This document shows, piece after piece, positions 1-41,180 of a stretch of DNA of 41,180 nucleotides. Positions within the stretch are counted from its first letter, which is position 1; every line of letters starts with the position of its first letter. A program made the position numbers and the translations under genes. The stretch comes from an uncultured Lachnospiraceae bacterium (GTDB lineage Bacteria > Bacillota > Clostridia > Lachnospirales > Lachnospiraceae): the NCBI GenBank assembly GCA_949502235.1, contig CATBDC010000039.1, positions 1 through 41,180 of the forward strand. Reading direction: 5' to 3'. Under the pieces are notes generated by a model, which searched no databases, was not told the DNA's origin, and saw only the letters and a list, made by a program, of their open reading frames with translations.

Positions 1-217
1 TCTTATGCAGAAATTTTGCCATTTTGCGTCAAAAAATATTTATAAGTGGCCTAATTTTATACTTGTTTTTGAGGATAAAATATGCTAACATAGCCACAAG
101 CAAGTAATAATTATCTTTCATATGATCTGGATTGTCTAAAATCTGTTATGTCAAAATGTTAATCATTCTTGCTTAAAGCCCAGAATTCATATAACAGCGA
201 AAGAAAGAGGAGTGTTT

Positions 218-1305
218 ATGTGTATGACAAATGTATACCAGAAGCCGGAGAGCGCCGGGGGTGTTTTTGGAGATGTTAAGACCCGGGACGAGGTGCTTGC
301 GCAGATTCAGGGTAATCCGGCGGTCCATGAGGAGTTTTTAAAGCTGCGCCAGAGTTTCAAGAACGGTTTACCCAGTTCTGCATGGGTGTGCGGGGTGTAC
401 AGATGACCTATGATCCGTTTTTTATAAAGATATTTGACGCGGAGATTCACCCGAAGAGACTGTCAAAATTTCTCTCGAAGATACTGGGACGCCGCCTTAA
501 AATAAAACGCATGCTGCCAAATGAACATAAACGGATTACGGACAGGGGATCTCTCCTGATTATGGATATACTGGTAGAGTTTGAAACCGGAGAACTGGCG
601 GATGTGGAAATCCAGAAGGTAGGATACCTGTTCCCGGGACAGAGAGCTTCCTGCTATTCCTCCGATATGGTCATGCGCCAGTACGAAAGGATAAGGAGCG
701 CAAAAGGAGAGGATTTTTCATATAAGGATCTGAAGAAGGTGTACACGATTGTGATTATGGAGAACAGCAGTCAGGAGCTGAAGGCAGTACCGGAATATTA
801 CATTCACAGAGGAAGATGCGAATTCGATTCAGGGCTTAAACTCAATCTTTTACAGGAATTTTATTTTATATCGCTTGATGTTTTTCTCGATATCATGGAT
901 AATAGAGGGAAAGAAGCAAAGATAAGCGAACTGGAAGCATGGCTTTATTTTATCGGCTCGGACAAGGTGGAACATATACAGAAGGTGATAACAAGCTATC
1001 CTTGGTTCGCAGAAATGTATGAGGAGATCGGCGAGTTCCGCCGTCATCCCGAGGAGGCGATAAGGATGTTTTCGGATGCATTGAAGATATTAGACGAGAA
1101 CACTGTGCGGTATATGATTGACGAGATGAAGCAGGAAATAGAGGAAAAGGATGGGACGATAGACGGGCTGAAGGGGATGGTAGGTGAACTGGAAGGAACG
1201 GTAGGTGAGCTAGAAGGGACGGTAAAGGAGAAAGATGGAAAAATAGAGGAATTAGAGAAGATCATAAAAGAACTGCAAAAAGAATTGCAGAAAAAGGTTC
1301 ATTAG
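218..1305 (+). pseudogene. Rpn/PD-(D/E)XK nuclease family 'transposase', frameshifted
   Basis: The protein belongs to the PD-(D/E)XK nuclease family transposase group (PDDEXK_2/Rpn-like), DNA endonucleases linked to recombination and mobile DNA. The nuclease core is visible as MDILVEFETGELADVEIQ (a D...ExQ catalytic signature), followed by conserved YLFPGQRA, SYKDLKKVYTIVIME and ELEAWLYFIGSDK blocks. The C terminus is a Lys/Glu-rich coiled coil. The reading frame is broken: an opening frame from ATG 218 (good GAGGAG ribosome-binding site) runs to about 360 (...FLKLRQSFK). The rest of the protein, beginning ERFTQFCMGVRGV, lies in another frame from 361. Restoring one G in TTCAAGAACGG (TTCAAGGAACGG) rejoins the two parts, so a single-base deletion is the simplest explanation. 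The downstream part alone could start at ATG 382 but would lack the N-terminal helix. A sequencing error is possible. The repeat unit at 1331-1456 lies directly downstream. Confidence 0.8.
1179..1241 (+). repeat. 21-bp tandem repeats encoding coiled-coil heptads
   Basis: Two near-identical 21-bp units (1179-1199 and 1200-1220, beginning GGTAGGTGA) and a diverged third unit encode repeated VGELEGT heptads in the nuclease pseudogene's C-terminal coiled coil. The unit length equals exactly one heptad, so gain or loss of units keeps frame and changes only coil length. Confidence 0.75.
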
Positions 1306-1330
1306 ATTTCATGGAAAGGGACAAGGCAGC

Positions 1331-1456
1331 TGACGGAATCGTCCCTCGAACGATACTCTAACCGTACAGGTGGAAAATTTCAGGGAACGGTGTGACTCGT
1401 AGAAATCACATCGTCCCCTCTTTTTTGAACTATCTATTTCCCGATAGTCCCTTTTT
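1331..1456 (+). repeat. Dispersed repeat unit: CGTCCCTCGAA tag plus GGGAACGG hairpin
   Basis: This stretch matches 3141-3256 closely: the tag CGTCCCTCGAACGATA, then AACCGTAC.GGTGGAAAA, then a hairpin (arms 1383-1395 and 1406-1418, about 12 of 13 pairs) and the trailer ACTATCTATTTCCCGAT.GTCCC. The two hairpins differ by pair-preserving or G.T changes. Here the 130-nt structured core found elsewhere upstream of the tag is absent. The unit fills the gap between the nuclease pseudogene and the 3' end of the M24 peptidase gene. Confidence 0.8.
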
Positions 1457-1498
1457 TCTTACTTCATCCTTATACTATTGCACAAAACAAACGAGTCT

Positions 1499-2584
1499 CT
1501 ACTCCTCCGGAACTACAATCAAGTCCTTCGTATAGTGGTTAAGAACCTCACAGCCGTCCTCTGTAATAATTACAAGATCCTCAATACGTACGCCGATGCC
1601 CTCATCCGGAAGATAGATACCCGGCTCAACAGAGAAGCACTGTCCTACCTGGATAACATCCTCGTTTACAGAAGAAACATCACCAAACTCATGATCCTCA
1701 AGACCGATAGAGTGCCCTGTTCTATGTGTAAAATACTGTCCGTAGCCCTTTTCTTCGATATAATTTCTTGCCGCAAGGTCAACATCGCACATTCTGTTGC
1801 CAGGCTTTGCTGCCTCGATGCCGCGTCTGTTTGCCTCTACTACGATATCATAGATCTCTCTGGCACGGTCGGACACCTCGCCGATAAATACTGTTCTTGT
1901 CATATCTGATGCATAGTTATCCTTGAAAGCGCCGATATCAAGGATTACACAGTCGCCCCGTTTTCCCTTGGAATCATCCGTTACGTGATGCGGGTCAGCA
2001 GCACCCTTTGCGTAAGCCGTAATCGGGTCAAAGGATACATCCTCACAGCCCAGCTCCTTATAAATCTCACGGATCTTCGCGTTAAGCTCTCTCTCTGTAA
2101 GTCCCTTAGCCACCCACGGGATCAGCTTATCCATAGCGATATCATTCAGTCTGGAGGACTCTCTCATGAGCTCTTTTTCCTTCTCATCCTTGACCATACG
2201 GATATAGTCAACAATCGGAGAACCATTTACAAACTTGCTTCCTCCGCCCAGTTCCTGAAGACGAAGAAGGAATCTTGCCGGCCAGGTCTTGTCAATACCC
2301 ATAGCCTTATCCTTCTCCACAAACCTGCTCATAATCTCCACGCCGTCCTCAATGTCATCATACCATACAAGCTCTACGCCAAGATCCTTCTCCTGCGGAA
2401 ACAGCTTGTTAATCACCAGCTTGTGATTCCCATTTACATTCAGATACAGCGCCAGAAGCCTCTCCCCCGGAATAATCCACTTTCCTGTCAGATAGAAAAT
2501 CGCTACAGGGTCAGATATAATCATCTGCGGGATTTCATGCTCTTCCATAGACTTTAAAATTCTTGAAACCTTTCCTTGATCCAT
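1499..2584 (-). CDS. M24 family Xaa-Pro aminopeptidase
   Basis: A cytosolic dinuclear-metal aminopeptidase predicted to remove the N-terminal residue from peptides with proline at position 2. The 361 residues show the creatinase-like N-terminal domain (1-125) and the pita-bread catalytic domain. The expected metal ligands are all present: D216 (LDIGAF), D227 (YASDMTRT), H291 (RTGHSIG), E320 (SVEPGIY) and E335 (VRIEDL). The ATG at 2584 gives a normal family start (MDQGKVSRIL). Upstream on the same strand, beyond the repeat region, lies a PutP-type proline symporter, so the two genes together suggest proline-peptide and proline use, although they are not one tight operon. Whether the substrate is Xaa-Pro di-, tri- or longer peptides cannot be read from sequence. 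Confidence 0.92.
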   Translation of the reverse strand: MDQGKVSRILKSMEEHEIPQMIISDPVAIFYLTGKWIIPGERLLALYLNVNGNHKLVINKLFPQEKDLGVELVWYDDIEDGVEIMSRFVEKDKAMGIDKTWPARFLLRLQELGGGSKFVNGSPIVDYIRMVKDEKEKELMRESSRLNDIAMDKLIPWVAKGLTERELNAKIREIYKELGCEDVSFDPITAYAKGAADPHHVTDDSKGKRGDCVILDIGAFKDNYASDMTRTVFIGEVSDRAREIYDIVVEANRRGIEAAKPGNRMCDVDLAARNYIEEKGYGQYFTHRTGHSIGLEDHEFGDVSSVNEDVIQVGQCFSVEPGIYLPDEGIGVRIEDLVIITEDGCEVLNHYTKDLIVVPEE

Positions 2585-2670
2585 TGTTACCCCAACCTTT
2601 CTTTTTAACTGCTTTCATTATAATCTTCTCCCTGTGAAAAGTCAATGAATAAAGGAGAACGAGCCTCATT

Positions 2671-2706
2671 AACCGTATAGCTGGAAAATTTGCTGTCTAT
2701 ACGGTT
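2671..2706. repeat. Small inverted repeat at edge of composite repeat region
   Basis: Arms AACCGTATAG (2671-2680) and CTATACGGTT (2697-2706) are perfect complements around a 16-nt loop containing CTGGAAAATTTG. The same AACCGTA...GGTGGAAAA wording follows the CCGTCCCTCGAA tag at 1360 and 3163, so this is the minus-strand counterpart of that trailer. Confidence 0.6.
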
Positions 2707-2718
2707 GGAGTACACTTT

Positions 2719-2898
2719 TCGAGGGACGGCAGTTCGGGGCAGTTCTTCCCCACACAGACAGGGCAACGCTCTAGTGAGCTAACGACTAACTACGACTAAG
2801 GCATTCAGGAAAGCCTTCTTGCCTAAGTCTCCGTAAGCCGTGGATCTCACCTCCGCTAAGAACGCCCCATAATGTCTGCTTAGGGGAAGAACTGCCCC
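2719..2898 (-). repeat. Structured dispersed repeat, copy 1 (inverted)
   Basis: Read on the minus strand, a core beginning TAAGCAGACATTATGGGGCG and ending GTCTGTGT is enclosed by arms GGGGCAGTTCTTCCCC / GGGGAAGAACTGCCCC (plus-strand 2883-2898 and 2736-2751) and is followed by the tag CCGTCCCTCGAA (complement at 2719-2730). The core matches copies 2 and 3, but the closing arms are unrelated in sequence and still perfectly complementary. Internal stems also covary (GTGAG/CTCAC here, GTGAA/TTCAC in the others). A 72-codon open frame crossing this region is not a gene. Confidence 0.85.
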
Positions 2899-2962
2899 AA
2901 ACTGCCTGTGCACTGGAAAAATCTCCATCTGTGCTGTTGGAACATCATATTTTCGATGCACA

Positions 2963-3152
2963 GGAAGTTTTAAGATGCCCTTCCTATAAGCAGACATCAG
3001 GAGGCGTTTTTAACGAAGGTGAAATCCACTGCTTACAAAAGACTTAGGAGTGAAGGCTCTCCTGAACTCCTTAGCCTTTGTTAGCGGTTAGTTCACCGGA
3101 GTGTTGCCCAGTCTGCGTTAGGAAGGGCATCTTAAAACTTCCGTCCCTCGAA
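2963..3152 (+). repeat. Structured dispersed repeat, copy 2
   Basis: A 24-bp perfect inverted repeat (2963-2986 with 3119-3142, starting GGAAGTTTTAAGATGCCC) encloses the shared core TAAGCAGACAT...GTCTGCGT. The tag CCGTCCCTCGAA follows at 3141-3152. Copies 1 and 2 lie head to head, so TTCGAGGGACGG at 2719 and CCGTCCCTCGAA at 3141 bound the pair. An additional short inverted repeat (CCTGTGCA 2905-2912, TGCACAGG 2957-2964) lies between the two copies. No coding potential is evident. Confidence 0.88.
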
Positions 3153-3256
3153 CGATATTTTAACTGTACGGTGGAAAAATTTCAGGGGACGGTGTGACTC
3201 GTATGAATCACATTGTCCCCTGTTTTGGACTATCTATTTCCCGATTGTCCCTTTTC
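3153..3256 (+). repeat. Repeat trailer with GGGGACGG hairpin
   Basis: Continuation of the unit described at 1331-1456. The hairpin GGGGACGGTGTGA (3185-3197) / TCACATTGTCCCC (3208-3220) pairs over 13 positions with two G.T pairs. It lies just beyond the putP stop codon and could help end putP transcription, but no clear T-run follows on the minus strand. Confidence 0.7.
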
Positions 3257-3264
3257 TTTCATTT

Positions 3265-4791
3265 CTATTTCTTAAGACTTACGCTTTCGAATTCATCAAT
3301 AATCTTCTGATCCGGTGCCTTGGTTGCAAGGCTTACAATAATGATCATTGCCAGTGAAACTAAGAATGCCGGAAGCAGTTCATAGATATCAAGGATTCCG
3401 CCCATTGGACGAACCATGTATTTCCAGATAAATACCATAGCGCCGCCGGAAACCATACCTGCAAGTGCTCCCTGCAATGTAGTCCGTTTCCAGAACAGGG
3501 CACAGATCATAACGCCTGCAAAAGCAGCGCCCATGCCGGCCCATGCGAAGGATACGATACCAAATACACTGGAGTTAGGATCTCTTGCCAGAAACAGTGC
3601 GATAACTGCTATTGCCAGAATCGTAATACGGGCTACATTCAGCCCCTGCTTCTCTGTCAGCTTCTTGCCCATGAAATCCTGAACAATATTTTCAGATACG
3701 CCGGAAGCTGCAACAAGCATCTGGCTGTCTGCCGTAGACATGGTAGCCGCCAGAATACCGGCAAGGATAACACCGCCGAGAACTGCTGTTAAGAAACCAT
3801 TCTGGCTTAAAATATTGGTAAGTGCAATAATAACACGCTCACTGTCCTCAAGTGGCTCCATCGCTCCTGCATTTACTACCGCAAGGCCTACAATACCGAT
3901 GAAAATAGCAACGCCCATAGCGATTGTTACCCAGATAGAAGCAACACGTCTGGAGAGCACCAGCTTATTCTCGTCTTCAATTGACATAAATCTTACGAGA
4001 ATATGCGGCATACCGAAATATCCGATACCCCATGCCAGAAGTGATACTGCTGACAGAGGTGAATATGGAATTGCCGTTCCCGCAACTGCATCATGAATCG
4101 CGGAAAGTGACAGATATCCTGATAAGGACTTTGCATTATCCATAACTGCACCCATGCCGCCTGCACTGCTCACGCCGAAGGTTACGATAGAAACAAGTGC
4201 GATAGACATGACAATACTCTGAATCAAATCATTGGTCGCAACGGTTGTAAATCCTCCTGCAATTGTATATACGACAATAATAATTGCAAACAAAATCGCT
4301 CCTGTCATATAGTCTAATCCAAATAATGAATTAAAGAGCTTGCCGCATGCCGCAAATCCTGAAGCTACATACGGAACAAAAAATACTACAATAATAACTG
4401 CTGAGATTGCGGTGATAATGTTCTTCTCATCATGGAACCTCTTTGCAAAGAAGGTCGGTACTGTAATCGCGCCGATTTTCTCTGAATAACGTCTTAATCT
4501 TCTTGATGTAAAGAGCCAGTTCAGATATGTACCGATTGCCAGACCTGCCGCGGTCCAGAACGCGTCTGCCAGACCCGTAAGATAGGCAACCCCCGGAAGT
4601 CCCATAAGAAGCCAGCTTGACATGTCGCTCGCCTCGGCGCTCATGGCAACTACCAGAGCCCCCATTCTTCTTCCTCCAAGATAAAAGTCCTCACTGCTGC
4701 TGTTCTTTCTCGCATTATAAGCGCCTACACCAATCAGCAGACACATATACGCAAGAATCGTACATAAGATAATAATACTGATACTACTCAT
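3265..4791 (-). CDS. putP: Sodium/proline symporter (SSS family)
   Basis: An inner-membrane Na+-coupled symporter of the solute:sodium symporter family, closest by eye to PutP (proline uptake). The protein has about 13 hydrophobic segments. The family hallmarks are visible near the N terminus: SSEDFYLGGRRMG, then SAEASDMSSWLLMGLPG, which carries Na+ and substrate residues, and further on the helix with VYTIAGGFTTVATNDLIQS. Length is 508 residues, normal for PutP. I choose ATG 4791 (MSSISIII) because GAGGTG sits 6 nt upstream; an in-frame start 12 codons earlier has no ribosome-binding site. A consensus promoter (4915-4943) and a leader hairpin precede it. The Xaa-Pro peptidase downstream supports proline as substrate, although other solutes are possible. 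Confidence 0.9.
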   Translation of the reverse strand: MSSISIIILCTILAYMCLLIGVGAYNARKNSSSEDFYLGGRRMGALVVAMSAEASDMSSWLLMGLPGVAYLTGLADAFWTAAGLAIGTYLNWLFTSRRLRRYSEKIGAITVPTFFAKRFHDEKNIITAISAVIIVVFFVPYVASGFAACGKLFNSLFGLDYMTGAILFAIIIVVYTIAGGFTTVATNDLIQSIVMSIALVSIVTFGVSSAGGMGAVMDNAKSLSGYLSLSAIHDAVAGTAIPYSPLSAVSLLAWGIGYFGMPHILVRFMSIEDENKLVLSRRVASIWVTIAMGVAIFIGIVGLAVVNAGAMEPLEDSERVIIALTNILSQNGFLTAVLGGVILAGILAATMSTADSQMLVAASGVSENIVQDFMGKKLTEKQGLNVARITILAIAVIALFLARDPNSSVFGIVSFAWAGMGAAFAGVMICALFWKRTTLQGALAGMVSGGAMVFIWKYMVRPMGGILDIYELLPAFLVSLAMIIIVSLATKAPDQKIIDEFESVSLKK

Positions 4792-4863
4792 ATGCTGCAC
4801 CTCATTTCCTTTTCTGTTATAAATCAATCTTTACTCCCCTTATCATGGTACTGGAAAGCAAAA

Positions 4864-4904
4864 AGACAAGGCAGTTCGTATATTTTGCCTACTCCTCCTT
4901 GTCT
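4864..4904 (-). terminator. Terminator-like hairpin in the putP leader
   Basis: On the minus strand AGACAAGG...GGCA and TGCCTTGTCT pair and are followed by TTTTTG. The hairpin lies between the predicted putP transcription start and its start codon, so it could be an attenuator. Alternatively it ends read-through from the feo operon. Confidence 0.5.
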
Positions 4905-4914
4905 GTCTTGATAT

Positions 4915-4943
4915 ATTATAACATCCTGTGAAAATTGTGTCAA
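4915..4943 (-). promoter_or_regulatory. Predicted sigma-A promoter of putP
   Basis: On the minus strand TTGACA (complement 4938-4943) and TATAAT (complement 4915-4920) are separated by exactly 17 nt. Both hexamers match the consensus perfectly. Confidence 0.8.
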
Positions 4944-5008
4944 CGAAAACATTATTTTTTTTAATGATGACATTACATTTTCTTATGACTTATGCCGCCG
5001 GGCGCAAT

Positions 5009-5173
5009 TTATCTGGAAGAATGGGGGCAGTCGCTGTAGCCGCAGCTACAGCCCACACAGCTCCCCGTCTTCTTTTTCTTTTTCCACATACTTCTTATAA
5101 TCAGCGCGACCGCTATAAGGAGTGCGCCTCCTACTGCCGCTGTTGATAACATACTGGCTGCCCCTAATACCAT
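5009..5173 (-). CDS. FeoB-associated Cys-rich membrane protein
   Basis: A 54-residue protein with one N-terminal membrane segment (about residues 3-27), a basic stretch KKKKK (31-35) and a cysteine-rich tail CVGCSCGYSDC. This is the layout of the FeoB-associated Cys-rich membrane protein family, small partners of the ferrous iron transporter in Firmicutes. It starts 16 nt after the feoB stop codon with GAGGAG just upstream of ATG 5173, so it is the last gene of the feo operon. The exact role is unknown in general; the cysteines may bind iron or a metal cluster, which is inference. Its size and position after feoB make the identification secure. Confidence 0.85.
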   Translation of the reverse strand: MVLGAASMLSTAAVGGALLIAVALIIRSMWKKKKKTGSCVGCSCGYSDCPHSSR

Positions 5174-5189
5174 GATTTTCTCTCCTCTC

Positions 5190-7346
5190 TTAAGCTTTTG
5201 CCCTCACACTGGTAATATTCATATGGAAGGAACTGCTCTCCTTATACGGACGGAAAAGCAGATACAGAAAACCAATGAACACCAACAGGGCCGCTATTGT
5301 TCCGACACTGATTCCCGCGCCTGTAAACACCATGCCGAACTGATATATGCAAAGTGATACAAGATACGCAAATACACACTGATAACCAATCGCAAACCAG
5401 AACCATCTTACATTGTTCATTTCTCTCTTAATTGCTCCCATAGCCGCAAAGCAGGGCGCGCAAAGAAGGTTAAATACAAGGAAGGAATATGCGGCAAGGG
5501 CTGACATGCTTCCCGCAAGGGTTCCCCATACTTCTGCGCCATCCTCTGCCACTTCACTGAAGCCGAAAAGAATACCAAAGGTTCCTACCACATTTTCCTT
5601 TGCCACAAGACCTGTAATGGCTGCCACGGCAGATCTCCAGTCGCCCCATCCGAGAGGTGCAAATATCCATGCAAAAGCTCTGCCGATACCAGACAGGAAG
5701 CCATCGCTTAAATCCTCCACCATACCGAATTTTCCGTCTGCAATGCCGAAGCTGGATGTAAACCAGATAAAAATTGTGGATAGCAGGATAACCGTGCCTG
5801 CCTTTTTAATAAAGGACCATCCCCGCTCCCACATGCTGCGCAGAACATTTCCCACAGTCGGAAGATGATATGCCGGAAGCTCCATAACAAAGGGAGCCGG
5901 ATCACCTGCGAACATTCTTGTCTTCTTTAAAATAATTCCGGAACAGATAACCGCTGCGATTCCCACAAAATATGCACTGGGCGCCACCCAGGATGCCCCG
6001 TCAAAAAGAGCCCCTGCAATCAGGGCAATAATCGGAAGCTTCGCGCCGCATGGAATAAAGGTTGTCGTTATAATCGTCATCTTGCGGTCCCGGTCATTTT
6101 CAATCGTTCTGGACGCCATAATTCCTGGAACACCGCAGCCGGTTCCTATCAGCATAGGGATAAAGGATTTTCCTGAAAGGCCAAATTTACGGAAAATTCT
6201 GTCCATAATAAACGCAATTCGCGCCATATATCCGCATGACTCAAGAAATGCAAGGAAAATGAACAGCACGAGCATCTGGGGCACAAATCCGAGCACGGCG
6301 CCCACGCCTGCAACAATACCATCTAAAATCAGCCCCTGAAGCCAGGCCGCACAGTCAATGCTCTCCAAAAATCCTTCTATGGCCGGAGGAATAATCTCGC
6401 CGAACAGCACATCATTTGTCCAGTCCGTCACAAAGCCTCCTACTGTTGAGACAGAAACATAGTAAACCAGCCACATAACCGCTGCAAATATGGGAAGGGC
6501 AAGCCACCTGTTTGTCACAATGCGGTCAATCTTGTCAGAAACCGTAAGCCGCCCTTTCTTTGCCTTCACAAGACAGCTGTCTATAATCGTGCTTATGTAA
6601 TGATACCGCTCATTTGTAATAATGCTCTCCGAATCATCATCCAGGGCTTTTTCTGTCCTTGCAATAAGCTCTTCAACATCTGGAGCATTACCCATTACTT
6701 CTTTTATCTTGTCATCCCGTTCAAATAATTTAACCGCATAGAAACGCTTCTGCTCCTGGCGGATGCCGCTGCCGGACGTTTCAAGTACATTTTCAATCTC
6801 ATCTAATACACTCTCAACCTCTTCGCCAAACTCATGTACCGGCGCTTCCGCGTACTTCTTCTGCGCCGCCTTTACCGCTTTTTCTGCCGCTTCCTTTACC
6901 CCGTCTCCCTTCAGCGCGGAGATAGATACAACATCGCAGCCAAGCTTCTTAGAAAGCTCCCCGATATCAATCCTGTCGCCGGACTTTCTTACAGCATCCA
7001 TCATATTAACCGCCATCACAACCGGGATTCCAAGCTCCATAAGCTGTGTGGTAAGATACAGGTTTCTCTCAAGGTTGGTTCCATCTACAATATTAAGAAT
7101 AGCATCCGGACGCTCCGTAATCAAATAGTTTCTCGCGACAACCTCCTCTAATGTATACGGGGACAAAGAATAGATGCCCGGAAGATCCATAAGAACCGCT
7201 TCCTTATTATCCTTAAGCCTTCCCTCCTTCTTCTCCACCGTAACCCCCGGCCAGTTTCCCACAAATTGGTTAGAACCCGTAAGCGCGTTAAAAAGTGTAG
7301 TCTTTCCGCTGTTCGGATTTCCTGCAAGTGCTATTTTCACTCCCAT
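5190..7346 (-). CDS. feoB: Ferrous iron transport protein B
   Basis: The main Fe2+ permease of the cytoplasmic membrane. The 718 residues comprise an N-terminal G domain with G1 GNPNSGKT (9-16), a switch region VGNWPGVTVEKK, G3 DLPG (54-57) and G4 NMMD (114-117), then a helical GDI-like spacer, then two Gate motifs in a membrane domain. The typical PMLIGTGCGVPGIMASR and LAAYSFLVFNLLCAPCFAA segments are both there. Length is normal for Firmicute FeoB. It follows the two feoA genes with a 24-nt gap and precedes the Cys-rich partner. The shared promoter carries Fur-like boxes, so expression is expected to rise when iron is scarce. Nothing is missing or broken. Confidence 0.97.
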   Translation of the reverse strand: MGVKIALAGNPNSGKTTLFNALTGSNQFVGNWPGVTVEKKEGRLKDNKEAVLMDLPGIYSLSPYTLEEVVARNYLITERPDAILNIVDGTNLERNLYLTTQLMELGIPVVMAVNMMDAVRKSGDRIDIGELSKKLGCDVVSISALKGDGVKEAAEKAVKAAQKKYAEAPVHEFGEEVESVLDEIENVLETSGSGIRQEQKRFYAVKLFERDDKIKEVMGNAPDVEELIARTEKALDDDSESIITNERYHYISTIIDSCLVKAKKGRLTVSDKIDRIVTNRWLALPIFAAVMWLVYYVSVSTVGGFVTDWTNDVLFGEIIPPAIEGFLESIDCAAWLQGLILDGIVAGVGAVLGFVPQMLVLFIFLAFLESCGYMARIAFIMDRIFRKFGLSGKSFIPMLIGTGCGVPGIMASRTIENDRDRKMTIITTTFIPCGAKLPIIALIAGALFDGASWVAPSAYFVGIAAVICSGIILKKTRMFAGDPAPFVMELPAYHLPTVGNVLRSMWERGWSFIKKAGTVILLSTIFIWFTSSFGIADGKFGMVEDLSDGFLSGIGRAFAWIFAPLGWGDWRSAVAAITGLVAKENVVGTFGILFGFSEVAEDGAEVWGTLAGSMSALAAYSFLVFNLLCAPCFAAMGAIKREMNNVRWFWFAIGYQCVFAYLVSLCIYQFGMVFTGAGISVGTIAALLVFIGFLYLLFRPYKESSSFHMNITSVRAKA

Positions 7347-7370
7347 AATTTACATCCTCCTCATATCCTT

Positions 7371-7592
7371 CTACTGTACTTCTATCATCTGGGCATCCGC
7401 TTTGCGCAGTGACAATTCATATCCGCGGACCGTTACCTCCACCGGATCGCCAAGAGGCGCAGCCTTGCGGACAAAAATATCCGTCCCCTTTGTAATTCCC
7501 ATATCCATAATCCTTCTCTTCACCGCCCCCTCGCCGTGAAGCTTCACAACAGATACACTGTCTCCGCATTTTACATCCTTCAATGTCTGCAT
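7371..7592 (-). CDS. feoA: FeoA domain protein (second copy)
   Basis: A 73-residue cytosolic SH3-like protein of the FeoA family, thought to bind and assist FeoB. The family pattern is visible: LKDVKCGDSVSVVKLHGEG, then RRIMDMGITKGTDIFVRKAAPLGDP, VEVTVRGYELSLRKADA. The M-D-M-G-[IL] turn followed by PLGDP is characteristic. It sits 14 nt after the first feoA and 24 nt before feoB. Having two stand-alone FeoA proteins ahead of FeoB is a common clostridial arrangement. Confidence 0.93.
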   Translation of the reverse strand: MQTLKDVKCGDSVSVVKLHGEGAVKRRIMDMGITKGTDIFVRKAAPLGDPVEVTVRGYELSLRKADAQMIEVQ

Positions 7593-7606
7593 GTCCTTTG
7601 CTCCTC

Positions 7607-7816
7607 CTAAACCATAATCTTATTCGCAATACCCTTGCTGACCGCAACACGCGAATCCTTCACCTGGACGATTATATTACCGCCGTTTGCGGATACAATT
7701 TTCACCTGCTCTCCAGCTGTAAAGCCAAGATTCTCCAGAAATCTCCTCACCTCATCCCGGCCGCTGATGCGCTTAATTTCACCGGTTTCACCATTTCTTA
7801 ATAATGTTAGCGGCAC
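7607..7816 (-). CDS. feoA: FeoA domain protein (first copy)
   Basis: A 69-residue FeoA-family protein, first gene of the iron operon. I place the start at GTG 7816 (reads MPLTLLRNGETGEIKRI) because AAGGAG lies 8 nt upstream; a longer frame would begin upstream of this ribosome-binding site, inside the operator. The fold markers are FLENLGFTAGEQVKIVSANGGNIIVQV and a closing VSKGIANKI. It differs enough from the second FeoA to be an old paralogue rather than a recent duplicate. It is probably an accessory of FeoB. Confidence 0.9.
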   Translation of the reverse strand: MPLTLLRNGETGEIKRISGRDEVRRFLENLGFTAGEQVKIVSANGGNIIVQVKDSRVAVSKGIANKIMV

Positions 7817-7834
7817 TATAATCACTCCTTTTTT

Positions 7835-7853
7835 GATATTGATTATCATTTAC
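7835..7853. promoter_or_regulatory. Fur box 1 of the feo operon
   Basis: GATATTGATTATCATTTAC matches the 19-bp Fur consensus at about 15 positions. It lies between the -10 element and the first feoA start codon, covering the likely transcription start. A bound Fur repressor would block initiation. Confidence 0.75.
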
Positions 7854-7859
7854 GTTAGT

Positions 7860-7888
7860 ATTATATTACTATTGAGAATGATTGTCAA
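7860..7888 (-). promoter_or_regulatory. Predicted sigma-A promoter of the feo operon
   Basis: Minus-strand TTGACA (complement 7883-7888) and TATAAT (complement 7860-7865) are perfect hexamers separated by 17 nt. Confidence 0.85.
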
Positions 7889-7892
7889 TACC
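7874..7892. promoter_or_regulatory. Fur box 2 of the feo operon
   Basis: GAGAATGATTGTCAATACC matches the Fur consensus at about 14 of 19 positions and overlaps the -35 hexamer. Two boxes framing one promoter suggest tight iron repression. A DtxR-type regulator is the alternative. Confidence 0.65.
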
Positions 7893-7936
7893 ATTTTCAT
7901 CAAAAATTCCACTTAAAAATTCCGCCTGTACACAGG

Positions 7937-7957
7937 CTGTTCGGGGCGGTTCTTCCC
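7937..7957. repeat. Solitary arm of the structured repeat
   Basis: The segment around TTCGGGGCGGTTCTTCCCC repeats one closing arm of repeat copy 1 (2733-2751) with a single change. No core follows, so this is probably the scar of a deleted copy. Confidence 0.6.
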
Positions 7958-7970
7958 CTTTTACAAGAAC

Positions 7971-8006
7971 AAAAGACCTGATCCTATAAATAAGATCAGG
8001 TCTTTT
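7971..8006. terminator. Bidirectional intrinsic terminator
   Basis: AAAAGACCTGATC (7971-7983) and GATCAGGTCTTTT (7994-8006) form a perfect 13-bp stem with A and T runs at its two ends. It can end transcription arriving from rpoC on the minus strand. The stretch between it and rpoC (8007-8364) holds no convincing gene, only two short open frames and the repeat at 8147-8337. Confidence 0.85.
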
Positions 8007-8146
8007 ATTCTACTAATCATCCACATCTTCATCAAGCCATACGCTTATATCAGAAGTATCCCACCTATCTAGAGGACGGAAATCCGCTCCGCCTTCACAC
8101 CGGCAAAATATCCCTCTTTGCTGTTGGAAGGCTATTTCGATGCACA

Positions 8147-8337
8147 GGAAGTTTGCAGATGTCCTTACTATAAGCAGACATTAGGGGGCGTTCTTAACGG
8201 AGGTGAAATCCACCGCTTACGAAGACTTAGGAGTGAAGGTATTCCTGAACTCCTTAGTCGCAGTTAGCGGTTAGTTCACCGGAGTGTTGCCCCGTCTGTG
8301 TTAGGAAGGACATCTGCAAACTTCCGTCCCTCGAACA
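8147..8337 (+). repeat. Structured dispersed repeat, copy 3
   Basis: The arms GGAAGTTTGCAGATGTCC... (8147-8170) and their complement (8302-8325) pair over 24 positions with one mismatch and enclose the same core as copies 1 and 2. Against copy 2, three positions in the left arm change and the right arm changes to match each of them. The tag CCGTCCCTCGAA follows at 8324-8335, after which similarity stops. The element lies just past the rpoC stop codon. Confidence 0.88.
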
Positions 8338-8364
8338 TCACTCCGCCCCACAGTCAAAGAATAT

Positions 8365-11300
8365 TTACACTAATACCTCGTCTTCTTCTAATTCTCTTTC
8401 GTAGTCTTCTGCTTCATCGATATCCAGTGCTTCTTCCAGGTCTTCCGGCAGCTCATCGTCTAAATCATCGCCTAAATCATCATCTAAATCATCGTCAAAC
8501 TCTACAAGCTTTGCATCCTCTTCCCCGCCATCTTCTTCCTCCAGATAAACATCATCCTCCAGGTCCATCTCTCCTTCAAGCTGGACATCCCGGTATTTGC
8601 GCATACCCGTACCTGCCGGGATATGCTTTCCGATGATGACATTTTCCTTGAGGCCTACTAACGGGTCAATCTTGCCCTTAATCGCGGCTTCTGTCAGCAC
8701 CTTTGTTGTCTCCTGGAAGGAGGCTGCCGACAGGAAGGAATTGGTGGCAAGTGATGCCTTTGTTATACCAAGCATGATCTGCTCGCCGCTTGCCGGCTCT
8801 CTTCCGTCTTTTATAAGCTCTTTATTCTTATCCTCAAATTCCAGAATATCTACATTGGTTCCCGGAAGGAATTCGGAATCTCCTGCTTCCTCGATACGGA
8901 CCTTCTTAAGCATCTGACGCACGATAACCTCAATATGCTTATCGTTAATATCAACACCCTGGAGCCTGTATACGCGCTGTACCTCCTGGAGCATATAATC
9001 CTGCACGGCCCTAAGCCCCTTGATTTTCAGGATGTCATGAGGATTAACACTTCCTTCTGTCAGCTCATCACCGGCCTCAAGCTCTGCGCCGTCCTGAATC
9101 TTGATGCGTGAGCCGTAAGGAATCAGATATGCCTTTGATTCCCCTGTCTCATGGTTGGTTACGATAACCTCCCGCTTTTTCTTTGTATCATTAATGTTTG
9201 CTGTTCCGGCAAACTCGGTAATAATCGCAAGTCCCTTCGGCTTTCTCGCCTCAAAAAGCTCCTCGACACGGGGAAGACCCTGTGTGATATCATCACCGGC
9301 AACACCGCCTGTATGGAAGGTACGCATGGTAAGCTGTGTACCCGGCTCGCCGATTGACTGAGCCGCAATAATACCTACAGCCTCGCCCACCTGTACCGGC
9401 TCGCCCGTGGCCATGTTGGCGCCATAGCATTTCGCGCAGATACCGTTGTGGGAACGGCAGGTAAGAATCGTACGGATCTTGATCCCCGTAAGCGGCCCGC
9501 CCTTCTCATTGACGCCCTTCTTCATAATCAGCTCCGCGCGCTTCGGCGTTACCATATGGTTCGCCTTAACAAGCACATTGCCGTCCTTATCAACAATATC
9601 CTCACACAGATAGCGTCCTGTAATACGTTCCTTTAAGCTCTCTATCTCCTCGCGGTTATCCATAAACGCACGCACGTACATTCCAGGAATCTCTTCTCCC
9701 GGCGCCGCGCAGTCCACCTCGTGAATAATAAGCTCCTGGGAAACGTCAACCAGACGCCTTGTCAGGTAACCGGAATCGGCGGTACGAAGCGCCGTGTCAG
9801 AAAGTCCTTTACGCGCTCCGTGGGCGGACATAAAGTATTCCAGTACGTCTAAGCCCTCACGGAAATTAGACTTGATAGGAAGCTCTATGGTACGTCCCGT
9901 TGTATCTGCCATAAGTCCGCGCATGCCTGCAAGCTGCTTAATCTGCTTATCGGAACCGCGGGCTCCGGAATCGGCCATCATGAAAATATTGTTGTATTTG
10001 TCAAGACCGCTAAGCAGCGCCTCGGTAAGAGCATCATCCGTTGCCTTCCAGGTCTCTACAACCTCCTTGTAACGCTCCTCCTCAGTAATAAGGCCGCGCT
10101 TAAAGTTCTTCGTAATCTTATCTACAGTATCCTGTGCCTGCTTTATCATCTCCGGCTTCTGGGGCGGCACGGTCATATCCGAAATAGATACGGTCATGGC
10201 CGCTCTCGTGGAATACTTATAGCCAATGGATTTTACCGCGTCAAGCACCTCTGCCGTAGCAGTGGAGCCATGTGTATTAATAACCTTTTCAAGAATCTGC
10301 TTTAACTGTTTCTTGCCTACATGGAAATCCACCTCCGGAAGAAGCTCATTTCCGGGAACCTCACGGTCCACAAAGCCTAAATCCTGCGGAATGATCTCAT
10401 TAAAGAGAAGGCGTCCCAGTGTAGACTCTATCGTACCGGTCTTCACCTTTCCGTCCGCCGTCTTCTTAGACACACGTACCTTAATGCGTGAATGTAAGGT
10501 AAGAGCCTCATTCTCATAAGCAAGAATTGCTTCATTTACATTTTTAAATATCTTTCCTTCCCCGAGAGCCCCCGGCCTCTCCTGAGTCAGATAGTAAATA
10601 CCAAGCACCATGTCCTGTGAAGGCACGGCTACCGGCCCGCCGTCTGACGGCTTCAGAAGATTGTTCGGCGACAGAAGAAGGAAACGGCACTCTGCCTGCG
10701 CCTCTACAGAAAGGGGAAGATGAACCGCCATCTGATCTCCGTCAAAATCCGCATTATATGCCGTACATACAAGGGGATGCAGCTTAATCGCCTTACCCTC
10801 TACTAAGATGGGCTCAAATGCCTGGATACCCAGCCTGTGAAGAGTAGGGGCACGGTTTAACATAACCGGATGCTCTTTTATAACCTCCTCAAGCACATCC
10901 CATACCTCCGGCTGGAGCCTCTCCACCATCTTCTTTGCATTTTTTATATTATGGGCAGAACCGTTTAACACAAGCTCCTTCATAACAAAAGGCTTGAAAA
11001 GCTCAATAGCCATCTCCTTTGGAAGGCCGCACTGGTAGATCTTAAGCTCCGGTCCTACGACAATAACGGAACGTCCAGAATAATCCACACGCTTTCCTAA
11101 AAGATTCTGGCGGAAACGTCCGGACTTGCCCTTAAGCATATCGGACAGGGACTTAAGCGCCCTGTTGCCCGGCCCTGTTACCGGACGGCCCCGGCGGCCG
11201 TTATCAATAAGGGCATCCACCGCTTCCTGGAGCATCCGCTTTTCATTTCTTACAATAATGTCCGGCGCGCCTAATTCAAGAAGGCGTTTCAGACGGTTGT

Positions 11301-12117
11301 TTCTATTAATAATCCTTCGGTACAGATCATTTAAGTCAGACGTTGCGAAACGTCCGCCGTCCAGCTGTACCATCGGGCGCAGATCTGGCGGGATAACCGG
11401 AATATTCGTCATAATCATCCACTCCGGCTTATTTCCGGATTCACGGAAGGCCTCAATAACCTCCAGACGCTTTACGATTCTGGCACGCTTCTGGCCCGTA
11501 GCGTTTTTAAGTCCGGACTGGAGCTCTTCATAGTCCTTATCCAGATCAATAGCCTCTAAAAGCTCCTGGATCGCCTCAGCTCCCATGCCTACGCGGAATC
11601 CGCTGCCCCAGGCCTCAAGCGCCTCCTGATACTCCTGCTCGGAGAGCACCTGCTTATACTGCAGATCTGTCTGGCCGCCGTCCAGCACAATGTAGGACGC
11701 AAAATACAGTACCTTCTCCAGGGTTCTCGGAGACAAATCAAGAATCAGGCCCATACGGCTTGGAATCCCTTTAAAATACCAGATATGCGACACTGGTGCG
11801 GCCAAGGCAATGTGCCCCATACGTTCACGCCGCACGCTGGACTTTGTAACCTCTACGCCGCAGCGGTCACATACCACGCCTTTATAGCGAATCTTCTTAT
11901 ATTTACCGCAGTGACACTCCCAGTCCTTGCTGGGCCCGAATATCCTTTCGCAGAAAAGGCCGTCCTTTTCAGGCTTTAAGGTCCTGTAGTTAATCGTCTC
12001 CGGCTTGGTTACCTCGCCTCTTGACCATTCCAGAATCTTTTCGGGTGATGCCAAACCGATTTTGATTGCATCAAACGTCATTGGCTGATATGATTGTTCC
12101 TTATTATTTTCTGGCAT
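8365..12117 (-). CDS. rpoC: RNA polymerase subunit beta'
   Basis: Catalytic subunit of RNA polymerase. The 1250-residue protein begins with the zinc-ribbon (C68, C70, C83, C86), continues through the clamp and the conserved [13 protein letters not shown] / [20 protein letters not shown] segments, and holds the Mg2+ triad in [10 protein letters not shown] (D457, D459, D461). The trigger-loop region and the second zinc site near [13 protein letters not shown] follow. The last ~60 residues are extremely acidic (repeated [16 protein letters not shown] type), and the DNA there carries short tandem AAATCATC repeats. The start ATG 12117 has AGGAAGGGG upstream and lies 14 nt after rpoB. Transcription comes from the rpoB promoter and probably ends at 7971-8006. 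Confidence 0.98.
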
Positions 12118-12131
12118 ACTGGCACCCCTTC

Positions 12132-15100
12132 CTAATAATCAATGTCTGATAAATCATCTGCAAAATCATCTGTTTCCTCAAACTCAATCTCATAATCCTC
12201 ATCGGGCTCTTCCTCGATGTCTATGAGCTCTTCTCCCTCAAATTCCTGTTCTGTATATCCCTGCTCGCCGAGATCATCCTCCTCCTGATACTTTCTGTCT
12301 CCCTCAATCAGTGACCGGAAATCGGTCTCTCCCATATCAACAGTCTCCATAATCTCAACCTCGGTATTATCATCGCGCAGCACCCGGACATCAAGTCCCA
12401 GTGACTGCAGTTCCTTAAGAAGCACCTTAAAGGATTCCGGAATACCTGGTTCAGGAACATTTTCTCCCTTGATAATCGCCTCATAGGTCTTCACACGGCC
12501 CACAACATCATCAGATTTTACGGTCAGGATCTCCTGAAGCGTGTAGGAAGCTCCATATGCCTCAAGAGCCCACACCTCCATCTCACCGAAACGCTGTCCG
12601 CCGAACTGTGCCTTTCCTCCTAAGGGCTGCTGTGTTACAAGCGAATAAGGGCCTGTAGAACGGGCATGTATCTTATCGTCAACCAGATGGTGGAGCTTCA
12701 GATAATGCATGTGCCCAATTGTTACAGGACTGTCAAAATACTCTCCCGTACGGCCGTCACGTAAGCGGACCTTGCCGTCCCTGGATATGGGCACACCCTT
12801 CCAGACCTCCCTGTGATCCCTGTTCTCTGAAAGATACTCAAGAACCTCCGGAAGCAGCTCTTCCTTATGCTTCTTTTCAAAATCCTCCCAGCTTAAATTC
12901 ACATAATCATTGGCCAAATCAAGAGTGTCCATAATATCATCCTCATCGGCGCCGTCAAATACCGGTGTGGCAATATTAAAGCCCAGAGCCTTTGCCGCCA
13001 GAGACAGATGAATCTCCAGCACCTGGCCGATATTCATACGGGAAGGCACGCCAAGGGGATTAAGGACAATATCCAAAGGACGTCCGTTAGGAAGGAATGG
13101 CATATCCTCCACAGGAAGCACGCGGGATACAACACCCTTGTTGCCATGGCGCCCGGCCATCTTATCTCCCACGGAAATCTTTCTCTTCTGGGCAATATAA
13201 ATACGGACGGACTGGTTTACTCCCGGAGACAGCTCATCCCCGTTGTCCCTCGTAAATACCTTTGCGTCAACAACAATTCCATATTCGCCGTGAGGAACCT
13301 TAAGAGACGTATCTCTGACCTCACGGGCCTTCTCACCGAAAATCGCACGAAGCAGTCTTTCCTCCGCGGTAAGCTCTGTTTCACCCTTCGGCGTAACCTT
13401 TCCTACAAGGATATCTCCTGCACGCACTTCAGCGCCAATGCGGATAATTCCTCTCTCATCAAGATTTTTAAGGGCGTCATCACCCACGCCCGGAATATCT
13501 CTTGTGATCTCCTCAGGCCCCAGCTTTGTATCGCGGGCCTCTGCCTCATATTCTTCAATGTGTACAGATGTGTATACATCATCCTGCACCAGTCTTTCGC
13601 TTAACAGCACGGCATCCTCGTAATTGTAGCCCTCCCAGGTCATAAATCCGATCAGAGGATTTTTCCCCAGCGCCATCTCACCGTTTGAGGTGGACGGCCC
13701 GTCTGCAATCACATCCCCGGCCTCTACTCTGTCGCCCTTAACAACAATGGGCCTCTGGTTATAGCAGTTGCTCTGGTTGCTCCGCAGGAATTTCGTAAGC
13801 TTATATCTTCTTAAATTTCCGTCATCCTTCCGGATGGTGATCTCCTTAGAGGTAGCGCGTTCCACCACGCCGCCTTCCTTCGCCACCACGCATACACCGG
13901 AGTCCACTGCCGCCTTCTCCTCCATACCGGTTCCCACAACAGGAGCCTCTGTCATAAGAAGGGGCACTGCCTGACGCTGCATGTTGGAGCCCATCAGCGC
14001 ACGGTTGGCATCGTCATTTTCAAGGAACGGAATCAGGGCTGTCGCAACAGAAAACACCATCTTAGGGGAAACGTCCATGTAGTCGAACATCCTCTTCTCA
14101 TATTCCTGTGTCTCCTCCCGGTAACGGCCCGATACATTTTTACGGACAAAATGCCCCTCTGCGTCCAAAGCCTCATTGGCCTGTGCCACATGGTAATTAT
14201 CTTCCTCGTCCGCAGTCATATATACAACCTCATCCGTAACTCTCGGATTGGCCGGGTCAGAATGATCTATCTTGCGGTAGGGCGCCTCCACGAAGCCATA
14301 CTGATTAATTCTTGCATAGCACGCAAGAGAGTTGATAAGTCCGATATTGGGACCTTCAGGCGTCTCGATAGGGCACATCCTTCCATAATGTGAATAGTGG
14401 ACATCACGAACCTCAAATCCGGCACGATCTCTTGAAAGACCTCCCGGACCAAGGGCGGAAAGACGTCTCTTGTGGGTCAGCTCCCCAAGAGGGTTGTTCT
14501 GATCCATAAACTGGGAAAGCTGTGAAGAGCCAAAGAACTCCTTCACCGCCGCGGTTACCGGCTTAATATTAATCAAAGACTGAGGAGAAATCCCCTCTAA
14601 GTCCTGTGTTGTCATCCTCTCCCTGACTACTCTTTCCAGTCTGGAAAGACCGATTCTGTACTGGTTCTGCAAAAGCTCACCCACCGCGCGGATACGTCTG
14701 TTTCCCAGGTGGTCGATGTCATCATCATTGCCCATTCCATATTCCAGATGAATGTTATAGTTGATGGACGCAAGAATATCTTCTTTTGTTATATGCTTTG
14801 GAATAAGGTCATGGATATCCCTTCTGATGACTTCCTTAAGCTCATCTATATCTCCTGCCGTCTCCTCTAAAAGTCCGGCAAGCACCGGATAGTATACAAG
14901 CTCCGTAACCCCTACTTCCTTCGGGTCAATGTCTACAATAGAAGCAAGATCCACCATCATACTAGAGAGGACCTTAATGCTTCTGTCCTCCTCCGGCCTC
15001 TTAATCCACACAAAAGCCACGGCGGCATTCTGGATCTGATCTGCCAGCTCTCTTGTAACCTTTGTTCCAGCCTCGGCAATAAGCTCTCCGGTAACCGCAC

Positions 15101-15998
15101 TTTTAACGTCTTCTGCAAGTATCTGCCCGTTTATACGGTTCCTTAGAAGAAGCTTTTTATTAAATTTATACCGTCCCACCTTCGCCAGATCATACCGTCT
15201 CGGGTCAAAGAACATGCTCATTATCAGGCTTTCCGCACTGTCAACCGCAAGCGGCTCACCCGGACGGATCTTCTTATATAATTCAAGCAGGCCCTCCTGA
15301 TAATTTGTAGCGGCATCCTTTTCAAAGCTTGCCATAATCTTCGGCTCCTCGCCGAAAAGCTCTACAATCTCAGGATTGGTGCCGATTCCAAGCGCACGGA
15401 TAAGCACTGTAATCGGGACCTTTCTTGTTCTGTCTACTCGTACATAAAAAACGTCATTGGAGTCTGTCTCATATTCCAGCCATGCACCGCGATTTGGAAT
15501 AACAGTTGAAGAATACAGCTTCTTACCCAGCTTGTCGTGAGCAATTGCATAGTAAATACCAGGCGAACGTACCAGCTGGCTAACGATAACACGTTCAGCC
15601 CCGTTGATTACAAACGTTCCGGTACTTGTCATCAGCGGCAGATCACCCATGAAAATCTCATGTTCATTAATCTCATCGGTCTCTTTGTTGTGGAGCCTTA
15701 CCCTCACCTTAAGCGGTGCGGCATAAGTGGCGTCACGTTCCTTACACTCTTCGATTGTGTACTTTACATCGTCCTCGCATAAAGTGAAGTCTACAAATTC
15801 CAGGCTTAGATGTCCGCTGTAATCCGAGATCGGGGAAATATCATCGAATACTTCCTTCAGACCTTCATCAAGGAACCAGTTATAAGAGTCCTTTTGAACC
15901 TCAATCAAATTGGGCATCTCTAGGACTTCCTTCTGCCTGGAGTAACTCATGCGGGAACTTTTTCCGCTTTTAATAGGGCGAATTCTGTTTTTCTCCAT
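12132..15998 (-). CDS. rpoB: RNA polymerase subunit beta
   Basis: Second catalytic subunit of RNA polymerase, 1288 residues. The rifampicin pocket [20 protein letters not shown] is wild type, with D499, H509 and S514 corresponding to E. coli D516, H526 and S531, so no classical resistance change is present. The C-terminal clamp-binding block ([20 protein letters not shown]) is intact. As in RpoC, the protein ends in a long acidic tail (about 55 residues rich in Glu/Asp). ATG 15998 has AAGGAG upstream. In most bacteria rplJL precedes rpoB directly; here an opposite-strand two-component system separates them, and rpoB has its own promoter (16136-16165). Confidence 0.98.
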
Positions 15999-16135
15999 AT
16001 TGACGTTTCACTCCTTATTTATTTTTTGTGGGCGTTTACTCCCCTTTAAGTATTGCAAAATCAAGGGAAAACCAGATTGTTCCATAGTTTTCCATGCAAT
16101 AATATGGTATAACTTTCCACAATAACGCATTTTTT

Positions 16136-16165
16136 ACTATACCACAATCTTTCACGGCTTGTCAA
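16136..16165 (-). promoter_or_regulatory. Predicted promoter of rpoBC
   Basis: Minus-strand TTGACA (complement 16160-16165) and TATAGT (complement 16136-16141) are 18 nt apart, giving a leader of about 130 nt before rpoB. This supports independent transcription of rpoBC from the ribosomal protein genes. Confidence 0.75.
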
Positions 16166-16271
16166 CACCCAAAAATTTGATACTGCGCAGTAAATGCGCA
16201 GACCTGTAAACATCAACTTACTATAATCACCATTTTTTTACTAATGAAAATCCGTGTCAATTTTTGTAATA

Positions 16272-16280
16272 TGATATAAT
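16272..16280 (+). promoter_or_regulatory. Extended -10 element of the LytTR two-component operon
   Basis: TGATATAAT is a perfect extended -10 hexamer about 40 nt upstream of the regulator's start. No good -35 is present at 16-18 nt, so activation by a regulator is plausible. Confidence 0.5.
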
Positions 16281-16318
16281 GAAATAGTATGATTTTGAAA
16301 ATACTAGGGGGAATACAG

Positions 16319-17047
16319 ATGACAATAGCACTTATAGATGATTCAGCTAACGATATGGATACTCTTTTCAGCTATATATGCCGTTATTGCCAGGAACACA
16401 GGATACATGCACACATTGAAAAATTCACAAGTGAGCTTGTTTTTTTGCGCAGCGCCCGCCAGACCACATACGACCTGGTATTCCTTGATATTTATATGCA
16501 GCAGACATCCGGCATCCAGATTGCTGTCAAGCTGCGGGAAACACAGCCGAAATGCCAGATCATTTTCACTACTGCGAGCAGAGATCATGCGGTTAATGCA
16601 TTCCGGCTGCATGCACTTGATTATCTTGTGAAGCCTTTTACATATGAAATGCTTGCGGACGCAGTCAGCAGGTTTGAGCAGGTTGCGTCAAAATTTGCAC
16701 ATTATATTGAAGTAAAAGAAGGAAGGCACTATACCCGCGTCCTTATTTCTGATATTATATATACAGATTACCACAACCATTACATTCAGATACATACACC
16801 CTCCTGCATGATACGCTCATATTTATCCTTCGATGATTTCTCACCTATGCTTGAGCCTTATCCGCAGTTTTTGTGGTGCTATCGCAATTGTATGGTTAAT
16901 ATGGATTATATCGAATCCTTTGATGACAAGGATTTTATCTTGAACAACGGCGAGCGCCTGCCTATTGCAAAAGCAAGAAAACAGGATATTATACAGGCCT
17001 ACGCCGACTATATCTTCGATTACGCAAACGGAGGAACCACTTTATGA
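16319..17047 (+). CDS. LytTR-family response regulator
   Basis: A 242-residue DNA-binding response regulator of the AgrA/LytR type. The receiver domain has the acidic pair D7-D8, phospho-acceptor D57 (VFLDIYM), switch Thr near residue 84 and K105 (YLVKPF). The C-terminal LytTR domain (about 135-240) includes YIEVKEGRHYTRVLISDIIYTDYH and the FLWCYRNCMVNMDYI strand-helix typical of the family. I choose ATG 16319 because AGGGGG precedes it; an in-frame ATG ten codons upstream lacks a ribosome-binding site. It overlaps the downstream kinase by four bases (ATGA), so the pair is co-translated. No signal peptide gene is visible next to it. Target genes are unknown. Confidence 0.9.
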   Translation: MTIALIDDSANDMDTLFSYICRYCQEHRIHAHIEKFTSELVFLRSARQTTYDLVFLDIYMQQTSGIQIAVKLRETQPKCQIIFTTASRDHAVNAFRLHALDYLVKPFTYEMLADAVSRFEQVASKFAHYIEVKEGRHYTRVLISDIIYTDYHNHYIQIHTPSCMIRSYLSFDDFSPMLEPYPQFLWCYRNCMVNMDYIESFDDKDFILNNGERLPIAKARKQDIIQAYADYIFDYANGGTTL

Positions 17048-18381
17048 CGCTGCCATACCTGATAAGCGCACTGCTTTACATTCTGCCCTGTCTTCTGCTT
17101 CTTTTCCTGACATTCCGGGACCGTCTGCGGGTTCCTTATGTTCCAAGAATATCTACCAGTGCACTTATCTACTTTGTAATTGCCTTGTCCGGCTCTTATT
17201 TTTTCAGGAACCTCGAATCTACCCTGCTTAGGACCTTACTTACACTTATCATTCTGTTTTCTGCCGTCTGCCTTTTCTGCAACGCAGTGACCTACAACTT
17301 CTGGCAGGGGCTGTTTGTCGTTACTCTTGTGAAATGCTACACAGAAAGTGTTTACTTAATCTCCCTGTACATACATTTTGCGGTTTCCCATATCTTTTCG
17401 GTTTCCGAGAATATCAGGGTCTTCTATTCCACTCTTCCTTTAACCCTAATGGGCTTTCCTTTTGTATATATGTTTTTTAAGAAGCTTCTTCGTCCCTCGC
17501 TGGATTACACAATATCACTTAGAATCTGGCGTACTATGTGGATTATCCCCATGTGCAGCACTATCATTCACAGCCTGACAATCTCACCCCACCTTGTAAG
17601 TGCATACTTCACGCCGGGCAATGCATTTTTCATCGTCCCTCCTGTCTGGACGCTCCTTAATTTTACCACCTATGCAATTGTCCTGCGCATGATAATCAGC
17701 ATGAGCACGAATTCTATTCTTCAGGAATCGCTGCATTTGTCAGAAACTCAGTTAAGCGCCCAGCAAAAGCACCTGGAAGCCCTGCAGCTTCATATTGAGC
17801 GGGACAGGCGGTACCGCCATGATATTCGTCATCATATATTGGCGCTCAAGGGGTTTCTCGACAGCCATGATCAGAAAAGTCTGGAAAATTATCTCCGTGA
17901 GCTTACAGAAGGCCTACCTGATCTGCCGGCAAATTATTGCACAAACCCAGCCATAAATTCACTTCTGGGCTATTACAAGGAAATTGCTGAAAACGAAAAA
18001 ATTAAAGCCAGCTTTTCAATAGCTCTCGAAGAGCACTGTCCTTTTTCTGATACGGACTTATGCATTATTTTAGGTAATTTTTTAGAAAACGCCGTAGAGG
18101 CCTGTCGGCGTATGGCATCATCCAGGCAGTATATAAACCTGAAGGTATCCATGCCAAGCCGCCTCACCCTTGTCATCATCACCGAAAACAGCTATGAGGG
18201 CGCTATAAAACGCACCCAGGACGGCGGTTTCCTGTCTTCAAAGGAAAAGAACCGAAAAGGAATCGGGATATCCTCCGTCACACATGTCATCAAAAAATAT
18301 AACGGCATTTCCCGTTTTGATTATCAGGAATTTGTTTTTAAAGTCTACCTACTGCTAAATGCAAAAGAACAGCCGGATTAA
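17044..18381 (+). CDS. GHKL-domain sensor histidine kinase (AgrC-like)
   Basis: A 445-residue membrane sensor kinase paired with the LytTR regulator. The first ~220 residues hold about six membrane segments, typical of AgrC-like peptide or small-molecule sensors. A short coiled-coil linker leads to the phospho-acceptor region RYRHDIRHH with H259 as the likely acceptor. The ATPase part is of the GHKL type: N box GNFLENAVEA (N345, N349), then an ITENSYEG motif and the KEKNRKGIGISSV loop. The last codons lie inside the bidirectional terminator at 18364-18394. The signal it senses is unknown, and no propeptide or AgrB-like gene occurs within the window. Confidence 0.88.
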   Translation: MTLPYLISALLYILPCLLLLFLTFRDRLRVPYVPRISTSALIYFVIALSGSYFFRNLESTLLRTLLTLIILFSAVCLFCNAVTYNFWQGLFVVTLVKCYTESVYLISLYIHFAVSHIFSVSENIRVFYSTLPLTLMGFPFVYMFFKKLLRPSLDYTISLRIWRTMWIIPMCSTIIHSLTISPHLVSAYFTPGNAFFIVPPVWTLLNFTTYAIVLRMIISMSTNSILQESLHLSETQLSAQQKHLEALQLHIERDRRYRHDIRHHILALKGFLDSHDQKSLENYLRELTEGLPDLPANYCTNPAINSLLGYYKEIAENEKIKASFSIALEEHCPFSDTDLCIILGNFLENAVEACRRMASSRQYINLKVSMPSRLTLVIITENSYEGAIKRTQDGGFLSSKEKNRKGIGISSVTHVIKKYNGISRFDYQEFVFKVYLLLNAKEQPD

Positions 18382-18394
18382 ACGGCTGTTCTTT
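18364..18394. terminator. Bidirectional terminator between the kinase gene and rplL
   Basis: AAAGAACAGCCG (18364-18375) and CGGCTGTTCTTT (18383-18394) make a perfect 12-bp stem with a 7-nt loop. It overlaps the kinase stop codon and separates two convergent units in 27 bp. It should keep rplJL transcription from continuing towards rpoBC. Confidence 0.8.
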
Positions 18395-18408
18395 ATATGG
18401 GCATATAT

Positions 18409-18783
18409 TTATTTAAGGTTAACCTCAGCTCCCTCTGCCTCAAGCTTAGCCTTAAGCTCTTCAGCCTCTGCCTTGGAAACACCTTCCTTTACTACCTTCG
18501 GAGCTTCGTCAACTACTGCCTTAGCCTCTTTCAGTCCAAGACCTGTAATCTCACGTACAACCTTGATAACCTTAACCTTGGATGATCCAGCAGATACTAA
18601 TTCTACATCAAACTCATCCTTCTCTTCTGCTGCCGCTGCTTCTCCGCCTGCTGCCGCAACTACAACGCCTGCCGCCGCGGATACACCAAACTCTTCTTCA
18701 CATGCTTTTACTAACTCGTTTAACTCTAATACTGATAACTCTTTAATCGCTTCGATAAATTCAGCTGTTGTTAACTTTGCCAT
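18409..18783 (-). CDS. rplL: 50S ribosomal protein L7/L12
   Basis: Stalk protein of the large ribosomal subunit that recruits translation factors. The 124 residues show the N-terminal dimerisation part ([21 protein letters not shown]), an Ala/Gly-rich hinge at about 37-55, and the globular C-terminal domain ([39 protein letters not shown]). The start ATG has AGGAGG upstream. It is the last gene of the rplJL unit and ends at a bidirectional terminator rather than leading into rpoB. Confidence 0.98.
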
Positions 18784-18820
18784 TTTAATTTCCTCCTATT
18801 ATCATCTTTTCGTTTTATTC

Positions 18821-18846
18821 GTTACCGCTCACTCATTTACAGCAAC
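18821..18846. repeat. Short REP-like element GTTACCGCTC...CAGCAAC
   Basis: A 26-bp imperfect palindrome between rplL and rplJ, resembling copies at 19420, 21889 and 24381 and the ends of the 145-bp element at 30031. The shared frame is GTTACCG(C/T)TC at the left and (T/C)ACAG(T/C)AAC at the right. Confidence 0.55.
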
Positions 18847-18848
18847 TC

Positions 18849-19391
18849 TTATTCTGCACTTTCGGCCGGAGCCTCTTCTGCCGGAGCGGCTGCCCCGCAG
18901 GCCTTAGCTCCTCCCTGCTCTGCAATCTGGTTAAGAACACGTGCAAGGTTGGTAATTGGTGACTGTAAGCTTCCAAGCAGCTTGGATAACAGTTCTTCTC
19001 TTGACGGAATTGTCGCAAGAGCCTGCATGCCTGCCTGATCATAAGCCTGGCCTTCAACTACGCCGCCTTTAAATTCAAGAGCCTTTGCATCCTTTGCAAA
19101 CTTGGCAATGATTCTTGCCGGGGCAGTTGCATCGTCTTTAGAAATGGCAATGGCGCTCGGGCCGTCCAGATGTTCATCTAGAGCCGCAAACTCTGTCCCT
19201 TCAAAAGCTCTTTTCATCATCGTATTTTTACAAACCTTGTAGATGATTCCCGCTTCTCTTAACTGCTTACGCAGCTCTGTGTCCTGAGCAACAGTTAATC
19301 CACGGTAGTCTACCAGCACAACGCTTGCTGCGCCTTTCACATCATCTGCTATGGCCTGTACGACAGGCTGTTTTAATTCAACTTTTGCCAT
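18849..19391 (-). CDS. rplJ: 50S ribosomal protein L10
   Basis: Base of the ribosomal stalk; binds 23S rRNA and L12 dimers, and in many bacteria represses its own mRNA through the leader. The 180 residues include VVQAIADDVKGAASVVLVDYRGLTV, the RKQLREAGIIYKVCKNTMMKRA rRNA-binding segment and a C-terminal helix that carries L12, followed by an Ala/Glu-rich tail. ATG 19391 follows AAGGAGG. It has its own promoter and L10 leader upstream, so it is a separate regulatory unit from rplKA. Confidence 0.97.
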   Translation of the reverse strand: MAKVELKQPVVQAIADDVKGAASVVLVDYRGLTVAQDTELRKQLREAGIIYKVCKNTMMKRAFEGTEFAALDEHLDGPSAIAISKDDATAPARIIAKFAKDAKALEFKGGVVEGQAYDQAGMQALATIPSREELLSKLLGSLQSPITNLARVLNQIAEQGGAKACGAAAPAEEAPAESAE

Positions 19392-19419
19392 GAATGGTGC
19401 ACCTCCTTATGTTATTTAT

Positions 19420-19446
19420 GTTACCGTTCGCTTTGTTCACAGTAAC
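19420..19446. repeat. Short REP-like element GTTACCGTTCG...CAGTAAC
   Basis: A 27-bp copy of the GTTAC...GTAAC family inside the rplJ leader, between the attenuator and the start codon. Confidence 0.6.
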
Positions 19447-19510
19447 CTTCTCTGACTGCTTTAAGCTTAAGGAAAACCACATGAAGTGATTTCATTTCCT
19501 ATATGGTAAA

Positions 19511-19544
19511 AACCCCTTCCGCGCCAAAAGACACAGGAGGGGTT
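19511..19544 (-). terminator. Attenuator hairpin in the rplJL leader
   Basis: On the minus strand AACCCCTCC and GGAAGGGGTT pair with one bulge and are followed by TTTTT. It lies downstream of the L10-binding structure and upstream of rplJ, the position of a regulated terminator. Confidence 0.75.
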
Positions 19545-19549
19545 ATCAT

Positions 19550-19655
19550 TCATATACTGAATCTAACTTTCCTCGGCAGGCGTTGTCTGCTTACGCTGGG
19601 GAGCATCCTTTTATCTCCTGCTCCTTCGCACCTGCTGTCTTCGGCAGTCATTGCT
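19550..19655 (-). ncRNA. Ribosomal protein L10 leader
   Basis: The transcript shows the L10-leader layout: a long stem closed by GCAGGTG / CGCCTGC (complements at 19629-19635 and 19576-19582) enclosing a GGAGCAGGAGATAAAAGGA arm and GCTCCCCAGCG, then the conserved GCCGAGG tail. Excess L10 (with L12) binds this fold and favours the following attenuator. Recognition is from memory of the family, not from a covariance search. Confidence 0.85.
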
Positions 19656-19660
19656 TTGCT

Positions 19661-19689
19661 ATTATAGCATCATATATTTTTGGTGTCAA
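19661..19689 (-). promoter_or_regulatory. Predicted promoter of rplJL
   Basis: Minus-strand TTGACA (complement 19684-19689) and TATAAT (complement 19661-19666) are 17 nt apart, in the short gap after the rplA stop codon. Transcription would start at the beginning of the L10 leader. Confidence 0.85.
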
Positions 19690-19697
19690 TCAAAAGC

Positions 19698-20390
19698 TTA
19701 AGATAATTTCATAGGATTAATCTTAACCCCCGGACCCATAGTAGAAGTAAGAACAACGCTCTTTAAGAACTGTCCCTTTACTGCTGCCGGTCTTGCCTTA
19801 ATGATTGCATCAATAAGCGTCTGGAAGTTGTCTGTAAGCTGCTCCTCTGTAAAGGATGCTTTACCAAGCGGCACATGGATAATGTTTGTCTTGTCAAGTC
19901 TGTACTCAATCTTACCTGCTTTGATTTCCTGGATAGCCTTTGTAACATCCATTGTTACTGTACCAGCTTTCGGGTTCGGCATAAGTCCCTTCGGTCCGAG
20001 AACACGTCCGAGACGTCCTACAATACCCATCATGTCCGGTGTAGCAACTACTACGTCAAACTCAAACCAGTTTTCTTTTTGAATCTTCGGAATCAGCTCG
20101 TCTCCTCCTACGTAATCTGCTCCGGCAGCCTTTGCCTCTTCTGCCTTTGCATCCTTCGCGAACACAAGAATACGAACCTTTTTACCTGTTCCGTGCGGCA
20201 GAACAACCGCCCCGCGGATCTGCTGGTCAGCGTGACGTCCATCACAGCCGGTTCTGACATGAGCCTCAATTGTCTCATCAAATTTTGCTACTGCGGTCTT
20301 TTTAACTAATGATACTGCCTCTGCAACATCATAGAGTGTTCCTCTGTCAATTGCTTTTGCAGCCTCAACATATTTCTTTCCTCTTTTCAT
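19698..20390 (-). CDS. rplA: 50S ribosomal protein L1
   Basis: Large-subunit L1-stalk protein binding 23S rRNA, and in many bacteria a repressor of the rplKA transcript. The 230 residues contain the family blocks [37 protein letters not shown] and the closing [18 protein letters not shown] 20390 has AAGGAGG upstream. It follows rplK by about 55 nt containing a GTGG...CCAC hairpin similar to one ahead of rplK. Confidence 0.98.
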
Positions 20391-20404
20391 CTAAATAAAC
20401 CTCC

Positions 20405-20431
20405 TTGTGGTAATGTCGGGATAACCCTCCC
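20405..20431 (-). promoter_or_regulatory. Leader hairpin before rplA
   Basis: On the minus strand GTGG-GA-GGG...CCC...CCAC folds just ahead of the AAGGAGG site. A matching element precedes rplK at 20887-20919. The pair may be a translational control element, possibly for L1; the function is inferred from position only. Confidence 0.4.
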
Positions 20432-20445
20432 ACATTCTTTGTCAT

Positions 20446-20871
20446 CTACTCCGCTACTTTTACACCCATAGAACGGCAGGTGCCTTCGATCATACTCATC
20501 GCTGCTTCAACGCTTGCGGCATTTAAGTCAGGCATCTTAAGCTCTGCAATCTCCCGAACCTGTGCTTTCGTAATAGTAGCAACCTTCGTCTTATTCGGAA
20601 CGCCCGAACCGGATTTGATGTTACATGCTTTCTTGATAAGAACCGCTGCCGGAGGGGTCTTTGTGATAAAGCTGAAGCTTCTATCATTATAAACAGTAAT
20701 AACTACAGGAATAATCAAATCACCCTGATCTGCAGTCCTTGCATTGAACTGTTTTGTGAATTCAACGATATTTACACCGTGCTGACCAAGCGCAGGTCCG
20801 ACCGGTGGTGCCGGTGTTGCTTTTCCGGCAGGAATCTGTAACTTAATATAACCTTGTACTTTTTTTGCCAT
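20446..20871 (-). CDS. rplK: 50S ribosomal protein L11
   Basis: Binds 23S rRNA at the GTPase centre. ATG 20871 ([18 protein letters not shown]) is chosen because AAGGAGGTAATG lies just upstream and it gives the standard 141 residues; a longer frame has no ribosome-binding site. The Pro-rich hinge [16 protein letters not shown] and the RNA-binding C-terminal domain ([29 protein letters not shown]) are intact. First gene of the rplKA pair. Confidence 0.98.
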
Positions 20872-20886
20872 TTTCATTACCTCCTT

Positions 20887-20919
20887 GTGGTGCTTCCGGG
20901 ATATCCTTACCCCTCCCAC
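20887..20919 (-). promoter_or_regulatory. Leader hairpin before rplK
   Basis: The minus-strand sequence GTGGGAGGGGTAAGG...CCCGG...CCAC resembles the element before rplA in wording and position, including the ACCACAAGGAGG end that leads into the ribosome-binding site. Confidence 0.4.
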
Positions 20920-20934
20920 TTAATTGATTCACTT

Positions 20935-21450
20935 TCATACTTTTCTAACTTCTGCGAAACTAAGCTCAACCGGCGTCTCCCGGCCAAAGAGCTCTACATT
21001 GATTGTAAGGCTCTGCTTCTGCACATTCATGGCCTGAACCACGCCGACCGTATCTGCCCATGCACCGGCAATAACCTGAACACTGTCGCCTTCTGCAAAA
21101 TCCACAACAATATTTTCCTGCTTAATTCCAAGAGGAGCCATCTCTGCGGCGGTCAGCGGAACCGGTTTGGATCCCGGACCTACAAATCCTGTAACGCCTC
21201 TTGTGTTCCGTACTACATACCACGTATCATCATTCATAATCATATGAATCAGAACATAGCCTGGAAACATCTTCTTCTGGACCGCTTTCTGGACACCGTT
21301 CTTAAGTTCTACCACATCCTGCATCGGGACACGAACTTCAAGGATCTGTTCCTCCAGATGCCTGTTCTCGATTGTCTTATCAATGTTGGCTTTTACTTTG
21401 TTCTCATACCCGGAATAGGTATGGACTACATACCACTTTGCCTCTGACAT
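20935..21450 (-). CDS. nusG: Transcription elongation/termination factor NusG
   Basis: Binds the RNA polymerase clamp and influences pausing, Rho function and coupling to ribosomes. ATG 21450 (MSEAKWYVVHTYSGYENKV) fits the family and has AAGGTGAG upstream, giving 171 residues. The NGN domain has KKMFPGYVLIHMIMNDDTWYVVR, followed by TRGVTGFVGPGSKPVPL, and the KOW domain starts at FAEGDSVQVIAGAWAD. It sits between secE and rplK in the standard order. Confidence 0.98.
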   Translation of the reverse strand: MSEAKWYVVHTYSGYENKVKANIDKTIENRHLEEQILEVRVPMQDVVELKNGVQKAVQKKMFPGYVLIHMIMNDDTWYVVRNTRGVTGFVGPGSKPVPLTAAEMAPLGIKQENIVVDFAEGDSVQVIAGAWADTVGVVQAMNVQKQSLTINVELFGRETPVELSFAEVRKV

Positions 21451-21480
21451 AAACTCACCTTTCCTGCCCGTCATTTTTCA

Positions 21481-21678
21481 TCAGCCCAGGTTGATAAGAA
21501 TATCAACACCGTTCTGAACAAGGAAATCAATCAGCGCTATGACTGCTCCCAATGCTACAGATACAGCAACAACCGCCGTTGTCTGCTTCGCAAGTGTCAT
21601 CCTGTCTGGCCATATGATCTTTTTGAATTCTCTCTTAAGACCCTTGAACCAGCTTTTCTTCTGAGCTTTTTCACTCAT
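21481..21678 (-). CDS. secE: Preprotein translocase subunit SecE
   Basis: Single-span subunit of the SecYEG channel, 65 residues. The amphipathic N-terminal helix KKSWFKGLKREFKKIIWP is followed by one membrane segment (VVAVSVALGAVIALIDFLV). I choose ATG 21678 because AAGGAG is 10 nt upstream; the alternative GTG nine bases earlier is too close to that site. It lies 30 nt upstream of nusG and 24 nt after rpmG. No tRNA-Trp gene, often present near here, is found. Confidence 0.95.
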   Translation of the reverse strand: MSEKAQKKSWFKGLKREFKKIIWPDRMTLAKQTTAVVAVSVALGAVIALIDFLVQNGVDILINLG

Positions 21679-21702
21679 GACCTTCACACTCCTTTTACAC
21701 GA

Positions 21703-21852
21703 CTATTTCGTCTCTTTGTGCAGCGTGTGTGATTTACAGAACCTGCAGTACTTCTTTGTCTCCATGCGTTCCGGATGAGCTTTCTTATCCTTGGTCATGC
21801 TGTAGTTACGCTGCTTACATTCTGTACATTCCAATGTGATTCTTGTACGCAC
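21703..21852 (-). CDS. rpmG: 50S ribosomal protein L33
   Basis: A 49-residue zinc-ribbon ribosomal protein. The start is GTG 21852 (read [17 protein letters not shown]), with GAGGTGG just upstream; a longer frame through the leader is not credible. Both Cys pairs (CTEC and CRFC) are present, so this is the zinc-binding type of L33. It is the first gene of the rpmG-secE-nusG-rplKA run, behind a clear promoter. Confidence 0.95.
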
Positions 21853-21888
21853 AACTTCCACCTCGCTTCGTATTGTTTCAAGTTCACT

Positions 21889-21911
21889 GTTACCTGGCAG
21901 TTCACAGTAAC
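21889..21911. repeat. Short REP-like element GTTACCTGGCAGTTCACAGTAAC
   Basis: A 23-bp member of the GTTAC...GTAAC family located in the rpmG leader, about 40 nt before the start codon. A neighbouring GTTCACTGTTAC extends the inverted repeat. Confidence 0.55.
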
Positions 21912-21967
21912 TGCGAAACCGCCAAAATTTAGGCATAAAAAAAAGACCTACTTCCATTCGCCAAGTA

Positions 21968-21996
21968 AGCATATCATACATGGGCGTAAAAAGCAA
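21968..21996 (-). promoter_or_regulatory. Predicted promoter of the rpmG-secE-nusG-rplKA operon
   Basis: Minus-strand TTGCTT (complement 21991-21996) and TATGCT (complement 21968-21973) are 17 nt apart, immediately downstream of the degV stop codon. Confidence 0.6.
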
Positions 21997-22019
21997 GTCT
22001 TTTTGCGTATTTTATAATT

Positions 22020-22883
22020 TTAACTTCTGCTTACGCAGACCCCCACGCCGATAGTTCCCGGACCCACATGACAGCAGATACTCATAGGAAGCTTGGCAAG
22101 ACGGGCCTTCTTTCCAGGAAAAAGACTTTCTACCTTCACCGCCCATTCTTCTGCCTCCTGTCCGGCGTCTGCGTGTGCTACATAAAGCTCCAGCCTTTCG
22201 CTTCCGTATTTTTCCATCAGGGCCCTTCCGTCCCGAAGAATCGCATCCTCCATCTCTTTTTTCGCCCTCCTTCGTCCGCGCACCTTGCAGTACGGCTCAA
22301 GAAGGCCGCCCTTTACCTGTATGACAGGCTTAATGTTAAGGATTTCCCCGGCCAGCGCCTCGGCACTTCTGATGCGTCCACCCCGTTTTAAGTATTCCAG
22401 TGTATCAACTGTAATATAAATAGAAGCCTCAAGCGCCATATCCTCAAGTCTTTTCTTAATCTCCTCTGCCTGCATGCCCTCGCTTACAAGTCTGGCCGCC
22501 TGGATTGCCGCCGAAGCCTGCGTCACGGAAATACGCCTGCTGTCAACAACCAGAACCCTGCCGTCATAATCCCTGCTGAACATGGCCGCCGCAGAATATC
22601 CTCCGCTTAATGCCTTTGACATAGGAATATGAATAACCTTGTCATATGTATACAGAAGTCCGTCCCACAATTCTGAAAGCGAAGCCAGTGACGGCTGCGT
22701 TGTACTCACCGTATATCCCTGCTTCATACGTTCAAAAAACTCCTCCTCAGACAGAGTTACTCCTTCTATACATTCCTCCCCGTCCACAAAAAAAGTCATA
22801 GGCAGTATGTGAATCTCGTGCTCTGCCGCCTCCTCCTTTGTAAATCCACTGTTACTATCCGTAAGAACCGCTATCTTCTCCAT
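22020..22883 (-). CDS. DegV family fatty-acid-binding protein
   Basis: A 287-residue cytosolic DegV/FakB-type protein that binds a fatty acid and, with a FakA kinase, is expected to feed exogenous fatty acids into phospholipid synthesis. Family markers: VLTDSNSGFTKEEA at the N terminus, TLSEEEFFERM, the VSTTQPSLASL lipid-pocket motif, MSKALSGGYSAA, VVDSRRIS and LKRGGRIRSAEALAGEILNIKP. ATG 22883 has GGAGAGGG upstream, and a TATAAT (complement 22902-22907) lies close by, giving a very short leader. No fakA is nearby. Which fatty acid it prefers cannot be told. Confidence 0.92.
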   Translation of the reverse strand: MEKIAVLTDSNSGFTKEEAAEHEIHILPMTFFVDGEECIEGVTLSEEEFFERMKQGYTVSTTQPSLASLSELWDGLLYTYDKVIHIPMSKALSGGYSAAAMFSRDYDGRVLVVDSRRISVTQASAAIQAARLVSEGMQAEEIKKRLEDMALEASIYITVDTLEYLKRGGRIRSAEALAGEILNIKPVIQVKGGLLEPYCKVRGRRRAKKEMEDAILRDGRALMEKYGSERLELYVAHADAGQEAEEWAVKVESLFPGKKARLAKLPMSICCHVGPGTIGVGVCVSRS

Positions 22884-23000
22884 GATAATTCCCTCTCCAT
22901 AATTATACTAAAACCAGTGCCAAAGCCAAAACATACTCTTTTGTTTCTGGCTTCTAAGACATATTGTAACATCAAACTGTTTGATATTCAAGATAAATTA

Positions 23001-23086
23001 GGGGACGGGGTAAAATGAAAAAGTGCCTGTCCCCAGAAACAAAAAAGTTTCTGGGGACAGGCACTTTTTCATTTTACCCCGTCCCC
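23001..23086. repeat. 86-bp perfect palindrome overlapping an aminotransferase stop codon
   Basis: Forty-base arms 23001-23040 and 23047-23086 (beginning GGGGACGGGGTAAAATGAAA) are exact complements around AAAAAA. The right arm supplies the last codons (GDGVK) and TGA of the aminotransferase. It can act as a terminator. Its GGGGACGG start echoes the hairpins at 1383 and 3185, so it is probably a dispersed palindromic repeat. Confidence 0.9.
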
Positions 23087-24361
23087 CAAAAATTTATTGA
23101 CGCTAACCAGCTTTACGCTTAACACGAATATCTTAGCAGCCAGCTCCAGCTCCTCTATCGTGGGATAAGACGGCGCAATCCTTATGTTGCTGTCCTTCGG
23201 ATCCTTCCCGTAGGGATAGGTTGCTCCGGCGGCAGTCATGACAAGTCCTGCCTCCTTCGCCTTTGCCACAATGGCCTTCGCGCAGCCCTCCAGCGAATCG
23301 AAGGAGATGAAATATCCTCCCAGGGGCTTTGTCCATGTGCCTATTTCAAGGCCGATCAGCTCATGTTCTAAAACCGCCTCAACCTTCTCGAACTTCGGTC
23401 TTAAAATCGCGGCATGCTTTTTCATATGCTCATGCATTCCCTGCATATCCCCAAAAAACCGTACATGGCGGAGCTGGTTAAGCTTATCATATCCAATCGT
23501 CTGAAACTTCATATAGCGCCTTGCATCCTCCAGGTTCCCCCTTGACGCCGCAAGGGCTGCAATACCTGAACCCGGGAATGATACCTTGGAGGTGGAAATG
23601 AATTTGAGTACGATATCCGGATTCCCGGCCTTAATACATTCATTTAAAAGCTCCAGTACCACGTCCTTCTTGTCATCGTAAAAATGATGGATCGAATATG
23701 CGTTGTCCCAGAAAATACGAAAATCCTCTGCCGCAGGCTTTAGATGCGCAAACCGTCTTACTGTTTCATCAGAGTAAGAAATACCTGTCGGGTTGGAATA
23801 TTTCGGTACGCACCATATGCCTTTAATTGATGCGTCCCCGGAAACCAGCTTTTCTACCACATCCATATCAGGACCCGCCTTAAGAAGGGGCACATTAATC
23901 ATTTCTATTCCAAAAAACTCTGTTATGGCAAAATGTCTGTCGTATCCCGGCACAGGGCACAGGAATTTTACCTTCTTTAGCTTCGACCATGGGGTGCTGC
24001 CCATAAATCCGTGTGTCATGGCCCGTGACACCGTATCAAACATAACATTAAGGCTGGAATTTCCATAAATAATAACGCTTCTCTCCGGCACCTCGGACAT
24101 ATCTGCCAAAAGCTTTCTCGCCTCAAAGATACCGTCCATCACTCCGTAATTTCTGCAATCCACACCTTCAGAGCTTACCAAATCACAGTCTCCTGTCAAA
24201 ACATCCATCATGCCCGTACTTAGATCAAGCTGTGCCTTCGATGGCTTGCCCCGGGACATATCCAGCTTAAGGCCTTTTCCCTTTACTTCCTCGAATTGTT
24301 TTTCCAGTTTTTCCTTTAATGCAGTTAGTTCCTCTTTTTTCATCTGACTATATGGCTTCAT
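23069..24361 (-). CDS. PLP-dependent aminotransferase, aspartate aminotransferase-like (fold type I)
   Basis: A 430-residue cytosolic transaminase of the fold-type-I superfamily, resembling the Asp-aminotransferase-like group that starts with LKEKLEKQFEEVKGKGLKLDMSRGKPS. The PLP lysine is K259 in STSKVSFPGSG; N190 (SNPTG) and D219 (FWDNAYS) are cofactor contacts, and the substrate-carboxylate Arg is in NIRIAPSYP. ATG 24361 follows AGGAGGAACC. The C terminus (VNKFLGDGVK) is partly encoded by the 86-bp palindrome, so the natural end may have been replaced by a repeat insertion; the enzyme core is unaffected. Substrate is not certain; aspartate or alanine/aromatic donors are possible. Confidence 0.88.
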   Translation of the reverse strand: MKPYSQMKKEELTALKEKLEKQFEEVKGKGLKLDMSRGKPSKAQLDLSTGMMDVLTGDCDLVSSEGVDCRNYGVMDGIFEARKLLADMSEVPERSVIIYGNSSLNVMFDTVSRAMTHGFMGSTPWSKLKKVKFLCPVPGYDRHFAITEFFGIEMINVPLLKAGPDMDVVEKLVSGDASIKGIWCVPKYSNPTGISYSDETVRRFAHLKPAAEDFRIFWDNAYSIHHFYDDKKDVVLELLNECIKAGNPDIVLKFISTSKVSFPGSGIAALAASRGNLEDARRYMKFQTIGYDKLNQLRHVRFFGDMQGMHEHMKKHAAILRPKFEKVEAVLEHELIGLEIGTWTKPLGGYFISFDSLEGCAKAIVAKAKEAGLVMTAAGATYPYGKDPKDSNIRIAPSYPTIEELELAAKIFVLSVKLVSVNKFLGDGVK

Positions 24362-24380
24362 TACGGGTTCCTCCTGTTTG

Positions 24381-24407
24381 GCTACCGTTCGCTCCTTTTA
24401 CAGCAGC
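24381..24407. repeat. Short REP-like element GCTACCGTTCG...CAGCAGC
   Basis: A 27-bp relative of the 19420 element in the leader of the aminotransferase gene. Both terminal positions changed together (GTTAC...GTAAC to GCTAC...GCAGC), keeping partial symmetry. Confidence 0.55.
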
Positions 24408-24456
24408 CTTGTTCATTTTAAGTATGTGTACCGTATGCTATTTTATTCGAAAACGC

Positions 24457-24487
24457 AGGAAAATGCAAGCAAAACTTGCATTTTCCT
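24457..24487 (-). terminator. Terminator after the C39-like protease gene
   Basis: AGGAAAATGCAAG (24457-24469) and CTTGCATTTTCCT (24475-24487) form a perfect 13-bp stem with a 5-nt loop. On the minus strand it is followed by a T-containing stretch. Confidence 0.65.
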
Positions 24488-24550
24488 TAAATTTTTAACG
24501 AAAAATATAGGATATCCCCTTACATTTTGCAATTTTTTATTTTTACATGT

Positions 24551-25372
24551 TCATTTCGACTGTTCCTGCAGGAGCACGCACTGTCTTCCCCTCGATTCAA
24601 ATACTTCCTCAAATGCCTTCTTGTCATATTCCATCATGCCTCCAATAGGATCTGCAATCAGAACCGAAGCTTCTGTATACCCAATCAGTACTGCGCCGTG
24701 GTCATTGGACGCCCAGCTTACGTATTCCCCTTCTTTTGTATACCATCCTTCCGGCTCCCGCCGCTCTTCCATGTTAATTGTTACCCAGACTATCACAGGT
24801 GTGTCCTCACTTACCAGCCGGTACAGCTCCTCTTCGGAGACTCCGGTTTCGTCCGCTGCCCTTAAAGGTTTTTTTTCCTTAAGAAAATACCTGTCCGCCG
24901 CCGTACAGATAGCTTTTGTCCCGCAAATATAGCCGTTGCTTAACGCCGGGTCGCCCACAAAGTACTGATTTAAATCCGGTCCGTAGAGAAGCGAATCACT
25001 GCCCTCGTAAAATTCTGCCGGTGCAGACGGAAGATATTTCTCCGCCATCTGTATCTTGTCAGCGTTCATTCCGTAATAATTCAGAACCATGGTTAAAGCG
25101 GTGATCTCACAGCCGGTAGGGAGTTCCGGTGTCTGGAGTATGATTTCAAAATCCTCTATCTTATATTCCCCGGGCAGAGCCTTCATACCCTTCTCCTTTT
25201 TATTCCCATCCTTATTTCCGCCGGTATCTTCTGAAGCGGCATCTCCTCTTCTTTCCGCCGCCTGTGAATGTGAATCCGCTGTAATAATGCCCATATGGGC
25301 TCCAATAATAATCATCCAGAACAATGCAGCCGCCATAATAAATTCAGGCGCCCACTCAATCCGTATTTTCAT
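24551..25372 (-). CDS. C39-like cysteine peptidase, membrane-anchored
   Basis: A 273-residue protein with an N-terminal membrane segment (about 10-31), a charged linker rich in Gly/Lys/Glu (40-65), and a papain-like C39_2 domain outside the membrane. Catalytic residues are visible: C88 in PTGCEITALTMVLNYYG, H225 in SNDHGAVLIGY and D241 in ADPIGG. ATG 25372 (MKIRIEWAPEF) is preferred because AAAGGA lies upstream; an earlier in-frame start has none. This family includes proteases and related cell-surface enzymes; the substrate is unknown. It stands alone between two divergent functions, with its own terminator. The 25373-25538 stretch upstream holds no other gene. Confidence 0.82.
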   Translation of the reverse strand: MKIRIEWAPEFIMAAALFWMIIIGAHMGIITADSHSQAAERRGDAASEDTGGNKDGNKKEKGMKALPGEYKIEDFEIILQTPELPTGCEITALTMVLNYYGMNADKIQMAEKYLPSAPAEFYEGSDSLLYGPDLNQYFVGDPALSNGYICGTKAICTAADRYFLKEKKPLRAADETGVSEEELYRLVSEDTPVIVWVTINMEERREPEGWYTKEGEYVSWASNDHGAVLIGYTEASVLIADPIGGMMEYDKKAFEEVFESRGRQCVLLQEQSK

Positions 25373-25538
25373 ACTGCATATTCCTTTTTGCCTGCCGTCA
25401 CTTTTCCCATGGAGGGACTTATGAATACAGCTCTTACCGCAGACAGCAGAATTTATTATTATTATATTCGCCATGCCCGTAAAGATGATATCCAGGCTGA
25501 ATCATTTTCTTACAGCCTGCGCAGTAAATGCAAACACT

Positions 25539-26690
25539 TTATGATTTGATATTTTTAACATATGCGCCTTTTTCCTGTACAAATCCCATTTTGTTCATAT
25601 AAGCCGCATGAGCATCCGTTAATTCCTGCGCATAACGAAGTTTATGAATTTTCTTTTCAGAAAGTTGTGAATAAAGGAATTTCCCTACAGAACAGTCACG
25701 GTATGCCGGTGTTGAATAATCAATTAAAATGTCGATCTCTCCATCCTTTTCTTCTCCTGCCAGTACTCCGGCCGGATTCCCGTCACAGCATACAATATAT
25801 GCTTTTTTTCCAGATACATCTTGTTTTTTAAATCCCGGAAAATATGTTTTAATGTCTTCTGCATAGCGGTTCAGGAAATATGTTATAAGTGCATCATCTA
25901 CGTTTCCGTCTACTAAATCATAAACCTGCTTTGTCTTAAGAAGTTTAAATAAATTATATACATTGATTACAATGAGACAGGTATTCATTAATGCTAATGG
26001 GACTGCTCCAACAATAAGGGCATAAATTCCTGAACCTGTATCTGTGTTTTTCACAAGCTTGATAAGGCGGCTGGTTCCAAGTCTGTCTGCGCCAAGACTT
26101 ATGAATTTTTCTGCATCATCAAGCGATGAAATACCGCCGGCAGCTTTTACCTTTACATCTGCGCCGATGTGTTTTCTCATAAGGGCTACATCATCAAATG
26201 TTGCCCCTCCGGCAGAGAATCCTGTTGATGTTTTGATGTATTCTGCTCCGGCGTTTGTTACGATTTCGCACATTTTAATCTTTTCTTCTTCTGTAAGCAG
26301 GCATGCTTCAATGATCACTTTTAAGATTTTTCCATCGCAGGCTTCGTGGACTGCACGGATTTCATCTTCGATTTCCTGATATCTCTTATTCTTAAGAGCG
26401 CCAACATTGATTACCATATCAATTTCTTGGGCGCCATTAGCAATCGCATCTTTTGTTTCAAATACCTTTACTGCTGTTGTACTGTATCCGTTAGGGAAAC
26501 CAATTACTGTACAGATTGGCAATTTCCCTGCCACATATTCAGCCGCTTCCTTTACATAAGCAGCCGGAATACAAGCAGATGCTGTTTCGTATTCCATTGC
26601 GTCATCAAGAATAACTTTGATGTCTTCCCATGTTGCTGTTACACTCAGTAATGTGTGGTCTAAACAACCTAAAATTTTTTTCTGATCCAT
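25539..26690 (-). CDS. deoC: Deoxyribose-phosphate aldolase fused to a membrane/GNAT C-terminal region
   Basis: Residues 1-221 are a complete DeoC (2-deoxyribose-5-phosphate to acetaldehyde plus glyceraldehyde-3-phosphate): D91 in IDMVINVG, Schiff-base lysine K153 in [12 protein letters not shown] and K182 in VKAAGGISS, with the normal ending [22 protein letters not shown]. Instead of stopping there the frame continues with a hydrophobic segment (222-250) and a GNAT-like domain (to 383; [23 protein letters not shown]). That tail resembles the C-terminal half of YgjV-like membrane plus acetyltransferase proteins. The junction lies near 26027. Start ATG 26690 has AAAGGAG; the frame upstream of it is not used. 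The purine nucleoside phosphorylase gene upstream makes deoxynucleoside salvage the clear context. A chimera formed by deletion, or a misassembly, are the two explanations. Confidence 0.85.
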
Positions 26691-26787
26691 AATAGACTCC
26701 TTTATTTTTGCTTTTGGAAATAATTCCCCGTTTTTCCGGACACAAAACACCGATACCGCCAATGCTCTTTTGGTAACATAAAACACC

Positions 26788-27600
26788 TTACATGTTTACG
26801 ATAACTTTTGCAACAAGTTTTTTGAAATCTCCTGCAGCCTTATCAGCTGTTTCCTGAACTTCTTTATGGTTAAGCTGTACTTTAGAAATACCAGCCGCCA
26901 TGTTTGTGATACAGGAGATGCCGGCAATTTCCATACCCATGTGTCTTGCAGCCATAGCCTCTACTGCCGTACTCATGCCAACAGCATCTCCGCCCCAGGT
27001 CTGTGCAAGCCTTATTTCTGCCGGTGTTTCATAGTTTGGGCCTGTAAACTGAACATACACGCCTTTCTGCATTTCTATTCCCAGTTCCTTTGCACATACT
27101 TCAATCACTGTCTGAAGACGTTTACTATATGTTTCGCTCATGTCCGGAAATCTTGTCCCAAGCTCTTCAATATTTGGTCCAATCAGCGGACTGGGAACGG
27201 CTGTTGTGATATGATCAGAAATAATCATTAAATCGCCTGGTTTAAAGCTTTCATTTGCTCCGCCTGCCGCATTTGTTAAAAGGATCTTTTTTGCTCCCAT
27301 CATACCCATAAGACGCGTTGGAAGAACTACGTCCTGCATAGGATATCCTTCATAATAGTGAACACGGCCCTGCATGATAACTACCGGAGTTTTTTCAACA
27401 TAACCAAATACGAAACGGCCGGCATGTCCTTTTACTGTTGAGACCGGAAATCCTTCAATATCGCTATAACTGATTGTGTCAACGATTTCAATTTCGTTAG
27501 CAAATTCACCTAAACCAGATCCTAAGACCACTGCTGCCTCTGGCACGAAATCCGTTTTTTCTCTTACGCTTTTCAAACATCCCATTAATTTGTTATACAT
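26788..27600 (-). CDS. punA: Purine nucleoside phosphorylase
   Basis: Trimeric-type PNP (270 residues) that splits purine (deoxy)nucleosides with phosphate into base and (deoxy)ribose-1-phosphate. Key blocks: phosphate loop [47 protein letters not shown], the [13 protein letters not shown] base pocket and [17 protein letters not shown] 27600 is preceded by AAAGGATG. It lies 97 nt upstream of deoC, so deoxyribose-1-phosphate produced here would be used after a mutase not present in the window. Confidence 0.96.
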
Positions 27601-27700
27601 TTTTTTACATCCTTTCTGTTTTTATTTATTGCCACTACAATAACTATAAACATATTATACAAGCTTAAAAGGTTTTTATATACAGCACATGTCGTATTTC

Positions 27701-29290
27701 TTAAATCTCCCGCAAATCTATGCGGTTATTCTTTCGATACACCAGACATGTCATCCCCAGAAGCAGCACACACAGAACAGCCCGATATCCCCCGGTATAT
27801 CCCTCTGGAACCAGGCAGGCACCCACGCCGCCAAGCACCGCAAGGACAGCCCCGCCCATGCCTCCAAGTACGGCTGAAGCGCTCTGTTTGACCACGCTCA
27901 CCTCATTCTCCCAATCCAGGACCGGGAAATGCAGATTAACGGCAATCCCGTATACACAGGCAAACAGCAGGATCACCGCCGGAATCACCACCATCCAGAA
28001 GCCGTCCTGTAATCCCGGCTTTAATGCAAGGGCCAGGAAAACCTCCGACACAAGATAAAAAGGCAGAATCAGGATCAGATTCATCAGGATCTTTGCGTCC
28101 AGAACCACCCTTGCCGTCAGCGGCAGGCTTTTAACGAGCCACCACTCCTTCCCTTCCATGGAAACAGATGTGGCTGCAGTTGTCATCATACAAAAAGTGC
28201 CTGCCAGCAAAAACGGCGCGATTACAGCCAAATCAACCGGAACCGGCAGGAGCTCTTTCACCCTCTCCGGGCCTGTAAAAAGAAGCGCCCCCGATAGGAC
28301 ACAGCCCATGAGCGGTCCGATGAGTGTATTGGATACATAAATACTCGATGAGAAATACCGCCGAAATTCCTTCCTGCACAGGGAAATCAGCGCCGGGTCT
28401 GCTTTCAGATCGCCCATCTGATAGTCATGCCTTGCCGCCGTTGTATACAGATTCCGGCTTATGGACTGAAAACACACGGATACGGCGGCCGCCGCCGCGG
28501 CAGACACAGATAGAAATAAACCTGTATACATCAGGCACCGGCCGATTTCCCCATTTACAATCGCTGTCCCAAGCAGCACGGCAGGAGGATAGAATCTCCC
28601 AAGCATATCCGAAACCATTCCGGACAGTTCCTCCATAATCTCCAGGCTTTCCATCCCTTCCATTGATGTAAGGCTCGAAGAACCATACATAATAGCAAAA
28701 ACAAATACTATCGTAAGCGTTGACGCTGCCAGGCTTTTATGCCGCATCCTGGAGGAGATTCCCGTAACCAGCGCCCCGATAAGGACCGCCCCTGTCATTG
28801 GCAGTAACGGCACTGACCATATCCCAAGAAACGCACACAGATAGAATGACACATCCGGCCTCATCTGCCATGCATACACTGCAATCCCCGGAAGCAGTAC
28901 CAGGGCAGCCATCAGCAGATTTTCCGTATACATGCGCAAAAACCGTCCAAGCACTACTGCGCCTTTCCTTACAGGCAGGGATACTACCATATCATATCCC
29001 TGTCTCCGGAAAATGATGCTTCCCGCCTTTAAGATTCCAAATACAAAAATGAGCATGCTGGATATGGCGATGACATAAGCCGGAACATCTTCTCCTGCTC
29101 CAATCTCCACCAGCCCCCAGGAAAGGCCGCCCACATAAAAAAGCAGCATAATAATCAGGAGTACCCAGAGGACAGAAAGCATTACAGCCCTCTTCTTTTT
29201 ACGCTTGTCTTTCGTGAACCGTAAAACATTTATGCCAAGGAGATTACATAACTCCAGCCTGGCCATAATCCTAATCTGCGCCAACATCAT
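27701..29290 (-). CDS. ABC exporter permease, ABC-2-like
   Basis: A 529-residue integral membrane protein with roughly a dozen hydrophobic segments, paired with the ATPase gene that overlaps its start by 20 nt. It begins with a cytosolic stretch (RIMARLELCNLLGINVLRFTKDKRKKKR), as in multi-span ABC-2 permeases of Firmicutes, and ends with a short hydrophilic tail. No fixed substrate motif is visible. Together with the ATPase and the XRE regulator beyond the inserted MITE, it may export an antimicrobial, lipid or peptide; that is inference from gene order only. Confidence 0.8.
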   Translation of the reverse strand: MMLAQIRIMARLELCNLLGINVLRFTKDKRKKKRAVMLSVLWVLLIIMLLFYVGGLSWGLVEIGAGEDVPAYVIAISSMLIFVFGILKAGSIIFRRQGYDMVVSLPVRKGAVVLGRFLRMYTENLLMAALVLLPGIAVYAWQMRPDVSFYLCAFLGIWSVPLLPMTGAVLIGALVTGISSRMRHKSLAASTLTIVFVFAIMYGSSSLTSMEGMESLEIMEELSGMVSDMLGRFYPPAVLLGTAIVNGEIGRCLMYTGLFLSVSAAAAAAVSVCFQSISRNLYTTAARHDYQMGDLKADPALISLCRKEFRRYFSSSIYVSNTLIGPLMGCVLSGALLFTGPERVKELLPVPVDLAVIAPFLLAGTFCMMTTAATSVSMEGKEWWLVKSLPLTARVVLDAKILMNLILILPFYLVSEVFLALALKPGLQDGFWMVVIPAVILLFACVYGIAVNLHFPVLDWENEVSVVKQSASAVLGGMGGAVLAVLGGVGACLVPEGYTGGYRAVLCVLLLGMTCLVYRKNNRIDLREI

Positions 29291-29996
29291 TTACCACCTC
29301 CATAAAAATGGACTCCAGAGTATTGCCCTGCTTTACAACCTCCTCCATGGTGCCTTCGGCAATCAGGCGTCCGTCCTTGATCATCGCTACCTTGTTACAG
29401 AGCTTCTCAGCCACCTCCAGCACATGGGTAGAAAAGAATATGGCGCCCCCGCGGTCGCAGAGCTTCCTCATCCTGTCTTTCAAGACAACGGAAGCTTTCG
29501 GGTCAAGCCCCACAAAAGGCTCATCCAAAACAAGCAGCCTTGGTTCATGCAGCAGCGCAGATATGATTGCAAGCTTCTGTTTCATACCATGGGAATAAGA
29601 AGAAATCAGATCCCCAAAGGATTCCGTTATTTCAAATTCATCCCCGTACCTTTGGATCCGTTCCTTCCTCTCTCCTGCCGGAACCTTGAAAATATCGGCA
29701 ATAAAGTTCAGATACTGGATGCCTGTCAGATACTCATACAGATCCGGATTATCCGGAATATATGCCGTCATCTGTTTGCACACAAGCGGGTCATCATGAA
29801 GGCTGATTCCTCCGATCCGAATCTCTCCCGCATCATATCCATGGATCCCGGCAATGCATTTCAGCGTTGTTGTCTTCCCGGCTCCATTATGCCCGATGAA
29901 TGCGCAGATATCACCCGGCATCACATGAAGGTTCAGATCCGTGACGCCCTTGCTGCCGCCCTTATAGTGTTTCGTCAAATGATTGATAATAAGCAT
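29271..29996 (-). CDS. ABC transporter ATP-binding protein
   Basis: A 241-residue cytosolic ATPase of an ABC-2-type exporter. Walker A GHNGAGKTT (35-43), Q-loop Q75, signature SYSHGMKQK (133-141), Walker B RLLVLDEP (D158, E159) and the switch His in FFSTHVLE are all present, so it should be active. It overlaps the permease gene, which shows a single operon. ATG 29996 follows AGGAGG. A 145-bp MITE-like insertion lies immediately upstream and separates it from the XRE regulator gene on the same strand. Confidence 0.92.
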   Translation of the reverse strand: MLIINHLTKHYKGGSKGVTDLNLHVMPGDICAFIGHNGAGKTTTLKCIAGIHGYDAGEIRIGGISLHDDPLVCKQMTAYIPDNPDLYEYLTGIQYLNFIADIFKVPAGERKERIQRYGDEFEITESFGDLISSYSHGMKQKLAIISALLHEPRLLVLDEPFVGLDPKASVVLKDRMRKLCDRGGAIFFSTHVLEVAEKLCNKVAMIKDGRLIAEGTMEEVVKQGNTLESIFMEVVNDVGAD

Positions 29997-30030
29997 TGTT
30001 TTCCTCCTGTTTTACGAGAGCAGTCTCTGT

Positions 30031-30175
30031 GTTACTGTTCACACGGCACCGTGCACTACGCTGCACGGTGTCCGGCCAAAGAAGTAGTGGCTGCCTGGCA
30101 TCCGGCCCCTCACCGAAGGTGACTTTTAATGGCCGGATGCCGTTATTGGAGCACCCGTAGGGTGTGAACAGTAAC
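30031..30175. mobile_element. MITE-like element with 14-bp inverted ends and 8-bp target duplication
   Basis: GTTACTGTTCACAC (30031-30044) and its exact complement (30162-30175) bound a 145-bp non-coding element. GTCTCTGT occurs directly on both sides (30023-30030, 30176-30183), the expected mark of transposition. Inside are perfect hairpins CACCGTGCA/TGCACGGTG (30047-30055/30062-30070) and GGCATCCGGCC/GGCCGGATGCC (30097-30107/30131-30141). No transposase for it is visible in the window. Confidence 0.88.
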
Positions 30176-30205
30176 GTCTCTGTAGCTGCTTCTCATCTTC
30201 GCCTT

Positions 30206-31327
30206 CTATGTGTCAGCTTTTGCAAAATGCTGCAGTATCTTCTGGAAATCTGTATTCTCTTTCAGAGCCTCAAAAGCCGGGTGGCTGAATGCTTCCTGCA
30301 GATTCTGAAAAACGAATTTCCTGCTTCTTGGAGCCATTTCTCCCAATGGAAGGGCTTCAATCCATGCGTCTAAACGGTCAAAATATTCATCTCCGTGGAG
30401 TACAACCTTCTCTGCCCGTAAGAGCCCGTCAACACATTTCTCAAAAAGGAAGAGGGCCTTCAGCGCTTCTTCCTCCTCCCCGCCTGCTGCATACATGACC
30501 GCCGCCTGATAATGAAACTGTGCGGCAAGATTGGGATTGAGCTCCTCCAACCGGTAGGCTTCCATTACATTTCTGATCCTGCATACCGTCTTTTTGCACC
30601 GCTCTATGTCGTCCTGGTATAAAGCCAGGGATATTGCGGCATCACTGACCAGGTTCAGAATATCCAGCCATTCCCTTGCCTGGATATAGGCTCTTGCCTT
30701 CTCATGTTCCCCCGCCATCTGATATGCCTGAACCAGTATGGTCCCGTCCTGCCCTGCAAGACGGGCGGGGTCAGAAGAAGGCTCCAGCATAGTAATCGTT
30801 TCAGCCGCTTTCCCAAGCCATAAGCTGATGCCAGCCTTCAAAACCAAAGCATCACTGCATATGCTTACATCGCTGCAGCTTTCCAGAATATGGTCGCACC
30901 ATGAAGCCGCCTCCTCCAAAAGCTGTTTTTGTTCCTCTTCTGACTCTGCCAGCATGTAATGATTCAGGTACAATACAGTAAGCTGCAGCAAAAAGGCATG
31001 GCAGGAATAGTACCTGTGGGCCAGAGTGCGGGTCTTTTCAATGGCCTCATGAAAAGGAAGCCTGGCAAAATCCTTTACAAGCTCCGCATAGAAGTAGCGG
31101 ATCTGCTCTTTGGAGAGCTTTGCTTTGTACCCGATCAGCTCGTCTATCGTTGTGCCAAAATAGGCAGAAAGTTCGAGCAGAAGCATAAGATCCGGTGTGC
31201 TTTGGGCATTTTCCCACTTGGATACTGCTGCCTTACTTACTCCGAGGAAGTCTGCAAGCTTCTCCTGGGTAATCCTCTGCTCGCGCCTTAGCCGGATAAT
31301 ATTGTCCGATAAATTTAATCTGTCCAT
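30206..31327 (-). CDS. XRE-family transcriptional regulator with helical C-terminal domain
   Basis: A 373-residue DNA-binding protein. The N-terminal HTH (about 9-65) reads NIIRLRREQRITQEKLADFL then VSKAAVSKWENAQSTPDL. The remaining 300 residues are alpha-helical and TPR-like (many paired helices with Ala, Leu and Tyr spacing), often a peptide-sensing or protein-binding part. ATG 31327 follows AAGGAG; the frame is open much further upstream, but that part runs through a metG fragment and is not part of this gene. It precedes the ABC exporter on the same strand and probably regulates it. A consensus promoter lies at 31374-31402. Confidence 0.85.
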   Translation of the reverse strand: MDRLNLSDNIIRLRREQRITQEKLADFLGVSKAAVSKWENAQSTPDLMLLLELSAYFGTTIDELIGYKAKLSKEQIRYFYAELVKDFARLPFHEAIEKTRTLAHRYYSCHAFLLQLTVLYLNHYMLAESEEEQKQLLEEAASWCDHILESCSDVSICSDALVLKAGISLWLGKAAETITMLEPSSDPARLAGQDGTILVQAYQMAGEHEKARAYIQAREWLDILNLVSDAAISLALYQDDIERCKKTVCRIRNVMEAYRLEELNPNLAAQFHYQAAVMYAAGGEEEEALKALFLFEKCVDGLLRAEKVVLHGDEYFDRLDAWIEALPLGEMAPRSRKFVFQNLQEAFSHPAFEALKENTDFQKILQHFAKADT

Positions 31328-31373
31328 ACTGTTATTGTTCTCCTTACCCTCTAGTGTATTACCTCTTTTCTTC

Positions 31374-31402
31374 ATTATAATAAAAAAAGAATTTCCTATC
31401 AA
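31374..31402 (-). promoter_or_regulatory. Predicted promoter of the XRE regulator
   Basis: Minus-strand TTGATA (complement 31397-31402) and TATAAT (complement 31374-31379) are 17 nt apart. Confidence 0.7.
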
Positions 31403-31439
31403 TCGAGTTGTATTCCACTTTTTCGCGGAAAAGTCAACC

Positions 31440-31585
31440 AATGGGAAACTTCTTTTTGACTTCGGCACTGCCTCGCAGGCTTTAATCTTTACCGCCCTGA
31501 AATCGGATTTGGAAAACGTCTCAAAATCTACAGATTCTTCAAAAGCAGCTCGATTTTCACCTTTGAGAAGTCGATAACCTCTTAA
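31440..31585 (-). pseudogene. metG: Remnant of a methionyl-tRNA synthetase C-terminal domain
   Basis: On the minus strand the text IDFSKVKIE, then SVDFETFSKSDFRAVK, then CEAVPKSK can be read in two frames. It matches the fragment at 40657-41124 (IDFSNVKIEPLFEEDVDFETF...). DNA identity is about 70-75 % by eye over ~100 nt, and a frameshift separates the first nine codons from the rest. The piece is too short to be functional. It marks the left edge of the BREX island, and a 7-bp inverted repeat ATAACCT/AGGTTAT (31574-31593) lies at its border. Confidence 0.75.
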
Positions 31586-31649
31586 CAGGTTATATTGTTT
31601 TTTTGCAATATCACTCATCACATCATATCTCCCATATGCCTGATTTTTC

Positions 31650-32654
31650 TCAATTGCGATTATATTCATCCATATTTTCCTCTTTTATATTTCCAAGGAA
31701 CACTACCCCAGCATCAGATTCTCCATTATAACCATTTGAGTTAAAGGTTCCATATTCAAGATATCCTTGAAGTATAGAACGCATCTCATTTTCATCGCCA
31801 AAATTTACAAGCTTCACTTCATCAATCGCCACATAATCTGGACCACAAATGTAACCCGGCTTTCGTCTGTTAGCATCATAAAACATTTTTGAACGAGTGA
31901 CTTTACCACCATCCGTCAGTAAACCATTTTTACTAACATGACCGAAAACATAACTTTTTCCGGTACCCTTAGGCGCAAGCTCAATAAGATTAATCCGCTT
32001 CTCCACAAATGGCAACAGTCTGGTGAGCATAGTTAATTTCTGAAGCTCCGTTTCATATCCATCAGCATTGTAATCAATTGCTCCCAGAAGAATATCTATC
32101 CATTCCTCCGTTCTAAAGTTAGACCTCATTTCTTTGAAATATTCCACATCCACTGTATATGGACGAAAATTTTTAAATCCCGTTAACTTTATTTTTCCCG
32201 AAATCTTTGGTTTGGCAGTATCACCAGGAGGACGATAGCCTAATCTAATAATCCCCCAAGTTTCTCCTGTGTTAATCAAATCTTCTTTGTAAACATCCCA
32301 AATAGCCGGTTCAATCAAAGTTTCCTTTTCTGTCACACCAAAGTCTGGGATAGCAAATGATATTTCACCTGTCTTTATATTGATATCAACAGATATTTTT
32401 GTCAGGATTTGCACATTTTCATTTTCATAAATAATTTTGTTTTTTATGCTCATCCAATCTTCTTTTTTTGGTATAAACTTCTTAACAAATGCAGATACTT
32501 CGTCCACATCAAAATTTCCAAAATCATCACTGAACATTTTTAAAAGATAGTCTCTTAAAAATGCCGGAAGCCCAAGAGAAGAAAAGAAATTATTATTTTT
32601 TAAATCTTTATAAACGACCATTTCATCAAAATAGTCTCTAAGTTTATCAGTCAT
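31650..32654 (-). pseudogene. brxL: BREX protein BrxL, C-terminally truncated
   Basis: Lon-like AAA+ protein of BREX phage-defence systems. The 334 residues include the N-terminal domain (TDKLRDYFDEMVVYKDL), FRTEEWIDILLGAIDYN, Walker A PKGTGKS (228-234) and Walker B YVAIDEV (D278, E279). The frame stops soon after VVFLGNIKEENMDE, whereas BrxL is normally about twice as long and ends in a Lon-protease-like domain. The stop comes where the sequence switches to the metG remnant, so the 3' half was lost at the island edge. GGGGTG precedes ATG 32654, 12 nt after pglZ. Confidence 0.8.
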
Positions 32655-32666
32655 TTATTTTCACCC

Positions 32667-33491
32667 CTAAAAATCAAACATACTTGTTTCAGATATATCC
32701 TTTTTCTTAATTTCAAACTGCTGTCCAAATACGAGGACATCACTACCATTAAAGATATCAATCAAAAACTTGCCTTTTTTAGTATAATTTAGCAGCTTTA
32801 TACTGTATATAAAGGGGTCATCGGTTTTCTCTGCATCGTAATAATTGCCATCAAGTTTAATAGAAATATTATTGCTCTTAATCCCAACGTAAATTTTAAC
32901 AATTGCATATTCTTTCGCACCCAATGTTATAACCTTCGATTCATCTACTATGAAAGCTTCTATATCGGATATTCTTTGCGTTATTTCAATAATCGGAACG
33001 GTAACCTCTTCTATTGAAGCTCCACCGTGTACCTCTACATTTGCACGTCGACTACCCTTAAATCGGTCATAGTTCGCTAATACCCAATATCCAGATTCTT
33101 CAATTGCAAAATCAGGTTTGCTGTTTATTTCGCTAATTTTACAACATCTACCTGAATGCTCTCCTTTGGTCTCCATGCTCCATACATTTTCAGTTTCGTG
33201 GAGAACAGCAAGGCGACTGGCTCCATGGTCAGAAATGATAATAGCTTTACTATACTGACCGGCAAATACACTTGCTCTAATCTTCGTCAACAACTCATCT
33301 ATTATCTCAAGTTCCCTTATAAGATAAATTGGTGTTTTTTCTTTCTCATAATCGAAGCTATCTTTACCATGATGTTTAATCTCATCCAAGTCCTTTATAC
33401 CTTTCTTACAATTATCCTTGGTAAGTACACTCTTCAAATCTTCAACTACACCATCATGGTTAAGGCACAATCTTCCAATAAGAATAGACAC
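32667..33491 (-). pseudogene. pglZ: BREX phosphatase-like PglZ, N-terminally truncated
   Basis: The C-terminal part of a type 4 BREX PglZ, an alkaline-phosphatase-superfamily protein that BREX requires for defence. The metal-site motif SDHGASRL (SDHG at 87-90), ENVWSMETKGEHSGRCC and VHGGASIEEVTVPIIEI followed by a beta-rich tail are clear. The usual first several hundred residues are absent: the frame opens at a GTG (33491) inside the last codons of brxC, without its own ribosome-binding site. A deletion that removed the 3' end of brxC and the 5' part of pglZ explains both ends. Confidence 0.78.
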
Positions 33492-34851
33492 CTTTTGTGT
33501 ATTCCTTTAAAATAAACCCAAGAATAAAAGCAGTAAGATTACAAGGCATAAATCCATAGGGCTCTGCCTTCAGCATTTCATATATTGAAGCAATAGAAAT
33601 ACGGTCACTTTTCTTTAAAGCCTCATTAATAAATTTATCTACAGTTTTTTTCAAATCTGCAATGTATGAATGTGAATCTTTCCAGTATTCCGAGATTTTC
33701 CATGCATCCTTCAGAGCATTTTCAAGCTTAGTTGCCTCATTACCGGAACGGAATGTACCTTTAGTTTCTTCGTTAATGCCACATGTAGCACCATTACCCA
33801 GAGAATTCGCATCATACATTGTATTAAGTACACTCGTATACGCCCCTTCAAGACACTGCGGATAGTGGAATTTATCAATATCAATAAGGCAAACAAACAA
33901 GTCTTGAATATTAGCTACTCGTTCACCGCCTGTTGCATAACGAGAATAAACATAGAAAGCTCCTCTTTTAATTCGCTTTGCCCAATTTGAGAGTACCTCT
34001 ATAGCGTATCCCTCATATGTTTTGCGTTGGTCTAAATCACTGTTTCCAATCGCAAGAGACATAGCATAATTTTCAACAAACTCACTATATTCACTTTCGC
34101 CGAGAATACACGCTGAGCTATCAATTACAATTGCATTTGAATCAGGATTGTTCGTAAAGAAGTTTTCTATCTTTTTCTTTAATGCACCACTTTCAGCCGA
34201 ATCTCTACCGATAGTTGCAACCGCATAAAGTTTATTGTTATTTACACTTGAATTGTTTGCCTTTTTAATCTCACTGTCAAAGTCGGAAAGTGTGGCATAT
34301 GCCAATGAATAACGAAGCTTTAATGCACCGGTAAGTTCTATAGTAGTTCGCAAATTGCTATCTGCCATAAAAGACATATCTTTTGTAGACTTTCCTTTAG
34401 CCTGTGCAATGAAAGGACCCGGATCTACACTTGGTCCCATATTTTTACAACAATATGAAAACGCATCACCAGTTAAAGGTGTTCTGGTTACAACATGGTC
34501 ATTCAAAAGTTTCTTTGCAATATTCGGTGCAGTAAACAGAAGATCAGTGCCCTCAAAAGCAAGTTCTAGGTTTTTATTATTCGGAAGAAAAATATCACGG
34601 TTGCCACTCATTCTTTCAGATATAGCCTGAAGCAACAAGATAACCTTAAGAACACGCTTTTCGTCTTCAATAAGTTCCTTATCCAGCTTTGGAGTGTAGC
34701 AACTAAGGATTTCTCTTATGCCATCTGCCAATTTCTGGCTACCTGTTTCGTAAAAGAAATTCCATAACATATCAATCGTAACAAATGGATTTTGTGAACT
34801 AAAATCATATCTATCGATAAACCATTGGAATGTGGAAAGAATTTCTTCCAC
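33460..34851 (-). pseudogene. brxC: BREX P-loop protein BrxC, internal fragment
   Basis: A 463-residue piece of BrxC/PglY. Recognisable blocks from the middle of the family are EILSTFQWFIDRYDF, FLPNNKNLELAFEGTDLL, RTTIELTGALKLRYS, the IKRGAFYVYSRYATGGERV segment and SIYEMLKAEPYGFMPCNLTA. The N-terminal ATPase with its Walker A motif is missing, and the last part diverges after LGFILKEYTKG into six unrelated codons. Upstream (34852-34895) an AGGAGG is followed by a few codons without a start, the likely remains of the true gene start. It cannot hydrolyse ATP and should be inactive. Confidence 0.75.
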
Positions 34852-34895
34852 AGGTCTGGCTGTTTCTCTATTATTTTCTTATTCTCTCTTCCTCC

Positions 34896-36760
34896 TCAGA
34901 ACAACTCGTTTAAAATCTCATTAGCACTCTTATCACTTTTGAGCGTAATATTATCCAAACCAAGCGTAAATCTTGCTTCAATTAAATCCGGATAGTTGAA
35001 TGTAAGACCATTCAGAATTTTCTCCATCGTCTCACGATCTAATCCGAAAATTTGTGTCGGACTAATGCCTGCACTCTCGATAGATGTGTCAAGCAATCTG
35101 GTTAATGTAAACTGTTTGTAGTTCCCGCATTTCTCAGCAAACAAATATAACGAATATAACATTACTCGTTCATCAGGATTTAACCACGGAAACCTAACAA
35201 TCGAATTTAGCTTTCGTCCGTTACTTTTTTCCTCGTAATCACATATGCCAAAACCTAGCTCATTTGACAATGGTTTGATAGAAATAAATATATTTTTAAA
35301 AGCCGAAACAATGTGCCCTCTAACAGTCTCACTAATCGAATCATCTAACATTGCGTGAATTGCCTCTGGCGAATATGAAGTATTCAAATCAATATTTTTT
35401 ATCCACCATCCAAACTGACTAGAGTACGACCAGTTACACGCAATCAATCCCCACGCAAGAGGGGAATCAATACCGATGTCAGCAACAATCTCGCCAAAAC
35501 GTGTTAGCAATGGCTCTTTTGACCTATCGTTTTAATCCATTCTTTCCAGTCTGATGATTTTCTCAGTGACTTTATCCGAAAAACGCCTTTTTCAAAACTA
35601 TCAGTACATGAACTACTTGCAATAGAAAGTTCCCGTCCACTTCTACGAGCCTTCCATCCGCCAATCTCCATGAATTCATTTCTTTGCTTCTTTGTATTTA
35701 AAATTTTAGAACTCGTTTCAAGAATTATTTCATTAAAGTCTGTAGTTGAATAAGACTTTTCAGTCGGTGTTCTATAGCAAGCTTCTTTAAAAAACATGTT
35801 TTTGTATGTTGCCATAGGGCATACCAAACACCCAGCTCTACTATTACCTTTCTTGTATGCTTCATTTATAATCAAGTTTCTTGTATAAATATAATTAAAC
35901 AATTCAGCTGAGTTCCATTCTAGTATTGGATGACAACTATATTGACCACGAACCTTCTCACCCAAACTGACATCATTATATTCACTTCTTGAAGCACTTT
36001 CATCTCCTCTTATTCCCGTAAAAGCCATTCCACGAAAATGCGGATTATTTGTATATTCTCTCAATTTGATAATTTGTGGTGCCGTCTTGTGAACGCTACA
36101 ACACCAACGTATTGTTTGCGCAGGAGGTCCAAATGTACGCCAACTATCTAACGGAGATAATTCTGATTTTGAAACCAAAAAATCTATTTTTTCTTCTTCA
36201 CAAAATCTTCTAATATTTTCTACTACATCATATATATCAGGAAATTCCATTCCCGTATCACCGAATAGCACTTTAAAAACATTATGCGGCAGTGCTCTTT
36301 GAACTAAATCCAAGGTAACAACACTGTCTTTCCCACCGGAAAAAGCTACATAGAAAACATCTACTTTATCTTTGTACTCTATAAATGTGTTATATATTTT
36401 CTTAATGGTTTCCTGCACAAGTTGTTCCATCAATTGTCGATTCTTTTCGACCATAGCAGGAATATCAACGAATCGAAGTGGATAACCTTCTGGCTCTGGG
36501 GCATCAATCAAAACTAATTCCGGTGCTGTATACAACGAGCCTCCCTTTGTCTTTGCCACAAGCCTTCCTCGATAATAATAGTTATTGGCTTCTGCCCACA
36601 TATACGGGAAGCTATCATTTTTATCATAATTCCAATATTTATCGAACCCTAAAACATCGAGTTCTTTATAATAAACGGGCCTTGGCTCCTTTGAAAATGC
36701 CAATGGCATTGGAGTTAATAGGTAACCACCTGTAGAACTATCCCATTCGTATGCATACAT
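34896..36760 (-). pseudogene. brxP: BREX type 4 PAPS-reductase-like BrxP, frameshifted
   Basis: The marker protein of type 4 BREX. The first 418 residues contain a phosphoadenosine-phosphosulfate-reductase-like domain with the PP-loop SGGKDS (141-146), WCCSVHKTAPQI, GIRGDESASRSEY and a CLVC pair. The frame ends at ...KTIGQKSHC (stop 35504). A second frame overlapping by 7 bases (35510-34896, 204 residues) continues with a DUF4007-like domain (FGEIVADIGIDSPLAWGLI). Adding one A to the run in GGTCAAAAGAGCC gives QKEPLLTRFGEIV and rejoins them, so this is one gene with a single-base deletion at an A run. Sequencing error or phase variation cannot be excluded. Confidence 0.78.
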
Positions 36761-36765
36761 ACTGT

Positions 36766-38679
36766 TTATCCTTTCCTGTTCCGAATTTGTGTTGCTTTCC
36801 GAATAGCAGTATCTAAATCCTTATAACTACGTCTAGTAATCATATTGACATCTGCAAGATAGTTCAGTGCTTCACTTCTCCTTAACTCAATCTGACTCTC
36901 TGAAAGCACTGCCGCACAAGCATCCTCAAACTCCTTAATTTTTCCATCTTTCTTGACAATAGCTCCCGCAACATTATTTAGGGATAAACCATTGTTCAAG
37001 AGCGTAAACTTTTTGCTATATGTAATCAAAAAACTCTCTAACATATACTCATTCCATTCATAACCTACAAAAGGAAACGCAAGAAAAGAGTCTATTTCAC
37101 GAATTCTGATATAATCCTTTGACATAAAGCTTTCAATTGCTCTATCAATCATCTCAACATCAAAACTTATCCATTGCTTTGAAACAAACAAATCATGGCT
37201 AACACGCACCGAAACTTCTGACAAAGCATCAAAATAAACCACTGTATCTAATTCTTTTGAGAGATTATATATATCATCCGCCGTAAACTCTGTATGATGT
37301 TTTGCATATAGCTGATATACATCTCTCATTGCATGTCTGTCTCTTGGCAAGCTAATGACCGCTCTTTTAAAATGAAATCTGTCAGCATAGCGTTGTGCGA
37401 TTGCATTCCTAATACCAAGTCCCGAAAGATAAAGATTGTTTTCAATAAATAACGGCATTTCTTGCTGAATCACATTCCATACATTTGTCCAGATTGCATA
37501 TCCTGTTGCATCAATAAATTTATTAATAATTTTTGCTATATCTTCCAACTCATCCGTAGAAATTTCAAAAATATCTGCATGAAAATACTCACCTTTAGCA
37601 TTCCTAAGGAAATGCGAATCCATCGTAATAATTCGATTAACCTGCTCCTGAGGAATATGAGATAACGCACTACAAGCATCATCAAGCTTCTTTGGTTTTC
37701 CTGCCGACAGAAAATACCCTTCAATTTCTTCTACATGGTCAATTTTCACATTCTTTTCAACAGACATATAGTCTGAAAAAAAGTAATATTTTCCTTCTTC
37801 AGCCGAATACTCAATATATGCTTTTAGCATTTTTTCATCAGTTAGCGTAAAACAACTTGCAAAAACATCTGACAAATCCCGATAAATTGCTTTGTAATAA
37901 AGCACTGACTTACCAGCCGAAAAACAATTATCTATATACGAAAACAAAGTTTCTTTTGTGTTGCTGTCAATAATTCCTTCAGCCGGAAAAAGCCTGTCCT
38001 TGTAAATCACACCACAATAACGCAGCCTCTCTTCGAGTGCTTCATCGCTAAACGAAAGGAGTTCATCGTAAAGTGCATCATACATTTCCCGAAAATTTTC
38101 AAAATCTATGGAATCAAACTGCATTCCGCTACGATATCTCTGTAAAAGAGTTTTTTCAAATTTTTCTTTGTCAAAATCTTTCGGTTGCGTTTTCACAACC
38201 TCTTTACTATCCAAAGAAGAATACTTTCTCGCTATTGTAGAAAATTGTCCTCCCATTTTTAGAAATTTCTTAAATGCTGCTCTAAATCGATTATGTTGTT
38301 TAATATCAAACCTTAAAAACTCCTCATCATTTAAAAGCATTTGAATCAGCTTAGAAGCCTCCTTAAAAGGACAATCGTAAATCTTGTGTGGGATATGATT
38401 ATGGTTTTGTGCATATGCTTCAGCAGTTCTTATTGCAGAAACATAGCTTCGACACGAAGCATCTGCCATATCTTCATGTTTATGCAGATAATTAAAAAAT
38501 TGGATGTCTGTAACTATATTCTTTTCTCCTACTGCATACGCCTGTGCTTGTTCTCGCAAGAGAGAGTTAGTGTTTCTTCCAAATGAATAAATGTCATCTG
38601 ATAGTTTCACTGCCCAAGAAACATCATTTAGAATACTTTCCACCAATGTTTCATCAACATCTTTTCCCACCATTGACAT
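36766..38679 (-). CDS. Large helical protein of unknown function, first in line before brxP
   Basis: A 637-residue protein I cannot assign to a named family. Residues about 60-145 form a helical domain (SYVSAIRTAEAYAQNH, KIYDCPF, QHNRFRAAFKKFLKMGG). The middle is mixed, and the C-terminal third (YLSGLGIRNAIAQRYAD, WISFDVEMIDRAI, GYEWNEYMLESFL, ITRRSYKDLDTAIRK) recalls large clostridial proteins found in defence loci. Its ATG shares a base with the upstream stop codon (TAATG), and brxP begins 5 nt after its end. The frame is undamaged although the BREX genes behind it are broken. No P-loop or nuclease motif is visible. Confidence 0.75.
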   Translation of the reverse strand: MSMVGKDVDETLVESILNDVSWAVKLSDDIYSFGRNTNSLLREQAQAYAVGEKNIVTDIQFFNYLHKHEDMADASCRSYVSAIRTAEAYAQNHNHIPHKIYDCPFKEASKLIQMLLNDEEFLRFDIKQHNRFRAAFKKFLKMGGQFSTIARKYSSLDSKEVVKTQPKDFDKEKFEKTLLQRYRSGMQFDSIDFENFREMYDALYDELLSFSDEALEERLRYCGVIYKDRLFPAEGIIDSNTKETLFSYIDNCFSAGKSVLYYKAIYRDLSDVFASCFTLTDEKMLKAYIEYSAEEGKYYFFSDYMSVEKNVKIDHVEEIEGYFLSAGKPKKLDDACSALSHIPQEQVNRIITMDSHFLRNAKGEYFHADIFEISTDELEDIAKIINKFIDATGYAIWTNVWNVIQQEMPLFIENNLYLSGLGIRNAIAQRYADRFHFKRAVISLPRDRHAMRDVYQLYAKHHTEFTADDIYNLSKELDTVVYFDALSEVSVRVSHDLFVSKQWISFDVEMIDRAIESFMSKDYIRIREIDSFLAFPFVGYEWNEYMLESFLITYSKKFTLLNNGLSLNNVAGAIVKKDGKIKEFEDACAAVLSESQIELRRSEALNYLADVNMITRRSYKDLDTAIRKATQIRNRKG

Positions 38680-39083
38680 TATTTTTTTATGGTTATCCCC
38701 GTCGGGTCATCATACACTTTGGAAATAGAATACAATTTTTGATAAATCTTTGACCGATTTTCATCAGCATCTTTAATTTCATTACTTTCAACAGATATAT
38801 TCTCTTGACTATGTCTTAAAAAATCCTTGTAAAGTGAAACAGCTTTATCAAGAACAACTGCCGTTTTTCTATTGGTTAAACGATACATTTTCATTCCAAG
38901 GAGTTTTGATACGACTGCAACAAATTCTCTTCTATCATTTATATCCCAAAAACTTTTTTTGCTTAATTTACGAGACATGCAGTATTCTGAGCCATCATCA
39001 AGTGCTCTGACAATTGTTTCAGAACTAAATTTCTTTGAAGAACTAGATGAAAGCCACTGGATAAATAAATCTCTTGTATTCAT
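38679..39083 (-). CDS. Small helical protein of unknown function
   Basis: A 134-residue protein starting at ATG 39083 (MNTRDLFIQWL), which overlaps the stop codon of the previous gene by four bases (ATGA); an upstream ATG at 39128 is in frame but less likely. It contains FIQWL, TIVRALDDGSEYC, SFWDINDRREF and AVVLDKAVSLYKDFLRH, the same spacing of conserved residues as the N-terminal helical domain of the next gene (FFNYL, SYVSAIRTAEAYA, KIYDCPFKEA, RFRAAFKKFLK). It therefore looks like a free-standing copy of that domain. The function is unknown; the gene is intact and tightly coupled to both neighbours. Confidence 0.6.
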   Translation of the reverse strand: MNTRDLFIQWLSSSSSKKFSSETIVRALDDGSEYCMSRKLSKKSFWDINDRREFVAVVSKLLGMKMYRLTNRKTAVVLDKAVSLYKDFLRHSQENISVESNEIKDADENRSKIYQKLYSISKVYDDPTGITIKK

Positions 39084-39337
39084 ATTGTACTCAGCCGCCT
39101 TTTCTCCAATTTGCCTTTTTGCAAGCATAAGTTTCTTTCAAATTCAGTAGTAGGATATGATTTACTTAATTTTTCAATTTTCACATATAATTTACGTGCT
39201 CCTGACAAACCAGTTTTTCCATCTGTCAGAAGATATTCCATCTTTATCATTTGAAGCGATATTCCATTCTCATTACGAAATATTTCATCTATATCAATAC
39301 CGTTTAATTCTGCACGTTTTCTAAGTGAATTTGACAA
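39080..39337 (-). CDS. Small protein of unknown function, first gene of the island operon
   Basis: An 85-residue basic, helical protein (MSNSLRKRAELNGIDID) with no motif I recognise. The start is doubtful: TTG 39337 is the first accepted codon, without a convincing ribosome-binding site. The frame stays open for 14 further codons upstream (to 39379), so the original start may have been lost or be an unusual codon. Its stop overlaps the next start by four bases. No clear promoter was found in 39338-39511, which holds no gene. Confidence 0.45.
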   Translation of the reverse strand: MSNSLRKRAELNGIDIDEIFRNENGISLQMIKMEYLLTDGKTGLSGARKLYVKIEKLSKSYPTTEFERNLCLQKGKLEKRRLSTI

Positions 39338-39511
39338 TTTTTGTATAATCTCAACTTTATCAACCTTCTTTTCCCTAATCTAATTACATGCATCAATGAG
39401 CAATGCCGCCTCAAATTTATCCCAATTTTATATATAATTCACTGCTGGGAAGTTTTATAATTTATACCCTCCAGACATCCCATAATGCATGCCTCTGGCG
39501 GGGCGGACGGA

Positions 39512-39709
39512 CTATCCGTCCGATAAGGTATACTTTTTCATTTCCTCGTCAGTTAACATTCTTCCTAATTTTTGGGATAAAGAAATTGCCTCCCTCAAAC
39601 GATAAACCGAACCGTCAGAAGGTACTGTTAAACACCCATCCAGCATTTCTTCTCCAAAGCGTTCAAAATTTTTCACCGCTACTTTAGATTGTCTTTCTGC
39701 TACAATCAT
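39512..39709 (-). CDS. Small protein partnered with a GNAT gene, possible antitoxin
   Basis: A 65-residue protein (MIVAERQSKVAVKNFERFG) with helical prediction and the phrase SVYRLREAISLSQKLGRMLTDEEM. It starts one base after the GNAT stop codon, with its ribosome-binding site GGAGGAG inside the last GNAT codons, so both are made from one transcript. A two-gene GNAT plus small protein unit in a mobile region suggests a toxin-antitoxin pair, but the order (GNAT first) and the lack of a recognised antitoxin fold leave this open. Confidence 0.6.
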   Translation of the reverse strand: MIVAERQSKVAVKNFERFGEEMLDGCLTVPSDGSVYRLREAISLSQKLGRMLTDEEMKKYTLSDG

Positions 39710-39710
39710 T

Positions 39711-40232
39711 TTACTCCTCCTTAAAATACTTCCTAATTAGCTCTATAGCGCCATAACTGTCAATATACATTGTATGCCAGTCAATATTTTTCGCGTTCAG
39801 TGTCTGCCGGTAATGTTCGACTAAATCTGTCTTCGCAGTAAATTGGACATAGCCTTCATTTCCTACATCCCAACTAAGCTTACACGCAATTGCAAACAGG
39901 TGCGCTCCTACACCTTTATATCTTCCATTATGACCGACATTAAAAGGTGCTGCTTCAACAATATCTACATGTGTATAATACTGGCTCCTGATATGTCTTA
40001 GAGCAATCATTCCCTGCACTTCATCACTATTTTTTAAAAGCAGCTCATATACTTCATATCCGTTTTGATGCGGTATACTCCAGTCAAACTTCCATCCTTG
40101 TTTTTTCAAAATATTTTGATCCTGTTTCGTAATTGTCTTTGACACTAAACGATATTCTGTATCTTCCAACTCTCCAGTAGCGGAACAAATAAGACAGTCT
40201 ATCATTGAATCTATAAAAATATTAATCTCCAT
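39711..40232 (-). CDS. GNAT family N-acetyltransferase
   Basis: A 173-residue protein with a GNAT-type acetyl-CoA-binding core: MIALRHIRSQYYTHVDIVEAA, then the loop NVGHNGRYKGVGAHLFAIACKLSWD, which corresponds to the pantetheine-binding turn and helix, and a final YGAIELIRKYF strand. ATG 40232 is preceded by GAAGGAAG. It is joined to the 65-residue gene downstream. The acceptor substrate is unknown; a tRNA- or protein-modifying toxin is one possibility, a small-molecule enzyme another. Confidence 0.75.
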   Translation of the reverse strand: MEINIFIDSMIDCLICSATGELEDTEYRLVSKTITKQDQNILKKQGWKFDWSIPHQNGYEVYELLLKNSDEVQGMIALRHIRSQYYTHVDIVEAAPFNVGHNGRYKGVGAHLFAIACKLSWDVGNEGYVQFTAKTDLVEHYRQTLNAKNIDWHTMYIDSYGAIELIRKYFKEE

Positions 40233-40335
40233 ACGGTTCTTTCACTTCCTTCACTTTATTTACATTATACCCTATAAAACACTATTTGTACATTTCTTTT
40301 CAATATATAACAAACCTCTATCTACTTGAATATTT

Positions 40336-40516
40336 TTATATCTTCCTTTTTTCCAGACGTACCACCGTATTTTTCTGTACACGCAAAAATGGACAATCCT
40401 CATCTGGACTGCCCATTCGTTTATACTCCAAAATCCAACTGTTTCTCTGTTTCCACGCTTGCGCGCTCAACAATTTTGTCGTTATCGTATCCGGCGAAAA
40501 CAAATACTTCACTCAT
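40336..40516 (-). pseudogene. Possible short frameshifted gene
   Basis: From ATG 40516 (AGGAAG upstream) a 31-codon frame (MSEVFVFAGYDNDKIVERAS) ends at 40421. A shifted frame continues at once with YKRMGSPDEDCPFLRVQKN and stops at 40336. One base change of length would give a 58-residue protein. I do not recognise it. The rest of 40233-40656 shows nothing else that I can support. Confidence 0.25.
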
Positions 40517-40656
40517 GCTTGTCTTCCTGCGGACACCTCACATTATGCAATTTTTTCCTGTTTGTATAAATTGGTGTAAATGTGTAATTTCAGAGTTTGT
40601 CATAAAATGAAGTACATCCCGTCTTATCAGGTAAAACGGCACATCTTTACACCATT

Positions 40657-41124
40657 TTAATAGAGCTTCGCTCCTGCCGGAATCCGGTTATCCACCATCA
40701 GAAGATTGAGACCCTCGTGGCCGTCTTCTTCATGCACTGCTGAGATCAGCATACCACAGGAATCAATGCCCATCATCTTTCTTGGTGGCAGATTTACGAT
40801 AGCGATACAAGTCTTTCCAACCAGCTCCTCCGGCTCGTAATACTCGTGAATACCGCTTAAAATCACTCTTTTCTCGCCTGTACCGTCATCTAAAACGAAT
40901 TTCAGAAGCTTCTTGGACTTCGGTACTGCTTCACATTCCAGAACCTTAACCGCTCTGAAATCAGACTTACTAAATGTCTCAAAGTCTACATCTTCTTCAA
41001 ATAACGGCTCAATCTTCACATTAGAAAAATCAATTTTTTCTTCAACTTTTTCCTCTGCTTTTGCTGGTTCTAAAGCCTTAGGATTTACACCATTTTCTGC
41101 CTTTACACCACCGAGGGACTTCAT
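40657..41124 (-). pseudogene. metG: Methionyl-tRNA synthetase C-terminal tRNA-binding domain, detached
   Basis: 155 codons encoding an EMAP/OB-fold tRNA-binding domain as at the C terminus of MetG: VDFETFSKSDFRAVKVLECE, VPKSKKLLKFVLDDGTG, ILSGIHEYYEPEELVGKTC and NLPPRKMMGIDSCGMLISA. The catalytic domain should precede it, but 41125-41180 is AT-rich, with stops in all three minus-strand frames. There is no ribosome-binding site before ATG 41124. It is most likely a severed metG end marking the right edge of the island; a free-standing beta-subunit-like protein is the alternative. Confidence 0.7.
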
Positions 41125-41180
41125 CGTCGGGATTTTAAGTCAGTTTAATTTAAAATGGCTTATTTCCCTTTATTTAGCCG

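Follow-up and report, generated by a model that had tools for sequence, protein, structure and literature searches.

The element we describe is present in three copies in the window (the whole 41,180-nt stretch of DNA that was analysed, from an uncultured Lachnospiraceae bacterium). It is real and apparently undescribed, and it exceeds its nearest relatives in size and degree of structure. The reading we propose, to which we give about an even chance, is that of a new REPIN-like family of non-autonomous mobile palindromic elements with a structure-encoded core. The moving unit would mostly be a head-to-head pair of ~180-nt hairpins, with their 3' GTCC bases turned outward, around a short non-coding spacer, and the single hairpins would probably be half-units or decayed pairs. 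A transposase acting in trans would cut the ends of the unit, and the core, with its AUCC/UAG and GGA/GCA-like loops and its two U.U mismatches, would be recognised in its folded single-stranded form, as DNA or RNA. The arm, in most cases 22-30 nt long, would space the core from the basal internal loop (A/C-CA opposite GTCC). Only its length and pairing would matter, template switching keeping it nearly perfect while its sequence drifts, which would lead to the unrelated arms seen between copies.

Copies in the window and distribution of the element

The first-pass annotation had announced three copies with a common core. All three are present, copy 1 on the minus strand and copies 2 and 3 on the plus strand. 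The span it gave, 2719-3152, comprises copies 1 and 2, which form one head-to-head pair lying between an M24 peptidase gene and a sodium:solute symporter gene; copy 3 lies elsewhere, at about 8112-8357. The features are the following.

1340..1393, solitary outer end of the element, without core; 89% to the copy 2 end; terminal-repeat match at 1353-1376
2693..3174, head-to-head pair of copies 1 and 2; MITE-like unit of ~482 bp with inverted repeats; ends set by terminal-repeat alignment
2728..2751, copy 1 arm, pairing with 2883-2906; 96% complementary over 24 nt
2751..2882, minus strand, copy 1 core (nhmmer)
2883..2906, copy 1 partner arm, pairing with 2728-2751
2963..2986, copy 2 5' arm, pairing with 3119-3142; 100% complementary over 24 nt; preceded by ACA at 2960-2962
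2987..3119, plus strand, copy 2 core (nhmmer)
3119..3142, copy 2 3' arm, followed by GTCC at 3143-3146
7925..7959, remnant of a copy-1-type 5' arm, near copy 3; 85.7% over 35 nt
8112..8357, plus strand, copy 3, single unit of ~246 bp, directly downstream of the rpoC ORF (8365-12117, minus strand)
8147..8170, copy 3 5' arm, pairing with 8302-8325; 96% complementary over 24 nt
8171..8302, plus strand, copy 3 core (nhmmer)

As had been claimed, the arms are unlike between copies and yet pair with their own partners (GGGGCAGTTCTTCCCC with GGGGAAGAACTGCCCC in copy 1, GGAAGTTTTAAGATGCCC in copy 2, GGAAGTTTGCAGATGTCC in copy 3), exactly in copy 2 and with less than full complementarity in copies 1 and 3. 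The three arm differences between copies 2 and 3 are each matched in the partner arm, and the core changes from GTGAA/TTCAC to GTGAG/CTCAC and from TTAGGAG/CTCCTTAG to TTAGGCA/TGCCTTAG are real.

Other repeats accompany the element. A second hairpin repeat (GGGGACGGTGTGACTCGTATGAATCACATTGTCCCC-like) adjoins two element ends, at 1384-1425 and 3184-3227, which places some units within or beside another repeat. Distinct from these is a dispersed repeat of ~133 nt, found at L064:1362-1494 (G000:C17) with dozens of matches in G000, G002 and G003; a 38-nt piece of it occurs in the window at 25497-25534. The solitary core-less end at 1340-1393 comes after a PDDEXK_2 (Rpn-like) ORF (382-1305, plus strand). 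The sole gathering-level Rfam match in the window is an ordinary ribosomal protein L10 leader (RF00557; 19499-19662, minus strand). For the window's element, the pair alone and eight diverged loci, no family was matched in Rfam 15 at gathering or relaxed thresholds.

The window's own genome contains 98 stretches matching copy 2 by blastn, many of them partial or overlapping, and the same search matched 5 of 61 relatives. With the covariance model R1, built from 36 diverse cores that were chosen from 71 first-pass copies and aligned, the element was found in at least 24 of 299 genomes sampled within the family Lachnospiraceae, a lower bound since the survey scored at most 11 candidates per genome. 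The same model matched 3 of 391 genomes of a class-wide sample that also includes Lachnospiraceae, all three in that bacterial family. In the genus of G131, four species have 38, 48, 29 and 55 scored copies and a fifth, G329, has none; the carriers among these congeners are G131, G328, G330 and G331. An exact core pattern occurs in at least 80 records of the GTDB contigs, whose titles name Lachnospiraceae, Dorea, Roseburia, Eubacterium, Acetatifactor, Clostridia and Clostridiales; viral contigs gave no match to the exact 20-letter core pattern, and phage and plasmid collections no blastn match to copy 2.

The copies are mostly intergenic: a called ORF overlaps 5 of 191, and 186 are free of such overlap. 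Their GTCC side faces the 3' end of a gene in 103 cases and the 5' end in 66. So many intergenic copies with a conserved core structure could be expected of a host chromosomal site (nucleoid, gyrase, replication or recombination) kept for the benefit of the cell. This explanation seems to us very improbable, since 275 of the 299 sampled genomes and one G131 congener are without a detected element and since ends and amplification are specific to lineages.

Structure of the core and pairing of the arms

The hairpin measures ~180 nt overall, and the stability of its fold against shuffled sequences corresponds to z values of -9.28 as RNA (0 of 200 shuffles), -8.48 as RNA of the other strand and -8.80 as DNA. 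From the base it consists of an internal loop, with A/C-CA on the 5' side against GTCC on the 3' side, the arm, the conserved core, and an apical stem that is longer in some genera. The core, ~133 nt long, is made of six helices interrupted by the AUCC/UAG and GGA/GCA-like internal loops and by two U.U mismatches in the contexts CUUAG/CUUAG and CUUAC/GUUAG.

The first-pass annotation had called for a covariance model, and further copies do covary, far above the controls. Among the 36 aligned cores, two-sided changes affect 29 of 37 core pairs against 16.0 in shuffles, and the covariation amounts to 190 cells against 49.6 in shuffles (0 of 500 reach it) and at most 28 in slid controls. The core structure is kept over two dozen sampled genera; the ends and arms are not.

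The arms were surveyed in the 147 of 284 copies whose base could be placed, the base being chosen by the letters GTC. These copies fall into 61 arm families with less than 60% identity to each other, in which 1404 of 1482 arm positions are Watson-Crick; 15 of the 61 families are perfect throughout, and the arm length is 22-30 nt in 41. In the same copies, picked by GTC, the fourth base letter is C in 91%, and the other side of the base ends in A (78%) or C (22%) and is preceded by C in 77%. L051 and L063, which share a gene neighbourhood, have similar cores and diverged arms, each arm remaining complementary to its partner.

Fourteen of 18 comparisons between orthologous copies were used, three being left out as lying within one locus and one for identity below 80% on both sides; three of the 14 involve the same three loci. 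The arm class, which includes the outer flank pairs, contains 445 unchanged pairs, 15 with two-sided changes that keep the pairing (11 of them from two copies, L127 and L318), 43 with one-sided changes and 7 with two-sided changes that break it; the corresponding core figures are 558, 20, 22 and 4. The arms thus change and mostly stay paired, one-sided changes being the commoner kind between close orthologues.

The statement in the first-pass annotation that compensatory change means selection for base pairing has to be divided between arms and core. Template switching is described as homogenising the arms of palindromes without any selection, in the parts available of three sources (PMC7202029, PMC3820800, PMC8604942), and it would be the cause of the near-perfect arms. 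Because it gives the same pattern, arm pairing alone is no proof of selection, and the rule fails for the arms and as a general rule. It is the core that speaks for selection: template switching would tend to erase mismatches and internal loops, yet those of the core persist across genera, from which we infer that the core is under selection.

Rearrangements of the hairpins were also observed. As regards the question whether the arms copy their target, the flanks of L064 were found in five congeners and are too diverged to be compared; at this site G005 has a core-less 25-bp hairpin, and the other congeners have unlike hairpins. At L322 (about 2520-2650), the end of the neighbouring gene recurs as an inverted copy on the flanks of a core-less element derivative. 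Together, the L322 derivative and the G005 hairpin suggest fold-back events around elements. At L052:1060-1480, a tandem array of ~42-nt units resembling the 5' arm (AATCAGCAGACCGGGGCGCAC) runs into an element copy.

Strong core covariation and irregular loops kept over genera are also what would be expected of a structured RNA, a small RNA or an element of mRNA 3' ends, read from TAAGCAGAC to GTCTGCG, spread by recombination or transposition and kept for its function as RNA. We hold this to be rather unlikely. Part of the argument concerns the strand-specific pairs. A first count in the core gave 64 G.U against 8 A.C, of which 35 of the 64 came from one conserved column, under a choice of pairs that itself tolerates G.U. 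When the count was limited to pairs predicted on both strands, G.U still exceeded A.C, by 17-20 to 6-7 in A1 and by 26-33 to 18 in A2, the ranges corresponding to the 100% and 90% cut-offs; this correction was made on the top 64 of the 88 A2 rows and on 88 of the 114 A3 rows, and A3 left only 4 common pairs. The excess may point to RNA, in a suggestive and not decisive manner, and as a proof of RNA it is weak once the bias of structure choice is removed. In the arms, on the other hand, the mismatches of the 191 copies are about equally distributed (157 G.T, 193 A.C), with no excess of G.T. Some orthologous copies are identical between different flanks (L192/L249, L161/L206, L032/L033), as an RNA function would favour, but others differ inside the element (L099/L202/L220, L047/L048). 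Furthermore, the copies have no preferred orientation with respect to the gene on their 5' side (89 with, 80 against), and a pair would be read both ways. A promoter scan of the window pair returned three sites where 0.7 were expected. All three lie on the minus strand, the plus strand having no site; one of them, the weak site at 2973-2944, could read into copy 1.

The mirrored pair, its ends and signs of mobility

When two copies lie less than 600 nt apart, they are head to head with GTCC outward in 38 of 39 pairs, the remaining one being direct. Twelve of these 39 pairs had been fetched as pairs, and 26 of 27 are head to head without them; 15 belong to the genome of the window and cannot be counted as independent. 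A hand count in a survey of four genomes gave 20 of 22 pairs head to head and two direct, among the matches listed. The genes flanking the pairs occur in all four orientations (11, 11, 9 and 7). No ORF of 90 aa or more was found inside any of the 38 pairs that are flanked by two called genes, and no ORF resembling a transposase was seen, by eye, in the wider-spaced pairs.

In the window's genus the element has terminal inverted repeats and AT-rich target duplications of 8-9 bp, the two marks of a MITE, the duplications having been assessed on 21 of 33 units. Single units are 246-253 bp long, eight pairs that look intact are 478-482 bp long, and the remaining spans fall between 300 and 629 bp. 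In the genome, 35 instances of the terminal pattern were counted and none of its reversed version, used as control. Within this genus and on those 21 units, the two ends agree at 7 or 8 of 8 positions in 12 cases, against 5.05 expected from mismatched end pairings (p = 0.0017), several of the duplications being AT-rich near-matches; for 9-mers the comparison gave p = 0.0006. Exact 8-mers were found at L004, L011, L014 and L032. Of the other units, five were dropped because their ends could not be assigned and seven (L001, L010, L012, L015, L017, L021, L033) were excluded because they are irregular, end within a neighbour or represent duplicate orthologues; L001 is the locus that holds the window's own pair. 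In G004 and G001 the gene neighbours of the window pair are kept and the element is absent, with 204 and 108 nt between the matches against 659 in the window; the three remaining congeners, where the flanks are separated from each other, are hence uninformative. In G331, which belongs to another genus, the same pair layout occurs with other ends (AAGTATACTTTTTTG-like) and other arms, and it is in the window's genus and in G331 that the unit ends are defined.

Among the findings that the first-pass annotation had named as speaking against it are a match to a known Rfam family and a match to an IS end. The Rfam side is clear, while the element does have transposon-like ends in the window's genus. 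For this reason the second half of its title, "structured RNA or hairpin transposon", fits better than the first. Its dispersed structured element without Rfam family is borne out, with real core covariation and signs of mobility.

A transposase was sought around the ends and among the carriers. In 14 loci around terminal-repeat matches, including two spans between inverted terminal repeats, inspection by eye revealed neither a transposase-like ORF nor a parent transposon with the same ends. Two candidate proteins were rejected as not co-occurring with the element: Y1_Tnp is matched in 14 of 24 carriers and 161 of 275 other genomes, and PDDEXK_2 in 17 of 24 and 178 of 275.

These results bear on whether the element is a REPIN in the strict sense, which a Y1 (HUH) REP-associated transposase would mobilise as single-stranded DNA. 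It shares with REPINs the head-to-head doublets, the intergenic position and the mismatched hairpins, and in G131 there is a slight replication-strand excess (23 of 35 placed copies, 20 of 29 without the pairs), which may follow gene direction. Nevertheless, Y1_Tnp is unmatched in 10 of the 24 carriers, including G086, a genome 99% complete that has at least 8 copies, and target duplications, which are not expected of Y1 transposition, are found in the window's genus. We therefore regard a REPIN proper as highly doubtful.

Known systems and significance of the family

The nearest systems are the REPINs and the CGTC-tagged REPs, the element being MITE-like in the window's genus. CGTC-tagged REPs, as presented in the available part of PMC3733652, are intergenic hairpins with CGTC at one base and a mostly CCA tail at the other; the stem is 8-9 bp long and the loop 4-5 nt. 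Most of their doublets have the tag turned outward, a transposase dedicated to them is not known, and that part contains no report from Firmicutes. As far as this account goes, our element resembles them in its intergenic hairpins, its inverted doublets with the tag outward (38 of 39 here) and a dedicated transposase not found. It differs in stem and loop size, with arms of 22-30 nt in 41 of 61 families and a ~133-nt core in place of the loop, and in host phylum. The strand order of tag and tail also seems reversed relative to dRS3.

REPINs with RAYT are described, in the portion of PMC3116915 at hand, as inverted doublets that form the replicative unit, in which compensatory hairpin changes are common. 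The element shares with them, on that description, the mirrored doublet as unit and the compensatory changes, and differs by its GTCC base, its ~180-nt unit and the lack of Y1 association, REPINs having a GTAG tag and a palindrome of 20-40 bp. Though the workings appear similar, we file it under neither system, because its size and its stem are not theirs. The pneumococcal BOX, RUP and SPRITE elements are, according to the accessible sections of PMC3049150, short intergenic structured repeats, unevenly spread between related species and probably parasitic, and BOX elements can be transcribed. Like these and like MITEs, as far as those sections describe them, the element is short, intergenic, strongly structured and patchy across related species; here, by contrast, the core structure is kept over many genera while ends and arms change, and the mirrored pair is usual. 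In the open-licence literature searched (main texts, without supplements), no earlier description was found.

Could the family represent a class of mobile elements set by shape, in which the mirrored hairpin pair moves, the ~133-nt core is recognised and the stems can be exchanged without constraint, leaving related copies with no ends or arms in common? We put forward this possibility tentatively and consider it unlikely.

In conclusion, our observations emphasize a family that is hard to see by sequence search, since what is conserved is a large core structure and not the ends or arms; for REPs, REPINs and MITEs, a short sequence is the usual definition. One and the same molecule would carry two causes of "compensatory" change, the homogenisation of the arms and the selection on an irregular core, which together constitute a warning for the discovery of RNAs by covariation. 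Finally, the comparison of carrier and non-carrier species of one genus offers a way to seek the machinery that spreads CGTC-like hairpin doublets.
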